Shown: piece by piece, positions 1 to 64,000 of the stretch
Numbering within the stretch: the first letter of the stretch is position 1
Layout of the letters: each line of letters begins with the position of its first letter
NCBI GenBank assembly: GCA_947460175.1
Contig: CANHGW010000002.1
Location: forward strand, 124,001-188,000
DNA length: 64,000 nt
Direction: 5' to 3'
Origin: Bacteroidota bacterium
GTDB taxonomy: Bacteria; Bacteroidota; Bacteroidia; Chitinophagales; Chitinophagaceae
Translations under genes and position numbers: made by a program
Notes under the pieces: model-generated
Told to the model about the DNA's origin: nothing
The model's input: the letters and a program-made list of their open reading frames with translations, nothing else
Databases searched by the model: none

Positions 1-1038
1 GCCATTCTCTTTTTGAAGCCTAAAATACTGATCATATTTCTCTACACTATCTACTTTGTATACAATGTCTTTGGCAAACTTCAATGAATTAAAAACCTTG
101 GCTTGTGTACCTGTTACTTCACGATTTGTATATCGATCGGCCCATGTGGTCAATGCACTTCCATTCTGCTTGAATACTGCCCAAAATAATGTGACCACAG
201 CAAAGATGGCGAGCAATGCCCCGATGGGTTTCTTTTCGTTTGCATTGGCTTTGAAGTATAGACTGGCATAAAAATACACAACAGGAATACAAGCAAAAAT
301 AAATGCATCGGTACTATCGCTTCCAAAAATATTGGATGGAATAAGCCAACCCAATACACCTGCAATCACACTAGGTACTAATATGATTAAAACGATTTTA
401 GAAAAGGGCATATCATCGGCATGCAATTCTTTTTTAAGATCAAAAGCTTTGTAATGTTTGGTACCAATTAAAAATATAATGACACCTATAAACATACCTA
501 CACCCGCTGCCATAAATGCCCAACTCCAGCCAAGCATAATTTGCAAGGCAGCACCAAAAAAATTACAAACAAAAGCACCGATATTGATTCCCATATAGAA
601 TATATTGTAACCATCATCTTTCATATGCCGATGCTCGTCAGTGGAATATACATTGCCAAGCAATGTAGAGATATTTGGTTTGAAAAAGCCATTGCCAAAG
701 ATGACCAAGGTCATGGCAATATAAAGCATAGGTTTGCTATGAATACCCATCATACAATAACCTATACCCATGAGGATACCACCAGCAATAATTGATTTGC
801 GATAACCAAAATAACGATCGGCGAGTAAGCCACCCAAAAAGGGTGTAAGAAATACTAAGGCAATAAAGGTTCCATACAAATCGGCCGATTCGGCTTCGTT
901 CATTGCAAAACCATCTTTTACATCTTTGAGATAAAGAGTGAATATACCTATCATAAGGTAATAACCAAACCGTTCCCACATTTCAGAAAAAAATAAAAAC
1001 GGCAATGCCTTCGGGTGTTTTGTTTTTGCAGTATTCAT
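1..1038 (-). CDS. POT/PTR-family proton:peptide symporter (partial, C-terminus beyond window)
   Basis: Imports di- and tripeptides across the inner membrane using the proton gradient (family knowledge). The reading frame is open from an ATG at 1038 down to base 1 without a stop, giving 346 N-terminal residues of a family that is usually about 450-600 long. The POT signature ExxERFxYY is seen at residues 19-27 (EMWERFGYY), in the first membrane helix. Further hydrophobic segments follow, with acidic and charged loops typical of MFS carriers. It is separated from the next minus-strand gene by only 26 bases. Specificity (di/tripeptide versus another substrate) cannot be told from sequence. Confidence 0.93.
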   Translation of the reverse strand, partial: MNTAKTKHPKALPFLFFSEMWERFGYYLMIGIFTLYLKDVKDGFAMNEAESADLYGTFIALVFLTPFLGGLLADRYFGYRKSIIAGGILMGIGYCMMGIHSKPMLYIAMTLVIFGNGFFKPNISTLLGNVYSTDEHRHMKDDGYNIFYMGINIGAFVCNFFGAALQIMLGWSWAFMAAGVGMFIGVIIFLIGTKHYKAFDLKKELHADDMPFSKIVLIILVPSVIAGVLGWLIPSNIFGSDSTDAFIFACIPVVYFYASLYFKANANEKKPIGALLAIFAVVTLFWAVFKQNGSALTTWADRYTNREVTGTQAKVFNSLKFAKDIVYKVDSVEKYDQYFRLQKENG

Positions 1039-1064
1039 GTGTGAAAGATAAGAAGAAAATTTTA

Positions 1065-2141
1065 TTACTTTTTGATTTCATCAAAAGAAAGATAGAGTGT
1101 AATAAGCCCTAGTGTGAAGCTTCCTATTTCGTGGGTATTGTATAAGAAGCCAATACCTTTGTTGGTAATGAAATAGGTATTGTTGAGGAAATGATTATCG
1201 TTGTAATACAATATCTTGGATAATGAATCTTTATCTTCCAAGGCGTATTGTTTTCTGAATTTTTGCTCAAGCAATGAAGGGAGGTTTTTTATTTCGTTAT
1301 CGTTCAGTATTTGATGAATCGTTACTAATTGTTGGGTTTTCAAATCAATTGTACAATATTGCACATTAAAATTCTCGTGAACACCCCCTAAGAATGCCAT
1401 TTTTGTATTGGTTAAAATCAGTGGATTATTTTTATTGTAAGCCACATCGCAATAATCGGAATAATAAAAAGGATGGGCTTGCATTTGATTTAATTCTGTT
1501 GTATCAAGTGTATGTATATCGTAGTTTAATTTCTTTTTGATGTAATCATTCATTGACCCTTTAAAGGATGTATCACCTATAAGTTGATATATATAGGGAT
1601 GTATAAATTCATATTTTTTATCTGATGTGAATACACTTTCAAATTCAAGTTGAACTATCTTTTTCTTACTTGTGGGGTGAAGCACTGAGTCTGATTGAGA
1701 AATATAACTCAATGGTATACTTTGGTGGTCATAGGTTTCTTTTAGCTCAAACGGATAGGCCGTATCAGGTGTCATCATAATCCCTTTATAGGAATCTTCA
1801 TTTAGAATGCCTTTGAAATAGTTATTTATATCGTCGCGATTTTTATTATTCCAAAACACCAAGTTTTCTATTAATATGAGTGAATCAATCGTACGAAATT
1901 CACCATTCACATCAAATAATTCTTCTGTAGCATCTTTATAATAACTACCAGAGATATAGTTTTTTGTAAAGGTTAAGTCCATAGCAACAGGTTGATTGTT
2001 GACTGTTCCTTCGAAATGTTTATAGTAAGCAGTAGATGTTGTCTTAGGCGTTTTATTATTGAGTATCGTATTACATGAATAAGAAAACAGCATGTAAGTA
2101 CTTAAAAAGAATAAATAGAAAGATAATTTGATGAAATTCAT
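1065..2141 (-). CDS. Lipoprotein with DUF3298 (RsiV-like) C-terminal domain
   Basis: Unknown function. I chose the ATG at 2141 rather than the upstream one at 2189 because it starts directly with a lipoprotein signal: a hydrophobic stretch ends at Cys23 in the context FSYSC. The middle part has a small beta-rich region (GxxxNxPVxMDL) and the C-terminal half carries the pattern of DUF3298 proteins (FLGGVHE followed by a strand and a TIDLKTxQ stretch), a fold also found in anti-sigma factor RsiV. It is therefore probably a membrane-anchored periplasmic or surface protein; a muramidase-sensing or lysozyme-binding role would only be extrapolation from RsiV. The 3' end lies next to the peptide transporter start. 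Confidence 0.7.
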   Translation of the reverse strand: MNFIKLSFYLFFLSTYMLFSYSCNTILNNKTPKTTSTAYYKHFEGTVNNQPVAMDLTFTKNYISGSYYKDATEELFDVNGEFRTIDSLILIENLVFWNNKNRDDINNYFKGILNEDSYKGIMMTPDTAYPFELKETYDHQSIPLSYISQSDSVLHPTSKKKIVQLEFESVFTSDKKYEFIHPYIYQLIGDTSFKGSMNDYIKKKLNYDIHTLDTTELNQMQAHPFYYSDYCDVAYNKNNPLILTNTKMAFLGGVHENFNVQYCTIDLKTQQLVTIHQILNDNEIKNLPSLLEQKFRKQYALEDKDSLSKILYYNDNHFLNNTYFITNKGIGFLYNTHEIGSFTLGLITLYLSFDEIKK

Positions 2142-2214
2142 GCTTGGGAACTTACACAAAAATATAAAAGAATACCTGAAAAGAAGCATTCGTCAGGAAT
2201 TCATTTTATTGAAC

Positions 2215-2748
2215 TTATTCTCCAATTTGAAATATTTCGCTGTAGTTTCTACCAAGGCCATCATAGTCAAGTCCGTAGCCTACTACAAATTTGTTAGGGA
2301 TACTAAATCCAACATAATCTACATCCAAAGGATATTGCAATGCTTCAGGTTTTTGCAGGAGTGTACATATTTTGATTGAAGCTGGATTTTGTTTGGATAA
2401 TGATGGAAGAAATTCAGTGAGGGTTTTACCTGTATCTACAATATCTTCAACTATGATAATATCTTTATCAGTGAGGTTTTCTTCTAATCCGATGGAAGTG
2501 ATTACAGTACCTGTAGATGAAGTGCCTTTGTATGATACTAGTTTGATAAAAGATATAGAGGAAGGTATGGAAATTTGTTTAAACAAATCGGCAGCAAAAA
2601 TAAATGAACCGTTTAATATGCCTATAAACAATGGTTGTTTTCCTTCATAATCCTGACTAATTTGCTTGGCAAGTATGGCAATTCTATCTTGAATTTCAAT
2701 TGAAGATAAATAGGGTACAAAGGTTTTATCGTGAACTGTAACTTTCAT
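2215..2748 (-). CDS. hpt: Hypoxanthine phosphoribosyltransferase
   Basis: Purine salvage enzyme: hypoxanthine (and usually guanine) plus PRPP gives IMP (GMP) in the cytoplasm. The 177-residue length is normal for the family. The PRPP-binding loop is seen at residues 97-110 (IIIVEDIVDTGKTL), with the two acidic residues and the GKT turn, and the N-terminal LNGSFIFAADL segment fits the family pyrophosphate/flap region. It starts four bases upstream of the end of the glucosaminidase gene in the same direction, so the two are probably co-transcribed. Confidence 0.96.
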   Translation of the reverse strand: MKVTVHDKTFVPYLSSIEIQDRIAILAKQISQDYEGKQPLFIGILNGSFIFAADLFKQISIPSSISFIKLVSYKGTSSTGTVITSIGLEENLTDKDIIIVEDIVDTGKTLTEFLPSLSKQNPASIKICTLLQKPEALQYPLDVDYVGFSIPNKFVVGYGLDYDGLGRNYSEIFQIGE

Positions 2749-2752
2749 GTGT

Positions 2753-4645
2753 TTATTTTTTCTTTTTAGGTTCAGGTTTTTTGTTGGTAGTTTCTTTTTT
2801 CTTAGAATCTGGTTTTTTTGTATCTACTTTCTTAGTTACTTCTTTAGTTTGTTTAGTTTTGGAATTCAATTTTTCGTCCGATGATTTGGTCGTTTTTTTT
2901 GCATCTACTTTCTTCGTTTCTGTTTTGATATCTTTTTTGGGATCTGCTTTTTTTACTTCACGTACGATGCCTGTTTTCGTTTGTTCCACTTTAGCGTTTT
3001 TCCCTTCAGTTATTTTAGTTTCTACTTTTGGAGTAGGTTTTTTTGTGTCATCTGTAGTTTTAGTTTCTGGTTTAGTTACCTTATTAGGAGGTGTAGTCGC
3101 TTTGGGTTCAACTTTTGGTGCCACAGGTTTTACTTCAGTAGGTATTGGATCTACTTTTTTAGGTTCAGGCAATGGACGATATACAGCTTCGTCAAATCGT
3201 TGTTTCAACACTTTCACAGATTCGCTCACACCTGGTTCGTTATAAGTTCTTTTAGGTGCTTGTGGTATTTCTTTTTTAGGTTCCTCCTTTACAATTTTAG
3301 GTTCTTCTTTTACAGGAGTTGGTTCTTGCTTTACCTCTTCTATTTTAGGGGTATTGCCATAGGTTACTTGTACTAATTTTTCAGGTTCTTTTGTAGGAAC
3401 ACTTTTGGTAATGGGAGTTTCTACTGGCTTGTTTCCTGCAAGTAAGGCTTCGGTACGCCGAGCTTTATCCAAATCTATAATGTCAGGATTCGATGATTTA
3501 GCCACTTCTACTTTGATAGGTTCTTGTATCGGAGCCGTTTTTTCGGTTTCTTGTTGCACCACCACTTTCGTTTCTTCAACTTTTACTGGGATAGGATTGT
3601 TCACTTCCTTAGGTTGTTCTTTTACAGGTTCGTTTGATACAACGGTCTCTGTTGGTTTGGTTTCAGTTGGAGTCGGGGTAGAGGTAATTGTCATTGGCTT
3701 TAACCTTGGTGTGCCATAGGCTTTATATTGAAGCGAAAGTTGTTCACCTGTTTCAGGTTCTTGTCCTGCTTGCATATTGTTGTATGCATACAGATATTCT
3801 AAAAGGATAGCTTCTTTCTGAGAAATCAATTGCATGGTTTCATTGTCTTTTACCACATGAAATTCAACGGTGCCTGTTTTACGTTTTTTTTCTACAAACA
3901 AAAACATATCATTTTCCAAAGGAGCATCTGGTAGATCGTTAATATCCAAAAGGCGTTGATATCGAATGTTATTCATGACAGACTTATCGAGCAATAAATC
4001 ACCTTTTTTTGCCCAAAAACCTTTTAGACCTTTGTAAAATATATTGGGATCTTGTGCTTGATTAAAATTACTGGTATTGTCTTTATCAGGAATTACTTCA
4101 CCTACTGTAGCAAATTTTTTCTTTTGAGCTTCATAAGTGTATTGTTGAAGATTATATTTTTCTACCAAATCAGTCAAGCGTCTTACATAAGCAGGGTTAG
4201 TGGCATAGCCTGCACGCTTGAGTCCACTTGCCCAACCAATATAATCCGTCACTTCCAAATCGAATAAAAAGCTATAACGATTACTCCCTTTCAAAAAGTC
4301 GGAATGATCGATATACGATTGTTCGGGACTTATGTATTTTCGAAAACATTCCTGACGCTTATCATCATCATGTAGAATGGTATCGCCAGTCCATGTGCTT
4401 TTACATTTGATACCAAAATGGTTGTTGCCATTGACAGCCAATTCACTTTTGCCAGCAGTAGATTCATGTATGCCTTGTGCTAATGTAATTGAAGCCGGTA
4501 CGCCTATACGTACTTGCTCTTCGATGGCCAATGTTTTATATTTTTCGATATAGTCTAATACATCCTGATCATTTTGTGCAATCAATTGTAAGTTGCACAT
4601 CAGTAAAAAAAGAAAAGGTACGATTCGTAGTTTCATATTCATCAT
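2753..4645 (-). CDS. Secreted GH73-type glucosaminidase with long Lys/Pro/Thr-rich tail
   Basis: Peptidoglycan hydrolase of the Flg/N-acetylglucosaminidase (GH73) type. Residues 1-24 form a signal peptide; residues about 28-170 hold the catalytic domain, with the likely catalytic Glu61 in QGIHESTAGKSELA and the NNHFGIKC block typical of the family. Residues about 190-310 resemble a pair of degenerate LysM-like segments. From about residue 330 to 630 the protein is a low-complexity tail dominated by K, P, T, E and V, ending in a run of lysines. The ATG at 4645 overlaps the stop codon of the upstream methyltransferase (TAATG arrangement), so translation is probably coupled; another ATG lies at 4636. 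The tail is much longer than in minimal family members and is a candidate wall-binding region. Confidence 0.88.
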   Translation of the reverse strand: MMNMKLRIVPFLFLLMCNLQLIAQNDQDVLDYIEKYKTLAIEEQVRIGVPASITLAQGIHESTAGKSELAVNGNNHFGIKCKSTWTGDTILHDDDKRQECFRKYISPEQSYIDHSDFLKGSNRYSFLFDLEVTDYIGWASGLKRAGYATNPAYVRRLTDLVEKYNLQQYTYEAQKKKFATVGEVIPDKDNTSNFNQAQDPNIFYKGLKGFWAKKGDLLLDKSVMNNIRYQRLLDINDLPDAPLENDMFLFVEKKRKTGTVEFHVVKDNETMQLISQKEAILLEYLYAYNNMQAGQEPETGEQLSLQYKAYGTPRLKPMTITSTPTPTETKPTETVVSNEPVKEQPKEVNNPIPVKVEETKVVVQQETEKTAPIQEPIKVEVAKSSNPDIIDLDKARRTEALLAGNKPVETPITKSVPTKEPEKLVQVTYGNTPKIEEVKQEPTPVKEEPKIVKEEPKKEIPQAPKRTYNEPGVSESVKVLKQRFDEAVYRPLPEPKKVDPIPTEVKPVAPKVEPKATTPPNKVTKPETKTTDDTKKPTPKVETKITEGKNAKVEQTKTGIVREVKKADPKKDIKTETKKVDAKKTTKSSDEKLNSKTKQTKEVTKKVDTKKPDSKKKETTNKKPEPKKKK

Positions 4646-5289
4646 TATTTTTTTCGGGAAATCATGATGCCATCCCTGAGTGGCAAAAGTACAGACTCCA
4701 TTCGGATGTCTTGGTTAATTTTTTCATTATAAGCATGCATAGCCTTGGCATTTTTTCCTGCTTTTGTAAGGTCAAGTACATCGCCATGATACAATACATT
4801 GTCGGCCAATATATATCCACCTGATTTGACTTTATCTACCACCAAATCAAAATAATTGGAATAATTTATTTTGTCGGCATCGATAAAGACTAGGTCAAAT
4901 TCAATATCAAGAGTGGGAATAATTTCAGTTGCTTGTCCTATCACGACTTCAATTTTATCTTGAAGATGACATTTGTGTATATATTCCATACAAAGTTCAG
5001 ATGTTTCTGCATTGGTGTCAATTGTAATCAATTTGCCACCGGGTTGTAATCCTTCGGAAAGGCATATGGCAGAATAGCCTGTAAAGGTGCCAATTTCCAA
5101 TATATATTTTGGCTGTATCATATGGCTAAGCATACTCAATACTTTACCTTGTAAATGGCCAGATAACATTACAGGTAATTCGGTACGAAGATTCGTCTGT
5201 CGATTGAGGTCATATAATTCTGGTCGTTCGACCGAAGTATATTTTTCGCAATATTGATTAATCTCTTCAGATGTGAGTCGATGCGTCAT
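4645..5289 (-). CDS. SAM-dependent O-methyltransferase (caffeoyl-CoA/catechol type)
   Basis: Class I methyltransferase of the O-MT family 3. The SAM-binding glycine motif is seen near residues 64-70 (EIGTFTGYSA), the acidic ribose-binding residue follows in TIDTN, and the FIDADKINY motif, which holds a metal-binding Asp in this family, lies near residue 135. Length (214) is normal. It sits 15 bases downstream of the sodium:solute symporter gene and overlaps the glucosaminidase start, so it is inside a minus-strand operon. The substrate is unknown. Confidence 0.92.
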   Translation of the reverse strand: MTHRLTSEEINQYCEKYTSVERPELYDLNRQTNLRTELPVMLSGHLQGKVLSMLSHMIQPKYILEIGTFTGYSAICLSEGLQPGGKLITIDTNAETSELCMEYIHKCHLQDKIEVVIGQATEIIPTLDIEFDLVFIDADKINYSNYFDLVVDKVKSGGYILADNVLYHGDVLDLTKAGKNAKAMHAYNEKINQDIRMESVLLPLRDGIMISRKK

Positions 5290-5304
5290 AGTTAGTTTGT
5301 TACA

Positions 5305-6828
5305 TCAATGAGAGGTTGATTTTCGAGATACTGTAAATAGTAAAAAGAATGTAATCAATCCATTGATGATAAGTAATTCTATTCCGATTTTATAGCCGTT
5401 AAAGATACTTGATGAAATTGATGTAAGTTGCTCTGCAAAGACTCCTTGTAGTGTTAATTTTTTTATAAACCAATCGGCATTGTTAATCATGTCCAATATC
5501 AAGGTAAGGAATGGTGCAAGCAAACACATAGGTAATACAAGCTTATCATTGATGGTTCGTTTGGTCAATATGCCAAATGAGAATAAGCCTAATAATGGAC
5601 CATAGGTATAGCCTGCTAGTTTGAGGATGATATCTATAATCGATTTATCATCTATCCATTTGAATATCATAGTACAGATAAAAAATAAAATTGCAAAGGA
5701 AAGATGAACAGTCAATCTTGTTTTTTTGCGTTGCGCTTCAGTCAATTGTTCGTTTCGTTTAATTCCTAATATGTCGATACAAAAAGATGATGTGAGTGCA
5801 GTCAAAGCGCCATCGGCACTAGGAAACAATGCTGAAATAAGCCCTATAATAAATAAGATAGAAACGGCCATGGATAAATAGCCATGCAATGCAATGGTTG
5901 GAAATAAATCATCTCCTTTGATATCCATTCCATTTTTAGTTGCAAATAAATATAAGCAGCCTCCTAAAAATAAAAACATCAAATTGACAAATAGAATAAT
6001 CGTACTAAAGGTCAACATGTTTTTTTGAGAGTCTCCTAATTTATTTACACTAATATTTTTTTGCATCATTTCTTGATCTAGTCCAGTCATTCCGATTGTA
6101 ATAAATGCACCACCAATAATTTGCTTTAGAAAAAATCCACCCGATTTATAATCGGTATTAAACACCTTGGTATAACCTGCAGTTTTCATTTGAGCAAAAG
6201 AATCAGCAATACCCAAATCAAGATTACTAAGTATTGCAAAAATACAAACCACTAATCCAAGCAACATAAATGTAGTTTGCAGTGTATCGGTGTATACGAT
6301 GGTTTTTACACCGCCTTCAAATGTATAAAGCAAAATGAGCAATAAAATGATAAAAGCACTCAACCAAAATGGTACACCCATATTGTTGAGGATGAAAATC
6401 TGTAAAATATTCACCACTAAATACAATCGAGCCGTTGCGCCCAATGTACGTGAAATGATAAAAAACAATGCACCCGTTTTGTAGGAGGTCATACCGATAC
6501 GACCTTGTAAATACGTATAAATAGATGTAAGTTGAAGTCGATAATACAAGGGTAATAAAATATATGCAACTGCTATGTAGCCAAGAAAATAACCAATCAC
6601 TACTTGAAAATATTGAAATCCACCGCCACCTACAGTGCCTGGCACGCTTACAAACGTAACGCCACTCAGTGATGTACCTATCATGCCAAATGCAACAAGC
6701 ATCCAATTTGAATTACGGTTGCCAATGAAAAAGGAGTCGTTGTCACTTTTTTTGGAAGTATAATAAGCCACTATAAGTAGTAAAGCAAAGTAGGCGACAA
6801 CGAAAAAAAGTAAGATAGTTGATGACAT
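5305..6828 (-). CDS. Sodium:solute symporter (SSF family)
   Basis: Inner-membrane secondary transporter with about 13 hydrophobic segments over 507 residues. Family features seen are an N-terminal out-facing helix, the NRNSNWMLVAFGMIGTSLSGVTFVSVPG stretch covering helix 1 (here described only by its ends), a GGVKTIVYTDTLQ segment, and LGLISALFPSADGALTAL around the helix 8 region, which contains the Ser/Thr sodium ligands in this family. The substrate cannot be read from sequence; Bacteroidota members are often annotated for sialic acid, sugars, proline or inositol. It leads the operon with the O-methyltransferase and glucosaminidase. Confidence 0.92.
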   Translation of the reverse strand: MSSTILLFFVVAYFALLLIVAYYTSKKSDNDSFFIGNRNSNWMLVAFGMIGTSLSGVTFVSVPGTVGGGGFQYFQVVIGYFLGYIAVAYILLPLYYRLQLTSIYTYLQGRIGMTSYKTGALFFIISRTLGATARLYLVVNILQIFILNNMGVPFWLSAFIILLLILLYTFEGGVKTIVYTDTLQTTFMLLGLVVCIFAILSNLDLGIADSFAQMKTAGYTKVFNTDYKSGGFFLKQIIGGAFITIGMTGLDQEMMQKNISVNKLGDSQKNMLTFSTIILFVNLMFLFLGGCLYLFATKNGMDIKGDDLFPTIALHGYLSMAVSILFIIGLISALFPSADGALTALTSSFCIDILGIKRNEQLTEAQRKKTRLTVHLSFAILFFICTMIFKWIDDKSIIDIILKLAGYTYGPLLGLFSFGILTKRTINDKLVLPMCLLAPFLTLILDMINNADWFIKKLTLQGVFAEQLTSISSSIFNGYKIGIELLIINGLITFFLLFTVSRKSTSH

Positions 6829-6872
6829 TGAATAGTTTTAGAATTGGGTAAAAATAGTATTTTAAACTGAAA

Positions 6873-7361
6873 TCAGAAATAGCCAAAATACTCGCCTGCA
6901 TGAACTGAATATTCAATATTAATTTCATCGCCAGGTTGGTATTGATGAAAGAATGTTTCGCTAACCTCAATGCTATATTTATATTGACTGTTTATGTAAA
7001 AATGATAGGTATTATTCATGGACATGTACTTTACGGATTCAATAGTAACAGTCTCTACGATTTTATTTTTGTTTGTAAAATCATTTTTGTATTTTAGTAG
7101 CTTATGCCTGTACGACATGATTGCGGCTAACGAAAACAGACATAGTAAAGCACCCAATCCTATAAAGTATACTTTGAATAATACCTCTTTGTTGCCAGTA
7201 GCTACATAATAAATCAAGGCGATAATAAAAGGAATGACCGCTATGATGATGAGCAAACGATTCATGGCATACATGTATGCCTTGCTTTCTTGATTGTATT
7301 TTTTTTCAATGAAAGCAATTTCATCTTCTTCCATAGGTTCAATATGAATGATTGAATTCAT
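6873..7361 (-). CDS. Small membrane protein of unknown function
   Basis: Not recognised. A 162-residue protein with an acidic N-terminus (HIEPMEEDEIAFIEKK), two hydrophobic segments around residues 33-55 and 64-85, and a C-terminal soluble part of about 75 residues predicted to be beta-rich, ending in YFGYF. The layout of two helices followed by a small beta domain resembles DUF3592-like proteins, but this is only a resemblance. It lies 44 bases upstream of the symporter gene in the same direction. Confidence 0.65.
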   Translation of the reverse strand: MNSIIHIEPMEEDEIAFIEKKYNQESKAYMYAMNRLLIIIAVIPFIIALIYYVATGNKEVLFKVYFIGLGALLCLFSLAAIMSYRHKLLKYKNDFTNKNKIVETVTIESVKYMSMNNTYHFYINSQYKYSIEVSETFFHQYQPGDEINIEYSVHAGEYFGYF

Positions 7362-7461
7362 GTTCGAATAGATATCTTGTATTAAATGTATAACATAAAA
7401 TAGGAATTAATCGTATCCTATCATCGATTTTTCTTTATTTTTACTTTCATAATCCTATTAC

Positions 7462-9579
7462 GTGAGAAATATTTTAGCCTTCATACTATTCGTTTTTTTA
7501 GCAATCGATTCTAATGCGCAGATTACATTTCAAAAAATTTATGCTCAGCCAGACTCGGGAAGTAATTTTCAGGCATATGATTCCAAAGCTACACCTGATG
7601 GAGGATACATACTTGGTGGTTTGGCGAGCGAAGGCACTACCAATGTATTGCATCCGTTTATCATGAAGGTGAATTGCAAAGGAGAAACACAATGGTATCA
7701 ATTATTTGGGACCACTCAAAGTATATCGAATGTGCATCATAAAGTGATCGTAACACAAGATAGTAATTATATATTGATGAGTAATTTAGGTGTCAATACC
7801 AATTACAATGGGTTTGTAGTAAAAGTAGATCCTACAGGAAATGTACTTTGGCAAAAATTATTGAATTTGAGTGCTGGTAATGATGTGGTTTCTGATATCA
7901 TAGAAACGAGTACAGGCCATTTATTATTGACGGGTAGTATCAAGTCAACACCTGATGTTGGCGTCATTAAATTAAACGCTGATGGAACACTTGTGTGGAA
8001 TAAAACGTTTGGAAATAGCCTTGATTATGACGAAGGAAGTGCAATTATAGAAATGAACGATGGCAGTTATTTAATTACTGGCAGATATGTATCTATGGGT
8101 ACTTTCAATGCTTTTTTGCTAAAAACAGATACAAGTGGGGTAAAGCAATGGTTTAAATGTTATGGCGATACATTACAGCATATGTGGGGTTTTGATATAA
8201 AAGAACTTGGTAATGGTGACATTGTGATGGCAGGTTATAATACCTTATTGAAACCAAGTTATCAGAGTTATGGTGACAATTTTGTAATGCGACTCAACAA
8301 TGTGGGCGATACTCTTTGGAGTAAAATTTTCTATGGTACACCTGATCAGTTTGAAAATGTGAGCAGTATTGAAATCGATCCACAAGGCAATTTTATATTG
8401 GGAGTAGCCACAGCATCTTATCCTACAGCAGGATTTGTACCAAACAAACATGCCATTATGAAATTTTCGCCAATTGGTAATTTGCTTTTAGCTAAAACAT
8501 ACAATGGTGGTAGTTCGCATTATGCGCGTCTAGCCAAGGCAATGGATGGTGGTTATATTTTATCTGGTTTTAGTACACTCTATACCGGTCCAGTTGGGTT
8601 TAATACACTTTTGATGAAATTGGATGAAAATTTGAATTCAGGATGTTTTGAAACGGATGTAACAGCACTGACAGTTGTTTCAAGTAAAAATTTCAGAATA
8701 ACTCAGCCTATTCCATTATTGGGGGCAAGCGGAGGTTCAATAGATAATATTACCACTTATTCTACACAAGTTGAAGACAGTGTATTGTGTCAATCATTTC
8801 CACTATTAGTTGCAGGTTATACTTACAGTGATACATGTTTAAGTTCTACTACTCACTTTGTAGCCGATACGAGTGGTATCAGCTATTGGCATTGGGATTT
8901 TGGTGATATAGGTACGAGTGATACATCCTTGTCAAGTACTACTTCATATACTTACCCTACAACGGGGAATTATACCGTAACACTTATCGTAGGCAATGGC
9001 TGTGAATATGATACTACAACTCAAGTCGTTACAATTTTTAATCCATCGCAAGCAATAATGTTAGGGCCTGATACTGTAAAATGTAAGGACTCTCTATTAA
9101 CCATTGGCATTAATACAGGTGCAACTTCATATCTTTGGAATACAGGTGATACAACAGCTACCATTCAGGTGTCACAAGCAGGCACGTATATACTTACAGC
9201 CGATTTTGCATCTTGCGGATTGATGAGTGATACGATCATCGTTTACGAAAAAGAATGCTTTCCAAATTCAATTCCTTCAGATCCTACTATTGTGAAATGC
9301 GAAGTTCTACTACCCAATGCATTTTCACCCAATGGTGATGGATTGAATGATGTATTGAAACCGATTCTTAAAACGGGTATGTATGGATTTGAATTTGTGC
9401 AATTTGAATTATTTAATCGATGGGGTAAAAAGATATTCTCAAGTAACAATCCAAATGATGCATGGGATGGGAAATTCAATGGCGAAGAACAACCCACGGA
9501 TTCCTATTATTTTTATATTCGATACAGATGTAATGGGGATATGAAAATAGTGAAAGGAGATGTCGTATTGATAAGGTAA
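7462..9579 (+). CDS. Secreted protein with PKD domain and type B T9SS (gliding-associated) C-terminal domain
   Basis: Large extracellular protein secreted by the type IX system. The start is a GTG followed by a signal peptide that ends near AQ at residue 20. Residues about 25-400 hold repeated blocks of the form GDTLW/GGYIL, consistent with a beta-propeller (SBBP/BNR-like). A PKD domain follows (WHWDFGD near residue 475), then a short Ig-like region (SYLWNTGDTTATIQVSQAG). The last 90 residues are the type B sorting domain, recognisable by LPNAFSPNGDGLNDV and WDGKFNGEEQPTDSYYF. It starts divergently from the small membrane gene. Ligand unknown. Confidence 0.9.
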   Translation: MRNILAFILFVFLAIDSNAQITFQKIYAQPDSGSNFQAYDSKATPDGGYILGGLASEGTTNVLHPFIMKVNCKGETQWYQLFGTTQSISNVHHKVIVTQDSNYILMSNLGVNTNYNGFVVKVDPTGNVLWQKLLNLSAGNDVVSDIIETSTGHLLLTGSIKSTPDVGVIKLNADGTLVWNKTFGNSLDYDEGSAIIEMNDGSYLITGRYVSMGTFNAFLLKTDTSGVKQWFKCYGDTLQHMWGFDIKELGNGDIVMAGYNTLLKPSYQSYGDNFVMRLNNVGDTLWSKIFYGTPDQFENVSSIEIDPQGNFILGVATASYPTAGFVPNKHAIMKFSPIGNLLLAKTYNGGSSHYARLAKAMDGGYILSGFSTLYTGPVGFNTLLMKLDENLNSGCFETDVTALTVVSSKNFRITQPIPLLGASGGSIDNITTYSTQVEDSVLCQSFPLLVAGYTYSDTCLSSTTHFVADTSGISYWHWDFGDIGTSDTSLSSTTSYTYPTTGNYTVTLIVGNGCEYDTTTQVVTIFNPSQAIMLGPDTVKCKDSLLTIGINTGATSYLWNTGDTTATIQVSQAGTYILTADFASCGLMSDTIIVYEKECFPNSIPSDPTIVKCEVLLPNAFSPNGDGLNDVLKPILKTGMYGFEFVQFELFNRWGKKIFSSNNPNDAWDGKFNGEEQPTDSYYFYIRYRCNGDMKIVKGDVVLIR

Positions 9580-9620
9580 ATTTCACATTACTTTAACTGC
9601 CTAAAAACCATGCTAATAGC

Positions 9621-9628
9621 TAATTTTG
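9621..9628 (+). promoter_or_regulatory. Candidate -7 element for batD (TAATTTTG)
   Basis: Matches the Bacteroidota -7 consensus TAnnTTTG, 30 bases before the batD ATG. I see no convincing TTTG at the proper distance upstream, so this is only half a promoter. Confidence 0.4.
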
Positions 9629-9658
9629 TTCGCAAGATTTCAATAGAGATTGCGTGTG

Positions 9659-11680
9659 ATGAAATATATATTAACTAGTTTAATTGTCTTGTTTTCTGTC
9701 GGGTACCTCTTGGCACAAGATGTATCTGTAACAACTGTACCTGCTGCTCGAAAAGTAGGTATACAAGATCCGTTTGAGGTGCAATACGTAATCAGAAATG
9801 CTCGAAACGCACAATCGTTTTCATTGCCACAAATGAAGGATTTACAAGTCCTTGATGGACCATCACGAAGTACGCAAATGATTGAAGTGAACGGACATCG
9901 TACTATGATCGTGCAATTGACCTATGTATTCAAAGCACGTAAAACTGGTCAAGTGGTAATACCCGGTGGAGTCGTCGTATCGGATGGGAGAGAACTTAAG
10001 TCTAATAATGTAACCATTGAAGTAATTAATGGAAGTGTAATGAGTCGACAATCGCGTCGTCAACAAGCAGATCCTTTTGGCGATGAAGATCCATTTGCTG
10101 ATTTATTTGGCGATGAAGATCCGTTTGCTGCTATGCAAAAACATCAGCAACAAATGATGCAGATGATGCAACGACAAATGCAACAATCACCCATGGCGCA
10201 ACGTATGCAACCTCAGCAACGTGCCCAACAACAACCATCTGAATTAATTTCACGAAACGATATTGCCAACAATCTTTTTATTAAAGTAAATGTGGATAAA
10301 AGAAGTGTAATGCTAGGCGAACAAATTACTGTTTCGTATAAACTGTATACACGACTGCCCATGGAAATCAATTTAACCAAATTGCCTTCGTTAAATGGTT
10401 TTTGGAGTCAGGATTTTAAACTACCACAACCGCCCAAACCTGTCAAAGAAATATACAACGGTAAAGAATTTCAAGTATTTGAAATCAAACGAACTGCATT
10501 GTTTCCAACTCAAACAGGAACACTCGAATTAGACGCGGCGGAAGCAGAAGGGATTGCACGTATCTTAAAACCCAAACGTGTTCGGCAAGAAAACCCATTT
10601 GGAGACGATCCGTTTGCCTCAAGTTTTTTTGGATCTATGATGATGAATGATCCTGCTTTCAATGATAGCTATCTTACTACATATGATTATGAAGATATAC
10701 CTGTTAAATTAAAAAGTATGCCAGTAAGTATCACAGTGAATGATATTCCTGTGGCTAACAGACCATCTACTTATGATGGAGCAGTAGGTAATTATACAAT
10801 TGAAAGTAACATCGACAAAACCGAATTGACAACCGATGATGTAGCTACTATTTCGTTTAAGATTACAGGTACAGGTAATTTGAAAATGATAGGTACACCT
10901 GTCATTCGTTTCCCTGAAGATATAGATACCTATGATCCAAAAGTGAGCGATACCATCACCAATACCAATGATATTATTGCAGGTTATAAATCGTTTTTAT
11001 ATTCTTTCACACCACGTATTCCTGGTGCATTTACAATACCGTCCACAGATTTTACTTATTTTGATCCAAATCTAAAGGAGTTTAAAACACTTACGACTCC
11101 TTCATATACATTGCATGTAAAGCCAGGTAAAAATGAAAATCAATCGGCTCAAAATAGATTGCCAAAGGATATTCATGATATTAATGCAACAGCTATAAAA
11201 ATTGAAAAAGTATCTCGATCTATTTTACCTGCAAGTCCATTTTATTGGGGAGGCTTTGCACTGCCATTGCTTGCTTACATAGGGTTAATTGCCTATCGAA
11301 AAAAAGAAGATGAACTTGTAAGTAACACAGTATTATTTAAAAATAAACGTGCAAATAAAATTGCATTGAAGCGATTGGAACAAGCCTCAAATTATTTAAA
11401 AAGTTCTTCCCAAAGTGAATTTTTTGAAGAAACCTCCAAGGCAGTGTGGTTGTACTTAAGTGATAAATTAACTATTCCATTGTCATCTCTTTCTAAAGAG
11501 GTTGCAGCACAGAAAATGAAAGAAAAATCTATTTCGAGTGAATTGCAATCCGAGTTATTTAGAATCACAGATGAATGTGAAATGGCATTATATGCACCCG
11601 ACCGAGGTACAATGAAAATGCATCAAACGTATTCAGATGCTTTCAAATTAATAGGTAAATTAGAAGATGAATTGTCATGA
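9659..11680 (+). CDS. batD: BatD family protein
   Basis: Membrane-anchored periplasmic protein of the Bat (Bacteroides aerotolerance) cluster, with tandem immunoglobulin-like domains. A TTG nine bases upstream is in frame, but the ATG at 9659 gives a clean signal peptide (MKYILTSLIVLF...LLAQ). Residues about 25-135 and 205-300 are beta-rich Ig-like regions; between them is a Gln/Met-rich, Asp-rich linker with a repeated FGDEDPFA block near residues 135-155. A hydrophobic helix near residue 530 is followed by a cytoplasmic tail of about 120 residues containing an alpha-helical domain. It overlaps batE by four bases. The partners batA, batB and batC are not adjacent here, which is unusual since they commonly precede batD. 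Confidence 0.9.
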   Translation: MKYILTSLIVLFSVGYLLAQDVSVTTVPAARKVGIQDPFEVQYVIRNARNAQSFSLPQMKDLQVLDGPSRSTQMIEVNGHRTMIVQLTYVFKARKTGQVVIPGGVVVSDGRELKSNNVTIEVINGSVMSRQSRRQQADPFGDEDPFADLFGDEDPFAAMQKHQQQMMQMMQRQMQQSPMAQRMQPQQRAQQQPSELISRNDIANNLFIKVNVDKRSVMLGEQITVSYKLYTRLPMEINLTKLPSLNGFWSQDFKLPQPPKPVKEIYNGKEFQVFEIKRTALFPTQTGTLELDAAEAEGIARILKPKRVRQENPFGDDPFASSFFGSMMMNDPAFNDSYLTTYDYEDIPVKLKSMPVSITVNDIPVANRPSTYDGAVGNYTIESNIDKTELTTDDVATISFKITGTGNLKMIGTPVIRFPEDIDTYDPKVSDTITNTNDIIAGYKSFLYSFTPRIPGAFTIPSTDFTYFDPNLKEFKTLTTPSYTLHVKPGKNENQSAQNRLPKDIHDINATAIKIEKVSRSILPASPFYWGGFALPLLAYIGLIAYRKKEDELVSNTVLFKNKRANKIALKRLEQASNYLKSSSQSEFFEETSKAVWLYLSDKLTIPLSSLSKEVAAQKMKEKSISSELQSELFRITDECEMALYAPDRGTMKMHQTYSDAFKLIGKLEDELS

Positions 11681-12417
11681 GTAGAATTAAAATCATATCG
11701 ATTCTTATTTTTCTATTTGGTACGTTGATTGCTAAGTCAGAAGGAAATATAATGTTTGAAAAAGCGAATCAACTTTATCACAATAAATTATATGATAGTG
11801 CATCAAATCTTTATCAACAAATGATCAATGATGGATATGCTCATGCCGAATTGTTTTACAATGCGGGGAATGCTTATTATAGAACAAATCAAATTGGAAG
11901 AGCGATTTGGTGTTATAGAAAATCGCAATTATTAAATGATTCTAAATATGTACAGGATAATTTAGCGCTTGCCAATAAGAGAATCAAGCAACCTATTTTA
12001 TCTAGTTCTCCTATATTTTTTATTCGATGGTGGAGGGCTATTTATTCCTTATTTTCAATTAATGGTTGGGCTATTTTTTCATTAAGTTGCTTTTTCATCG
12101 CGTTGGGAATGTTGTTTTTAAAAAAAATAAAATCTTCAATAGGAATTTCTTCACTTATAACGAATACTTTTTTAGGAATGACACTCATTGGATTATTCTT
12201 TATGAGTGTGAGGATGTATCAGCATCAATATCAGTATCGAGGTATTTTGATTGGTGAAGGTATTTCGTTTACAAGTAATACTAAATCTGAATCAATTGAA
12301 TTGAATGAAGGAATAGAAGTAATTTACAAAGGCAAACAAAAACAGGGAATTTTGATTGAATTACCTGATGGAAGGAAGGGTGTCATAAATCCTTCTTATA
12401 TGTTGAAATTAGATTAA
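11677..12417 (+). CDS. batE: BatE-like TPR and SH3-tail membrane protein
   Basis: Second gene of the Bat pair; ATG overlaps the batD stop (ATGA), showing translational coupling. After a signal or anchor segment, residues about 25-100 form TPR-like helices (EKANQLYHNKLYDSASNLY, ELFYNAGNAYYRTNQIGRAIWCYRKS). Two hydrophobic segments follow (about 128-148 and 158-178), and the C-terminal 60 residues resemble an SH3-like beta barrel (GIEVIYKGKQKQGILIELPDGRKGVI). This order is that of BatE. It ends two bases from the convergent CotH gene. Confidence 0.83.
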   Translation: MSRIKIISILIFLFGTLIAKSEGNIMFEKANQLYHNKLYDSASNLYQQMINDGYAHAELFYNAGNAYYRTNQIGRAIWCYRKSQLLNDSKYVQDNLALANKRIKQPILSSSPIFFIRWWRAIYSLFSINGWAIFSLSCFFIALGMLFLKKIKSSIGISSLITNTFLGMTLIGLFFMSVRMYQHQYQYRGILIGEGISFTSNTKSESIELNEGIEVIYKGKQKQGILIELPDGRKGVINPSYMLKLD

Positions 12418-12418
12418 A

Positions 12419-15400
12419 TTATTGTTTTACAAACTTGATGAAATAGTGTTGATCATCATCTAATGTAAATTCAATAAAATAAAAGCCAGTACTTAAGTTT
12501 TTTACATCAATAGAATTTCCTGAAGTTGTTTGTTCAAGTAATATATGTCCAGTAGCATCGATAAGTTTAATGTGTGCTATTTTTTTTGTGCTAGAATAAT
12601 AAAGTGTTTCAAATGCTGGATTAGGATAGACTGAAACTAGTTCGTCTTCCAAGGATGTTGATGATACTTCCAATGGGTAACAGATTGGATTATATACTTT
12701 GCCTGGAGAACCTTCTGGGCAACCTGCAAACCATGATGAAGGATTATTATGATTGCCTATGTATTGTCCATTTTCTAATGTTTTACCTAATCCATTTGGT
12801 TCTGTTGGCCATGGGGTTGTAGTTTGATAACTTACACTATAATAAATTTTACCAGTATTGTCATATAATCGAAGTATGTCTCCACTAGAACTTAATCCGA
12901 ATCCAATTGGACCTAACTTATTTGTAACAGCTGGAAATCGACTGGTAAACTTTGCAGCATCTGAGAATAATGCAATATAAGTTTGAGGTTGAAGGATAGT
13001 ATTAGCAGGAAATACATATACATTATTATCACTTGCATCACGTAAGCTCCATCCGCTCAGATTAAATGCATTATTTGGATCTTTGTTAAATAACTCAAGC
13101 CAATCACCAGCATCAGCAGTAGCCAATGAAGAATAATTAATTTCGGTATAGATTGGATTTTCAATACAAGCAGTGTAAGATACCCCAGGGGATCCGCCTA
13201 TACATCCAGCATACCAAGATGAGGTTACATTAGGGTTAGATGTTGACGTTAATAACTGCAATGTACGTCCATTGCCATCTGTTGTCCATTGCCATGTATC
13301 TGAAAAGTCAACTGAGTAAATCAATCGATTGTCTTTATCCTTTATGATTAATTTTTGTCCTGCATTGTTTAATTTAAAACACATTGGGCCCGTTTTATTA
13401 TTGACTCCAGGATGTTCGGTTGCAAATAATAAACTATCTGCATAGATAACTAATCGGCCGTTGGGAGCTATAGTAGTTCCAAATGGAATAATACAATATT
13501 TTTCATGTCTATCATCATCCATTATCATTGCATTGGATAGGTCAATAGGGGTTTGGCCGTAATTGTGTAATTCAATCCAATCACCAGCATTACGTGTGCT
13601 GTCGCTATGGAAATTTATTTCATCTATACATAAACTGACATTGGCAGCTGTATTACATGCTTGAGTAGTTGGATAAATGTTAGCATCTATCCACGAAAGT
13701 CGTCCTGCTATCCAAGTTTTTAAATAATCAATTTCAGCCTGCCATGAATTGCCAATAAAATTATTTGGCCATATATAAATGCCAATTGTTTGCCACAATG
13801 CAGAATCTCTTACATGAGCTTGTTGCAATAAATTTTTAAAAGAATCAATACGCGCATTGATTGAAGCTGTACTTAATATCCCTTGTCGTAAATCATTGTA
13901 TCGACAGTTTAATAAATTTTTAAACCATTGATCTTGTAACATTTGAAGCATCCAAATGCTACTTCCGCTACCTTGTGCACATCCTAAATTTAATTGCCAA
14001 CCAGTAGTAAGATCTGCATTGCAATAATTTGCATTACCCAGTGTAATATTGAAATCCCAAAATGGTCCAATCGTGAATCGACCACATCGACTATCACGGT
14101 CTTTATGTATATAATTACTAGCTCTGTATCCATCTAGATTATTACTAAGTTCTTCTAGTATAAAAAAATCAACAAAGGAATATACATTCGCATATTTTCT
14201 ATAACCTGTGGTTGGGTTAGAAGCATTTGCACCAAACAGCGAAGATTCAAATGTGTTGATATAATTCACTAAATAATTTTGTTGACTACTCGTTATTTGA
14301 TTCCAATTGGGATCATGATTTTGCATATACACACCTTGATTTGTATTCCATTGGAAGCCACTATTTCCTGTCGACCAATCTACTTTGAATATATAACCAC
14401 CTGTCAATGAATCGCCACTGTTCATCGTATTGGTTAATTTTGCAACATTCACACGATTATCATCACGTTTAATTTTTTCTTGTAATACATATATTCCTTG
14501 ATAGTCGCCATTGATAACCAATTCAATAAATTGAACTCTTGTTGTATACCAATTCATAGCTTTCGCTAAATCATACATAATAGGATTACGCATAAATGTT
14601 TTATCAGTATATGGATTGTCCAAAACCCAATCACTTTCAATAGGCATGCCTAATAGGGATACATTGGAATCAATGCCTGCGGTGTTTACAGTTGAAAATC
14701 CATATGGTTTTTTTGGAAACATTTGAGATGATGACCCACGGTATTCAATGGATATTTTTCCTTTATAATTATTAGCTGTGTCATAAACGCAATTCATTTG
14801 ACCAACACCATTGTATATAATACCCATATTGCATACAATACGAGGATCATCCATGATAGTTTGTCCAAGGGTATTGATGGACATAATTGGAAGATTCGTA
14901 TATAGTGCTGTCATTACATTATACCATGCGGGTGTTGGCAAATAATTGACTGCAGGTGTATTGATACCCAACAATATAAACGGTCTTGAAGTTAAGTCGG
15001 TATTATTGACTGAAGCATTATGTGTTTCGATACATAATTCATTCATGCCGCTTTTTAATAAAGTATCAACTGCCAATGGATTTAATGTGAAATATTCAGG
15101 TTGTAGATTTTGATAAAGTAAAGCTTCATGACTTGCTGAGGCCAATGAGTTATAAGTTGGTACACCAACAATATTCGATCGAGCTATTTCTACGCCATTT
15201 AAATAGGCTACAAAGCCATCATCATAATCCATTGCCAACACAAATGAACCAATTGCACCTGTGTCAATAATATTGAATGAACGTCGCATATATACTGTGA
15301 CCGTATTAGAAGGGATAAGTGTATTGTCATCATTGTCGCCATAACCAGCACCTCCAGGGCCTATGCCCCAACTTGAAGAATTATAATTAGGCAATTGCCA

Positions 15401-15559
15401 ACCAGGAAGGGCTGTATTGGGAACAATAATTTTCCAATTTTGATTATCTAATACACAAGACTCCCAATGATTAATCGTGGTTGCACATTGTGAAAATGCC
15501 ACTTTTGTCAATATCAGTTGACATATAATAAGGATGAACGTGATATTGATTTTTCTCAT
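12419..15559 (-). CDS. CotH-kinase/lamin-tail T9SS cargo protein, copy 2
   Basis: Secreted protein of 1046 residues. Order: signal peptide (to about residue 23); a galactose-binding-like domain (about 30-190, WESCVLDNQNWK, YMRRSFN, YDDGFVAYLNG); a CotH kinase-like domain (about 225-620) with PYTDKTFMRN, YQGIYVLQEKIKRDDNR and the metal-site-like GPFWDFNITLGNANY; two lamin-tail domains (starting near 635 and 800, each with DAGDW(I/L)EL or NAGDWIEL); and a C-terminal type A sorting domain (VSVYPNPAFETL). CotH proteins elsewhere phosphorylate extracellular proteins; whether this one does is unknown. It lies 16 bases downstream of a close paralogue in the same orientation. Confidence 0.9.
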   Translation of the reverse strand: MRKINITFILIICQLILTKVAFSQCATTINHWESCVLDNQNWKIIVPNTALPGWQLPNYNSSSWGIGPGGAGYGDNDDNTLIPSNTVTVYMRRSFNIIDTGAIGSFVLAMDYDDGFVAYLNGVEIARSNIVGVPTYNSLASASHEALLYQNLQPEYFTLNPLAVDTLLKSGMNELCIETHNASVNNTDLTSRPFILLGINTPAVNYLPTPAWYNVMTALYTNLPIMSINTLGQTIMDDPRIVCNMGIIYNGVGQMNCVYDTANNYKGKISIEYRGSSSQMFPKKPYGFSTVNTAGIDSNVSLLGMPIESDWVLDNPYTDKTFMRNPIMYDLAKAMNWYTTRVQFIELVINGDYQGIYVLQEKIKRDDNRVNVAKLTNTMNSGDSLTGGYIFKVDWSTGNSGFQWNTNQGVYMQNHDPNWNQITSSQQNYLVNYINTFESSLFGANASNPTTGYRKYANVYSFVDFFILEELSNNLDGYRASNYIHKDRDSRCGRFTIGPFWDFNITLGNANYCNADLTTGWQLNLGCAQGSGSSIWMLQMLQDQWFKNLLNCRYNDLRQGILSTASINARIDSFKNLLQQAHVRDSALWQTIGIYIWPNNFIGNSWQAEIDYLKTWIAGRLSWIDANIYPTTQACNTAANVSLCIDEINFHSDSTRNAGDWIELHNYGQTPIDLSNAMIMDDDRHEKYCIIPFGTTIAPNGRLVIYADSLLFATEHPGVNNKTGPMCFKLNNAGQKLIIKDKDNRLIYSVDFSDTWQWTTDGNGRTLQLLTSTSNPNVTSSWYAGCIGGSPGVSYTACIENPIYTEINYSSLATADAGDWLELFNKDPNNAFNLSGWSLRDASDNNVYVFPANTILQPQTYIALFSDAAKFTSRFPAVTNKLGPIGFGLSSSGDILRLYDNTGKIYYSVSYQTTTPWPTEPNGLGKTLENGQYIGNHNNPSSWFAGCPEGSPGKVYNPICYPLEVSSTSLEDELVSVYPNPAFETLYYSSTKKIAHIKLIDATGHILLEQTTSGNSIDVKNLSTGFYFIEFTLDDDQHYFIKFVKQ

Positions 15560-15575
15560 AATAAAATAAAGTTAC

Positions 15576-18500
15576 TTATTCTTTTGTAAAACGTCCAACA
15601 TATTGTTGAGCATTATCTAACGTAAAGACGATAAAATAAATGCCTTGGTTGAGAGATGAAATATATAATTGATTTTGATTATTCAATTCTTCAATCACTT
15701 TTTTACCAGTTACATCCAATACTGAAATTGTTTTGATATTCATAGTTGATGAAAAGGAAATCAAATCACTCGCAGGATTTGGATAGATAGTAATATTTTC
15801 TGCTAAAGTAGATTCATTGAAGCCAGCAGGCCAACATACTGGATTATAGGCCTTGCCAGGAGATCCTTCTGGACAGCCAGCAAACCATGATGTAGCTGCA
15901 TTGTGATTGCCATTGTATTGTCCATTTTCCAATGTTTTACCACCAGCATTGGCAGCAGTAGGCCACGGAACAGTTGGTAAATAACAAACACTATAGCGAA
16001 GCAGACCACCATTGTCATATAATTTTACAACATCGCTATTTGCACTTAAACCAAATCCCATTGGTCCTATTTTATTGCTAACAGTAGGAAACCTATTGGT
16101 GAATTTAATACCATCATTATAAACAACTGAATAGCTCTGTGCTGATAGTGTATAGTTAGATGGGAAGTTAAATTTATTATTGTTGCCATCACCAATACTC
16201 CATCCTGTTAAGTTCAATGGTAAATTATTTTTGTTATATAATTCGATCCAGTCACCAGCATCCGCTGTGAGCGATGATGCATAATTGATTTCTGAATAGA
16301 TAGGATTTTCTACACATGGGGTATAGGCAACACCAGGTGAACCTCCTATACATCCAGCATACCAAGAAGTCGATGTATTAGGATTAGCTGCGGTCGATGT
16401 TAATTGTAAGGTGCGACCATTGCCATCTGTGCTGCATTGCCAATTGTCTAAAAAATTGACAGAATAAATAAGTTTATTGTCTTTGTCTTTAATCACTATT
16501 TTTTGTCCGGCATTATTTAATTTAAAACAAAGCGGTCCATATTTATTGGTTACAAATGGGAAGCGATTGGCAAATGCGATGCTATCAGAATATAAAACAA
16601 GGCGAGCTCCCGGAGCTATTGTAGTTCCATTAGGCAATACACAATAATGTTCATATTGATCACCATCTAATATCATGGCATTAGATAAGTCGATAGATGT
16701 AGCACCATAGTTATATATCTCAATCCAGTCTCCGGCATCAATAGTTGAATCGCTATGAAAATTTATTTCATCTATCACTAAACTAACATTCAAAACAGAA
16801 TTACATGCTTGCATAGAAGGATACATATTGGCATCAATCCAATTCATTCGATTTGTAATCCATTGTTTCATAGAGTCAACTTCACCTTGCCAGCTATTGG
16901 CTACCCAGCCATTGGGCCACACATAGTTTCCTATGGTTTGCCATGTAGTAGAATCTCTTACAGCCGCTTGTCTTAAATAGTTGGCATAGGTGTCTATTCT
17001 TGCATGCAAGGAAGTTGTACTTAATATAGTTTGGCGTAGTTCATTGTATCTGCAACTTAATAAGTTTTTAAACCATTGGTCTTGAAGCATTCGATCTATC
17101 CATTTACTACTTCCATCGCCACAACCTTGATACATTTGCCAACCAGTATATTCATACCCATTACAATAATTAGCATTTCCAAAACTCAAATTAAAATCCC
17201 AAAAAGGACCCATTGTAAATCGACCACATTCACTATTCCTGTCCTTATGAATATAGGTACTGAGTCGGTAGCCATCTATGTTATTACTAACTTCATTCAA
17301 TATAAAAAAATCAGCGAACGAATGCACATTGGCAAGTTTACGATAGCCTGTAGTAGGATTCGTTGCATTAGCTCCCCAAAGGACAGATTCAAAATTGTTG
17401 ATATAGTTTTGAAGATAAGTAGTTTGTTGAGATGTTACTTGATTCCAATTAGGATCATGATGTTGTATTGAAACACCTTGAGAAGTTCCCCATCCGCCAC
17501 CACTATTCCCGGTTATTTTATCTATTTTAAAAATATAGCCACCTGTAACAGAGTCGCCTGAATTCATTGTGTTTGTAAGTTTCGCAATATCAACTCGATT
17601 GTCATCTCGTTTTATTTTTTCAAGTAAAACATAAACTCCTTGGTATTGCCCATTGATGACTAGTTCTAAAAATTGAGCGCGGCTTGTATACCAACCCATA
17701 GCTCTTCCAAGGTCATGAATAATTACATCTCGCATAAATGTCTTGTCGGTATAGGGATTCAGCAATATCCAATCACTTTCTTTTGGCATGCCTAAAAGTG
17801 AAGCACTCGAATCCACACCAAGGGTATTTACTGTAGAAAAACCATAGGGCTTCTTTGGAAAACCTTGTGAGGAGGATCCCCTGAATTCAATAGAGATTTT
17901 ACCATTGTAATTGTTGTATGGGTCATATATGCAATTCATATTTCCAACCCCATTGTATATCATACCCATATCGCAAACTATACGAGGATCATCCATGATT
18001 GTTTGCCCCAATGTGTTGATAGTCATAATAGGGAGCTTTGTATATAACGAATAGGGTGGTGTAAACCATGCTGGTGTTGGGGAGTAACTATACGTTGTAT
18101 TTGTAATACCCAGTTGTAAAAAGGGTCTAGATGTTAAATCGGTAGAGTTGGCGGGGAAGTTGTGGGTTTCGACTGCAAGTACATTTGAACCATTTTTTAA
18201 TAAAGTATCTAATGCAATTGAATTGATAACAAAATAATCTGGTTGTTGATTTTGATACAACAAAGCTTCATGGCTAGCAGAAGCAAAACTATTCCAGGTA
18301 GGCGTTCCATTGATATTGGATCTGGCTATTTCTACTCCATTTAAGTAGGCTACAAAGCCGTCATCATAATCCATACAAAAAATTGCAGAAGCAATCAACG
18401 CTGTATCAACAATATTAAACGTGCGACGCATGTATACAGTGGTAGAAGGATTTGTAATGAGTGTATTGTCATCACCATCGCCAAATCCCATGCCACCTGG

Positions 18501-18704
18501 GCCACTTGTCCAAGTGGCATCATTGAATGTGGTTAATTGCCAACCAGCAATAGTGGTTGTAGGAACCTTGTATTTCCATGTTTGATTGTCAAGTACACCT
18601 GATTCCCAATGATGAATCCCGCTACCGCATTGCGCTTTTATAGTTAAACTACTCGATAAAACGCAACATAATAGTAATATAAAAATAATACACTGTCTAT
18701 TCAT
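15576..18704 (-). CDS. CotH-kinase/lamin-tail T9SS cargo protein, copy 1
   Basis: Same architecture as the gene downstream of it: signal peptide ending at KAQ (residue 25), galactose-binding-like domain, CotH kinase-like domain (PYTDKTFMRD, YQGVYVLLEKIKRDDNR, GPFWDFNLSFGNANY), two lamin-tail domains (DAGDWIEIYNYG, DAGDWIELYNKN) and a type A sorting domain (ITIYPNPASDLI). Alignment by eye is continuous across the whole length, so this is a tandem duplication, diverged well beyond recent copy. Lamin-tail domains are common in extracellular proteins of Bacteroidota. The gene is first in its transcription unit. Confidence 0.9.
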   Translation of the reverse strand: MNRQCIIFILLLCCVLSSSLTIKAQCGSGIHHWESGVLDNQTWKYKVPTTTIAGWQLTTFNDATWTSGPGGMGFGDGDDNTLITNPSTTVYMRRTFNIVDTALIASAIFCMDYDDGFVAYLNGVEIARSNINGTPTWNSFASASHEALLYQNQQPDYFVINSIALDTLLKNGSNVLAVETHNFPANSTDLTSRPFLQLGITNTTYSYSPTPAWFTPPYSLYTKLPIMTINTLGQTIMDDPRIVCDMGMIYNGVGNMNCIYDPYNNYNGKISIEFRGSSSQGFPKKPYGFSTVNTLGVDSSASLLGMPKESDWILLNPYTDKTFMRDVIIHDLGRAMGWYTSRAQFLELVINGQYQGVYVLLEKIKRDDNRVDIAKLTNTMNSGDSVTGGYIFKIDKITGNSGGGWGTSQGVSIQHHDPNWNQVTSQQTTYLQNYINNFESVLWGANATNPTTGYRKLANVHSFADFFILNEVSNNIDGYRLSTYIHKDRNSECGRFTMGPFWDFNLSFGNANYCNGYEYTGWQMYQGCGDGSSKWIDRMLQDQWFKNLLSCRYNELRQTILSTTSLHARIDTYANYLRQAAVRDSTTWQTIGNYVWPNGWVANSWQGEVDSMKQWITNRMNWIDANMYPSMQACNSVLNVSLVIDEINFHSDSTIDAGDWIEIYNYGATSIDLSNAMILDGDQYEHYCVLPNGTTIAPGARLVLYSDSIAFANRFPFVTNKYGPLCFKLNNAGQKIVIKDKDNKLIYSVNFLDNWQCSTDGNGRTLQLTSTAANPNTSTSWYAGCIGGSPGVAYTPCVENPIYSEINYASSLTADAGDWIELYNKNNLPLNLTGWSIGDGNNNKFNFPSNYTLSAQSYSVVYNDGIKFTNRFPTVSNKIGPMGFGLSANSDVVKLYDNGGLLRYSVCYLPTVPWPTAANAGGKTLENGQYNGNHNAATSWFAGCPEGSPGKAYNPVCWPAGFNESTLAENITIYPNPASDLISFSSTMNIKTISVLDVTGKKVIEELNNQNQLYISSLNQGIYFIVFTLDNAQQYVGRFTKE

Positions 18705-18848
18705 AAATTTAAAAATAGGCCATTTTATTGAAATTGAAACGGGTTTTTAATCAAATTGAGATGAGAGATATAAGTTTATATGGCTTGGTCCAATTATTCA
18801 TCCATTTCATTTAAACTGATTTTTTATATTTGTCCCATATATATATCA

Positions 18849-19556
18849 GTGGCTAAAAAGAAAACAGGGAGTTCAATCTTTCAAAAAATAAAACGTATTG
18901 TGCTATTTTTAATAGTTTTTAATATAGTCTATATATTGGCTATTAAATGGATAAACCCTCCAATTACAACTGTGATGATAGGTTCATTATTCCAAGGAAA
19001 TGGACTGGATAGAGAGTTTATCTCCTATGAAGAAATGGGACGCAATGCAAAACTAGCTGTGATATGTGCCGAGGATCAGCTATTTCCCGATCACAATGGA
19101 TTCGATTGGAATGCTATCGAAAAGGCTATGAAATATAACAATGATCCTAAGCATAAAAAAACACGTGGGGCTAGTACCATTTCACAACAAACGGCTAAAA
19201 ATGTATTCCTTTGGAATGGGCGAAACTGGATACGTAAGGGGCTTGAGATGTATCACACATTTATGATAGAGCTGATATGGGGTAAAAAAAGAATTTTAGA
19301 AACCTACCTGAATGTAGCTGAAATGGGAAAAGGAATATTTGGAATAGAGTCTGCTTCATTACACTATTTTAAAAAACATGCGAAGGATTTAACTAAAAGC
19401 GAAGCTGCATGGATTGCGGCTATTCTTCCGAATCCAGTTTTATTTTCGGTCGAGAAACCATCCCCTTTGATTATCAAGAGACATAGCTGGATAGTAAATC
19501 AAATGAATTACTTGGATGATGATCCCGAAACGATGAAATTAATCAATGATAAATAA
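18849..19556 (+). CDS. mtgA: Monofunctional peptidoglycan transglycosylase
   Basis: Polymerises lipid II into glycan strands on the outer face of the inner membrane (GT51 family). I prefer the GTG at 18849 (giving MAKKKTGSS, a lysine-rich cytosolic tail before one membrane helix) over the in-frame ATG at 18780, which adds a hydrophobic stretch unlike the family. The donor-site motif is seen as AEDQLFPDHNGFDW, with the catalytic Glu, and the second block is RGASTISQQTAKNVFLW; the third is KKRILETYLNVAEMGKGIFG. About 235 residues is the usual length. Confidence 0.94.
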   Translation: MAKKKTGSSIFQKIKRIVLFLIVFNIVYILAIKWINPPITTVMIGSLFQGNGLDREFISYEEMGRNAKLAVICAEDQLFPDHNGFDWNAIEKAMKYNNDPKHKKTRGASTISQQTAKNVFLWNGRNWIRKGLEMYHTFMIELIWGKKRILETYLNVAEMGKGIFGIESASLHYFKKHAKDLTKSEAAWIAAILPNPVLFSVEKPSPLIIKRHSWIVNQMNYLDDDPETMKLINDK

Positions 19557-19647
19557 CCAGAAATGTTAATTTGTACCTATATCTCTTTCAGATAGTGTAC
19601 TTCAAATTTAAGTTTTGTATTACTTTGCAGTATTAAATTTAAATAAT

Positions 19648-20643
19648 ATGAAAATAGCTGTTGTTGGTGCGACTGGTCTTGTTGGAACTAAAATGTTGCA
19701 AATCTTAGAAGAGCGAAATTTTCCAATTACAGAATTAATACCTGTAGCGTCAGAAAAGTCTATTGGGAAAGAAATTAGTTTCAAAGGGAAAAATTATCCA
19801 GTTGTTTCTTATCAAGATGCAATAGCAGCTAAGCCAGCAATAGCCTTGTTTTCAGCAGGTGGTAATACTTCCCTTCAATTAGCACCTTTGTTTGCCGAAG
19901 CAGGTATTCGTGTCATAGATAATTCATCGGCGTGGCGCATGGATGAAACTAAAAAATTAGTGGTCCCAGAAGTGAATGGACATGAATTAACGGCTCATGA
20001 TATGATTATTGCGAACCCAAATTGTTCTACTATACAAATGGTAATGGTATTGAAGCCATTACACTTAGCCTATAAAATAAAACGCGTTGTAGTATCTACC
20101 TATCAATCCGTAACAGGTACAGGTGTAAAAGCCGTAACTCAATTAGAAAATGAACGCAAGGGTATCGTCAATGGAGAAATGGCTTATCCTTATCAAATAG
20201 ATATGAATGTGATTCCTCAGATTGATGTATTTACAGAAAATGGATATACCAAAGAGGAAATGAAAATGATTAATGAAACCAAAAAAATAATGCAAGACAA
20301 TACCATTGCAGTGACTGCTACTACAGTGCGAATTCCGGTGATGGGTGGGCATAGCGAAAGTGTCAATATTGAGTTTCATCACGATTTTACGATAGAAGGA
20401 GTGCGCAGTTTATTATCAGGATTTTCGGGTATTACCTTGCAAGATGACATTCAACATTTGGTATATCCAATGCCATTTTTTGCACATGATAAAGATGATG
20501 TATTTGTAGGTCGAATCCGTAGAGATGGTTCTCAACCCAATACACTGAATTGCTGGATAGTATCCGATAATCTTCGAAAAGGGGCTGCAACCAATGCGGT
20601 GCAAATAGCTGAATATTTACTAAATAATGGAATAATAAATTAA
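19648..20643 (+). CDS. asd: Aspartate-semialdehyde dehydrogenase
   Basis: Reduces aspartyl phosphate to aspartate semialdehyde with NADPH, the branch-point for lysine, diaminopimelate, threonine and methionine. Start taken at ATG 19648 because the protein then begins MKIAVVGATGLVG, the Rossmann glycine motif; an in-frame TTG lies upstream. The catalytic Cys is Cys126 in NPNCSTIQMV, and the substrate-binding region includes RIPVMGGHSESVNIEF, where the active-site His lies. Length (331) is normal. Downstream gene starts eight bases after the stop. Confidence 0.96.
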   Translation: MKIAVVGATGLVGTKMLQILEERNFPITELIPVASEKSIGKEISFKGKNYPVVSYQDAIAAKPAIALFSAGGNTSLQLAPLFAEAGIRVIDNSSAWRMDETKKLVVPEVNGHELTAHDMIIANPNCSTIQMVMVLKPLHLAYKIKRVVVSTYQSVTGTGVKAVTQLENERKGIVNGEMAYPYQIDMNVIPQIDVFTENGYTKEEMKMINETKKIMQDNTIAVTATTVRIPVMGGHSESVNIEFHHDFTIEGVRSLLSGFSGITLQDDIQHLVYPMPFFAHDKDDVFVGRIRRDGSQPNTLNCWIVSDNLRKGAATNAVQIAEYLLNNGIIN

Positions 20644-20651
20644 GTTAAAAC

Positions 20652-21176
20652 ATGCAAAATTACTACCTACTTTTATGCATACTATTCATTTTTGGAACAG
20701 CCCATGCCCAAAAATATTCTAAAGCGAAAACTTCGTATTGCATAGTCAAAGGGACGATTACAACCACTTCAAGCTATTGTGGTGGGGCTAGGCCAAGTGA
20801 AGAAATGATTGAAGAACTTCAAAAACCTAAGCCAGCAAATCGTAAAACAATTTACATAAAATATGGTAGTAAAAATAGCTCATCAACAAAAGTCATTAAA
20901 AAAATAGTTACAAATGAATTGGGACAATTTGAGGTGAAACTTAAAAAAGGATTTGTATACCAATTCATGGATGATTGGAAATCAAAACCATTCGAAGTAC
21001 CAAAAAATACTGAGTTTGTGATATGGGACATAGCATGTTTTAAAAAACGATATGCAACACCCGATTTTGTGCTGGATTTGAAAAAAAATAAAACTGGTTT
21101 TGTTGAAGTCAATTACCATCAACCATGCTTTTATAATCCTTATTGTGGTAATTATTCTGGTCCTTTACCGCCCTAA
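20652..21176 (+). CDS. Small secreted protein of unknown function
   Basis: Not recognised. Signal peptide to about residue 19 (GTAHAQ), then a mature protein of about 155 residues rich in lysine with several cysteines (YCIVKG, SYCGGA, DIACFKKR, QPCFYNPYCGNY). The pattern of an early strand CIVKGTI followed by EMIEELQKPKPANRKTIYIKYG and TNELGQFEVKLKKG resembles carboxypeptidase-regulatory-like or Cna-B-like beta-sandwich folds. It is close behind asd but functionally unrelated by appearance. Confidence 0.65.
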   Translation: MQNYYLLLCILFIFGTAHAQKYSKAKTSYCIVKGTITTTSSYCGGARPSEEMIEELQKPKPANRKTIYIKYGSKNSSSTKVIKKIVTNELGQFEVKLKKGFVYQFMDDWKSKPFEVPKNTEFVIWDIACFKKRYATPDFVLDLKKNKTGFVEVNYHQPCFYNPYCGNYSGPLPP

Positions 21177-21230
21177 TAATTATAATAAAATAGCCTTTTT
21201 TACTTAATTTTTTTCAATTTCGAACTTAAA

Positions 21231-21246
21231 TATGATTTATATCATA
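21231..21246. promoter_or_regulatory. FNR/Crp-type palindrome upstream of the HmuY-like gene
   Basis: TATGAT-TTAT-ATCATA, a perfect 6+6 inverted repeat with a 4-base centre. The core TGAT-N4-ATCA is the half-site arrangement of FNR-class regulators, and the same 12-base core recurs at 44035-44046. It lies 97 bases before the ATG at 21343. Confidence 0.5.
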
Positions 21247-21259
21247 TTACTGAAATTAT

Positions 21260-21279
21260 ATTGTCATAGTATTGTCATA
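21260..21279. repeat. Two direct repeats ATTGTCATA, 11-base period
   Basis: ATTGTCATA occurs at 21260-21268 and 21271-21279, one helical turn apart, between the FNR-type palindrome and the HmuY-like gene. A regulator-binding site is possible. Confidence 0.45.
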
Positions 21280-21316
21280 TTTTGATTCTAAGGATGGTAA
21301 AGTAGCCTGTGAAAAG

Positions 21317-21324
21317 TACTTTTG
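21317..21324 (+). promoter_or_regulatory. Candidate -7 element (TACTTTTG) for the HmuY-like gene
   Basis: Fits TAnnTTTG, 18 bases before the ATG at 21343. No good -33 TTTG is found at the expected distance, which would suit an activator-dependent promoter. Confidence 0.45.
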
Positions 21325-21342
21325 CCCTATAAAAAAAATAGA

Positions 21343-22638
21343 ATGAAGAAAATAGTACTTTCAATGATTTCAATGCTCGTATGGGGATGCGTAGCATATG
21401 CTCAGCCAGCTTGGTCAATAGATTCAGTTTCGATGGGAACTAGCAGTGCAAATGATGTGTTTTATAGTTTGTCGGCAGGTAGTGCAACAGCTAAAGTAGA
21501 AAATAATAAAAACTGGCACATGGCATTCACTATGAATGCAGGAGATAGTTCAGGTGTATGGGCAAACCATAATTCAGGCAATGCATTTGTAAAAGTGTAT
21601 AACACACACAAAGATTCTACACAATGGGCTGCTATAACTTGGGCTGATACCCTCAATGAAAATTTATTCAATAACGATGGTGGATGGTATCAAGGTGCAT
21701 TTAATAACAAGCCCGGTGTTGGTCAATTTGATTTTGGATGGGGTAAGTATGATCCTGTTTCACATAATATTATCGGGGATTCTATTTTCATTGTAAAAAC
21801 AAATGGTGTTTTTTATAAAGTATGGATCAAAGAATTAGTTTCTACTGCAATGACCTATACAATCAAAGTAGGTAATATGACGACTATGTTAGATACACAA
21901 TATGTGATTTCTAAACAGCCCAATTATGCCAATCGGTTATTTGCTTATTTCAATTTAGCTACAGGGTTGGATACAAATCGTGAGCCTGCTATCACAGATT
22001 GGGATATTTTATTTACACGATATACAACTGATTTTCCTGGTAGTGGTCCAATGCCAAATAATGCAGTGCTAGGTGTGTTGAGTAATAGAGGTGTGAAAGT
22101 GGCAAAGGCTTATCCTGCAGATGTTGATACAGCTTACAAAAACTATTCAAATTATATTTCTAATTGGTCAACTACTATTTCTGGGGTAGGATATAATTGG
22201 AAAACATATGATCAAGGTACCAATACATGGTCAGTAGAAGATTCTACATCTTACTTTGTACAAGATAAAGCAGGTAACTTATGGCAAATGGCATTTACAG
22301 CTTATAGTGGAAGTGCAACAGGTAATATCAAATTTGGCAAACGAATTGTAGCTGCTGTTGGTGTCAATGATATTCACTCTTCATTAAATCAATATAGCAT
22401 ATTTCCTGTACCTGCTCAAACTAACTTAAATGTAGTCATGGATTCTAAAGAATCAACTGAAGCGGTTGTAATGGTATATGATTTTATGGGTAAAGTCGTT
22501 TTATCATCTCATTTAAAATTAAACACAGGATTAAACGCATATACTTTGCCAATAGCTCAATTGGCTAATGGTAATTATATACTATCTGTAAAAGGAAATT
22601 CAATTAATATCAATGAAAAAGTAACGATTCAACATTAA
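21343..22638 (+). CDS. HmuY-like haem-binding family protein with T9SS sorting domain
   Basis: Resembles HmuY proteins, which capture haem outside the cell and pass it to the HmuR receptor. The ATG at 21343 starts a signal peptide ending AYA-Q; an in-frame TTG at 21322 is less likely. Residues about 25-330 show the all-beta HmuY-type pattern, including FDFGWGKYDPVSHNIIGDSIFIVKT-type strands (quoted in part: FGWGKYD, WIKEL) and TDWDILFTRY, a block typical of the family. The last 80 residues are a type A sorting domain (YSIFPVPAQTNLNV), so this protein is probably surface-attached via T9SS, unlike the lipoprotein HmuY of Porphyromonas. It is followed at 11 bases by a TonB-dependent receptor. 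Confidence 0.82.
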   Translation: MKKIVLSMISMLVWGCVAYAQPAWSIDSVSMGTSSANDVFYSLSAGSATAKVENNKNWHMAFTMNAGDSSGVWANHNSGNAFVKVYNTHKDSTQWAAITWADTLNENLFNNDGGWYQGAFNNKPGVGQFDFGWGKYDPVSHNIIGDSIFIVKTNGVFYKVWIKELVSTAMTYTIKVGNMTTMLDTQYVISKQPNYANRLFAYFNLATGLDTNREPAITDWDILFTRYTTDFPGSGPMPNNAVLGVLSNRGVKVAKAYPADVDTAYKNYSNYISNWSTTISGVGYNWKTYDQGTNTWSVEDSTSYFVQDKAGNLWQMAFTAYSGSATGNIKFGKRIVAAVGVNDIHSSLNQYSIFPVPAQTNLNVVMDSKESTEAVVMVYDFMGKVVLSSHLKLNTGLNAYTLPIAQLANGNYILSVKGNSININEKVTIQH

Positions 22639-22649
22639 TCGAATCATTC

Positions 22650-24857
22650 ATGTCAAGATTTTTGCTTTACATATCAATATTCATTCTGGCGGCTTTGCAT
22701 ACCAAAGCCGCTGGTTTGTATATTGACATAAAGGATAAAGTCAGTAATGAACTGCTTGCTGGAGCACAAATTACTATTGATAATAATGGCAAAAAACTAT
22801 CAGCAACGACCAATGCAAATGGGCGAATTTATTTCAATAATGTAACTTACCCTACACAACTTTCCATTCGATTAATAGGGTATGTAAAGTATTCGAAACA
22901 ACTACAATTATCTGATGTAACTGCAAAGGATCAAGATTTTTCGATTACAATTTTTTTAGATAAAAATGTTCAGCTAATTAATGAGGTCGTTGTAACCGGA
23001 CAGGTTACGCCTGTATTAGCCAGTCAATCTATTTACAAAGTCAATACTGTTTCAAGTACACAGTTAGCACAGCGTGGTGCCATTAGTTTAAATGATGTGT
23101 TGAATTATGAAATGAATAATTTCGTTTCCAATGACAATTTGCTTGGATCATCCGCTAGCATTGGTGGTATAGGAGGTCAAAATGTAAAAATATTAATGAA
23201 TGGTATTCCCATCAATGGGCGCGAGAATGGAAATATTGATCTAGGTCAATTAAATATGAATAATATTAAACGTGTTGAGATGATTCAAGGGCCTATGAGT
23301 GTAATGTATGGCTCAAATGCGTTGGGAGGAGTTATCAATTTGATTACAACTACTCCACAGAAAAAAGTTGGATTTGGTATAAGAACTTACCTTGAAAGCA
23401 TTGGTAAATACAACTTCTCAGGCAATTTGAATTATGCTAAAAATAAACATCAGCTTCAGATATCAGCTGCTCGTAACTTTTTTCAAGGGTGGACTCCTAA
23501 AGATTCCTTAGACCGTTTCCAAATTTGGAAACCAAAAACACAATACACTGCCGATGTTCAATATTCGTTGGACTTGAATAAATTGAAATTAAGTTATTTT
23601 GGTTCTTATCTGAACGAGAAAATTACTAATAAAGGTGTTCCAATTGTAAATGCATATGAAGGGTATGCTTTTGATGAATATTATCGAACCAATAGAATGA
23701 TAAATTCTATTAATGGAAATTTAAAACTTTCATCAAAGGAGCAATTTGCTTTTACAAATAGTTATTCCAACTACCATAGAACTAAAAACAGATTTAAAAA
23801 AGATTTAGTAACGCTTGATCAAATAGAAACTAAAAGTACAGGAGATCAAGATACCTCTGTATTTAATACGCTGAATCTAAGAGGTACACTTTCAAGCACT
23901 CGTATTAAAAAAGTTGAGGCTTTGGTGGGTTATGAGTATACTTATGAAATAGGTAAAAGCTTTAAACTAGCCAATGAGAAGCAAACAATGTCTGATTTAG
24001 GATTGTTTACATCATTTTTATACAAACACAAGGGGTTTAATATTCAACCTTCGATGCGTGTAACATTCAATAACCGATTTAACCCTGGATATACACCTGC
24101 AATTCATTCTAAATTGGATTTAGGACATCAAACTCAATTAAGAGGGTCCTATGCTAGAGGTTTCAGAGCTCCTTCATTGAAAGAGTTGCATTTGCAATTT
24201 ATAGATCAAAATCATACAATAATTGGCAATCCAGATTTGCAACCTGAAATAGGTGATCATGTAGAGTTAGGTTTGGATAGACAAGTGGCAATTAATAATG
24301 GCACATTGAATTTGAGCTTGAATGGATATTATAATTCCATTCGAAACATGATTACATTAGCAGTCTATAATAGTCAAGGAATACTGCGTGTGTATGAAAA
24401 TATTGAACAGTATAAAAACTGGGTGTATAATTTACAAGGAAAGTACAAATCAAATCAACTCAGTTTAAATACAGGAGTGGGGTATATTTTTGTTCAAGAA
24501 TCTGGCATTGTACCCCAACATCAAATTTTCGAAGCTACTATAAACGGATCATATCTATTTAAATCAATAAAGACATCGTTGAATTTTAATTATAAATATA
24601 ACAGTAAACAACCTGTATTAACCATTGATGAGCAGTTTTTGTATACTTCGCCCATTCATATAGCAAATATGTCCTTGCAACGACGATTTTTTAATAACTC
24701 CTTGCTGTTTCAAGCCGGGGTTAAAAATCTATTTAACATCCAAACTGCTACACTTTCTGGGGCTATGTCTACTCAAAACCCAGGACATAACGGAAGCGCT
24801 GGAATGCAGGTATTTCCTGAGCGAAGCGTATTTTTCGACTTTAATTACTCCTTTTAA
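22650..24857 (+). CDS. TonB-dependent outer-membrane receptor (HmuR-like position)
   Basis: Energised uptake channel of 735 residues. Order: signal peptide (to about 20), carboxypeptidase-regulatory-like domain (about 22-110), plug domain (about 120-230; INGRENGNIDLGQ and IQGPMSVMYGSNALGGVINLIT are the usual end of the plug) and a 22-strand barrel ending in aromatic FDFNYSF with the terminal Phe needed for BAM insertion. The barrel has the FRAPSLKELH box common to haem, siderophore and cobalamin receptors. Its position directly behind the HmuY-like gene suggests haem or another metal-tetrapyrrole as ligand; this is inference from context. Confidence 0.92.
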   Translation: MSRFLLYISIFILAALHTKAAGLYIDIKDKVSNELLAGAQITIDNNGKKLSATTNANGRIYFNNVTYPTQLSIRLIGYVKYSKQLQLSDVTAKDQDFSITIFLDKNVQLINEVVVTGQVTPVLASQSIYKVNTVSSTQLAQRGAISLNDVLNYEMNNFVSNDNLLGSSASIGGIGGQNVKILMNGIPINGRENGNIDLGQLNMNNIKRVEMIQGPMSVMYGSNALGGVINLITTTPQKKVGFGIRTYLESIGKYNFSGNLNYAKNKHQLQISAARNFFQGWTPKDSLDRFQIWKPKTQYTADVQYSLDLNKLKLSYFGSYLNEKITNKGVPIVNAYEGYAFDEYYRTNRMINSINGNLKLSSKEQFAFTNSYSNYHRTKNRFKKDLVTLDQIETKSTGDQDTSVFNTLNLRGTLSSTRIKKVEALVGYEYTYEIGKSFKLANEKQTMSDLGLFTSFLYKHKGFNIQPSMRVTFNNRFNPGYTPAIHSKLDLGHQTQLRGSYARGFRAPSLKELHLQFIDQNHTIIGNPDLQPEIGDHVELGLDRQVAINNGTLNLSLNGYYNSIRNMITLAVYNSQGILRVYENIEQYKNWVYNLQGKYKSNQLSLNTGVGYIFVQESGIVPQHQIFEATINGSYLFKSIKTSLNFNYKYNSKQPVLTIDEQFLYTSPIHIANMSLQRRFFNNSLLFQAGVKNLFNIQTATLSGAMSTQNPGHNGSAGMQVFPERSVFFDFNYSF

Positions 24858-24930
24858 ATTCACTTTTTTTTCTGCTTTATTTTTTTTTGGCACAATGTTT
24901 GTCTAAGTATGTATACAAACACTACAGAAG

Positions 24931-25179
24931 ATGGCAAACAGTAACAGCGAAATATTATTCAATAAGAAAAATCTTAAATCACCGGTAGAGCAATCACCGA
25001 TTACAGCAAAACGCATCTTGTATATACTAGAAGATGTAAAAGTGCTACAAAAAGCAGAAGATGCTAGTGAATTAGTAAATTTATATACTAAACGTGTGAA
25101 TAAACCCTCACAGACACTTTCTAAAAAAATTAGTGCAAACGATTTTCGTCCATTTGAATTTTTAATCAATCGGAATTAA
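24931..25179 (+). CDS. Small protein of unknown function
   Basis: An 82-residue ORF with balanced charged composition (KNLKSPVEQSP, EDVKVLQKAEDASELVNLY, FRPFEFLINRN) and no signal or membrane segment, so it looks like a genuine small cytosolic protein, helical in the middle. I do not recognise the family. The opposite strand also has an 88-codon ORF over the same place, which is hydrophobic and cysteine-rich and less likely coding. It stands alone between the receptor and the sigma-factor leader. Confidence 0.5.
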   Translation: MANSNSEILFNKKNLKSPVEQSPITAKRILYILEDVKVLQKAEDASELVNLYTKRVNKPSQTLSKKISANDFRPFEFLINRN

Positions 25180-25295
25180 TACTTATTGATTCAATTCAGT
25201 CGAAACTTCTATTTCTTTTCGAAAAAAAGAAATCTTAAAGAAAAGTGAAATCTTATACAATAAAAATAAAATTTTATCGTTTTTAAAAAATATCC

Positions 25296-25303
25296 TATCT
25301 TTG
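25296..25303 (+). promoter_or_regulatory. Candidate -7 element (TATCTTTG) for the sigma-factor gene
   Basis: Matches TAnnTTTG; using it would give a leader of about 135 bases ahead of the sigma factor. The rest of 25180-25444 is very A+T-rich and holds no gene I would support. Confidence 0.4.
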
Positions 25304-25393
25304 AATTCAAGATTACTTATTAAACGTATCAATTGAGTAAAAAGTATACCTTGAATTTTATTTAACACAATTTGTAAAACGCCTATAGCATAA

Positions 25394-25441
25394 CTTCTAC
25401 ATTATATTACACATTTTTGTTTCACAAAAACAACGTAGAAG
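25394..25441 (+). promoter_or_regulatory. Leader hairpin ending 3 bases before the sigma-factor start
   Basis: CTTCTAC (25394-25400) pairs with GTAGAAG (25435-25441), enclosing a second stem TTTTTGT (25414-25420) with ACAAAAA (25424-25430). The outer arm ends just ahead of the ATG at 25445, so folding would cover the ribosome-binding region. It could control translation. Confidence 0.5.
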
Positions 25442-25444
25442 ATT

Positions 25445-26026
25445 ATGAATACTATCAAAAAACTTACAGAAGCAGACCTAATTCAAATGGTATTGCAAAA
25501 CCATGAAGGAGCGATTGCAGAATTGCTTGATCGCAATAAAAGTAAATTTTATACTGCAGCCTATTTATTAGTCAAGGACAGATATATAGCTGAAGATATT
25601 TTTCAAGATGCTTGTATTAAAATAATTAATTCTATACGCAATGGTAAATACACCGAAGATGGAAAATTTCTTCCGTGGGCTATTCGCATTACACGTAATC
25701 TCTGTTATGACTATTTACGCGTTGCCAAACGAACTCCAAAGGTTACTATGCCTGATGGTATAGATGTATTTGATTTTTTAAGCAATGGTGAACATACCAT
25801 GGAGGATCGCATGATGAACAAGCAATCAAGTGATAGTGTGCGAAAAATGTTGGATTTTATCCCATACGAACAACGCGAAGTAATTGTAATGCGTATGTAT
25901 GGCAATCTAAGTTTTAAAGAAATAGCCGATATGACTAATGTAGGCATTAATACAGCACTAGGTCGTATGAGATACGGATTATTGAATCTTCGTAAAATGA
26001 TGGACGAAAAAGGAATTTTGCTTTAA
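25445..26026 (+). CDS. Sigma-70 family RNA polymerase sigma factor (ECF-like)
   Basis: A 193-residue alternative sigma factor. Region 2 is at about residues 25-95 (AAYLLVKDRYIAEDIFQDACIKIINSI and FLPWAIRITRNLCYDYLR), a linker follows, and region 4 with its helix-turn-helix is at about 135-185 (IPYEQREVIVMRMYGNLSFKEIADMTNVGINTALGRMRYGL). No anti-sigma factor gene is adjacent, unlike many ECF pairs. Its mRNA probably has a long structured leader. The gene ends two bases from the convergent EnvC-like gene. Confidence 0.92.
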   Translation: MNTIKKLTEADLIQMVLQNHEGAIAELLDRNKSKFYTAAYLLVKDRYIAEDIFQDACIKIINSIRNGKYTEDGKFLPWAIRITRNLCYDYLRVAKRTPKVTMPDGIDVFDFLSNGEHTMEDRMMNKQSSDSVRKMLDFIPYEQREVIVMRMYGNLSFKEIADMTNVGINTALGRMRYGLLNLRKMMDEKGILL

Positions 26027-26027
26027 G

Positions 26028-27983
26028 TTATTGTGCAATCCAAAGTTCTGGGTTCACCTTAAATGATGATCCATTGGCACCTACTTTCCATACCTGGAAA
26101 TTAATTTGTGTATTGCCATCTTCATCGGTTAATACAGTGCCTATAGTTTGTTTGGTAGAAAGTTTCATACCTTTCGTTACCATTACTTTATCGAGTTTGG
26201 CATACACTGTATAGTATGACCCATGATTAACCAATACAGTTTGCCCTGCAGCTCCTGGTATACTTATGATTGATGCTACTTCACCTCCAAATACAGCTCT
26301 TGCTCTTGCACCTCGGCTGGTTTTAATATCGATGCCATAGTTTTCTGTGGTGATATTAAACAGTGGATGTTTGTTTTTTCCAAAATGTTCTACTACATAA
26401 CCCTTTTCTACAGGCCAAGGCAATCTTCCACGACTCGACTCAAAGTTGTTTGCAATTTCTTGTTCCATGGGAGTAAGAGAAAATTTGTAATCATCTTTTT
26501 CAAATGTCTTTACATTCGATCGATTTACAGGTGCTGCCGGACGAGAATCATTATTTTTTGTGTTGCTACCACTGCCAGTGTTTAAAGTAACATTACCATA
26601 TCGATCTTTCTCAGCCAAGTCAGGTATGTATCTTGGATTACTATAATTACTAGCGGTCATGCGTGCTTGTTCACGTTCTTGACGTTTCTTTTCTTCGGTA
26701 AGTCTACGTTGTTCTTCTTCCTGACGTTGCTTTTGAGCAACTAATTTACGTTGTTCTTCTTCTTGTCGTTGTTTTTGAGCTACCAGTTTACGTTGTTCTT
26801 CTTCTTGTCTATCCTTTTCAATTGCGAGTTGTTTTTCGCGTTCAATACGTTTAGCTTCTGCCATTTGGGATGCTTTCCGTTCGGCTTCTTCTCTTTTTTT
26901 ACGTTCAATAGCTAAGGCACGTTCACGATCTTCTCGATCTTTTTTCTCTTGGGCTAGTCTACGTTCGTTTTCTTCTTGTTGTTTTTTTGCAAGCGCCAAC
27001 TTACGTTCGTTTTCTTCTTGTTTTTGTTTTTCCAAGGCTACTTTACGCTCATACTCTTCACGACGTTTTTTCTCTATAGCAGCTTCTTCTTGACTTTTTT
27101 TCTGTTGTGCTAATTTACGATCTTGATCCAATTTTAATTTACGAAGACGTTCTTGATCTAATTTTTCTTGCATGGCACGTTTACGTGCAATATCAATTTC
27201 ACGTTGGATAGCGGCAGATATAGCTCGGTTCAAGTCTTCTGCTGCCTTTTTTTTCATGGCTAATCCTGCAATTAAATCTTTTTCTTTTCCTTTTAATTCA
27301 GATACAACCTTGTCTTTCTCAGCTGTTTCAGATTCTAGTATTTTCTTTTGTTGTTCTTGTGCTTGAAGTACATAATCTTTCTTTTGTTTTTCAATATTCA
27401 ATACAGTTATCTTGTTCGACAATTGTTGACTTGCAGATGTTATTTTAAGCGCTTGGTCTGCACGATATCCTCTGTATTGTTTTACGTATTGCAATCGTCG
27501 TATGGCGTCGTTGAATGTGCTAGCCGAAAATAAAAAAACGATTAAATCAGAAGAAGTTTTATTTTTATAAGTATAGCGCACCATTTGAGCATATTGCTCT
27601 TTGAGTGTATCAAGTTGGGTTCTTAGTACTTGTACATCTTTATTGGCAGTGTTTATATTTTCTTCAATGTATCGAATCTCATTGTTGATATTCGAAATCA
27701 AGGATTGTCTTGCTGATAGTTTTGACTGAAGTGCTTGTAACTGCGAAAGGGTTGCTTTTTTATCTTGTCGGAGGACGGCTAATTCATTTTGCGTTCGCTT
27801 AATCTCCTCCATAATAGATAAGCGCTGACTTTCAAGTTGCTCTCTGGATTGTAATTTGAGTGTTTCCTTTACTTGTATTTTGTTTGTTGCAGTTGGCTTA
27901 GCTTTTGATTTGTTTTTTTGAGCATACGTTGTATTACTCAAAAAGAGAAATAGGATAAAGCAGTATTTGATTCTAAGTAACAA
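26028..27983 (-). CDS. EnvC-like murein hydrolase activator with degenerate LytM domain
   Basis: Exported protein of 651 residues. Signal peptide to about 21, then long coiled coils: one at about 38-250 as in EnvC/PcsB, followed by an unusually long stretch of (E/Q)(E/R)KR-type heptads at about 260-455, with near-repeats such as KQRQEEEQRKL. The C-terminal 110 residues are an M23/LytM fold (YGIDIKTSRGARARAVFGGEVASI). The usual zinc ligands are changed: NYGIDI stands where HxGxDI is expected and VYAKL where YAHL is expected. This suggests an activator of amidases and cell division rather than a hydrolase. Confidence 0.85.
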   Translation of the reverse strand: MLLRIKYCFILFLFLSNTTYAQKNKSKAKPTATNKIQVKETLKLQSREQLESQRLSIMEEIKRTQNELAVLRQDKKATLSQLQALQSKLSARQSLISNINNEIRYIEENINTANKDVQVLRTQLDTLKEQYAQMVRYTYKNKTSSDLIVFLFSASTFNDAIRRLQYVKQYRGYRADQALKITSASQQLSNKITVLNIEKQKKDYVLQAQEQQKKILESETAEKDKVVSELKGKEKDLIAGLAMKKKAAEDLNRAISAAIQREIDIARKRAMQEKLDQERLRKLKLDQDRKLAQQKKSQEEAAIEKKRREEYERKVALEKQKQEENERKLALAKKQQEENERRLAQEKKDREDRERALAIERKKREEAERKASQMAEAKRIEREKQLAIEKDRQEEEQRKLVAQKQRQEEEQRKLVAQKQRQEEEQRRLTEEKKRQEREQARMTASNYSNPRYIPDLAEKDRYGNVTLNTGSGSNTKNNDSRPAAPVNRSNVKTFEKDDYKFSLTPMEQEIANNFESSRGRLPWPVEKGYVVEHFGKNKHPLFNITTENYGIDIKTSRGARARAVFGGEVASIISIPGAAGQTVLVNHGSYYTVYAKLDKVMVTKGMKLSTKQTIGTVLTDEDGNTQINFQVWKVGANGSSFKVNPELWIAQ

Positions 27984-28083
27984 AATGGTAATAATTACAA
28001 AAATAATTTTTTAAATGAAAGTAGATGCAAATATTATCATAAAGTATCGTTGATACCTTAAGAATAGCCTATTTACAATGCTT

Positions 28084-30027
28084 TTAAAGAGTTTCTTTCA
28101 ACCAACGATAAAATTCACTTTGCCATACAAGGCCATTCTGTGGTTTAATCACCCAATGATTTTCTTCAGGTAAATAAATAAAACGACTTTTAATACCTTG
28201 TAGTTGCGCTGCTTGATAAGCTTGTAACCCTTGTTCTATAGGAACTCGGTAATCTTTGCCTCCTTGTATGATCATGATTGGTGAGGTCCAGTTCGATACA
28301 TAATTACTAGGGCTAAAATTTTTATAACTGTTTTGTGCTTCACGATTGTTTTTGTCCCAATATGGACCTCCAATATCCCAATTGGCAAACCATAACTCTT
28401 CGGTAGTTCCATACCAACTTTTCAAGTCGAATAAACCACAATGTGAGATAAATGTTTTGAAACGCCCTTCGTGTATACCAGCAAGCATTAAAACTGAGTA
28501 ACCACCATAACTAGCACCTACTGCACCTCTACGATCTTTGTCTACGTAAGCTTCAGTAGAAATATCGTCGATTGCTGCTAAATAATCTCGCATCGGGTTT
28601 CCGCCCCAATCTTTACTTATGTCAGCGTTCCATTTGGTGCCCCATCCTGGCATGCCAGTACGATTTGGTGCTATTACGATGTAACCTTGACTTGCCATTA
28701 ATTGAAAATTCCAACGAAAAGAATAAAATTGGCTTAATGCACTTTGTGGTCCACCTTGACAATAAAGTAATACAGGATATTTTTTGTTAGCATCAAAATC
28801 AGGTGGATAGATTACCCATGAAAATAATTGATCACCATTATCCAATTCTGTATATCGTTCTTTTACTTCGCAAAGTTTGATATCAGCATAGGCTTTGTCG
28901 TTTACATGTGTCAGTTGAGTCATAGTGCCATTGGATATATCAACGGTGTATAATTCATTTGCATGATTCATATCGGTACGTGATACTACGAGTGTATTGC
29001 CATTTTGAGCTGCAATGCCAGTCACATCAAATTGACCATTTGTTATTTGACGAATGGCGGTTTCAGATGGCCCTTCTACTTTCATCGAAATTTCAAACAG
29101 TTGTTCTGTACCATGGAAGGGTGCAATAAAAAATATTTTTTGGTTATCCTGACTCCATTGAAAACTACCAACGGTTTCATCCCAATTTTCTGTCAAATTG
29201 ATTTTAGAACGTGTAGTCCAATCCATGATCCACAAATCATTTTTGTCGCTCTCACAGCCTTCTGTTTTCATGCTAAGCCAAGCTAGGGTAGTACCATCAT
29301 TGCTAAAAGCTGGTTGTGTATCATAACCTTCCATGCCAGTTGTTAAATTCTCGGTTTGGCTAGTTTGAATATCGTACAAATACAAATCAGTATTTGTACT
29401 AATAGCATATTCTTTCCCCGATTTTTTCTTAGTCACATACACTATTTGTTTGCTATCTGGTGTGAACATTAAATCTTCACTTCCACCATGTGGTTTCTGA
29501 GGGCAATCAAATAACTCATTTTGCATGATATCTTTTTCATGGACTGCAAAGTTTGCAGCATTATCTGCTACAAATACATGTGAATAGTTACCATCTTCCC
29601 AGGTATCCCAGTGTCGTTGATTTAAATCGTCATAGATATAAACATTGGATTTGGTTAAGGTAGGATACGCATCTACACCTTTATTGTTTTGCATATGAAC
29701 ATCTCTTGTATATATGACTCGTTTACCATCGACTGATACTTTGATATTGTCTGATTCATTTTCGACAGTGATGTTTGGCTGATCGGGTAAGGCATTTATT
29801 TCAGTAGCATTACCACCTAAGATTGGTATAGCATAATATTTAGTTGTATTTTTATTTTCTTGAATATTGGGAATCGATACGCTGTAGTAAACAGTTTTTC
29901 CATCCTTGCTAATACCTTGTGCAGCTACTCGACCGAGCGACCATAGTTTTTCGGGTGTCAACGTTTGTTGAGCGTTCACATTCATGAAGCCGAGTAGTGC
30001 TATAAATACTAAACTTATTTTTTGCAT
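28084..30027 (-). CDS. S9 family prolyl-oligopeptidase-type peptidase, secreted
   Basis: Serine peptidase of 647 residues likely acting in the periplasm or outside (signal peptide to residue 20, MNVNAQ). Residues about 25-395 form a seven-bladed beta-propeller of WD/TolB-like type (repeats such as QIVYVTKK, DTQPAFSNDGTTLAW). The catalytic alpha/beta hydrolase domain covers about 400-647, with Ser506 in GASYGGY, Asp592 in GGKDYRVP and His624 in EENHW. Such enzymes remove dipeptides or cleave short peptides. It is alone, with no operon partner. Confidence 0.94.
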   Translation of the reverse strand: MQKISLVFIALLGFMNVNAQQTLTPEKLWSLGRVAAQGISKDGKTVYYSVSIPNIQENKNTTKYYAIPILGGNATEINALPDQPNITVENESDNIKVSVDGKRVIYTRDVHMQNNKGVDAYPTLTKSNVYIYDDLNQRHWDTWEDGNYSHVFVADNAANFAVHEKDIMQNELFDCPQKPHGGSEDLMFTPDSKQIVYVTKKKSGKEYAISTNTDLYLYDIQTSQTENLTTGMEGYDTQPAFSNDGTTLAWLSMKTEGCESDKNDLWIMDWTTRSKINLTENWDETVGSFQWSQDNQKIFFIAPFHGTEQLFEISMKVEGPSETAIRQITNGQFDVTGIAAQNGNTLVVSRTDMNHANELYTVDISNGTMTQLTHVNDKAYADIKLCEVKERYTELDNGDQLFSWVIYPPDFDANKKYPVLLYCQGGPQSALSQFYSFRWNFQLMASQGYIVIAPNRTGMPGWGTKWNADISKDWGGNPMRDYLAAIDDISTEAYVDKDRRGAVGASYGGYSVLMLAGIHEGRFKTFISHCGLFDLKSWYGTTEELWFANWDIGGPYWDKNNREAQNSYKNFSPSNYVSNWTSPIMIIQGGKDYRVPIEQGLQAYQAAQLQGIKSRFIYLPEENHWVIKPQNGLVWQSEFYRWLKETL

Positions 30028-30211
30028 AAAATTCTAATTTTAAGAATGCACAAAATACGATAAAATTGCTATCTAAGATAGATAGAGTTTCATTTTTTAT
30101 TGGTGTCGTATAATCTCTACCGATTGATTTTCTAGTATGTATAAGTGTCTTTTTGGTTTAATTTTTATCGAATTGATATTATTTATTTTAGTTATAATAA
30201 AATTATAATTA

Positions 30212-30243
30212 GCCAAATCTATATAAAAAAGTATAGATTTGGC
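30212..30243. repeat. 12-bp inverted repeat upstream of the AAA ATPase
   Basis: GCCAAATCTATA (30212-30223) and TATAGATTTGGC (30232-30243) are perfect complements separated by eight bases. It ends 13 bases before the likely -33 element, so an operator for the ATPase gene is possible; a terminator is unlikely because there is no T-run. Confidence 0.55.
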
Positions 30244-30255
30244 AATATATAATTA

Positions 30256-30285
30256 TTTGTAATATAATTAAATGTATTATATTTG
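30256..30285 (+). promoter_or_regulatory. Promoter of the AAA ATPase gene
   Basis: TTTG at 30256-30259 and TATATTTG at 30278-30285, spaced 18 bases, fit the Bacteroidota promoter consensus; the ATG follows at 30306. The rest of 30028-30305 is AT-rich and carries no gene. Confidence 0.5.
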
Positions 30286-30305
30286 CTGAGCTAAAGCTTG
30301 ATTAT

Positions 30306-31715
30306 ATGAAATTAATTGGAAGGAAGGATGAAATTGATATTTTAAATAATGTACTCTCATCCACACAGTCAGAAATGGTAGCAGTATATGGTAGACGACG
30401 TGTAGGAAAAACATTTTTAATAAGAAGCTGTTATAAAAAAGAATTATTATTTAGCATTTCGGGCATGCATAACGCTACGCTCAATGAGCAACTCATCAAT
30501 TTTTCTATCGCATTAAAAGAAGCTAAAAAATCAAGAGCAAAGCCAATCGCGCCAAGTTCGTGGATTGAAGCTTTTGAAGAACTCAAAGATTTTATTCTTA
30601 GCCAAAAAACAAAAACAAAAAAAGTATTATTTTTTGACGAGTTACCTTGGTTAGATACTCCAAAGTCGAAATTTTTGCAAGCTTTGGATTTATTTTGGAA
30701 TTCATGGGCTACTAATAGAAATGATATTGTGTTGGTTATATGCGGTTCGGCAGCAAGTTGGATGATCAAAAAAATATTAAACAACAAAGGTGGATTGCAT
30801 AATAGGGTTACAAGGCGAATTCGATTAATGCCATTTACTTTACATGAAACGGAATTGTTTTTAAAACATAAACATATTAAACTAGATAGATACAGTATTA
30901 CACAACTTTATATGGCCATAGGGGGTATTCCTTTTTATTTAAATGAAGTTCAAATAGGCAAAAGTGTTGCACAAAATATAGAACAAATTTGCTTTTCAAA
31001 AGATGGCTTATTGCAAACCGAATTTCAGAATTTATATAAAGCATTATTCAATAATTCAGATAAACATGTTCGTGTCATTAAAGCATTGGCAAATGCTCAT
31101 AAGGGTTTGACAAGAAATGATATTATTAGAAAAGCTAAATTAAACACAGGTGGTAGTATTAGTATATTACTCAATGAACTATTAGAAAGTGGTTTTATAT
31201 CCGAAATCAAAGCACAGCACAACAAACTTAAAAACAATATTTTTCGTTTAACAGACGAATATTCATTATTCTATATCAAATTTATTGAACCAAATTTGCC
31301 CACAACTAAAAGCACATGGACTCGATTAAGTAAAGGATCTGTTTATTTTTCATGGAGCGGTTATGCGTTTGAGAATACATGCTTTAAACACAGTCAAGAA
31401 ATTAAAAAGGCGTTAGGTATAAGCGGTATTCATACCAATATATTTTCGTGGCAATCTAACGAAGCACAAATTGATATGATTATTGATAGAGATGATAGAG
31501 TAGCTACTATCTGTGAAATGAAATTTTACAATACAGAATTTGAAATTTCAAAAGCGTACTATTCTACATTGCAACGAAAATTGCAAGCCTATCAAAGTGA
31601 TAATAAGAGTAATAAAAATAATTTTATTACTCTTATTACATCTTTTGGATTAAAACACACTAATTACTCAAATGCAATAATAGATAATGTTCTGACGCTT
31701 GATAATTTATTTTAA
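30306..31715 (+). CDS. AAA ATPase of the DUF234/archaeal-ATPase type
   Basis: Stand-alone ATPase of 469 residues, function unknown. Walker A is GRRRVGKT (residues 29-36), Walker B is LFFDELPWLD, and CGSAASWM is the sensor-1-like block. The C-terminal third contains a winged-helix-like segment (GLTRNDIIRKAKLNTGGSISILLNELLESGFI) and a PD-(D/E)XK-like end (EAQIDMIIDRDDRVATICEMKF), as in the DUF234 family. These occur patchily across prokaryotes and often behave as accessory genes. It lies alone between two AT-rich gaps, and a large inverted repeat sits inside its 3' end. Confidence 0.85.
   Translation: MKLIGRKDEIDILNNVLSSTQSEMVAVYGRRRVGKTFLIRSCYKKELLFSISGMHNATLNEQLINFSIALKEAKKSRAKPIAPSSWIEAFEELKDFILSQKTKTKKVLFFDELPWLDTPKSKFLQALDLFWNSWATNRNDIVLVICGSAASWMIKKILNNKGGLHNRVTRRIRLMPFTLHETELFLKHKHIKLDRYSITQLYMAIGGIPFYLNEVQIGKSVAQNIEQICFSKDGLLQTEFQNLYKALFNNSDKHVRVIKALANAHKGLTRNDIIRKAKLNTGGSISILLNELLESGFISEIKAQHNKLKNNIFRLTDEYSLFYIKFIEPNLPTTKSTWTRLSKGSVYFSWSGYAFENTCFKHSQEIKKALGISGIHTNIFSWQSNEAQIDMIIDRDDRVATICEMKFYNTEFEISKAYYSTLQRKLQAYQSDNKSNKNNFITLITSFGLKHTNYSNAIIDNVLTLDNLF
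31601..31638. repeat. 17-bp perfect inverted repeat inside the AAA ATPase gene
   Basis: Arms 31601-31617 and 31622-31638 are perfect complements with a 4-base loop (ATAA). It lies in the coding sequence, about 80 bases before the stop codon, encoding the stretch around SNKNNFITL. Perfect 17-base arms inside coding DNA are unusual. Confidence 0.6.
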
Positions 31716-31809
31716 AACATATTATAAAAAATTATATCCTGCCAAAACTATATTAAATTACTAACATTTGGCGAAATATAGAATTATATAAATATTGAAC
31801 GAGAAAAGC

Positions 31810-32328
31810 CTATTTTATAATTTCTAGCCAATCGCAAAGAATATTTTTCCAGTAAAACTGTTCTATAAATTGTAAACTACATTTTTCTAATACGTTTCGA
31901 GAAGCTTTATTTTCTGCATTGACAGTGCCGATTATTTTTTTGAGATTCATCGTTTCAAATCCATATTTTAAAATTGCATTTGTAGCCTCTGTAGCATAAC
32001 CTTTGCCCCAATACCTTGGCATCAATCGATAGCCAACATCATGAAAATTGATTTGATTATTTTCGTATTCAGTAATAAATTTTAAGCCAGCCCAGCCTAT
32101 GATTTCATCAGATGATTTTTCAATAGTAATCCATCGTCCAATTCCATTGTCTAAGTATTGATGTTGAATATTGGTAATATAGGTTTGTACTTGTTCAATG
32201 GTTGTTACAGGATTATTACCTAAATATTGATGTACTTGGAGATCTGAATCTAATTCAAACATAGCTTTATCATCGCTTGTACGAAATTCTCGTAGAATGA
32301 GCCGTTCTGTTTCTATTAAAAATTGCAT
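31810..32328 (-). CDS. GNAT family N-acetyltransferase (RimJ/RimL-like)
   Basis: Transfers an acetyl group from acetyl-CoA. The ATG at 32328 gives the standard beginning MQFLIETERLILREF; the ATG at 32364 adds 12 residues unlike the family. The acetyl-CoA binding motif is seen as RLMPRYWGKGYATEATNAIL (residues about 92-111), followed by ENKASRNVLEKCSL, where RimJ-type enzymes carry Asn and Lys. Target (ribosomal protein, other protein or small amine) is not determinable. Confidence 0.9.
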   Translation of the reverse strand: MQFLIETERLILREFRTSDDKAMFELDSDLQVHQYLGNNPVTTIEQVQTYITNIQHQYLDNGIGRWITIEKSSDEIIGWAGLKFITEYENNQINFHDVGYRLMPRYWGKGYATEATNAILKYGFETMNLKKIIGTVNAENKASRNVLEKCSLQFIEQFYWKNILCDWLEIIK

Positions 32329-32430
32329 GAGTAAATATAATTTAAAAAGTCTGTTGCTTTCCATCTAATCTTTTAAATCAGTGTTCTATTAATTTTTTTT
32401 ACTATTTTTATACCTACAAATACACTTATC

Positions 32431-35202
32431 ATGTTCGAAACTTCACGTCCAATAAAAGGAATTGATAAAAATGTTGCAAGCAACACCAAAACAGCTTACA
32501 TCAATGATGTCCCTTTTCAGTTTATTCCTGGTGAAACTATATTGAATTTTGTACGTAGAAGCTTGGGGGAGAACCTTGTACCTACCTTATGCGATGCACC
32601 TAATTTAGATCCCTTTGGTAGTTGTCGTGTGTGCAGTGTAGATGTGGCTTTGGTGCAAAATGGAAATGCAAAAGCCATGGCTTCATGTCATACACCTGTA
32701 ATGGAAAATGCCTACATTTATCCAACCAGTAAGCGTATTCAAAAACTACGTAAAAATATTATCGAATTGGTGTTGACCGACCATCCATTAGATTGTTTGA
32801 CCTGTGAAGTCAATAATAATTGCGAGTTGCAAAATGTAGCAGCTCAAGTTGGAGTTCGTGATGTGCGATATCCTGAAGGAAAAACTCATTTAGATAGAAA
32901 AAAAGATTTGAGTCATCCTTACATGACAAGCGATATGAGTAAATGTATCAATTGTTTTCGTTGTGTAAGAGCATGTGATGAAGTGCAAGGACAATTTGTA
33001 TTAAGTATGGCTGGTCGAGGCTTTGATGCACATATCGTAAAAGGGTCTGAACAAACATTTTTTGAAAGCGATTGTGTAAGTTGTGGCGCTTGTGCGCAAG
33101 CTTGCCCTACAAGTGCAATCAGTGATGTGTTTGAAAGTAAGAGTATAGTTGCTAAAGAAAAAACAAGAACAGTTTGTACCTATTGTGGTGTGGGTTGCAA
33201 CTTGGAAGTATCCACTGTGAATGGAGAAATTAAAAGTATACAAGCTCCTTATGATGCCGAAGTCAATAGTGGACATACATGTTTGAAAGGTCGTTACGCC
33301 TTTAAATTTTATGATCATTCTGAGAGGCTCCGTAATCCATTGATTAAAAAAGATGGAGAATTTGTAGAAGCAACTTGGGACGAAGCGTATGATTATATAG
33401 CCAATAAATTGACTGAGATAAAATCGAAGTATGGTGCCGATGCGATCGGTGGAATTTCATCTGCACGATGCACCAATGAAGAAAATTATTTAATGCAAAA
33501 ATTTATTCGTACTGTAATAGGTACCAATAATATAGATAGTTGTGCACGTGTATGTCATTCGCCTACTGCACTTGGTATGCAACGTACATTTGGTACAGGT
33601 GCTGCAACCAATTCAGTCATTGATATTCAATACACCGATGCTATCATGGTGATAGGTGCGAATCCAACTGATGGGCATCCGGTAACAGGCGCTAAGTTGA
33701 AACAATTTGCCATGAAGGGAAAACCATCCATCGTGATTGACCCTCGAAGAACAGAAATGGCAAACTATGCTACTTATCATTTGCAATTAAAACCAGGTAC
33801 CAATGTCGCTTTGCTCAATATGATGCTTTATTATATTATGCAAGAAGGTTTGGAAGATCAATCATTTATAGAAAATCGTACAGAAGGGTATGAAGATTTT
33901 AAGAATCATGTTCTTGCGTTTGATATCGATGAATTAGAAAAGGTAACAGGCGTTGATAAAGAATTAGTTCGCAAAGCCGCCATTGCCTATGCAACAGCAC
34001 CCAATGCGATGAGCTTTCATGGGCTTGGTGTGACCGAACATTCACAAGGAACTTTTACGGTGATGTTGATTGCGGATTTGGCTATGATAACGGGAAACAT
34101 TGGTAGACGAGGTGTTGGAGTAAATCCATTGCGTGGTCAAAACAATGTACAAGGTGCTGCAGATATGGGTTGTCAGCCTCATCAAGGTGCAGGTTATTAT
34201 GATGTAACGAATCCTGAATATCATGCAAAATATGAATCCTTCTATGGAGTAAAATTGCCCAATTATATCGGACTCAAAATTCCACAGATGTATGATGCCG
34301 CAATTGATGGTAAGTTTAAAGCTTTATGGCTAATGGGTGAAGACAATGTGCAAACTGATCCAAATACAAATAAAGTGAAAGCCGCCATGAATAATTTGGA
34401 ACTCTTGGTAGTGCAAGAATTGTTTATGACCGAAACAGCTAAGATGGCACATGTGGTATTGCCTGCTGCTTCTTTTCTTGAAAAAAGTGGAACCTTTACC
34501 AATGGTGAGCGTCGTATACAACGCGTGAATAGAGTAGTAGAACCAATGGCTGGGACTAAGGCTGATGGTCAAATCATGGTAGAAATCATGAATCGAATGG
34601 GTGCTAATCAAGCAGACTATGATCCTAAAACTATGCTCGAAGAAATTTCGCAAATCGTGCCTTTTTTCGCAGGAGTGAAATGGGATGAATTAGGTGAAAA
34701 TGGTAAGCAATGGCCTGTAATGCCTGATGGTACTGATACAGAAATATTGCATACTGAGACATTTAAAATAGGAAAAGGTCAATTTAAGAAAGCAACATGG
34801 GTTGAATCAACTGAGTTGACCGATAATAAAAAAGATTTCCCATACATACTCACTACCAATAGAGAATTGGAACATTACAATTGTGGTGCTCAAACTCGTC
34901 GAACAGGCAATGCTGAAATACTATTGACAGATACATTGATGATAAATCCAATAGATGCAGAAGCCAATCTGATACAAGAAGGAGATATGGTATGTATCGA
35001 AAGTGCACGTGGTAAGATAGATGTAAAAGCAAAAATAACAGATGAAGTAAAACCGGGTATATTATCGTCGACGTTTCACTATCCTGAAGTGAGTATGAAC
35101 ATTCTTACTAGTTCAGTGACTGATACAGATGCCCTTTGTCCTGAGTATAAAGTATGTGCTGTTAGAATTAGGAAGAGTAAAGGGAAGTATAAATTAGCAT
35201 AA
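32431..35202 (+). CDS. fdhA: Formate dehydrogenase, alpha (molybdopterin) subunit
   Basis: Molybdenum (or tungsten) enzyme oxidising formate to CO2, cytoplasmic type. Order of cofactors: N-terminal [2Fe-2S] (C54, C65, C68, C86); His/Cys [4Fe-4S] (H118, C122, C125, C131); two ferredoxin [4Fe-4S] clusters (C172, C175, C178, C182 and C215, C218, C221, C225); a further [4Fe-4S] at the start of the molybdopterin domain (C249, C252, C256, C284); and the catalytic position Cys375 in SCARVCHSP, where some homologues have selenocysteine. The protein is 923 residues. No beta/gamma NADH-linking subunits, fdhD or other maturation gene is adjacent. Confidence 0.94.
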   Translation: MFETSRPIKGIDKNVASNTKTAYINDVPFQFIPGETILNFVRRSLGENLVPTLCDAPNLDPFGSCRVCSVDVALVQNGNAKAMASCHTPVMENAYIYPTSKRIQKLRKNIIELVLTDHPLDCLTCEVNNNCELQNVAAQVGVRDVRYPEGKTHLDRKKDLSHPYMTSDMSKCINCFRCVRACDEVQGQFVLSMAGRGFDAHIVKGSEQTFFESDCVSCGACAQACPTSAISDVFESKSIVAKEKTRTVCTYCGVGCNLEVSTVNGEIKSIQAPYDAEVNSGHTCLKGRYAFKFYDHSERLRNPLIKKDGEFVEATWDEAYDYIANKLTEIKSKYGADAIGGISSARCTNEENYLMQKFIRTVIGTNNIDSCARVCHSPTALGMQRTFGTGAATNSVIDIQYTDAIMVIGANPTDGHPVTGAKLKQFAMKGKPSIVIDPRRTEMANYATYHLQLKPGTNVALLNMMLYYIMQEGLEDQSFIENRTEGYEDFKNHVLAFDIDELEKVTGVDKELVRKAAIAYATAPNAMSFHGLGVTEHSQGTFTVMLIADLAMITGNIGRRGVGVNPLRGQNNVQGAADMGCQPHQGAGYYDVTNPEYHAKYESFYGVKLPNYIGLKIPQMYDAAIDGKFKALWLMGEDNVQTDPNTNKVKAAMNNLELLVVQELFMTETAKMAHVVLPAASFLEKSGTFTNGERRIQRVNRVVEPMAGTKADGQIMVEIMNRMGANQADYDPKTMLEEISQIVPFFAGVKWDELGENGKQWPVMPDGTDTEILHTETFKIGKGQFKKATWVESTELTDNKKDFPYILTTNRELEHYNCGAQTRRTGNAEILLTDTLMINPIDAEANLIQEGDMVCIESARGKIDVKAKITDEVKPGILSSTFHYPEVSMNILTSSVTDTDALCPEYKVCAVRIRKSKGKYKLA

Positions 35203-35335
35203 TGAGTTTTGAAAAAACAACGAAAAGCAAGCTGATAGATAGATATTAATATTTATCAATTCGAGATATTTTTTACATTTACATGACAAACTAATACAAT
35301 CTAAACCACGTCTTGCTTTTATTAAATACAACTTT

Positions 35336-36037
35336 ATGAAAAAACTATTTTTACTACTTCTAACTTTTTATTCGATTGCAAGTACAGCACAAGTCATTAG
35401 CTTAACACCTCAGGCAAATACCTATCAAATAATTACAAATACAACATTTGGACCAGGAACTCCAGGTACAAAAACATTTATCGTTTGTCCGGGTGTAACA
35501 CTGAACTATTCAGAAAGCAGTACTATGGATACGATTATATTAAGAAGTGGTTCTACTTTGAAAATCGATTCAATATTTAGTTATGGATATGCTCGTATAT
35601 ATGCACAAACAGGTAGTACGGTTGATATGAATTTTAGACAAACAGGATCTCTATCCTATGAAGCAGGTGTAACTATTCTTGATACCAATATAGGACCTCC
35701 ATCATTCTTTCAAGGAGCACAACAAGTTACTACTGTACAGATATCGTATGCCAATATATTAGGTGGAGTATCTGCTTGCTCACCTACAAATGTTGGTGAT
35801 ATAGACAAGGATAACAAATCGGTTAATGTTCATGTTGCAGGAAACACATTGCATATTCGATCTTCAAATTCTATTGAAAAAAGTTATTCAATTATCAACA
35901 CACAAGGTCAAGTAGTAAAAGAAATTCGAAGTACACTCGACATTTTGCACGAAGATATTAGTCTATTATCTAAAGGAATTTATTGGCTCAAGTGGAAATC
36001 TATTTCCAATCAAGGTGTAGTTGCTTTTACAAAATAA
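35336..36037 (+). CDS. Small secreted protein with T9SS sorting domain
   Basis: A 233-residue protein with signal peptide to about residue 18 (STAQ). The mature part has a beta-helix-like look (VTLNYSESSTMDTIILRSGSTLKIDSIFSYGYARIYAQTGSTVDMNF is one such run, given here only as its repeating idea of short strands), and the end (about 165-233) is a type A sorting domain (SYSIINTQGQVVKEIRS, KGIYWLKW). Function unknown. It stands between the formate dehydrogenase and the convergent ABC-F gene. Confidence 0.72.
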   Translation: MKKLFLLLLTFYSIASTAQVISLTPQANTYQIITNTTFGPGTPGTKTFIVCPGVTLNYSESSTMDTIILRSGSTLKIDSIFSYGYARIYAQTGSTVDMNFRQTGSLSYEAGVTILDTNIGPPSFFQGAQQVTTVQISYANILGGVSACSPTNVGDIDKDNKSVNVHVAGNTLHIRSSNSIEKSYSIINTQGQVVKEIRSTLDILHEDISLLSKGIYWLKWKSISNQGVVAFTK

Positions 36038-36048
36038 CAAAGTGAAAA

Positions 36049-37674
36049 TTAAGCATACATCTCATCTCTGAGTTCATGTATTTTTTCATTTTCAAGATAC
36101 TCTTCATACGTACAGATACGATCAATAATACCTTTCGGTGTCAACTCAATGATACGATTACAAACTGAGTTGGCAAATGCCAAATCATGCGTAGCCATAA
36201 TGATTACACCAGGGAAATCAATCGCTCCATTATTGAAAGCTGTAATACTTTCAAGGTCTAGGTGATTCGTAGGTTCGTCGAGTACAATGGCATTGGGGTT
36301 TTGCAACATCATTCGACTCAGCATACAACGTACTTTTTCGCCTCCACTCAATACTTTTGTTTTCTTTAGTAACTCTTCACCATTAAATAGCATTTTGCCA
36401 AAGAATCCACGAAGGAAATCTTCATCCACATCCGTTACATGAGGTGGCACATATTGACGCAACCAATCCATTAGGTTCAAATCGCTTTCAAAATATTTTT
36501 GATTGTTATTGGGTAAGTATGCTTTTGTAATAGTTGTTCCCCATTCAAATTTACCTTGTTCGGCACTTGCTTCATTGTTGATGATATCAAAGAAGGTTGT
36601 AATAGCTAATTGATTTCGACTTACAATCAATAATTTATCGGTTCGACTTACATCAAATGATACATCGGAGAATAAGACATTGTTATCTTGACTCGCGGCT
36701 AATTTTTCAACTTTTAATATATCATTTCCAACTTGGCGTTCTGGTTTGAAGATGATACCTGGGTAACGTCTATTACTAGGTTTGATATCTTCGATAACCA
36801 ATTTCTCCAAAGCCTTTTTACGTGAAGTCGCTTGCTTACTTTTACTAGCATTGGCACTGAATCGAGCAATGAAATCGAGTAAGTCTTTACGCTTCTCTTC
36901 ATTCTTCTTATTTTTATCACTGATTTGTCGGGCAGCCAATTGACTACTTTCGTACCAGAAGGTATAGTTACCAGTATAGATATTGATTTTGCTTCGATCC
37001 ACATCGGCTACATGTGTACACACAGTATCTAAGAAGTGACGATCGTGACTTACTACAATAGCAATGTTTTCATAATCGGCCAAGAAGTTTTCGAGCCAAC
37101 GAATTGTTTCCACATCGAGGTCATTGGTAGGCTCATCGAGTAATAGAATATCAGGTGTGCCAAAGAGTGCTTGCGCTAGCAATACACGTACTTTCTGAGC
37201 ACCAGTCAAATCCATCATCAATGTTTGATGCATATCTTCTTTGATACCTAGATTGTTCAATAATTGTGCAGCATCACTTTCGGCTGTATAACCACCCATT
37301 TCGCCAAACTCAGCTTCCAAGTGTCCGGCACGTAATCCATCCGCCTCGGTGAAATCTTCTTTCATGTATAATGCATCTTTCTCCTGCTGTACATCCCACA
37401 TCTTTTTATTACCCATCAATACAGTGTTCAATACAGTGCATTCATTGAATTCAAAGTGATTTTGCTTAAGCATACTCAATCGCTCACCGGGAGTGATATG
37501 TACAGTTCCTTTATTGGGTTCTATTTCACCACTCAGTATTTTCATGAAGGTACTTTTACCAGCGCCATTGGCACCGATAATACCATAGCAGTTACCTTTG
37601 GTAAAATTGATACTGACTTCGTCAAATAATACACGTTTTCCGTAGGCGAGGGATACATTGTTGGTAGATAACAT
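36049..37674 (-). CDS. ABC-F family ATPase (ribosome-associated, YbiT/Uup-like)
   Basis: Two ABC domains and no membrane segment, the ABC-F plan: these proteins bind the ribosome E-site and act in translation or antibiotic protection. Domain 1: Walker A GANGAGKST (residues 34-42), Walker B LLLDEPTNDLD; domain 2: LSGGEKVRCMLSRMM signature and IVLDEPTNHLD. Two oddities are seen: the first signature reads LTGAQKVR rather than LSGGQ, and the second Walker A region reads SRNQLAITTF rather than GxxGxGKS/T, suggesting the second site is weak or inactive. The 541-residue length and the P-site-tRNA-interacting linker (EKRKDLLDFIARFSANASKSKQ) are normal. Leader described separately. Confidence 0.9.
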   Translation of the reverse strand: MLSTNNVSLAYGKRVLFDEVSINFTKGNCYGIIGANGAGKSTFMKILSGEIEPNKGTVHITPGERLSMLKQNHFEFNECTVLNTVLMGNKKMWDVQQEKDALYMKEDFTEADGLRAGHLEAEFGEMGGYTAESDAAQLLNNLGIKEDMHQTLMMDLTGAQKVRVLLAQALFGTPDILLLDEPTNDLDVETIRWLENFLADYENIAIVVSHDRHFLDTVCTHVADVDRSKINIYTGNYTFWYESSQLAARQISDKNKKNEEKRKDLLDFIARFSANASKSKQATSRKKALEKLVIEDIKPSNRRYPGIIFKPERQVGNDILKVEKLAASQDNNVLFSDVSFDVSRTDKLLIVSRNQLAITTFFDIINNEASAEQGKFEWGTTITKAYLPNNNQKYFESDLNLMDWLRQYVPPHVTDVDEDFLRGFFGKMLFNGEELLKKTKVLSGGEKVRCMLSRMMLQNPNAIVLDEPTNHLDLESITAFNNGAIDFPGVIIMATHDLAFANSVCNRIIELTPKGIIDRICTYEEYLENEKIHELRDEMYA

Positions 37675-37706
37675 AATTTCTTTACTTCTTACTTTTTTAA
37701 AGGGTG

Positions 37707-37714
37707 CAAAGGTA
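37707..37714 (-). promoter_or_regulatory. Candidate -7 element (TACCTTTG) for the ABC-F gene
   Basis: On the minus strand this reads TACCTTTG, matching TAnnTTTG, 33 bases before the ABC-F start codon. No clear TTTG at -33. Confidence 0.4.
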
Positions 37715-37805
37715 TGATTAAAAAATGTTTGTTCATATTCTTATACCAATTGTATTTCCTTAATTGGTAGAATTGATGAATAAATAATACAGAACTATAA
37801 AAAAA

Positions 37806-37827
37806 CCGCATTCTAAACAGAATGCGG
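37806..37827 (-). terminator. Rho-independent terminator on the minus strand, upstream of the ABC-F gene
   Basis: CCGCATTCT (37806-37814) and AGAATGCGG (37819-37827) form a 9-bp perfect stem with a 4-base loop. On the plus strand it is preceded by seven A, so on the minus strand the stem is followed by seven T. It ends 131 bases before the ABC-F ATG and nothing obvious upstream on that strand requires it. Confidence 0.65.
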
Positions 37828-37897
37828 CCTCATTGGATAATGAAAAAAACACTAATAACATTTCACAGGCATTTTGGTATAAATTTGGTTGGTTTGA

Positions 37898-38011
37898 TTA
37901 GGCGCCTGTCGATTTGGTGAAATAAAAATAAGGTGAGTTGTACAATTCTATCGACCGATTGAGTATTTGGTAGGTTTCAGTTAGTAAATGGTATATTGCA
38001 TGTTTGAAAAT
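37898..38011 (-). CDS. Possible small ORF/leader peptide upstream of the ABC-F terminator
   Basis: Weak call. An open frame on the minus strand ends with TYQILNRSIELYNSPYFYF and TKSTGA and stops at 37898-37900, about 70 bases before the terminator at 37827-37806. It has no ATG: starts could be ATT (38009-38011) giving 37 residues or a TTG giving a 15-residue peptide MYNSPYFYFTKSTGA. A 8-bp hairpin (38009-38016 with 38026-38033) overlaps the 5' side. The rest of 37675-38230 contains no gene I can support. Confidence 0.25.
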   Translation of the reverse strand: MFKHAIYHLLTETYQILNRSIELYNSPYFYFTKSTGA

Positions 38012-38230
38012 GCAGTGCCATTTTTACTGCATTTCTATGGAGAATATGTTTTATCTAGTTGGTTATTAATGATTTATATGTTTGACAATTCAATCATTTC
38101 AATTTTGTTAACCCATATTTATAAATGTTAGGTATTTCAAACTAATATGGAATTTTTTTTCGAAAACTGATTTGAATATTTCTTAAAAAATTATAGAGTA
38201 CAATGTACTTTTAAGCCCTAACAAAAAAAT

Positions 38231-39361
38231 ATGTCTACAATACTCGAATTGCTAAATTATACAGCGCGATTAAATCATCAAGATAGAGAATATATGCCTA
38301 CTCAATTGGGCAACAATATTTATATCATCGATGAGCAACATACCGATATTGATGATCTCGATATTATATTGATAGGATGTGGCGAATTGCGAGGACAACA
38401 TCCTTCATTAGCCTATAGCAATGCTGCCGACCTAGTACGAGAAGAATTGTATAAGTTGCATTATTGGCATACAGAAGTAAAAATTGGCGATATAGGAAAT
38501 ATATTAGAAGGGATTACATTGGGTGATACACGCGCCGCATTAAAAACAGTGTTATCAGAATTGCAACAGTTGGGTAAAAAAGTATTGGTGATAGGTGGGT
38601 CACATGATTTGACCTTGCAACAGTATGATGTATTTCGTGATCAGCAAACCATCATTGATTTTACTGTCATAGACATGCTCGCCGACCTCGACGATACCAC
38701 TGGTAATCGATACGATAATCACTTGATGGAAGCACTCACAAGTTCGCCCAATTTTGTACGACATTTTAATCTCGTTGGATTTCAAAGTTATTATGTGAAT
38801 CCAAATTTGATAGAGACATTTGATAAGTTGCATTTTGATTGTGTACGAGTAGGCAAAGCCCGCGAAGATTTAGAACAATTAGAACCTGTACTCCGTAGTT
38901 CGCACATTGTAAGCATCGATATCAATGCCATACGATTCAGCGATGCACCTGCCAATACACTTGGCTCGCCCAATGGATTCTATGGCGACGAAATGTGTAA
39001 ACTCACTCGCTTTGCAGGTATGAGTACCACCTTGAGTAGTATGGGCATTTATGGTTATATGCCCGAGCATGATCGTGAAAACATCACTGCTAAATTATTA
39101 GCTCAGATGATATGGTATTTTATAGATGGGGTACATGTATTGAAAAATGAATCGCCCCTCGAAGAGCTCGATCAGTTTATGGAATATCAAATTACATTTA
39201 CCGACAACAACACACTTTTTATCAAAAGTAAAAAGACCAATCGATGGTGGATGAAATTGCCCAATGGTAATTTTATACCATGCTCGCACAAGGACTACAT
39301 TACTGCCTGCAACAATGAAATACCTGAACGATGGATGAGAGAGGTGGAGCGATTGGTGTAG
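38231..39361 (+). CDS. Ureohydrolase-fold protein with degenerate metal site (arginase/formimidoylglutamase family)
   Basis: Has the arginase/agmatinase/formimidoylglutamase fold over about residues 40-310. The first metal block is kept as GGSHD (His125), but the DAHxD motif reads DMLADLDD, so the metal-binding His is Leu150, and the SxDxD motif reads SIDIN, so the second Asp is Asn. Catalysis at the usual two-manganese site is therefore doubtful. Residues 320-376 are an extra C-terminal tail (LFIKSKKTNRWWMKLPNGNFIPCSHKDYITAC). Such tails and changes are known in Bacteroidota family members whose function is not established. The gene is monocistronic. Confidence 0.8.
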   Translation: MSTILELLNYTARLNHQDREYMPTQLGNNIYIIDEQHTDIDDLDIILIGCGELRGQHPSLAYSNAADLVREELYKLHYWHTEVKIGDIGNILEGITLGDTRAALKTVLSELQQLGKKVLVIGGSHDLTLQQYDVFRDQQTIIDFTVIDMLADLDDTTGNRYDNHLMEALTSSPNFVRHFNLVGFQSYYVNPNLIETFDKLHFDCVRVGKAREDLEQLEPVLRSSHIVSIDINAIRFSDAPANTLGSPNGFYGDEMCKLTRFAGMSTTLSSMGIYGYMPEHDRENITAKLLAQMIWYFIDGVHVLKNESPLEELDQFMEYQITFTDNNTLFIKSKKTNRWWMKLPNGNFIPCSHKDYITACNNEIPERWMREVERLV

Positions 39362-39521
39362 GTGTTGAATAATTATAAGTTCAGATAGTAGTTGTAATAT
39401 TTATTTTACTTTTCTAACACATTTTATTAAAAAGATAGATGTGATGATGAATCTACTATTTAATAATTTGATAAATATCTAGGAAATAAAGTATATTTAT
39501 ATTATTAAATAACTGAAAAAA

Positions 39522-40331
39522 ATGAAAAATGCATTCTACTTATTTATTATTATTTTTATTTTAATAAATAAAAAAGGAATATCTCAAATAGTCCAAGTAG
39601 ATCAAATTTCAACTTCAAATCAGTATATACTAGTTTCTGGTCATTTTGGATATGATTTCCCAACGATAAATAATAAATTAGATTTTCTAAACTATACGCC
39701 AAATTATATTGGAGGTGGAAAGTTTAGTCAGTTTTGGAGTTGGTATGGTTTTGGGATTGATTTTGATTATACAACGACAGGAGTAAAAAGTACTTATCCA
39801 GTTAATTCAAAATTTTTTCTAAATGACACTACATTATTAACAACATATGATTTAAATGAAAAGAGTATTCGTAGAATTCAAATCGGTATTGGTCCTGATT
39901 TTAAACTAGATGTAAATAACAAAGTAATACTAATAGAAGCGGGTTTGCGATTAGGAATATCTACTTTTAAAGGTGGTCAAGTTGAACTGCGTGAAACAAC
40001 TACTTCATTGAATGAAACGTTACTATTTCATGCAGGGTATAATTCAAATATTCTATTTACTTCAAAAGCTCGATTTAGTATTGGGTTTTTCCCAAAAGGA
40101 AATAATGTGGGCTTTTCTTTAGGAGCATATTACATCAAACATTATAATGTAGTTGAATCAAAAAGTATTTCTTACGGGAAATCTGCTTTTATACATACTT
40201 ATACTAAAGATAATATATCAAATTCAAATAGAATAAATGGAACTGTACTATCTAGAACTGAAGCTTGTAATTGTGAAGCTTCATCGTATGGGGGTTTCAT
40301 TTCTCTTAATTTAAGAATGAATAATAAATGA
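39522..40331 (+). CDS. Outer-membrane beta-barrel-like protein, unknown function
   Basis: Not recognised. A 269-residue protein with signal peptide to about 19 (GISQ) and alternating hydrophobic/aromatic strands (FSQFWSWYGFGIDFDY, VILIEAGLRLGIS, FSIGFFPKGNNVGFSLGAYYIKHY) of a small barrel, as in PorT or OmpA-like proteins. It overlaps the next gene by four bases (ATGA), so the two are translationally coupled and the barrel is probably a partner or transporter of the vWA lipoprotein. Confidence 0.65.
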   Translation: MKNAFYLFIIIFILINKKGISQIVQVDQISTSNQYILVSGHFGYDFPTINNKLDFLNYTPNYIGGGKFSQFWSWYGFGIDFDYTTTGVKSTYPVNSKFFLNDTTLLTTYDLNEKSIRRIQIGIGPDFKLDVNNKVILIEAGLRLGISTFKGGQVELRETTTSLNETLLFHAGYNSNILFTSKARFSIGFFPKGNNVGFSLGAYYIKHYNVVESKSISYGKSAFIHTYTKDNISNSNRINGTVLSRTEACNCEASSYGGFISLNLRMNNK

Positions 40332-41218
40332 AAATGAATATAAGCACCTATATGAAAATTTTCATACCAAGTTTTCAACGAATGAAAAAATTGAAAGGTA
40401 CAAGGATATTACTTTCTTTTTTTGCTTTGTTAGTCATTCTTTTATTTTCAAAATGTAGTAAAGAACCTACTTGCGAAAGCCTTCAAGTTGAAAATTCTGA
40501 TAGCACGGCATGTTTGGTAGGTATGGATGTTGCATTTTTGATTGATTACACTGGAAGTATGTCAGATGCAATTGATAATATAAAATATTCTGTCAATAGT
40601 ATAGTCAACAATATTGCATTGAAATCTGGAGGTGACTATCAATTAGCCCTAGGAATATTTGATGAATATCCCACGGAAACTTACCCTCTCTATTTCGTTC
40701 AAAGTCCATATGCTAGTTTGCCATCCTCTTCTAAAAAAATTGTAACAACTAACCCTTTTCGAACGCAATATTTAACTATAATGGAAAAATTCAGTTCCTA
40801 TAATAAAACATCTTTTATAAATCAACTTAATAAACTCAATTCTATGGACATGTTCATGGGTAGTGGTGTAAGTTATCCTGAACCTGGAGGTTTACTTGCA
40901 TATGAAGTCGTAAAGAAAGATTTTGCAGGATTGTGGCGCAGTGGTAAAAAAAAGTATTGCTTTATTATAACTGACGCTCCTGATGGTGGTGATGATGATA
41001 ATGCTGATGCAACAGATGATTTACTATTACAAAACATTGCAAGTATTGCCGATACAAATGAAATTAGTTTTATTTTGATTACTACTGCTAGCGCTGGTAT
41101 TAATTACGAAACTCACCTAATTGATAATAATAAAGGGTCTTACAAATTATTGAATGCTGATTTCAATAATGTTAGTAAGGACATTAATTTAATTATAAAT
41201 AAATTATGTGATGATTAA
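40328..41218 (+). CDS. von Willebrand factor A domain lipoprotein
   Basis: Residues about 65-280 form a vWA domain: the metal-site loop reads DYTGSMS (DxSxS with Thr at the second place) after VAFLI, and CFIITDAPDGGDDD carries the later metal-binding acidic residues. A lipoprotein signal ends in LLFSKC; the ATG at 40382 gives a signal of normal length, the coupled ATG at 40328 gives 18 residues more. vWA domains bind proteins through a metal ion, so this is likely a surface adhesion or complex-assembly protein. Its pairing with a barrel is the only context. Confidence 0.8.
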   Translation: MKMNISTYMKIFIPSFQRMKKLKGTRILLSFFALLVILLFSKCSKEPTCESLQVENSDSTACLVGMDVAFLIDYTGSMSDAIDNIKYSVNSIVNNIALKSGGDYQLALGIFDEYPTETYPLYFVQSPYASLPSSSKKIVTTNPFRTQYLTIMEKFSSYNKTSFINQLNKLNSMDMFMGSGVSYPEPGGLLAYEVVKKDFAGLWRSGKKKYCFIITDAPDGGDDDNADATDDLLLQNIASIADTNEISFILITTASAGINYETHLIDNNKGSYKLLNADFNNVSKDINLIINKLCDD

Positions 41219-41382
41219 TTCTAAGTATCAGATTTTTTAATCAAATTTCTCAACTCTGATTTTTCTAAACAACTTAAAAAAAGTTTAATTTTATATTTTT
41301 ATCGTACATAAATTTAATTTCCTAATTTTAATTATGACTCATTTTTAGTTTATTTCTTATATTTTCTTGTAAATACTTCAAA

Positions 41383-43488
41383 CTATCCCACCTTCTTATA
41401 CCTCAATCGCAACGAATTGATAATAAGAACCACATCGCTCAAACCCATGATGGCGGCACCCCAAGTAGGTGTAAGCAAGCCTGCTGCTGCAACAGGAATA
41501 GCAATAACATTGTAGAAGAATGCCCAAAAGAGATTTTGCTTGATGGTCATGAAGGTATGTTTACCTAAACCGATTGCCATCGGAAGATTAGATAAATTAT
41601 TTTTCAATAAAATGACATTGGCACTTTGCATCGCAATATGTGTTGCATCGCTAAGTGAAATACCAATGGTAGCTTTAGCCAACGACGGTGCATCATTGAT
41701 GCCATCACCAACCATGGCAGTAGGTGAAATAGCCATCAATGCGTCTAATTGTTGCATTTTTTCGTGAGGTAAAAACTCACTGTATACTTCCTGGATATTT
41801 AATTCCGAAGCGATGCGTTCGCATTTTTCTTTTCGATCACCACTGAGCAAAATAGTTTTATAACCTTCATTATTTAATGTGGCAATTACTTCTTTTGTTC
41901 CTTCGCGTAGTTCATCTTTCAAATCTATCCAACCTACTAATAGCTTGTTTTTTAGTAGATATAAATCATGTCTTTTTTCATCTGTTTTTTCTTCCAATAT
42001 TCTATACGAACCTATGGTCCATATATTATTTTCTAGGTCACTAGCATGTATGCCGATTCCTTTTTCTTCTTCAATGTTTGTAAATGATATTGTATTCTCA
42101 ATAGTCCAATTAGCTAAAATACTTTTTGCAATAGGATGAGATGAATGTTGCTCGAGCGAAACGACTATTGCTTTAAATTCATCATCAGATAGTGTACTCG
42201 AAAATGTATCGATGATTAATTTGCCAGTCGTCAAAGTACCTGTTTTGTCAAACACAAATTGCTTGATGTCTTTGAATTTTTCTAAGGTATCACCACCTTT
42301 TATTAAGATGCCATTGCGAGCGGCACGTCCTAGTCCTACCATCACAGCTGCAGGTGTAGCCAAACCCATAGCGCATGGGCATGAAATAACTAATACGGCT
42401 ATGCTTCGCATTATACTTGTTTCTACACTAAGCTGTAAATAATAATGATTGACTACATACGTAAGTATAGCAATTGCAATAACGGTTGGAACAAATATGG
42501 CTGATATTTTATCGGCCAGTCGTTGCATAGCAGGCTTAGATGCTTGTGCTTGATTCACCAATTTGATGATATTGGCTAAGGCAGTACCCGAGCCTACAGC
42601 TATCGCTTTCATGCGAATACTTCCTTCATGCAAAATAGTACCACCAATTACATTTTCCGATATTGATTTTAATACAGGCAGGCTTTCGCCTATCATCATG
42701 CTTTCATCAAGCATGCCTTTACCTACTATTATTTCACCATCTACTGGAATTTTATCACCCGTATTGACTTGCAAAACATCATTCACTTTTACAAATTCAT
42801 TGTCTATTTCTTGTATGGTTTCTTTGCCAATACTATCTGTAAAAATAATCTTGGCTTTTGTCTTTTGATACTTCATCAAATCTTTGATAGAAGATGCTGT
42901 GGAGCGCACTGAATATTCTTCGAGAAAATTACCTGCTAATACCAATGTGATGATAGAAGCTGTCGTTTCAAAAAATAAATATTCGTGTGCATGTTCGGGA
43001 TGCAGATACCAACCAATGATACTATAGAAAAAAGCAGCGCTACTTCCTATAAAAACCAATACATCCATATTAGGAATTCCGTTTCGTAATGAACGAATGG
43101 CACTTACTCCAAAATAATATACACCAATGCCATAAACAGGCAGAGTCAATATAAGTTGAACGAATGGATTGTGCAATGGAGCCCAATTGGAGAACATATG
43201 AGCCATCAAGGGTATCCAAAACAAGATAGCAGTTATAAGTAATGGTTTCATGCTCGAATGAGAAAGTTCATCGGCATGTGTATCAGCTTTTATTTTATAA
43301 CCTAATCCTTCTATACCTGCAAATAATGAATCTACCTTAGTTTCATCTTCAATAGTAAATGAAACATCGCCTGTAGAGGCATTCGCTACAGCATTCTTGG
43401 CACCTTGTTTAGAGAGATAGTTGGTAATCGTCAACGCGCAATTGCCACATGTCATCCCGTCTACCTTGCATTCTATTGCTGTTTCCAT
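41383..43488 (-). CDS. Heavy-metal P1B-type ATPase (copper exporter type)
   Basis: Pumps a soft metal ion, most probably Cu(I), out of the cytoplasm. N-terminal HMA domain with GMTCGNC (C14, C17); eight hydrophobic helices; the metal-binding CPC at 370-372; phosphorylation motif DKTGT with Asp414; the ESMMIGESL block for the TGES loop; and GDGINDAPSL near residue 600. The CPC plus HMA with CxxC favours copper or silver over zinc or cadmium. No copper chaperone or regulator is next to it. The plus-strand tsaE gene starts 94 bases away. Confidence 0.92.
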   Translation of the reverse strand: METAIECKVDGMTCGNCALTITNYLSKQGAKNAVANASTGDVSFTIEDETKVDSLFAGIEGLGYKIKADTHADELSHSSMKPLLITAILFWIPLMAHMFSNWAPLHNPFVQLILTLPVYGIGVYYFGVSAIRSLRNGIPNMDVLVFIGSSAAFFYSIIGWYLHPEHAHEYLFFETTASIITLVLAGNFLEEYSVRSTASSIKDLMKYQKTKAKIIFTDSIGKETIQEIDNEFVKVNDVLQVNTGDKIPVDGEIIVGKGMLDESMMIGESLPVLKSISENVIGGTILHEGSIRMKAIAVGSGTALANIIKLVNQAQASKPAMQRLADKISAIFVPTVIAIAILTYVVNHYYLQLSVETSIMRSIAVLVISCPCAMGLATPAAVMVGLGRAARNGILIKGGDTLEKFKDIKQFVFDKTGTLTTGKLIIDTFSSTLSDDEFKAIVVSLEQHSSHPIAKSILANWTIENTISFTNIEEEKGIGIHASDLENNIWTIGSYRILEEKTDEKRHDLYLLKNKLLVGWIDLKDELREGTKEVIATLNNEGYKTILLSGDRKEKCERIASELNIQEVYSEFLPHEKMQQLDALMAISPTAMVGDGINDAPSLAKATIGISLSDATHIAMQSANVILLKNNLSNLPMAIGLGKHTFMTIKQNLFWAFFYNVIAIPVAAAGLLTPTWGAAIMGLSDVVLIINSLRLRYKKVG

Positions 43489-43545
43489 ACATGCAAATTT
43501 ACGATATTAAATACAACTCTTCGGTAATGTAAGTCTTAATCAAAG

Positions 43546-43578
43546 TTTGGAAGCTTTCATTCTTTCCGTTTATTTTTG
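43546..43578 (+). promoter_or_regulatory. Promoter of tsaE, probably leaderless
   Basis: TTTG at 43546-43549 and TATTTTTG at 43571-43578 with 21 bases between fit the Bacteroidota consensus. The ATG at 43583 begins only five bases beyond the last G, so the transcript probably starts at or next to the ATG. Confidence 0.6.
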
Positions 43579-43582
43579 CATC

Positions 43583-44005
43583 ATGCAACGAGAATTTCAA
43601 CTTGATGAAATACAGGCTGTCGCCCAGCAATTAGTAGAAGAATATCCAACTCATCGATGTTTTGCGTTCTATGCCGAAATGGGTAGTGGTAAAACAACCT
43701 TGATACATGCCTTGTGTGATAATCTAGGTGTGAAAGACAATGTAAGCAGTCCTACTTTTTCAATCATCAATGAGTATGAAATACCTTTGAGTAAACAACG
43801 AATTTTTCATATGGATTGGTATCGATTGAAAAATAGTGAAGATGCCTTTGAAGCAGGTGTACAAGATATATTAAACAATACAGATGATTATTGTTTTATA
43901 GAATGGCCCGAAATAGCTGATGAAATACTACCCAAGCATCATGTTGCAGTGAAGTTGAGTTTGATCAACGAAATGACCCGAGAAATAAAAACTATATCTC
44001 ACTAA
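43583..44005 (+). CDS. tsaE: tRNA threonylcarbamoyladenosine biosynthesis ATPase TsaE
   Basis: Part of the TsaB-TsaD-TsaE complex that makes t6A at position 37 of ANN-decoding tRNAs. Start taken at 43583 (MQREFQLDE); an upstream in-frame ATG at 43547 lies inside the promoter. P-loop GSGKTT is at residues 34-39 (EMGSGKTTL), with SSPTFSIINEY and FHMDWYRLK, both family blocks, and FIEWPE near residue 115. Length 140 is normal. Confidence 0.94.
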   Translation: MQREFQLDEIQAVAQQLVEEYPTHRCFAFYAEMGSGKTTLIHALCDNLGVKDNVSSPTFSIINEYEIPLSKQRIFHMDWYRLKNSEDAFEAGVQDILNNTDDYCFIEWPEIADEILPKHHVAVKLSLINEMTREIKTISH

Positions 44006-44034
44006 ATTACAAAATACAATTCAAGAAAGTTGAT

Positions 44035-44046
44035 TGATTTATATCA
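44035..44046. promoter_or_regulatory. FNR-type box upstream of the LamG-like gene
   Basis: TGATTTATATCA, preceded by T, giving TTGAT-TTAT-ATCAT: nearly the FNR consensus TTGAT-N4-ATCAA. The 12-base core is identical to that upstream of the HmuY-like gene. It lies about 70-75 bases before the likely transcription start. Confidence 0.5.
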
Positions 44047-44101
44047 TATCAATTTCTTTAAAATACCCTTTGTGGGGTATAGGATTCAACATTAGTCATT
44101 G

Positions 44102-44109
44102 TAATTTTG
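44102..44109 (+). promoter_or_regulatory. Candidate -7 element (TAATTTTG) for the LamG-like gene
   Basis: Matches TAnnTTTG, 18 bases before the ATG at 44128. No good -33 is seen. Confidence 0.4.
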
Positions 44110-44127
44110 CAGAAAATTATTTATACA

Positions 44128-45072
44128 ATGAAATCACTTTTATCTTTTTCCTTTTTGTTGTTGATGACCATATTAGCCCATGCACAACAAATCAAAATCA
44201 ATTTTGCAAATAACTTAATTGACTCCAGTACGAATCATTATTTGATTGATACCAATAATTGTGGCAATGCATTGTCCTTTTGCAATGATGCATCAGGCAA
44301 TGCGAATAATGCCTATCAGTTTGATGGCCTTTGTAGTATGAAAACCGATTCCTTTAGTATGACCAATACAAACTATCCGGGTATGAGTTTGAGTTTTTAT
44401 ATGAATAAAAATTTTGACAGTGATACCATTCAATATGGGTTATTTCATTTTTACAAAGGACCATTTTTAGTGTATGCATTGCATGATAGTATGTTTGTAA
44501 CCTTAACCGATACGGCCAATAATAATTACACCTATGGCGTACCTTGTCCTATCCCCAATGGGGAATGGTTTTGTGGTGTGATTACATTTAAAGATTATGG
44601 AGCGGTTGATTTTTATTTCAATAAAGCAAAATACAATGCTGGAACTACTACATACAAGATACTTCGTAGAACTTGCGAACCTGGTTTTTGTTATTGGTTT
44701 AGCATGGCGACTGAATTATGGGCCAATAAACCATTCAAAGGAAAGTTGGACGATGTACGAGTATGGAATTGGCCATCGGATTCTGTGAATGTAGATGAAA
44801 TATGCACCAAGACGATTATACCTCAGGGTGTTTCATCGTTTGAGCGAATTGAAGCCAAATTATATCCTAATCCTGCCAACAATTATATGACATTGGATAT
44901 GAAAGAAAAAGGAACATTGCTATTATATGATATGATGGGTAGCGTATTGAAAACACAATACATCGAATCAGGTATCAATACAATCTCAATTGAATCATTA
45001 ATTGAAGGAAATTATATTTTACTATTCCGAACTTCCAAAGGTGTTTATAGTCAACGAATATCTAAGCAATAA
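44128..45072 (+). CDS. Secreted LamG-like (concanavalin-fold) protein with T9SS sorting domain
   Basis: ATG at 44128 begins a signal peptide ending AHAQ. Residues about 25-215 have the LamG/concanavalin A-like pattern (NAYQFDGLCSMKTDSFS, NPGMSLSFYMNKN-type strands, WFCGVITFKDYGAVDFYFN, GKLDDVRVWN). LDDVRVWN with the strand before it is the usual end of LamG-like domains that bind sugars. The last 75 residues are a type A sorting domain (LYPNPANNYMTLDM). Six cysteines suggest disulphides. Ligand unknown. Confidence 0.82.
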   Translation: MKSLLSFSFLLLMTILAHAQQIKINFANNLIDSSTNHYLIDTNNCGNALSFCNDASGNANNAYQFDGLCSMKTDSFSMTNTNYPGMSLSFYMNKNFDSDTIQYGLFHFYKGPFLVYALHDSMFVTLTDTANNNYTYGVPCPIPNGEWFCGVITFKDYGAVDFYFNKAKYNAGTTTYKILRRTCEPGFCYWFSMATELWANKPFKGKLDDVRVWNWPSDSVNVDEICTKTIIPQGVSSFERIEAKLYPNPANNYMTLDMKEKGTLLLYDMMGSVLKTQYIESGINTISIESLIEGNYILLFRTSKGVYSQRISKQ

Positions 45073-45111
45073 TTATACTTATTGATTACCTTATTTAGGC
45101 AAAACAAAAAA

Positions 45112-45135
45112 GCATTTAGAGTAAATCCTAAATGC
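45112..45135. terminator. Bidirectional Rho-independent terminator
   Basis: GCATTTAG (45112-45119) pairs with CTAAATGC (45128-45135). A six-A run precedes and a seven-T run follows, so it works for both the LamG-like gene (plus) and dnaJ (minus), which converge here. Confidence 0.8.
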
Positions 45136-45163
45136 TTTTTTTATATAAATTTGATTGCAATGC

Positions 45164-46330
45164 CTAGCTAAATGCTTCTCTTATTTTATCAAAGAAACTC
45201 TTATCAGATTTTGATACATTGGGTTTGAAGTTGGGTGAATTTTTCAATTTTTCCAACATAGTTTTTTCTTCACTACTTAAATTTTGTGGTGTCCATACAT
45301 TAATATTGATGAGCTGATCACCTTTCTCGTAGCTATTCACACTTGGGAAACCTTTCCCTTTCAATCGTAATATTTTTCCTGCTTGTGTACCTGCAGGTAT
45401 TTTTATTTTTGCCTTACCTGTAATCGTTGGTATTTCAACTTCGAGTCCTATGACAGCATCAGGAAATGAAAGATGTAATTCATACAACACATTCAATCCC
45501 TCACGAATGAGTTCTGCATGTTTTTCTTCTTCTATTACGACTAGCAAATCGCCCGATTGGCCATTTCGTTCGCCTACATTTCCTTTACCATTGACACTGA
45601 GTTGCATACCTTCTTGTACGCCAGCAGGTATATCTATACTGATAGTCTCTTCGCCATATACTCGTCCTTCGCCTTTACAACTCGAACATTTGTGTGCAAT
45701 TTGGGTACCATCGCCATTACAAGTAGGACATGTAGTCACAGTTTGCATTTGTCCTAGGAAAGTATTGGTTACACGTCTTACTTGTCCGCTACCACCACAG
45801 CTACCGCATTGTTGTATGGAGGATTTATCTTTTGCGCCACTACCAGTACAAGTATCACATTTTACGTATTTTTTTACCTTAATGGTTTTGTGTACTCCTT
45901 TGATAATATCTTCATACGTAAGTTTTACTTTTATTCGAAGGTTAGAACCACGAGCGCCCGTGCCTCTGCTACGCTGACGTTGCTGACCACCGCCTCCAAA
46001 GAAACTGCCAAAACCTTCGTCGCCAAAAACATCGCCAAAGTTGGAGAAAATATCCTCCATACGCATACCGCCTTGTCCGCCGCCAAATCCACCACCGCCA
46101 GCAGCACCTCCTACACCAGCATGGCCATATTGGTCATATCGTTGTTTCTTTGAGGCATCACTTAGTACTTCGTAGGCTTCGGCCGCTTCTTTAAATTTTT
46201 CTTCGGCTGCTTTATCATTCGGATTTCTATCAGGATGAAATTGCATAGCTACCTTTCGGTAAGCTTTTTTGATTTCATCGGCCGATGCACTTTTACTTAC
46301 ACCTAATATTTCGTAAAAATCTCTTTTCAT
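45164..46330 (-). CDS. dnaJ: Molecular chaperone DnaJ
   Basis: Co-chaperone that delivers unfolded proteins to DnaK and stimulates its ATPase. J-domain at 1-70 with HPD at residues 32-34; a glycine/phenylalanine-rich region ([15 protein letters not shown]) at about 72-118; a zinc-finger region with four CxxCxGxG repeats ([32 protein letters not shown]); then the substrate-binding C-terminal domain and dimerisation. Length 388 is normal. It is 71 bases downstream of grpE in the same direction. Confidence 0.97.
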
Positions 46331-46401
46331 TTCAATTTTGTAATCAGCATTAATATCAGCTGATAGATTTATTTTTTAAATAATCGTTTGAAAGGATTTG
46401 T

Positions 46402-46968
46402 TCAGTTATCTGAACTTTTTCCTACTACTACCTTTGCATGTCGAATCAATTTTTCATTGAGCATATACCCTTTTTCCAATTCGTCTACTACTTTTCCTTC
46501 CATGCCAACTGCTGGTATTTCGGTTACGGCTTCATGCTTTTCTACATCAAATTCTTCACCTTTGCTTTCAAATGCTTTAAGTCCTTTTTGCTGTAGTGTA
46601 TGTCTCAATTTATTAAATACCAATTGAGTGCCTTCTTTAATGGCATTGATATCGGTGGCTGTAGCCATTTGTTTTTCGGCACGCTCGCTATCATCGAGTA
46701 CTTCTACCATACTCATGATGACTTCTTTTCCAGCAGTTTGAATTAATTCGGCTTTTTCCTTGTAGGATCTTTTTTTGAAATTGTCAAATTCTGCCAACAA
46801 ACGCATGTATTTATCCTTCCATTCACCTACTTCAGCTTGAAGTTTGGCATTTTCATCTTCGTTCGTCATTTCGTCATTAAGATGACTTGTACCTGCCACA
46901 TTCTCATCAGAATTTATATCCAATGGGATTTCTTGTTCTACTATGGGCTCTTTTTCGTTTTCTGACAT
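46402..46968 (-). CDS. grpE: Nucleotide exchange factor GrpE
   Basis: Exchanges ADP on DnaK. The start at 46968 (MSENEKEP) fits the family; the longer ATG at 47022 adds 18 residues of no use. An acidic N-terminal tail leads to a long coiled coil (about 60-115, EVGEWKDKYMRLLAEFDNFKKRSYKEK) and the four-helix/beta-wing C-terminal part (GLKAFESKGEEFDVEKHEAV, VVDELEKGYMLNEKLIRHAKVVV). It is the first gene of the grpE-dnaJ pair and divergent from the arginase-family gene. Confidence 0.95.
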   Translation of the reverse strand: MSENEKEPIVEQEIPLDINSDENVAGTSHLNDEMTNEDENAKLQAEVGEWKDKYMRLLAEFDNFKKRSYKEKAELIQTAGKEVIMSMVEVLDDSERAEKQMATATDINAIKEGTQLVFNKLRHTLQQKGLKAFESKGEEFDVEKHEAVTEIPAVGMEGKVVDELEKGYMLNEKLIRHAKVVVGKSSDN

Positions 46969-47139
46969 ATGTTTTTGCTTATTTTTTGCTTGTATTACTA
47001 CAATACGCAAATTATTTGCCAATCCAAGCTTTTAAGACAAAATGTCGTAAGAAAAATGTAGAGATAGTTTTTGATATCAGCTTAAACATGCATTCATATG
47101 TCTAAAACGTAAATGTGTAGTTTTTTCGAGCAAGGAGTG

Positions 47140-47147
47140 TATTTTTG
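47140..47147 (+). promoter_or_regulatory. Candidate -7 element (TATTTTTG) for the arginase-family gene
   Basis: Same sequence and the same 4-base gap before the ATG as for tsaE, suggesting a leaderless mRNA. I see no convincing TTTG at -33. Confidence 0.4.
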
Positions 47148-47151
47148 TGAA

Positions 47152-48099
47152 ATGCGTAATATCAAAATCATAGAAGTAAAGTCGGAAATTGGAGCAGGTA
47201 CTCGAGGAGCAAGTTTGGGTATTGATGCATTGAAGATTGCAGCGCTAGATTTCATGAGCAATTTTTTTGTGAATTTTCCAAGCGATATTGTAGAAACAGA
47301 AAACAAGCTATTGTATGAACCCGTAGAAAGCCCATATGCTAAACGGATACAAGGTGTAAAAACAATGTATGAGCGTGTTGCAAGTACAGTAGAAAAGAAT
47401 TTAAAATCGGGTTTGTTTCCTTTGGTGTTGGCTGGAGATCATAGTAGTGCAGGTGGAACAATTGCTGGTATAAAAATGGCAAAGCCCAAATCACGATTGG
47501 GTGTAATATGGATAGATGCTCATGCCGATTTGCATACGCCTTATACAACGCCGAGTGGCAATATGCATGGTATGCCATTGGCTATTTCCATTGGCGAAGA
47601 TAACTTGGATTGTCAGGTACATCATCCTGATGCAACTACTGCTAAGCTTTGGGACGATTTGAAAAACTTAGGTAAAATATGTCCCAAAGTAAAACCTGAA
47701 GATATTGTATTTATCGCATTGCGAGATACTGAAAAGGAAGAGGATTACTTATTGAAAAAACATGGTATCAAAGTAATTCCAGTTTCAGAGGTTCGTAAGA
47801 AAGGGGTGGAACATGTAGTGCGTCAAACATTGTTGAGTCTGAAAGAGTGTGATGACATTTATGTTTCATTTGATGTAGATAGTTTGGATAGTAGTATATC
47901 TCGTGGCACCGGAACACCCGTCGCCAATGGACTCAAAGAGCGTGAAGCTGAAGATATTTTAGCAAGCTTGATGCAAAATCATAAAATATGTTGTTTCGAA
48001 ATCACAGAGGTAAATCCTACCTTGGACAAAGAAAACCTTATGGCAGAGATTGCATTTAATATTCTACAACGTAGTGTGAATATATTGCTGATGAATTAG
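47152..48099 (+). CDS. Arginase-family ureohydrolase
   Basis: Metallohydrolase cleaving a guanidino or related group; arginine is the likely substrate (arginase or formimidoylglutamase). ATG at 47152 (MRNIKIIEV) is chosen over 47113 by homology with the family start. All metal ligands are present: GDHS with His97, DAHAD with D122, H124, D126, and SFDVDSLD, as well as the GTGTPV and ITEVNP blocks typical of arginases, including the Glu of EVNP. Length (315) is normal. Agmatinase is less likely since the EVNPxLD end is arginase-like. Confidence 0.9.
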   Translation: MRNIKIIEVKSEIGAGTRGASLGIDALKIAALDFMSNFFVNFPSDIVETENKLLYEPVESPYAKRIQGVKTMYERVASTVEKNLKSGLFPLVLAGDHSSAGGTIAGIKMAKPKSRLGVIWIDAHADLHTPYTTPSGNMHGMPLAISIGEDNLDCQVHHPDATTAKLWDDLKNLGKICPKVKPEDIVFIALRDTEKEEDYLLKKHGIKVIPVSEVRKKGVEHVVRQTLLSLKECDDIYVSFDVDSLDSSISRGTGTPVANGLKEREAEDILASLMQNHKICCFEITEVNPTLDKENLMAEIAFNILQRSVNILLMN

Positions 48100-48121
48100 C
48101 CGAAATTAGAAAAATAATAGT

Positions 48122-48706
48122 TTAGTTTGTTTTAGTAATTCTTATTTCATCAACCCAACACTCACCTGGTTTGAGTACATTCAGTTCAAGTCGAAGTCGT
48201 TTCATGTTTTCAGGAATTGTATATCGCATTTCAACCAGATGCCATTCGTTGTAATTTTCTGAAAGAAAGGTTTCAGTTACTTCTGCTTCATGCTTGGCAT
48301 CAACAGCATTTACTTTTAATGCTATAGTGGATTGATTGTTTTTTATCCAAGCTAGAATGAGGTATTTTTCACCTACAAGTACATTAATTTCCTGTGCAAT
48401 ACCAGGTGAATACCAACCACCTTTATCAGAACATTCTTTCACTACAAAATGTAACGATTGCTTACCTTCTTTTTTTATTGTAGTATCGGCTAGTATAGTA
48501 AATGTTCCACTAGGAGTTGTTTTGGATGTATACACCAACCAATTGATTGGTAATCCATTTTTTATATATTCAAAACTACCGTTCATGCCAATGCTTTGAT
48601 CAATTTCGGATTCGCTCATAGGTTTTATACAACTCGTTTGAAAAGAAATAAAAGCAAATGCTAATAGGATTACAATGGTTGATAATAAAAATGTTTTGTG
48701 GTGCAT
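48122..48706 (-). CDS. Lipoprotein with jelly-roll (carbohydrate-binding-like) domain
   Basis: ATG at 48706 gives MHHKTFLLST..., a lipoprotein signal ending in SFQTSC. The mature part (about 165 residues) has a galactose-binding/CBM-like jelly-roll: GSFEYIKNGLPINWLVY, GKQSLHFVV, YSPGIAQEINVLVGEKYLILAWIK, NEWHLVEMRYTIPE and a final WVDEIRI strand, the common ending of such domains. Function is unknown. It has its own FNR-type box and a -7 element just upstream. Confidence 0.75.
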   Translation of the reverse strand: MHHKTFLLSTIVILLAFAFISFQTSCIKPMSESEIDQSIGMNGSFEYIKNGLPINWLVYTSKTTPSGTFTILADTTIKKEGKQSLHFVVKECSDKGGWYSPGIAQEINVLVGEKYLILAWIKNNQSTIALKVNAVDAKHEAEVTETFLSENYNEWHLVEMRYTIPENMKRLRLELNVLKPGECWVDEIRITKTN

Positions 48707-48727
48707 TGTGTAACTGAATTTCGTAAA

Positions 48728-48735
48728 CAAAAGTA
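48728..48735 (-). promoter_or_regulatory. Candidate -7 element (TACTTTTG) for the lipoprotein gene
   Basis: Minus-strand match to TAnnTTTG. The putative transcription start then lies about 15 bases before the ATG and 43 bases downstream of the FNR-type box centre, a class II activator arrangement. Confidence 0.5.
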
Positions 48736-48757
48736 GAATGTGAATTTGATGAAAAAT

Positions 48758-48771
48758 TTGACCTATATCAA
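48758..48771. promoter_or_regulatory. FNR-type box between the Crp/Fnr gene and the lipoprotein gene
   Basis: TTGAC-CTAT-ATCAA on the plus strand; one mismatch from TTGAT-N4-ATCAA. On the minus strand it sits upstream of the lipoprotein promoter. Confidence 0.5.
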
Positions 48772-48783
48772 AAAATCAACAAC

Positions 48784-49344
48784 TTACTTTTCTGCACGAA
48801 TTCTGCTCAACGTTTCTTGTTTCATACCTAAGTAAGATGCGATTCGTCCAAGTGGAGCCCGCTGTATAATTGCAGGTCTATTTTCCATCAATTGTTGATA
48901 GCGCTCTTTAGCCGATTTAAACTGAAGAGAAATCAATCGCTCTTCGAGTCGAGCATAATATTCTTCCATGATAAGACGGCCAGCTCGTTCAGATTCAGGA
49001 AACCGTTGATACATTTCATGTAATGTTGAATAATGGATTCCTTCTACTTCGCATGATTCAAAACATTCGATGGTTTCGTACGATGGTTTACGAGTGATGA
49101 AACTGTAATAGCTTGTGGCAAAATCGCCTTCCATAGAAATCCAATTGCATACTTCATGCGCTTCAGATTCGTAATATGCACCTAGCATGCCAGCTTGAAT
49201 AAAATATAAGTAATTGCAAATTTTGCCATAAGGCAAAATGCATTCATTTTTCTTGAATGAGAAGTAGTCTGTTTTTTCAGATAACCATTCCACAGCTTCA
49301 TTGGAAAGTGGTGTGAGTTGTTGTATAGTAGAAATAAGATTCAT
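48784..49344 (-). CDS. Crp/Fnr family transcriptional regulator
   Basis: A 186-residue regulator: cyclic-nucleotide-like jelly-roll at about 15-110 and a C-terminal helix-turn-helix (APLGRIASYLGMKQETLSRIRAEK has the turn GMKQETLSR). E177, S180 and R181 form the E-x-x-S-R set found in the FNR recognition helix. It lacks the clustered N-terminal cysteines of oxygen-sensing FNR, so its signal is unknown; several cysteines do occur (C35, C43, C66, C94, C98). It lies 35 bases downstream of accD and 52 bases before the FNR-type box. Confidence 0.9.
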   Translation of the reverse strand: MNLISTIQQLTPLSNEAVEWLSEKTDYFSFKKNECILPYGKICNYLYFIQAGMLGAYYESEAHEVCNWISMEGDFATSYYSFITRKPSYETIECFESCEVEGIHYSTLHEMYQRFPESERAGRLIMEEYYARLEERLISLQFKSAKERYQQLMENRPAIIQRAPLGRIASYLGMKQETLSRIRAEK

Positions 49345-49379
49345 GAAGTTGGATTTATTAAAATCACATCATTCAATAA

Positions 49380-50240
49380 TTAAATCTTAAAATAATCTAT
49401 CAAATCGCTTAGTTTTTGTTTCAACTCTTTTCGATCTACGATAAAATCTAAGAATCCATGCTCCAATAAAAATTCGGATGTTTGAAACCCTTCGGGTAAA
49501 TCTTTTTTAATGGTTTCCTTTATTACACGTGGTCCTGCAAAACCAATTAATGCACCTGGTTCAGCAATATTCAAATCACCTAACATAGCATACGAAGCTG
49601 TAACGCCACCCGTGGTAGGGTCGGTCATTAATGAGATATAAGGCAACTTTGCTTTTGCCAATAAGGTAAGCTTAGCTGAGGTTTTAGCCATTTGCATCAA
49701 AGAGAAAGCGCTTTCCATCATACGAGCGCCGCCCGATTTGGAAATGATCATAAAAGGTAATTTGTGTTTTATAGCATAATCAATTGCACGAGATATTTTT
49801 TCACCTACCACACTTCCCATACTTCCACCAATGAACTGAAAATTCATTGCTGCTGTTACCATCTTTTTGCCATTCACTTCACCCACGCCCACTGTCATTG
49901 CATCTTTAAGGCCCGTTTTTTTCTGAGCTTCTACGATGCGGTCTTTGTATGGTTTTAAATCCACAAAGCCGAGATAGTCTTTTGATACAATATTTTCAAA
50001 CAATAACTCAGTAGCGCCGTTATCATAAATGATATCAAAATACTCTTCAGCATCTATACGATTGTGGTGATTACAACCTGAACACAACCAAAGGTTTTCT
50101 TTGAGTTCATTGATAGTAGATGTTTTCTTGCAGGAAGGGCATTTAAACCACAACCCATCAGGAACATCTTTCTTTTCCTTGTTGGAGGTAAGGATACCTT
50201 GCTTAATACGTTTAAACCAAGTCGATGATGACATAGCCAA
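49380..50240 (-). CDS. accD: Acetyl-CoA carboxylase carboxyltransferase subunit beta
   Basis: With AccA it transfers CO2 from carboxybiotin to acetyl-CoA, forming malonyl-CoA for fatty acid synthesis. The N-terminal zinc finger has C34, C37, C53 and C56 ([19 protein letters not shown]). The crotonase-type core includes [35 protein letters not shown] and [18 protein letters not shown], which binds the CoA and biotin. Length (286) is normal. Confidence 0.97.
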
Positions 50241-50376
50241 ATTAATTAAAGTTTACCATTCTACACACCTTCACTTTCACAGATAAAAATACGTAACCTC
50301 ACCGATTACGTATTACAAAAGTAGTTAAAAAGACGAAATAGGCAACATTAAAAATAGGCTGTTTACCTCAAATGCA

Positions 50377-50394
50377 ATTATCGAAATCGATAAT
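50377..50394. repeat. 18-bp palindrome upstream of the M1 peptidase gene
   Basis: ATTATCG-AAAT-CGATAAT, 7-base arms; 17 bases before the ATG at 50411, so it could be an operator overlapping the promoter. Confidence 0.45.
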
Positions 50395-50410
50395 CATTTA
50401 TATTTACAGC

Positions 50411-52372
50411 ATGAAAAAGACATTTATTACACTTTTATTCGCCATTTTTTCATTGTCAGCTATTGCTCAAGAAATATCTTCTTGTTCCGAAGGAAAAGTA
50501 AAATCCTTTCAACGGATCAAAAAGAAAACGCGTGCAGGTGCTTATGCCAATTCGTTGTTGGATAAGTATGATGTCCATTTTTATTTTTTAGATATCAATG
50601 CCGAACGCAATACGACAGTGTTGAGTGGTGCTACTACCATTGGTGCCAAAGTTACCGCAGCTTCTATTGATACATTTTGTTTTGAATTAAATTCATCGCT
50701 GACGATTGATAGTGTGATTTACAATAATCAGGCTATAAATGTAGCTAGAGTGGGAAGTATTGCTTATGCGCTTCTTCCAAGTCCAGCTATGCAAAATACA
50801 AATGTATATATCAAAATATATTACAATGGCGACGCCAATGTTGTTGGTGGAAGTGCTATTGGTGATGGATATAGCACTGGAACCTCACAAAGTTGGGGCA
50901 ATCAAGTAACGTGGAGTTTGAGTGAACCCTACAGTGCCTACGAGTGGTTTCCTTGCAAACAGTTTTTGCAAGACAAAGCGGATAGCGCTTGGGTATATGT
51001 GACTACAAGTAATCAAAACAAAGTAGGATCGAATGGCATACTTCAAGGTGTTGATTCGTTGCCCAATAACAAAGTTAGATATCGTTGGAAAACAAATTAC
51101 ACAATAGATTATTATCTCATTTCTGTAGCTATAGCAAAGTATGTTGAATATAAAACGTACGCACATCCTGTTGCTTTACCAAACGATTCTATTCCAATTG
51201 TAAATTATGTATATGATAATCCAAATACATTACCTGCTTTTCAAACTCATTTGGATAGCGTGACACTCATGGTAGAACATTTTTCTGAATTGTTTGGTTT
51301 ATATCCTTTTCATGAAGAGAAATATGGCAATGCTATGGCACCTTTCAGCGGAGCTATGGAACATCAAACAATGACAAGTGTTGGAAATTTGGGCAGTTTG
51401 TCGTTAAATGCACACGAACTTGTACACCATTGGTTTGGCGATTTAGTAACGTGTAAGACTTGGAAAGACATATTTGTCAACGAAGGATTAACCTCCTATG
51501 GCGAATATCTAGCATTTGAACATTTCAGAGGATGGAACTCAGCTCAAAGTAGAATGGTAGGCATACACGATAATGTGCTACAAGACCCCAATGCAATGGT
51601 TTATTTTACAGATACAACCGATGTAGGTCGTATTTTTAGCAAACGATTGACCTACGACAAAGGTGGCGCTGTTACCCACACTTTACGATTTGTTTTAGGG
51701 GATAGTCTCTTTTTTGCTGGCCTGAGAAATTACCTCAATCAGTTTTCTTTTTCAACTGCAAGTATTGATGATTTGAAAGCTTCATTGGAAGCATTTACTG
51801 GAATGAATTTGTCAGATTATTTTAATCAATGGTTGTATGGTGAAGGCTATCCTACTTTCTCTGGTGAATACTTTTCAAATGGTACTAACTTGTTTTTAAA
51901 AATTACACATACTACATCGTCCAATGTAACACCCTTATTTAAAACACCGTTGGAAATAAAATGTTCAAGTGCGAGTGGTGATACCACTATCAAAATAGAT
52001 ATAACACAAAACACAAATACATTTGTCATTCCTACAGCAAAAGACATTACCAACATATCATTCGATCCTATCAATTGGTTGCTCAATGAAACAGGAACTG
52101 TTACCAAAAATCCAAACTTAATATCTCTCAATGTAGCAGATGTAGATCTCGAAAATAGTATTGAAGTATTTCCAAACCCTGCCACTGATCAAGTGCATAT
52201 TACTAGTTCAAAAGATCAGAATGCGAGCTATGTATTGAAAGACATGCAAGGAAAAATTGTCAAGAAAGGAGAAGTGGGTGTAATAGATATTTCTTCGATT
52301 AACACGAGTGTTTATATTCTAGATATTCAAACCAAAAATGGCAAAGTAAGTCGTAAGTTTGTGAAACAATAA
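50411..52372 (+). CDS. Secreted M1-family aminopeptidase with T9SS sorting domain
   Basis: Zinc aminopeptidase secreted to the surface. ATG at 50411 begins a signal peptide ending SAIAQ. N-terminal beta domain (about 45-250), catalytic domain with HELVH (H335, E336, H339), third ligand Glu358 in VNEGLTSYGEY, and substrate motif GAMEHQTM, where the usual GxMEN motif has His in place of Asn. Thermolysin-like and helical part to about 510, then a small Ig-like segment, and a type A sorting domain (IEVFPNPATDQVHI). Next gene starts six bases after the stop. Confidence 0.93.
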   Translation: MKKTFITLLFAIFSLSAIAQEISSCSEGKVKSFQRIKKKTRAGAYANSLLDKYDVHFYFLDINAERNTTVLSGATTIGAKVTAASIDTFCFELNSSLTIDSVIYNNQAINVARVGSIAYALLPSPAMQNTNVYIKIYYNGDANVVGGSAIGDGYSTGTSQSWGNQVTWSLSEPYSAYEWFPCKQFLQDKADSAWVYVTTSNQNKVGSNGILQGVDSLPNNKVRYRWKTNYTIDYYLISVAIAKYVEYKTYAHPVALPNDSIPIVNYVYDNPNTLPAFQTHLDSVTLMVEHFSELFGLYPFHEEKYGNAMAPFSGAMEHQTMTSVGNLGSLSLNAHELVHHWFGDLVTCKTWKDIFVNEGLTSYGEYLAFEHFRGWNSAQSRMVGIHDNVLQDPNAMVYFTDTTDVGRIFSKRLTYDKGGAVTHTLRFVLGDSLFFAGLRNYLNQFSFSTASIDDLKASLEAFTGMNLSDYFNQWLYGEGYPTFSGEYFSNGTNLFLKITHTTSSNVTPLFKTPLEIKCSSASGDTTIKIDITQNTNTFVIPTAKDITNISFDPINWLLNETGTVTKNPNLISLNVADVDLENSIEVFPNPATDQVHITSSKDQNASYVLKDMQGKIVKKGEVGVIDISSINTSVYILDIQTKNGKVSRKFVKQ

Positions 52373-52378
52373 ACAAAC

Positions 52379-54181
52379 ATGCGCGCCCTTGGCTTACTAG
52401 TTGTACTTTTTTTATCAAATCATCTCCTTGCACAATCCTTGGCTGATAGTGTAATTCAGCGTTTTGCCAAAGATGAACATAAAATTGATTCTTGTTTACA
52501 AATAGCAGCCTCCATTCAGAACAAAGATTATCCCAATTGTATTCGTTTATGTGATGAAGTCATATCATTGGCACAAAAATCCAATGATCAACATTCCAAA
52601 GCTGATGCTACTTTTCTGAAAGGACTCACGAGTTATTTTGCAGGTGAATATGATCAAACATTGAATTATTATTTATCAGCAATCAAACAATTTGAATCAG
52701 CCAATGAGCCAATTGGTAAAGCAAAAGTGCTGAACGAATTAGGTATATTTTATCGTAGACAACAACAAGATTCGCTTTCTTTAGTAAGTTTTAAAGAAGC
52801 GTATATACTTTCAGAAAAAGCAGGGGATAAAGGTGTAATGGGTACTGCTATCAATAATCAAGGTATATTGGCGCAAGATCATGCTGAGCATGCAAAAGCC
52901 ATTGATTATTTCTTAAAAGCACAAGGTATTTATGTTGAGGTCAAGGATTCAATAGGGGTGTCTTATACATTGGATTATGCATCTGTTTCGCATGCTGCTA
53001 TGGGTAACTATCAACTTGCAATCGAATTGCAATTAAAGTCATTGGATATAAGGCTTCGATATAAAGATACCAATGCAGCTTCACTCTCCTTGTATAGCCT
53101 AGCAGAGTATGAGTTATTACAAAAAAATACGAAGGCCTCCGAACAATATTTATTGGAATGTGTGTCGATTACTGAGCGAATCAAGTATAAAGATTTAACG
53201 GCTGATTGTTACAAGAAACTAGCCGATCTCTATGCTAAAAATGGACAGGCTCAAAAAGCGTATGAATATCATGTAAAATATTCTACCTTAAATGAAGAGA
53301 TATTTAACGAAAAAAGAAGTAAGCAAATCAATGAACTGCAAACTAAATACGAAACCAATAAACGTATTCAACAAATAGCTTTATTGACCAAAGACAATGA
53401 ATTGAAAGAAAGTAGAACCCGTATTATTTTGATAGTTTTTTTAGGGTTGCTTTTAGTACTCGGTCTTTCTGCTTTTGCTTATTTTAATTTTCTGAAAAGT
53501 AAAAAACAAAAAGAAATTGATGATGCCATCATTGTTGAAAAAGAATTGAGAAGCAAATCAATCATAGAAGCCGAAGAAAAAGAACGACTACGCATAGCAC
53601 GTGATTTGCATGATGGTGTAGCGCAAACCATGACTGCTGCCAAAATGCAATTGGAACATTTTATGGATAGTGTAGAAGAAGATAATAAGATGAATTCTTC
53701 ACTTCAAAATGCATTTGATTTGATCAAAGATGCTGCCAACGAAGTGCGAGCTGTTTCGCATAGTATGGTCCCGAATGCTTTATTAAAGTCTGGATTAGTA
53801 GCTGCAGTGCGAGATTTTGTACAACGCATGGGAACTAACAAAACTCATATCAATCTTATCATACATGGATTGAATGATCGATTAAATGAAAACGTGGAAA
53901 CTGTTGTTTTTAGAGTATTACAAGAATTGGTCAACAACATCAATAAGCATGCAGAAGCTACAGAAATCACGATTCAACTTGTGAAAGAACAACAAGAATT
54001 ATCAATCATGGTAGAAGACAATGGAAAAGGTTTTGATATCAAAACCTTAGGAGAGAAAGCAGGTATTGGTTTGAAAAACATTGAATCACGCGTAGAATAT
54101 CTCAATGGACAAGTGCATTTCGATTCCAGTATTGGGAATGGTACTACCGTGATGATTGATATACCCTTGGAAAATTCATAA
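52379..54181 (+). CDS. Orphan TPR-sensor histidine kinase (HisKA_3 type)
   Basis: Two-component kinase of 600 residues. Signal peptide to about 19, then TPR-like repeats at about 45-330 (NPxxx-like YDQTLNYYLSAIKQFES, AKAIDYFLKAQGIYVEV), a coiled linker, one membrane helix at about 348-371, and the dimerisation/phosphoacceptor domain with His411 (DLHDGVAQTM). The ATPase domain carries VLQELVNNINKHAEATE and MVEDNGKGFD and GIGLKNIESRV. This LuxR/NarL-type kinase usually pairs with a DNA-binding response regulator, which is absent here. It follows the M1 gene by six bases, so they are co-transcribed. Confidence 0.92.
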   Translation: MRALGLLVVLFLSNHLLAQSLADSVIQRFAKDEHKIDSCLQIAASIQNKDYPNCIRLCDEVISLAQKSNDQHSKADATFLKGLTSYFAGEYDQTLNYYLSAIKQFESANEPIGKAKVLNELGIFYRRQQQDSLSLVSFKEAYILSEKAGDKGVMGTAINNQGILAQDHAEHAKAIDYFLKAQGIYVEVKDSIGVSYTLDYASVSHAAMGNYQLAIELQLKSLDIRLRYKDTNAASLSLYSLAEYELLQKNTKASEQYLLECVSITERIKYKDLTADCYKKLADLYAKNGQAQKAYEYHVKYSTLNEEIFNEKRSKQINELQTKYETNKRIQQIALLTKDNELKESRTRIILIVFLGLLLVLGLSAFAYFNFLKSKKQKEIDDAIIVEKELRSKSIIEAEEKERLRIARDLHDGVAQTMTAAKMQLEHFMDSVEEDNKMNSSLQNAFDLIKDAANEVRAVSHSMVPNALLKSGLVAAVRDFVQRMGTNKTHINLIIHGLNDRLNENVETVVFRVLQELVNNINKHAEATEITIQLVKEQQELSIMVEDNGKGFDIKTLGEKAGIGLKNIESRVEYLNGQVHFDSSIGNGTTVMIDIPLENS

Positions 54182-54235
54182 TACAAGTTGGAGCTAAGCT
54201 CAATGTCATTGTTCATCTATGTCGAGCCTTTGTTT

Positions 54236-54375
54236 CAATCGTTGTCTCGCAGAGCCGAGCCAACGGATTTTCACGACAGTCTCGGCTAGTTTTCGACGTC
54301 TTTTACTTTGATGTAGCAATGACTAGGCAAAGCCTATCAAGAACATAGTAGCCACGAAGGCATAGCCTTCGTTGG
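54236..54375 (+). repeat. Structured intergenic repeat, copy 1 (about 140 bp)
   Basis: Shares long near-identical stretches with 57476-57613 and 59018-59153; against copy 2 I count about nine differences. The repeat holds hairpins: AGCCGAG with CTCGGCT, TAGGC-AAA-GCCTA, and CGAAGGC-ATA-GCCTTCG. Similarity to copy 3 starts earlier, near 54190. The rest of the gap 54182-54522 contains no gene. Confidence 0.8.
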
Positions 54376-54522
54376 CGGATGGAGAGGGTCATCCTTTCTT
54401 TGTTTTAGTAAACCATGATTTTGTTTCTTTTCAAATAACTATTGAAAAATAGTCCGCTTATTTTGCTGATTTGAAGTTTGAACTTCCAATTTCATAGATT
54501 ACATTTGAGAAAATCTAACCAA

Positions 54523-57366
54523 ATGAAACAAACTTTATTCCTTTTTAGTGGAATTGTGGCTTTTTTATTGATCGCATTTCTACAAATCAATTCTTCTTCC
54601 AACAAACGAAATGCATTTGATAAGCCAGGAGAGGCTATTGAACATGAATTTATGATTACCAAAGATCCCAAACTTGGTAGAGTACCTCGCGAACGTCTTT
54701 TGATTGCAATGAAACAATTGAATGATATGCAGGCTAAAAAAACAAGAGGAGCAATTGCTGGAGTCTTATGGGAAGAACGTGGTCCCAATAATATTGGTGG
54801 TAGAACTCGCACAATAATGATTGATCCAAATGATGTGACAAAGAAAACAATATGGGCCGGTTCAGTAGGTGGTGGTTTGTGGCAAACAACGGATATTACA
54901 CAAACCAATCCAGTTTGGAATAATAACAACGATTTTCTTGATAATCTAGCTATTTCATCCATGGCATTTGATCCAAGTAATACGCAGAAATTTTATGCAG
55001 TTACAGGGGAGGGACGGTTTAATGCAGATGCAATACAAGGCTTGGGTGTTTTTATATCTACCAATGGAGGTACAACATGGAATTCAATTACAAGCACATT
55101 GAATAATACTGATTTTAACTATTGCCAGAAAGTGGTTGTTACATCTGTAGGTACTGTATTAGTAGCAACTTTAACTGGTATTTGGCGCACAGAAGCCCCC
55201 GTAACAACGGCTTCTGTATTTACAAAAGTGACCGCAGGTTCTGATTTTTATAGCGACATAGAAATATCAGCACCAGGTAGTACGATATATGCTTCTTCTG
55301 GACGTTTTTTTACAAATAATGGGAACTTTTATAGAAGTACTGATGACGGTGCAACATGGAGTATACCTGCCGATTTTAGTGTAAAAGCTGGAACAGTAGA
55401 TCGCGTTGATATTGCTTGCAATGGGAATAATGTTTATGCAGTATGCCAGTCTAGTACAGGCAATGGTGCTAAAAACTTTTTACACTCATCTGATGGAGGT
55501 ATCAATTGGACCTTGAAAACAAAACCTACAGATGCCGACCCAGGTATTGGCACTGATTTTACACGTGGTCAAGCTTGGTATGATTTTTCGATAGAGGTTG
55601 ATCCAAATAATGCAAACAACGTATGGGTTGGAGGTATAGATATGTTTAAATCTACCAATAACGGCACCACTTGGAATCAAATTACCCATTGGTATGGAGG
55701 ATTTGGGTTTCAATTTGTACATGCAGATCAGCATTTTGCAATGTATGAACCTGGTAATTCTAATGTGATGTATTTGGGAAATGATGGTGGTATTTTTAGA
55801 TCATCCAATGCCAATGTAGCAATGCCTACTTTTACTGAAAAAAATACAGGAAGCACAGGTAATAAAGGGTACAATGTAACTCAATTTTATGCTTGTGCTA
55901 CTAAAAACGAACCCGGTTCAAATTATTTTTTAGCGGGTGCTCAGGACAATGGTTCACAACAATTTACCACAGCTGGTATGAATAGTACAGTGGATGTAAA
56001 TGGAGGTGATGGTTGTTTTTGCTTTGTAGATCAAACCAATAGTTTGAATCAAATCGTTACGTATGTTCGTAATAATATCAGTGTTTCAACGGATGGTGGT
56101 ACAAGCTTTAATGGACTTTCTACTGATAATTCTGGTTCGTTTGTCAATCCAATGGATTTAGCGGATGGTGACAATAGATTGTATTCTGGCAGAAACACTA
56201 ATCAACTCATTCGTTGGTCAAATATTTTTGGTGCTGTCTCTAAAACTACATTAAGCGTTAACTTAAATGGTTCATCTGCTTCGCATGTAAAAGTTTCACC
56301 TAATAATAATCAAACAGTGTATGTAGGTACCAATGATGGCGGTATTTTTCGTATCACCAATGCACATACTGGATCTTCGCCTACTATTACTAATTTAGGT
56401 TCACCTTGGAGTGGAGTCAGCGTGTCTTGTATTGAAGTATGGAAATCCTCAGTTAATTCAGATGATAGTATTGTTGCAACTGTATCCAATTATGGAGTGG
56501 CTAATAGTGTTATTTTCACTTCCAATGGTACATCTGCAACACCTACTTGGACCAATTTAGACAATGCTTCGTTGCCAGATATGCCAATCCGTTGGGCTGT
56601 TTATAATCCTACTAATAAAAATCAAGTGTTACTTGCAACTGAATTAGGTGTATGGTCTACCGATAATTTAAATGGAGGTACTACGAATTGGGGACCTACC
56701 AATACAGGTCTTGCAAATGTAAAAGTCAATATGATTAAAGTAAGAAGATCAGACAATCGTTTTGTTGCAGCTACCCATGGTAGAGGTTTATTTACTTCAA
56801 ATAGTATGCTCGCATTGCCAGTATTGTGGGGCTCTCTAAATGCATTGGCCATTGATAATAAAAAAGTAGAATTAAATTGGTCTACCATGGTAGAGCAAAA
56901 CACAGCGTTGTTTACAATTGAACGAAGTAGAGATGGTGTCAACTTTACATCACTCGCTACTCAACAAGCGAAGGGCAATACTGAGATAGAAAGTTTTTAC
57001 AACTATATGGATCTTCAACCAATGAGTGGCATTAATTATTATCGGTTGAAAATAGAAGATATTGATGGTAAAAAAATGTATTCAAAAGTAGTGACAGCCA
57101 CAATTGAAACATACACATTGGATGCAACTATATATCCGAATCCTGCAACTGATTTTGTAAAACTTGCGATGAATGGGTTGAAGGGGACATCTATTCAATA
57201 TTCTATCTACAATAATTTAGGTCGATTGATAGCAAATCGTACGATGGAGAATACCTCTAGTAATTTAAATTTCACTATCGATCTTTCTTCAGTTCCATCA
57301 GGCATTTATTTTATTGAGTTATCCAATGGAGGTCAAAAAATAATACGTCAACTAACTATACAATAA
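54523..57366 (+). CDS. Secreted BNR/VPS10-type beta-propeller T9SS cargo
   Basis: Start at ATG 54523 (MKQTLFLFSGIVAFLLIAFLQ) gives a membrane-type signal. Residues about 70-760 have sialidase-like BNR repeats (SxDGGxxW in forms such as STNGGTTWNSI, STDDGATWS, SSDGGINWT, STNNGTTWN), a propeller family that includes glycosidases and Sortilin-like proteins; catalytic residues are not evident. The C-terminus has a fibronectin-like segment (ALAIDNKKVELNWSTMVEQN) and a type A sorting domain (ATIYPNPATDFVKL). It is 947 residues by this start. Followed by a clear terminator. Confidence 0.88.
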   Translation: MKQTLFLFSGIVAFLLIAFLQINSSSNKRNAFDKPGEAIEHEFMITKDPKLGRVPRERLLIAMKQLNDMQAKKTRGAIAGVLWEERGPNNIGGRTRTIMIDPNDVTKKTIWAGSVGGGLWQTTDITQTNPVWNNNNDFLDNLAISSMAFDPSNTQKFYAVTGEGRFNADAIQGLGVFISTNGGTTWNSITSTLNNTDFNYCQKVVVTSVGTVLVATLTGIWRTEAPVTTASVFTKVTAGSDFYSDIEISAPGSTIYASSGRFFTNNGNFYRSTDDGATWSIPADFSVKAGTVDRVDIACNGNNVYAVCQSSTGNGAKNFLHSSDGGINWTLKTKPTDADPGIGTDFTRGQAWYDFSIEVDPNNANNVWVGGIDMFKSTNNGTTWNQITHWYGGFGFQFVHADQHFAMYEPGNSNVMYLGNDGGIFRSSNANVAMPTFTEKNTGSTGNKGYNVTQFYACATKNEPGSNYFLAGAQDNGSQQFTTAGMNSTVDVNGGDGCFCFVDQTNSLNQIVTYVRNNISVSTDGGTSFNGLSTDNSGSFVNPMDLADGDNRLYSGRNTNQLIRWSNIFGAVSKTTLSVNLNGSSASHVKVSPNNNQTVYVGTNDGGIFRITNAHTGSSPTITNLGSPWSGVSVSCIEVWKSSVNSDDSIVATVSNYGVANSVIFTSNGTSATPTWTNLDNASLPDMPIRWAVYNPTNKNQVLLATELGVWSTDNLNGGTTNWGPTNTGLANVKVNMIKVRRSDNRFVAATHGRGLFTSNSMLALPVLWGSLNALAIDNKKVELNWSTMVEQNTALFTIERSRDGVNFTSLATQQAKGNTEIESFYNYMDLQPMSGINYYRLKIEDIDGKKMYSKVVTATIETYTLDATIYPNPATDFVKLAMNGLKGTSIQYSIYNNLGRLIANRTMENTSSNLNFTIDLSSVPSGIYFIELSNGGQKIIRQLTIQ

Positions 57367-57398
57367 TTTTTTCTAGCGTTATTTCATTCGTAAAAAAA

Positions 57399-57429
57399 AG
57401 AGGCTGTCTCGTTCATCGAAATAGCCTCT
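57399..57429 (+). terminator. Rho-independent terminator after the BNR-type gene
   Basis: AGAGGCT (57399-57405) pairs with AGCCTCT (57423-57429); eight A in front and six T behind. The flanks make it plausible in both directions. Confidence 0.8.
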
Positions 57430-57475
57430 TTTTTAGCCCTTGTTGGTATCGAAGTATAGCCAGCGTCTTTGTTCA

Positions 57476-57613
57476 AATCGTTGGCTCGCAGAGCCGAGCC
57501 AATGGATTTTCAAGACAGTCTCAGCTAGTTTTCGACGTCTATTACTTTGATGTAGCTATGACTAGGCAAAGCCTATCAAGAACATAGAAGCCACGAAGGC
57601 ATAGCCTTCGTGG
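57476..57613 (+). repeat. Structured intergenic repeat, copy 2
   Basis: Same unit as copies 1 and 3. The 3' hairpin here is perfect over ten bases, CCACGAAGGC-ATA-GCCTTCGTGG; copy 1 has a one-base insertion in the matching arm but keeps pairing. An additional shared 18-base stretch (57436-57453) is found again at 58848-58865. The remaining gap to 57866 shows nothing else. Confidence 0.8.
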
Positions 57614-57866
57614 AGTAAGATATTTATTCCGATTGAATCCCACTCGTAATGTGGAAACTATTTTTGTTCCTTAGAATTGGGTGCATTAAGTATAGCCATT
57701 TGTGCGTATGACATGACTGAATATGTTTTATGCTAATAGACTATTAGGCACCATGTGGATAAAGAATCTTGTTACAATTACATTTTTTTGTTTTCTATTT
57801 TTATCTTGGTGTAAGATGAAAGAATGTTTAGTCCAGACATTTTTTTCAATCTCAAAAAAAGACAAC

Positions 57867-58727
57867 ATGAAAAAAATAATAATAGGCATGTTATGGTCAG
57901 TTTGTGCAATGACGATGCAAATAGATGCTCAAGTGACAGGTACTTTTGTAGACCGTCGTGATGGTAAAGTATATAAAACTATAGAAATCGGAACACAAAT
58001 ATGGATGTCCGAAAATTTAGCCTTTAAGGCCTCAAGCGGTTGTTGGGCTTATAATAAAGAAGTGAAGAATGTAGCCACGTATGGCTACCTCTACAATTGG
58101 GCAACTGCAATCAAAGTATGTCCAATAGGTTGGCATACTGCCAATGATGTAGACTGGAAAAACCTTGCCAATTACTTAGGTGGTGAAACGAAGGCAGGAG
58201 CTAAAATGAAATCAACAAGTGGCTGGACCAACAATACAAACCATACTAACAGCAGTGGTTTCAACGGATTGCTAGGAGGGTATTACCAAAAATCGGATGG
58301 CAAATTTAAGTCCACGGGTACATTAGCTGCCATGTGGACTGCCACCATGAGTGAAGATGATTTGGGTATGACCGTTTGGAGTTATATGTTAGGTATTGAC
58401 AATTTGAAATTGGTAAGAGACCATGTGGTTTTTACTGAGCAAGATGGCCTCAGTGTGCGTTGTGTAAAAGACGGATTTATCAAAAAAGAGGTTAAAGAAC
58501 CTGCTAAAGTGGAATTTCCAAAGGGTAGTAAAGTGCGAGTACTTAAAGACGAAAGCCCCTATGATTTATTGAATTCCATTAGCGATGAAAAAAATGGCGT
58601 ACCAACTGTCGGCATTGTAGTTGAAGATTTGGTGCCTTTGGGAGATGGCTGGTACTCAGGAAAAGTGGATATGTATGTGGGGGGCTATCGATCATATAAG
58701 CGAGCCAAGTTTGAATTAATTAAGTAA
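57867..58727 (+). CDS. FISUMP-domain secreted protein
   Basis: Start at ATG 57867 gives a signal peptide ending IDAQ; longer frames upstream from 57723 add hydrophobic sequence without support. Residues about 25-215 are a Fib_succ_major (FISUMP) domain: DRRDGKVYKTIEIGTQIWMSENL, YGYLYNWATAI, CPIGWHTANDVDWKNL, GLLGGYY and LSVRCVKD, the standard blocks. The C-terminal 65 residues (KGSKVRVLKDESPYDLL) look SH3-like. These proteins are secreted and of unknown role. Placed between two copies of the structured repeat. Confidence 0.85.
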   Translation: MKKIIIGMLWSVCAMTMQIDAQVTGTFVDRRDGKVYKTIEIGTQIWMSENLAFKASSGCWAYNKEVKNVATYGYLYNWATAIKVCPIGWHTANDVDWKNLANYLGGETKAGAKMKSTSGWTNNTNHTNSSGFNGLLGGYYQKSDGKFKSTGTLAAMWTATMSEDDLGMTVWSYMLGIDNLKLVRDHVVFTEQDGLSVRCVKDGFIKKEVKEPAKVEFPKGSKVRVLKDESPYDLLNSISDEKNGVPTVGIVVEDLVPLGDGWYSGKVDMYVGGYRSYKRAKFELIK

Positions 58728-59017
58728 CGCAATTTTTGCAATAAAAACCTCAACGATTTTGTAAATCTTGCGTTCTCGGAGATTCTCCGGCCTCTGGGAC
58801 TTAGAAAACGTAATTACATTCTTGTGATAGAATGATTATGTTTTTTCGCCCTTGTTGGTATCGAAATATAAACAGAGCAGCAGAGGGTACCAACAAGCAC
58901 CATGCTTAGCAAGATGGTTTTATACGATGATTATAATTTAATTTTAAAACGCATTATTAAATGCGAATTAAGGAGCGCAACTTAATGTCATTCTTTTTCT
59001 TCTTCGAGCCTTTGTTC
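58728..59017. other. Gap with inverted repeats
   Basis: No gene seen. It contains CTTGTTGGTA (58851-58860) with TACCAACAAG (58888-58897), a 10-bp perfect inverted repeat with a 27-base loop, and CGCATT-ATTA-AATGCG (58950-58965). The 18 bases at 58848-58865 recur at 57436-57453. Confidence 0.6.
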
Positions 59018-59153
59018 CAATCGTTGTCTCGCAGAGCCGAGCCAAAGGATTTCCACGACAGTCTCGGCTAGTTTTCGAAGTCTTTTACTTTGATGTAGCA
59101 GTGACTAGGTAAAGACCAAGGAAGTATTAGCCAATAAGGCATAGGCTCCGTGG
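59018..59153 (+). repeat. Structured intergenic repeat, copy 3
   Basis: The first 95 bases agree almost base for base with copies 1 and 2, while the 3' third has diverged and the last hairpins have lost pairing. Similarity to copy 1 extends upstream to about 58972. It is next to the stop codon of the minus-strand retropepsin gene. Confidence 0.75.
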
Positions 59154-59159
59154 AGGGGG

Positions 59160-60593
59160 TTAATTGCAGTATTTTTTAATTTTATCGTAGGCATCCTCAA
59201 AACCTTGTTCACCCGCCTTACTGAAATCTAAACATGCACTTTCTTTCATGTTCATTTCTAATTTTACATGACCTCGCATCCAATAGCAGTAAGGATTATC
59301 TGACTTTAGCACTATAGCTGAATCTAAATCATGAAGTGATGCAGCATTTTGAGCTATAATATATTTAGAAACAGCTCGCAATTCGTAATATTTGGCTAAT
59401 TCTTCAGTTTCATCAATCAAAGCTCTATTATATCTCGGAAGGTTAACTGATGTGCTTGGTTTTATTAAATTAGTATTAACTTTATTAGTATATAAATATA
59501 TGGCTCTATTTAAATCTTCAATTGATCCCATGTAGTCTTTCAATTTATATTTCGCTTCAGATCTTTCAGATAGGAATTGAGCATGCCATCTATCTTTTGT
59601 TATAAAATATATCCTAAGATAATCATGTTCATTGGTCAATTCTAAGTTGCTTTCTATTAATGTGATTATTTTACTTAAATCGATAACTGACTTGAAATAA
59701 TCATTCATATTGTGCGAATAAATAAATGCGCGCTTACTATATGACATTATTAAAGTTTCAAAATAGTTGATATCTTCTTTAGGTAATAACTCAATTTTCT
59801 TAGATAAGTCTTTTATTGCTGTAGAATAATATCCATATTCTACACTTAGATAAATTTGGGAATTAACTGCATGTATTAATCTATCAAAATCATTGTTTAA
59901 ATATCTTATAAAATTCTCAAGGTCACTATATGCCTCCTTATAACATTTGTACTTACTATTCAGATACGACCTTGATTCATATAAAATTAATATTGAAGTT
60001 GTATCCCTATTTTTTTTAGATGAATTTATATCCATATCAATTGCTAAAAGTTCTTTATGGTATTCTGGATACATTACAGATTTAGGCTGTAATTCCTTAG
60101 TTGACTTCAGAGGCTTACGGGATATATCTTTTTTCCCAATTACCAAGGTGTTCTCATCATAATTAAAAGTAAATTCTCCTAATTTTTGCAATAAAGATTG
60201 ACCTAGCAATAATGAGGCTGATTGATTCTTTAGTATTACGGCTTCAACATTTTCCAATTCATATTCGCCTATCATTATTTTCTTCAAAAGAACTTTTTTT
60301 GCATCAATTACGCTACCATCTGCAATTGTGTATTTTCCGCTGCCAATTATATCACTTTCTGATAAAAAGCCATTTTTAAACATATATTCTGCTTCAATTG
60401 ATGTTAAGGATACTATACTTGCCCCTGTATCAAAAATGAAGTTCATCGATACACCATTAACCTTGCAAGGAACATGATAAACACCATTTCTTTTTAAAAG
60501 TTTGATTTTGCTCTGAGCTAAGGATTGCTCATTTTGATGAAGTATTAGAATTGTTAGTAAAAAGAATATCACTTTAATACTTCTAGAAGTCAT
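59160..60593 (-). CDS. Secreted retropepsin-like aspartic protease with TPR region
   Basis: The chosen ATG (60593) gives a signal peptide ending SLAQ; alternatives at 60626 and 60710 lengthen the N-terminus. Residues about 35-160 are a retropepsin-like domain: FDTGASIVSL holds the catalytic Asp, then a flap-like strand (KYTIADGSVIDAKKV) and LLGQSLLQKLGEFTFNYDENTLVIG. Such domains are found in many single-copy exported proteins. From about 200 to 475 are TPR-like helices (MGSIEDLNRAIYLYTNK, HDLDSAIVLKSDNPYCYWMRG). Target unknown. The upstream gap to 60934 has a hairpin (see below) but no other gene. Confidence 0.78.
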   Translation of the reverse strand: MTSRSIKVIFFLLTILILHQNEQSLAQSKIKLLKRNGVYHVPCKVNGVSMNFIFDTGASIVSLTSIEAEYMFKNGFLSESDIIGSGKYTIADGSVIDAKKVLLKKIMIGEYELENVEAVILKNQSASLLLGQSLLQKLGEFTFNYDENTLVIGKKDISRKPLKSTKELQPKSVMYPEYHKELLAIDMDINSSKKNRDTTSILILYESRSYLNSKYKCYKEAYSDLENFIRYLNNDFDRLIHAVNSQIYLSVEYGYYSTAIKDLSKKIELLPKEDINYFETLIMSYSKRAFIYSHNMNDYFKSVIDLSKIITLIESNLELTNEHDYLRIYFITKDRWHAQFLSERSEAKYKLKDYMGSIEDLNRAIYLYTNKVNTNLIKPSTSVNLPRYNRALIDETEELAKYYELRAVSKYIIAQNAASLHDLDSAIVLKSDNPYCYWMRGHVKLEMNMKESACLDFSKAGEQGFEDAYDKIKKYCN

Positions 60594-60750
60594 TTTTAGA
60601 TAAGCATCAGTGAGTACAGCTTTCATTTTAATTCCTTTTTTAAGTTTAGTCTTTGCTAGTTGACAGCTAAAGTGCCAACCTAGGCTGAACAAAGATAGAG
60701 GAAAAAGCATGACATTTATTCCTATATCTAAAAAGATTAATTACTGTTCA

Positions 60751-60775
60751 GTTGTTGGTTTTCTTAGCCAACAAC
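60751..60775. repeat. Hairpin GTTGTTGG/CCAACAAC upstream of the retropepsin gene
   Basis: Arms 60751-60758 and 60768-60775, 9-base loop. The downstream part, CTTAGCCAACAACATACTA (60763-60781), recurs with two changes at 61370-61388. Confidence 0.5.
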
Positions 60776-60934
60776 ATACTAAGTATTAAATAATTTTCAA
60801 CAAAAAAATATAAATTATATTGATTTTTATACAAACGCTAATAATAAAGGCGAAATCATTGTTAAATAACTTAACAGTGAATTACTGTTCCCTGTTACTA
60901 TATAAACTAAATAAACTTATAAAGATGGCTAAAA

Positions 60935-61228
60935 TTAATCCGACCATTTATCAATAAAATCTAACACCTCCTCCATTGTGTAGATAACTTTAGATTCTTT
61001 CACCATGGTCGTCGTAGCGTTATTTGGATTTGGTGTATTATAAAAAGTAAAGCATCTATTTAAATCTAAAAAAATACCAACCCCATATATCAAACGGTGT
61101 TTGTGGCTGAATTTATGATAAACCTTATCAAAGTTTAAATTATCGATTTTGAGTGTTTGGTTGATTTTAGTTTCTAGATTAAAATCAAGTCTTTTGTTAA
61201 AGTATTCTGAAATATCATCTTGTAGCAT
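60935..61228 (-). CDS. Small hypothetical protein
   Basis: 97 residues, not recognised. No signal or membrane segment; charged N-terminus (ISEYFNKRLDFNLETKINQTLKIDNLNFDKVYHKF) and an alpha-helical end (EEVLDFIDKWSD). The pattern is regular enough for a real protein. Confidence 0.55.
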   Translation of the reverse strand: MLQDDISEYFNKRLDFNLETKINQTLKIDNLNFDKVYHKFSHKHRLIYGVGIFLDLNRCFTFYNTPNPNNATTTMVKESKVIYTMEEVLDFIDKWSD

Positions 61229-61402
61229 AACTAAACTTTAGTATTCAAAATTAATTAAATGAAATAATGAAAGTCATAAAACTTACTCACACTTAATTTA
61301 AGAAATTATTGTAGATGTATGGTCATACAAAGAAATTAACAACTAAAATTATCCACCTTTGTTTGTTTCCTTAACCAACAACACACTATTGTTAAAAATA
61401 TT

Positions 61403-61435
61403 CATAGAACAAATATACTCGATATTTGTTCTATG
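61403..61435. repeat. 14-bp perfect inverted repeat
   Basis: CATAGAACAAATAT (61403-61416) and ATATTTGTTCTATG (61422-61435), loop ACTCG. No T-run follows, so an operator or a recombination-type site is more likely than a terminator. It overlaps the stop codon of the remnant below. Confidence 0.65.
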
Positions 61436-61601
61436 CCAACGCTTCCAAAATTGCCCAACGATACCAATAAAGCGGAGTGAAACGGTTCACATAACCTTTT
61501 TTATCTAGCTTACGAGATGTAGCAATGCTGAACATCTCGAAAAGCATGATAAAGAAATAAGCCTCTCTTTTACGAAAATTTCTGTTATCTGTTATGTTGT
61601 T
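61431..61601 (-). pseudogene. Probable gene remnant (C-terminal fragment, 57 codons)
   Basis: Minus-strand open frame with no ATG at its upstream end, delimited by TAA at 61602-61604 and TAG at 61431-61433. It encodes a well-composed segment including KREAYFFIMLFEMFSIATSR and RFTPLYWYRWAILEALA. An internal ATG (61547) would give 38 residues. The composition looks like the end of a once longer protein; I cannot name its family. Nothing else in 61229-61641 besides the palindrome and the shared 19-base motif. Confidence 0.4.
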
Positions 61602-61641
61602 TTATTTAACTATTAAAATTATGAAAAAAGGTTTATAAAAA

Positions 61642-62271
61642 TCACTTCGTTATTGAAAGAGTATCCGTTAGAGCGTTTTGCTCTAGTTTGTCTTGCTTTT
61701 GCATATATTTCCGTAGCGTTGATAGCTCTATTTTTATTCCTTCTAACTCTTTTTCACTTTTATCTTTTGACTGTAAAATAAATGTTTGTATAATATAATA
61801 AATAGATAGTATGGCTATAATTAATGTCACTGATCCACTTAAAACTGTAAACAAATTTGTACGAATAACAGATTTATTAATAGTAATAAGTTGTTCTTTA
61901 AGTACGTCATCTAGTTTAAGGTGCCTAAGATATTTATCATGTCCTCCAAGTCGTTTAGCAAGTCTTCCAATATCTGTCAATTCAAAAGTATTTTTAAGAT
62001 TAATATCTTCAACTCTTTTTATATACCCTTGCTTCTTCATAAATTGTTTAACACAATTAAATTCCTTTTTACCAAATGAAAGATAAGTGATATTTATGAA
62101 ATCAATTTCTTCAAGATGTCCAATTGTTTTTAAGTATTTAGTATGGTCGTATCCAACAAGTATATTGTCAATATTAAATTTATCGAATGGCATAATTGCA
62201 TTAAAAACGAGATTACAAGTTTCAGTCATAAATTCATTTAAGCAATTTTCTATTTCTTCATCTTTTGTCAT
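61642..62271 (-). CDS. Membrane-anchored hypothetical protein
   Basis: 209 residues, not recognised. Residues 1-130 are a soluble domain with helix-rich pattern (LTDIGRLAKRLGGHDKYLRHLKLDD looks like the end of a winged-helix domain); a membrane helix at about 142-163 (LFTVLSGSVTLIIAILSIYYII), then a coiled coil (KSEKELEGIKIELSTLRKYMQ). Such one-helix proteins with a wHTH-like part occur in accessory regions. Its start lies at 62271. Confidence 0.6.
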   Translation of the reverse strand: MTKDEEIENCLNEFMTETCNLVFNAIMPFDKFNIDNILVGYDHTKYLKTIGHLEEIDFINITYLSFGKKEFNCVKQFMKKQGYIKRVEDINLKNTFELTDIGRLAKRLGGHDKYLRHLKLDDVLKEQLITINKSVIRTNLFTVLSGSVTLIIAILSIYYIIQTFILQSKDKSEKELEGIKIELSTLRKYMQKQDKLEQNALTDTLSITK

Positions 62272-62450
62272 TTTATTTATTGGTTATTTCTTTAGGGAAA
62301 CAGATGTCTGAAAACTTACAAATAACTTGATATAGTGCAAAGTTCCTGCCATTTAACAATCACTATAGACTTGTGTAAATGGCTATAATGATTTGTAACT
62401 AGCATGTTCAAATATATAATTCATTTTTTACAAATCATAGTAATAGCATT

Positions 62451-62544
62451 TTAGTTTGAATATTGAAGTGAGTTGGTGATTTAGAATACATGTGAAAATT
62501 ACTAGTTTATTTACACAGATGTTTTACTCCAATATTCAAATTAC
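62451..62544. repeat. Imperfect 19-bp inverted repeat
   Basis: The arms at 62451-62469 and 62526-62544 agree at 16 of 19 positions, with an 11-base exact core (TTTGAATATTG at 62455-62465; its complement at 62530-62540). The rest of 62272-62540 has nothing else. Confidence 0.5.
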
Positions 62545-63008
62545 AACTTCCTTTTTCCCTTCCCTTTTTTAGGCATCATAGGGCTGAGTTGTCGGGCGGC
62601 TTCTTGAGCGCCAAGTACGTTTTGAGTAGCTGCTGCTTGGCAATATTTGTAAAAGTCGAGTGCGGTGCTTACGCTTTCGTTTTCGAGGGCTATTACGGTA
62701 TCGTTTATGGCTTGTTGCAATTTTTTAACCTGTATCAGTATATCACCCAAAAACTGAAAATCTTGTACATCCTTTTCAAACTCAGCTTGATTAAAATAGG
62801 GCGGTAGGATATGTGGATTTTGTCGGGTAAGTTCCAAGGCAGTGGTAATAAAAGCATGCGTGCGAGCACCTAGTCTAAGGTGTTTGCGTTTTTCGCTAGG
62901 CGTAAGTTGTACCAAAAACGACATGCTCGTTTCGATGTCTGAAAGCATGGTGAGCCATGCTTGATGTTGTACATCGGTAATACCGATGGAAAGGTTATTG
63001 TAAGGCAT
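62541..63008 (-). CDS. Hypothetical protein, full-length member of the MPYxNL family
   Basis: 155 residues, not recognised. Mostly helical; starts MPYNNLSIGITDVQHQAW, then LTPSEKRKHLRLGARTHAFITTALELTRQNPHILPPYFNQAEFEKDVQDF and a basic tail (MMPKKGKGKRKL). No signal or membrane segment. A broken paralogue faces it across the repeat array. Family of unknown function. Confidence 0.65.
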   Translation of the reverse strand: MPYNNLSIGITDVQHQAWLTMLSDIETSMSFLVQLTPSEKRKHLRLGARTHAFITTALELTRQNPHILPPYFNQAEFEKDVQDFQFLGDILIQVKKLQQAINDTVIALENESVSTALDFYKYCQAAATQNVLGAQEAARQLSPMMPKKGKGKRKL

Positions 63009-63080
63009 AGTAGTAAGTTATTTTTCAATATCAAAAATAGTAGATTTTGTATTAAAATATTCCTAAAATAGCACCTATGC

Positions 63081-63271
63081 TGCCAAACTTTGCAAAAATG
63101 TGCAATGCAATTGCACATAGGGTGCAATTGCATTGCAGAAATCTGCAATTGCATTACATGAGTGGTGCAATACAATTGCACCACTCGTGCCAAATTTCGC
63201 AGAAAGTTGCAATGCAAATGCACCATCAGTGCCAAACTTTGCACACATGGTGTAAAGCTTTGCACCATCTG
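63081..63271. repeat. Tandem array of nine 21-22 bp units (TGCnAA...TTGCA)
   Basis: Unit starts by eye: 63081, 63102, 63123, 63144 (22), 63166 (22), 63188, 63209, 63230, 63251. The best-conserved units begin TGCCAAACTTTGCA. Within it lie perfect inverted repeats of 16 bases (63101-63116 with 63122-63137) and 12 bases (63160-63171 with 63175-63186). The frames open on both strands through the array are a by-product of the repeat, not genes. Confidence 0.85.
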
Positions 63272-63410
63272 TGTAATGTTGGACTTTTTTTTCTTAAAAA
63301 TTTCTTAAAAAACAGTCCAAATTGTTTTCATTTTTTTACTACGATATACAAGCTATGTAATTTTAATTGATAAATTAATTTTCTTTTTTAACACTTAAAA
63401 ACACCTACGT

Positions 63411-63746
63411 ATGCCGTACCAAAATTTAACGTCTACATTAGACACCGCAGCAGTCGCACCGATTATGACTAGCCTAGCCACTATGCAAACCACACTTGCG
63501 CCGCATAGCATCAACCTTACACCCGATGAAATAACGAGGATGTTTAAGATGAGCATTAATCGTCAATCGCTTGGTAGTCGGTCTATCCAAATAGCCGAAG
63601 CAAATCCTACTTTGAAACTCGCTTAACACAACCTAAATGCAACCAAACAAGACAATGAACGCTATATCAATTTATTGGCTATAGAAATGAAACTTAAAGT
63701 TCTGTTTCAAGGTATAGAATATTCATGCATGTCTTCAGGTAGCTAA
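63411..63746 (+). pseudogene. MPYxNL-family paralogue broken by an in-frame stop
   Basis: The first 71 codons, MPYQNLTSTLDTAAVAP... to LKLA, resemble the N-terminal half of the protein at 62541-63008 (MPYxNL start, LTPxE, SLGSRSIQIAEANPTL against RTHAFITTALELTRQNPHIL). The TAA at 63624-63626 is followed in the same frame by 39 further codons (NATKQDNERYINLLAIEMKL...) that can be aligned to the next part of that protein, until TAA at 63744-63746. So a nonsense mutation probably interrupts the gene, although a short functional product is possible. Confidence 0.6.
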
Positions 63747-63766
63747 ACTATTGTAGGAGATTTCAG

Positions 63767-63907
63767 ATGAGCGACAAAACATGTTTCGGCATAAAAACAA
63801 AACCTTCGGCTAATCAAAAGCACTCAAGGCAAAGTAGAGAAGCCATTAAAGCAACAGAAACAAAGGAATATGAAGCTACAAGAAAACTAAAATTTCTTAC
63901 ACGGTGA
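63767..63907 (+). CDS. Possible 46-codon ORF
   Basis: Weak call. ATG at 63767 with AGGAG 9 bases in front; protein is basic (MSDKTCFGIKTKPSANQKHS...). Bacteroidota make little use of Shine-Dalgarno sequences, so the AGGAG is not strong support. It may be part of the same broken locus. After it, ACGGTGA (63901-63907) and TCACCGT form a 7-bp inverted repeat. Confidence 0.25.
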   Translation: MSDKTCFGIKTKPSANQKHSRQSREAIKATETKEYEATRKLKFLTR

Positions 63908-64000
63908 TAATAAATCTAGCAAGCTCACCGTAAAAAAGCAAAGCGAGATAGCTTTCAAAAATACCTATATTTGAAAGTGAAATCTATAGGCATCAAACAA

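Follow-up and report, generated by a model that had tools for sequence, protein, structure and literature searches.

Iteron arrays of plasmid replicons lie next to a gene and consist of tandem sites spaced by whole helix turns, and centromeres of the SopC or parS type consist of an array of inverted half-sites beside the gene of an HTH protein. Lambda-repressor-like autoregulators use a few sites, and type III toxin-antitoxin systems carry tandem repeats by a small gene, with a repeat RNA as the antitoxin. As far as we searched, the sole direct prior art for the repeat class treated here is the paper by Subirana and Messeguer (PMC8161180), which describes 'enigmatic' bacterial tandem repeats with a constant size of 20-23 nt, equal to two helix turns, and a sequence that varies within and between species. 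According to the same paper, these repeats occur in many bacterial groups, including Cyanobacteria, and have no obvious function, the authors proposing either a protein that polymerises on DNA or a small RNA.

Here we describe an array of this kind in a window of 64,000 nucleotides from a Bacteroidota genome, together with two protein families: A, formed by helical proteins of about 155 aa, and B, an HTH protein that is the candidate reader of the array in a subset of loci. The A-linked arrays have the same size class and the same variability of letters as the repeats of Subirana and Messeguer; the passages of that paper (PMC8161180) covered here tie no gene family to its non-coding 20-21 nt repeats and report no reader or palindromy, whereas here there is family A and, in the subset, the HTH candidate. 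Our literature search (the same authors' J Bacteriol 2020 paper lay outside its scope) returned no title or abstract tying such arrays to a gene family, and the link of the repeat class to A and B is new as far as our searches go.

Compared with the known systems, the A-linked arrays are like iterons in being helix-turn-spaced tandem sites beside a gene, but no Rep initiator was noticed by eye among the ORFs listed, the letters are private to each locus and the neighbouring A has no recognised DNA-binding fold. The B-type module is like SopC and parS in that an inverted half-site array lies next to an HTH gene; unlike them, no ParA/ParM-type NTPase was noticed at the loci in a by-eye reading of the ORFs listed. 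The predicted fold of B, whose gene is preceded by inverted sites, recalls the autoregulators P22 c2, HipB, the C-proteins and SinR, from which the module differs by about ten phased sites, instead of a few, and by the conserved neighbour A. The repeat array beside a small gene also resembles ToxIN, a type III toxin-antitoxin system; here, however, the unit of 21/22 bp fits DNA phasing, the array can lie on either side of the gene and there is no consistent RNA wobble signal. The geometry of the module is one already known from arrays of operators, iterons and centromeres.

The window array and its flanking genes

The array lies at positions 63081-63277, with no strand assigned, and consists of alternating inverted half-sites (TGCAA / TTGCA) seen by inspection, TRF and shuffles. 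From the first half-site, TGCCAA at 63081, to the last, TGTAA at 63276, the orientation alternates at a spacing of about 10-11 bp. The nine units of 21-22 bp counted in the original prediction were recovered as nine full units and part of a tenth, and its perfect 16-bp and 12-bp palindromes were found as dyad arms, the former at 63101-63137 with 5 nt between the arms and the latter at 63160-63186 with 3 nt between them. The longest gap-free even palindrome measures 10 bp (TGCAATTGCA) and is present three times. TRF splits the array into two pieces with periods of 43 and 21, and when the region was shuffled 500 times, the weaker TRF score of 65 was never reached at the array periods (shuffle maximum, 56). 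Four dyad axes pair at 7/8 positions or more, against a mean of 0.15 and a maximum of 2 in 1000 shuffles. Since the shuffles never reach either the TRF score or the axis count, a chance origin was set aside: the window array is real, and the module to which it belongs is widespread.

The intact family A gene (155 aa, 62541..63008, minus strand) is supported by its ORF, by family members in its own genome and by an AlphaFold2 model, and the second family A gene (63411..63626, plus strand) is an ORF that stops after 71 aa, with degraded similarity continuing to about 63863. That both flanking genes belong to one family and that one of them is broken had been read correctly from the letters, as a single profile of family A matches the two. 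A paralogue of the broken gene, of 164 aa, exists in the same genome (L005:3589-4083), where family A gives four matches with a single protein query and five with the profile. L005 holds a second divergent A pair around a 22-bp array, TTGACC-N5-GGTCAA-N5, and at L006, another locus of this genome, a third A copy precedes a 22-bp array built on AATACG/CGTATT half-sites, beyond which lies an HTH gene. Through a common CAATT-N-CATTG core, the arrays of the window and of L005 score 20 against each other (null median 9, 99th percentile 24), and the L006 array scores 7 against each of them. These two arrays are thus not wholly unlike in their letters, and we counted this against the module reading. 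There is no B beside the window array, the B matches in this genome, a strong one and a weak one, being confined to C102, and no Rep family in Pfam or NCBIfam was found for the window A, the right-hand remnant or three neighbouring ORFs.

The AlphaFold2 model of the window A protein (pLDDT 91.4, pTM 0.72, 58-row alignment) is predicted to be all-helical, with one helix of 55 residues spanning residues 74-128. The family had been presented as one without a known name, and it stays so, with no convincing relative in Pfam, NCBIfam or the PDB sequences. Among 58 A members, the best Pfam E-value was 3.7e-4 and no Pfam family was matched at E<=0.1 by more than 12/58, while NCBIfam matched 0/58 at E<=0.001. 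No toxin family in Pfam or NCBIfam is common to the 58 members, one of which matched Ntox25 at E 0.042. Foldseek searches with the model gave nothing at E<=0.001 in PDB and BFVD, and the structural matches from VIA-align (best Z 5.8 over 53 residues) were rejected as within the chance range for helical models; such a failure to match A structurally does not make its fold new. With dN/dS values of 0.05-0.18 in nine pairs, one of them with saturated dS, the family is under purifying selection.

Period and letters of the arrays beside family A genes

Family A was found by profile in 38/298 genomes of the order (E<=1e-5) and, with a broader profile, in 31/395 genomes of the phylum (E<=1e-6). A scan of named genomes retained 80/92 confirmed A loci, with hosts that include Flavobacterium, Aquimarina, Kordia, Niabella, Carboxylicivirga, filamentous Cyanobacteria and Planctomycetaceae, and the combination of A and array is found in Bacteroidota, Cyanobacteria and Planctomycetes.

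Array and gene family do co-occur, a check put forward with the original prediction. There were 148 genes with at least 500 bp on both sides among 181 unique A genes, and 88 of these 148 have a 21/22-type TRF array within 600 bp, compared with 117 of 4000 random positions; the arrays are upstream of 38 genes and downstream of 52 (two genes are in both counts). The 400 kb that supplied the control positions, from 13 of the same genomes, contain only 11 such TRF rows, and because these positions overlap, the Fisher p of 2e-83 is nominal. In a shuffle-based lag test, with two flanks per A gene and one flank per control window, a 21/22-bp-period array was detected at 113/159 A genes (36 upstream, 78 downstream) against 6/300 control flanks. 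A phylum-wide sample gave 28/38, in partial overlap with the first set (its L220 and L258 genes are the L129 and L052 genes), and array signal by TRF or lag was present in 6/7 cyanobacterial and 3/3 planctomycete loci. We take these counts to show that A genes and 21/22-bp arrays are associated.

TRF periods near A peak at 21 (86 rows), 22 (34), 42 (27) and 63 (13), a peak that is absent from the control rows. For 82 arrays, length has a median of 8.6 units (typically 5-11, up to about 24), the median distance is 157 bp from the A start codon or 100 bp from the A stop, and the consensus unit has dyad symmetry at p<0.05 in 44, the other 38 being without significance. The lag test found no array at 46/159 A genes, which we counted against the module reading, and none in a clade of A proteins with MASFRSF-like starts (L056, L059, L061, L092, L094, L099 and L106).

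Comparison of the arrays across loci shows a fixed period, and often a recurrent dyad symmetry, with unit letters that vary from one locus to another. The original prediction had asked for conservation in relatives, and what relatives keep is the array and its 21/22-bp spacing, but mostly not its letters. When the A proteins are at least 80% identical, 15/21 pairs score above the 99th null percentile of array similarity (109 arrays), or 15/19 without two pairs that are two arrays of one gene (L234, L242); below 60% identity, only 1-8% of the pairs per identity bin exceed it. There are sharp departures even among close relatives. Three copies in a single planctomycete assembly (L188 versus L197/L198) have two unrelated arrays beside A proteins that share about 90% identity or more, again counted against the module reading, and L087 and L088, likewise copies in one genome, have A proteins 79% identical and entirely different arrays. 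In the L062/L103 and L149/L150 comparisons the flanks can be aligned and the intervening stretch cannot, L149 and L150 holding at most decayed repeats by eye.

An HTH protein as candidate reader

Clustering of the neighbouring genes found the HTH protein B at 22 of the first 166 loci. The usual order is A, array and B on one strand, with L055 presenting A and a B-like gene in divergent orientation, and the gap from the array to the B start is 35-93 bp in 13/14 loci measured and 348 bp in the other. The AlphaFold2 model of B (pLDDT 79.1) is predicted to contain a lambda-repressor-like domain and a long C-terminal helix. Foldseek relates it to P22 c2, HipB, SinR and C-proteins with probability 1.00, the best E-value of any match being 0.016 and none reaching E<=0.001, and Pfam HTH_3 was matched in one of three B proteins scanned (E 0.027). 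The presence of B also goes with the period, which is 22 in 11/12 arrays beside B and in 10/70 other arrays (p 2.6e-7); the sole exception, L138, is a wrong array call in which an upstream repeat was used.

For 17 loci with A, an array region and B (L174, with a frame-shifted A, was excluded from 18), array similarity correlates with similarity in the recognition-helix stretch of B (r 0.638, p 2e-4, the floor for 5000 permutations). In partial Mantel tests the correlation is maintained given A (r 0.609, p 2e-4) and given the whole of B (r 0.419, p 4e-4), while array and A are uncorrelated given B (r -0.10, p 0.75). At the loci where TRF detected hardly anything or nothing (L122, L124, L127, L130 and L133), the limits of the array were drawn manually, and at L128, L129 and L138 they were extended manually. 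As far as covariation can show it, the array letters at B loci track the recognition helix of B and not A. The guess that the array could be one of operators was a good one, with letters that follow the recognition helix where an HTH gene adjoins. We rejected A as a general sequence-specific reader, as at B loci it adds nothing once B is known; at loci lacking B, array and A correlate only weakly (r 0.114, p 0.03).

The correspondence can be read in individual helices and half-sites: PTTLNQYF-like helices of B go with AACCAA half-sites (L123, L127, L132 and L148), and VNxTTISRYF helices go with TACG half-sites (L006 and L140). A gap in this pattern is formed by L122 and L124, which have a PTTLNQYF-like helix, of the AACCAA type, and no clear array. 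Between A and B of L124, at 3046-3235, where a 22-bp array would be expected, there is a 28-bp tandem repeat (CGTCATTGCGAGG...).

B can also have its own upstream array with no A within 1.5 kb (L261 1281-1860), so A is not needed for the array; two less clear cases with no A nearby are L274 1495-1959 and L280 726-1353, the latter at a contig start. A small conserved protein of about 80-106 aa is found near A at L058, L062, L096, L098, L103 and L108, most of them with a 21-bp array. A Pfam scan of two of these six proteins gave no family at its cut-off, and the protein is a possible alternative reader.

A proposed self-addressed module and its alternatives

Our best reading, which we hold to be somewhat probable, is a self-addressed nucleoprotein module, with an HTH reader that assembles cooperatively next to the gene encoding it, on operators in phase with the helix. 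The window would contain one copy of an accessory module of about 1 kb, composed of the helical protein A and a private array of operator-like sites at a fixed spacing of 21 or 22 bp, that is, two helix turns. Mechanistically, dimers of B, with the C-terminal helix as a zipper, would occupy one half-site after another along a single face of the DNA, and their cooperative assembly would build a phased nucleoprotein array immediately upstream of the B gene; we infer the cooperative assembly from the phased inverted half-sites, the HTH candidate with its putative zipper and the position of the array upstream of B. The module would thereby recognise and regulate itself, the divergent array sequences would prevent cross-talk among the copies in one genome, and A would be an effector or structural partner. 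In copies without B, including that of the window, the same job would be done by another reader, either a trans-acting protein or A itself. A wider proposal, which we make tentatively and with some doubt, is that of a horizontally spreading class of self-addressed modules, formed by A and a private two-turn array that is rewritten to match the reader of each copy. On the whole, the interpretation given in the original prediction is partly supported.

If this proposal is true, the rewriting of arrays would let many orthogonal copies of the module coexist in one genome and would explain at least part of the bacterial repeats of 20-23 nt with constant size and variable sequence, and the modules may insulate or carry accessory genes, defence genes included. 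The tie of these repeats to a conserved protein family and, in a subset, to an HTH protein whose recognition helix predicts their letters makes the open question of the repeats accessible at the bench. The loci also provide candidate pairs of operator and reader, orthogonal to one another and supplied by nature, as well as an example of rapid turnover of DNA sequence with the geometry fixed.

Other roles for the array were weighed against the self-addressed module. The array could be transcribed as a repeat RNA, acting like a type III antitoxin or soaking up small RNAs as a sponge, and A would then be the toxin or a partner; tandem repeats by a small gene are indeed the type III layout. Subirana and Messeguer (PMC8161180) also discuss small RNAs. 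In the downstream arrays, G-T and A-C dyad mismatches stand at 23:19 against 0.67:1 from composition, an apparent slight G-T excess, but the upstream arrays give 25:25 against 1.15:1 and no such excess; moreover, the two-turn period with mixed 21/22 units fits DNA phasing, the arrays occur on either side of A (n=148) and, where B is present, their letters follow its recognition helix, making an RNA role very unlikely. A chromosomal partition or origin-like site, with A and B as adaptors, we regard as quite unlikely. Its geometry does fit, with phased inverted half-sites, a candidate HTH reader and about ten repeats: tandem sites at integral helix turns, as in iteron replicons, are present in the window array and in the family arrays, as are the repeated inverted sites of ParABS and ParMRC, B being the putative adaptor by covariation in 17 loci. 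The iteron-like character noted originally holds to this extent, but several copies exist per genome, amid chromosomal genes, and reading by eye the ORFs listed beside the arrays we noticed no Par NTPase, Rep initiator or other replication or partition protein.

We give almost no credence to a minisatellite without function produced by slippage, the outcome that had been named as refuting the original prediction. Unit number and higher-order period do vary among arrays, yet local slippage alone fails to account for a period that stays constant while the letters are unrelated, next to one gene family in three phyla, at a frequency far from that of the control flanks, and related units are mostly kept among close A relatives; from the recurrence of the arrays and their correlation with the reader helix, we take it as refuted. 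A phage origin, among the explanations initially left open, also found no backing: of the 6 pattern matches obtained by scanning viral contigs with one pattern from the window-clade alignment A2, none was confirmed, and the 3 families returned by PHROGs were each matched by 1/58 A members (best E 0.0028).

We consider it unlikely, though less so, that the module is a mobile element in which the array serves for recombination or for recognition of the ends and A is an accessory factor, the whole moving and carrying or attracting cargo such as defence genes. Several observations point in this direction. Family A is patchy and multi-copy in the order and the phylum, and blocks of A and array of about 1.0-1.2 kb, 86-90% identical, are found at different sites of one assembly (L197/L198, L087/L089). 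In two related genomes a type I-B CRISPR locus with Cas7b is interrupted in antisense, in the interval from cas1 to its neighbouring gene, by the module, an A gene with a 43/64-lag array (L247 7810-8787, L248 3030-4009); by our own reading of its sequence, that neighbouring gene, of 171 aa, would be cas4. Some modules, such as these two, look inserted. Convergent A pairs in genomes G005 and G126 bracket genes of CBASS (L116, a cyclase with a patatin effector), PDC-S49 (L115) and type III R-M (L065, with a DrmD-like helicase), while other A pairs are directly adjacent (L064, L066). On the other side, the larger recurrent clusters of neighbours include no transposase, integrase or relaxase, A has none of these domains in Pfam or NCBIfam, many of the module neighbours listed are ordinary chromosomal genes, L253 and L255 hold the module among the same neighbours, and neither terminal repeats nor duplications of a target could be established.

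With PADLOC at E<=1e-30, at least 12/124 module neighbours were matched, a lower bound because 20 of the 124 were picked by eye for per-protein scans, against at most 3/124 controls, a ceiling taken from family tallies (p 0.03). Without two ambiguous matches, a cysteine desulfurase of the DndA/IscS type and a kinase, p becomes 0.08. The neighbours used were 124 of 134 (three of the ten dropped are the L248 set, orthologous to that of L247), and the controls were 124 of 140 sampled proteins, largely from different genomes. A general membership in defence islands, suggested by L065, L115, L116 and L066, was rejected given the ordinary neighbours elsewhere and this borderline comparison, and for the same reasons we treat the mobility of the module and its linkage to defence as leads.

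Two further features were observed in the window itself: TRF detects 42-bp tandem repeats at 26701-27059, and in an ORF of 516 aa on the minus strand (59160-60710) Pfam recognises the aspartyl protease domain PF13975 (E 3.6e-14).
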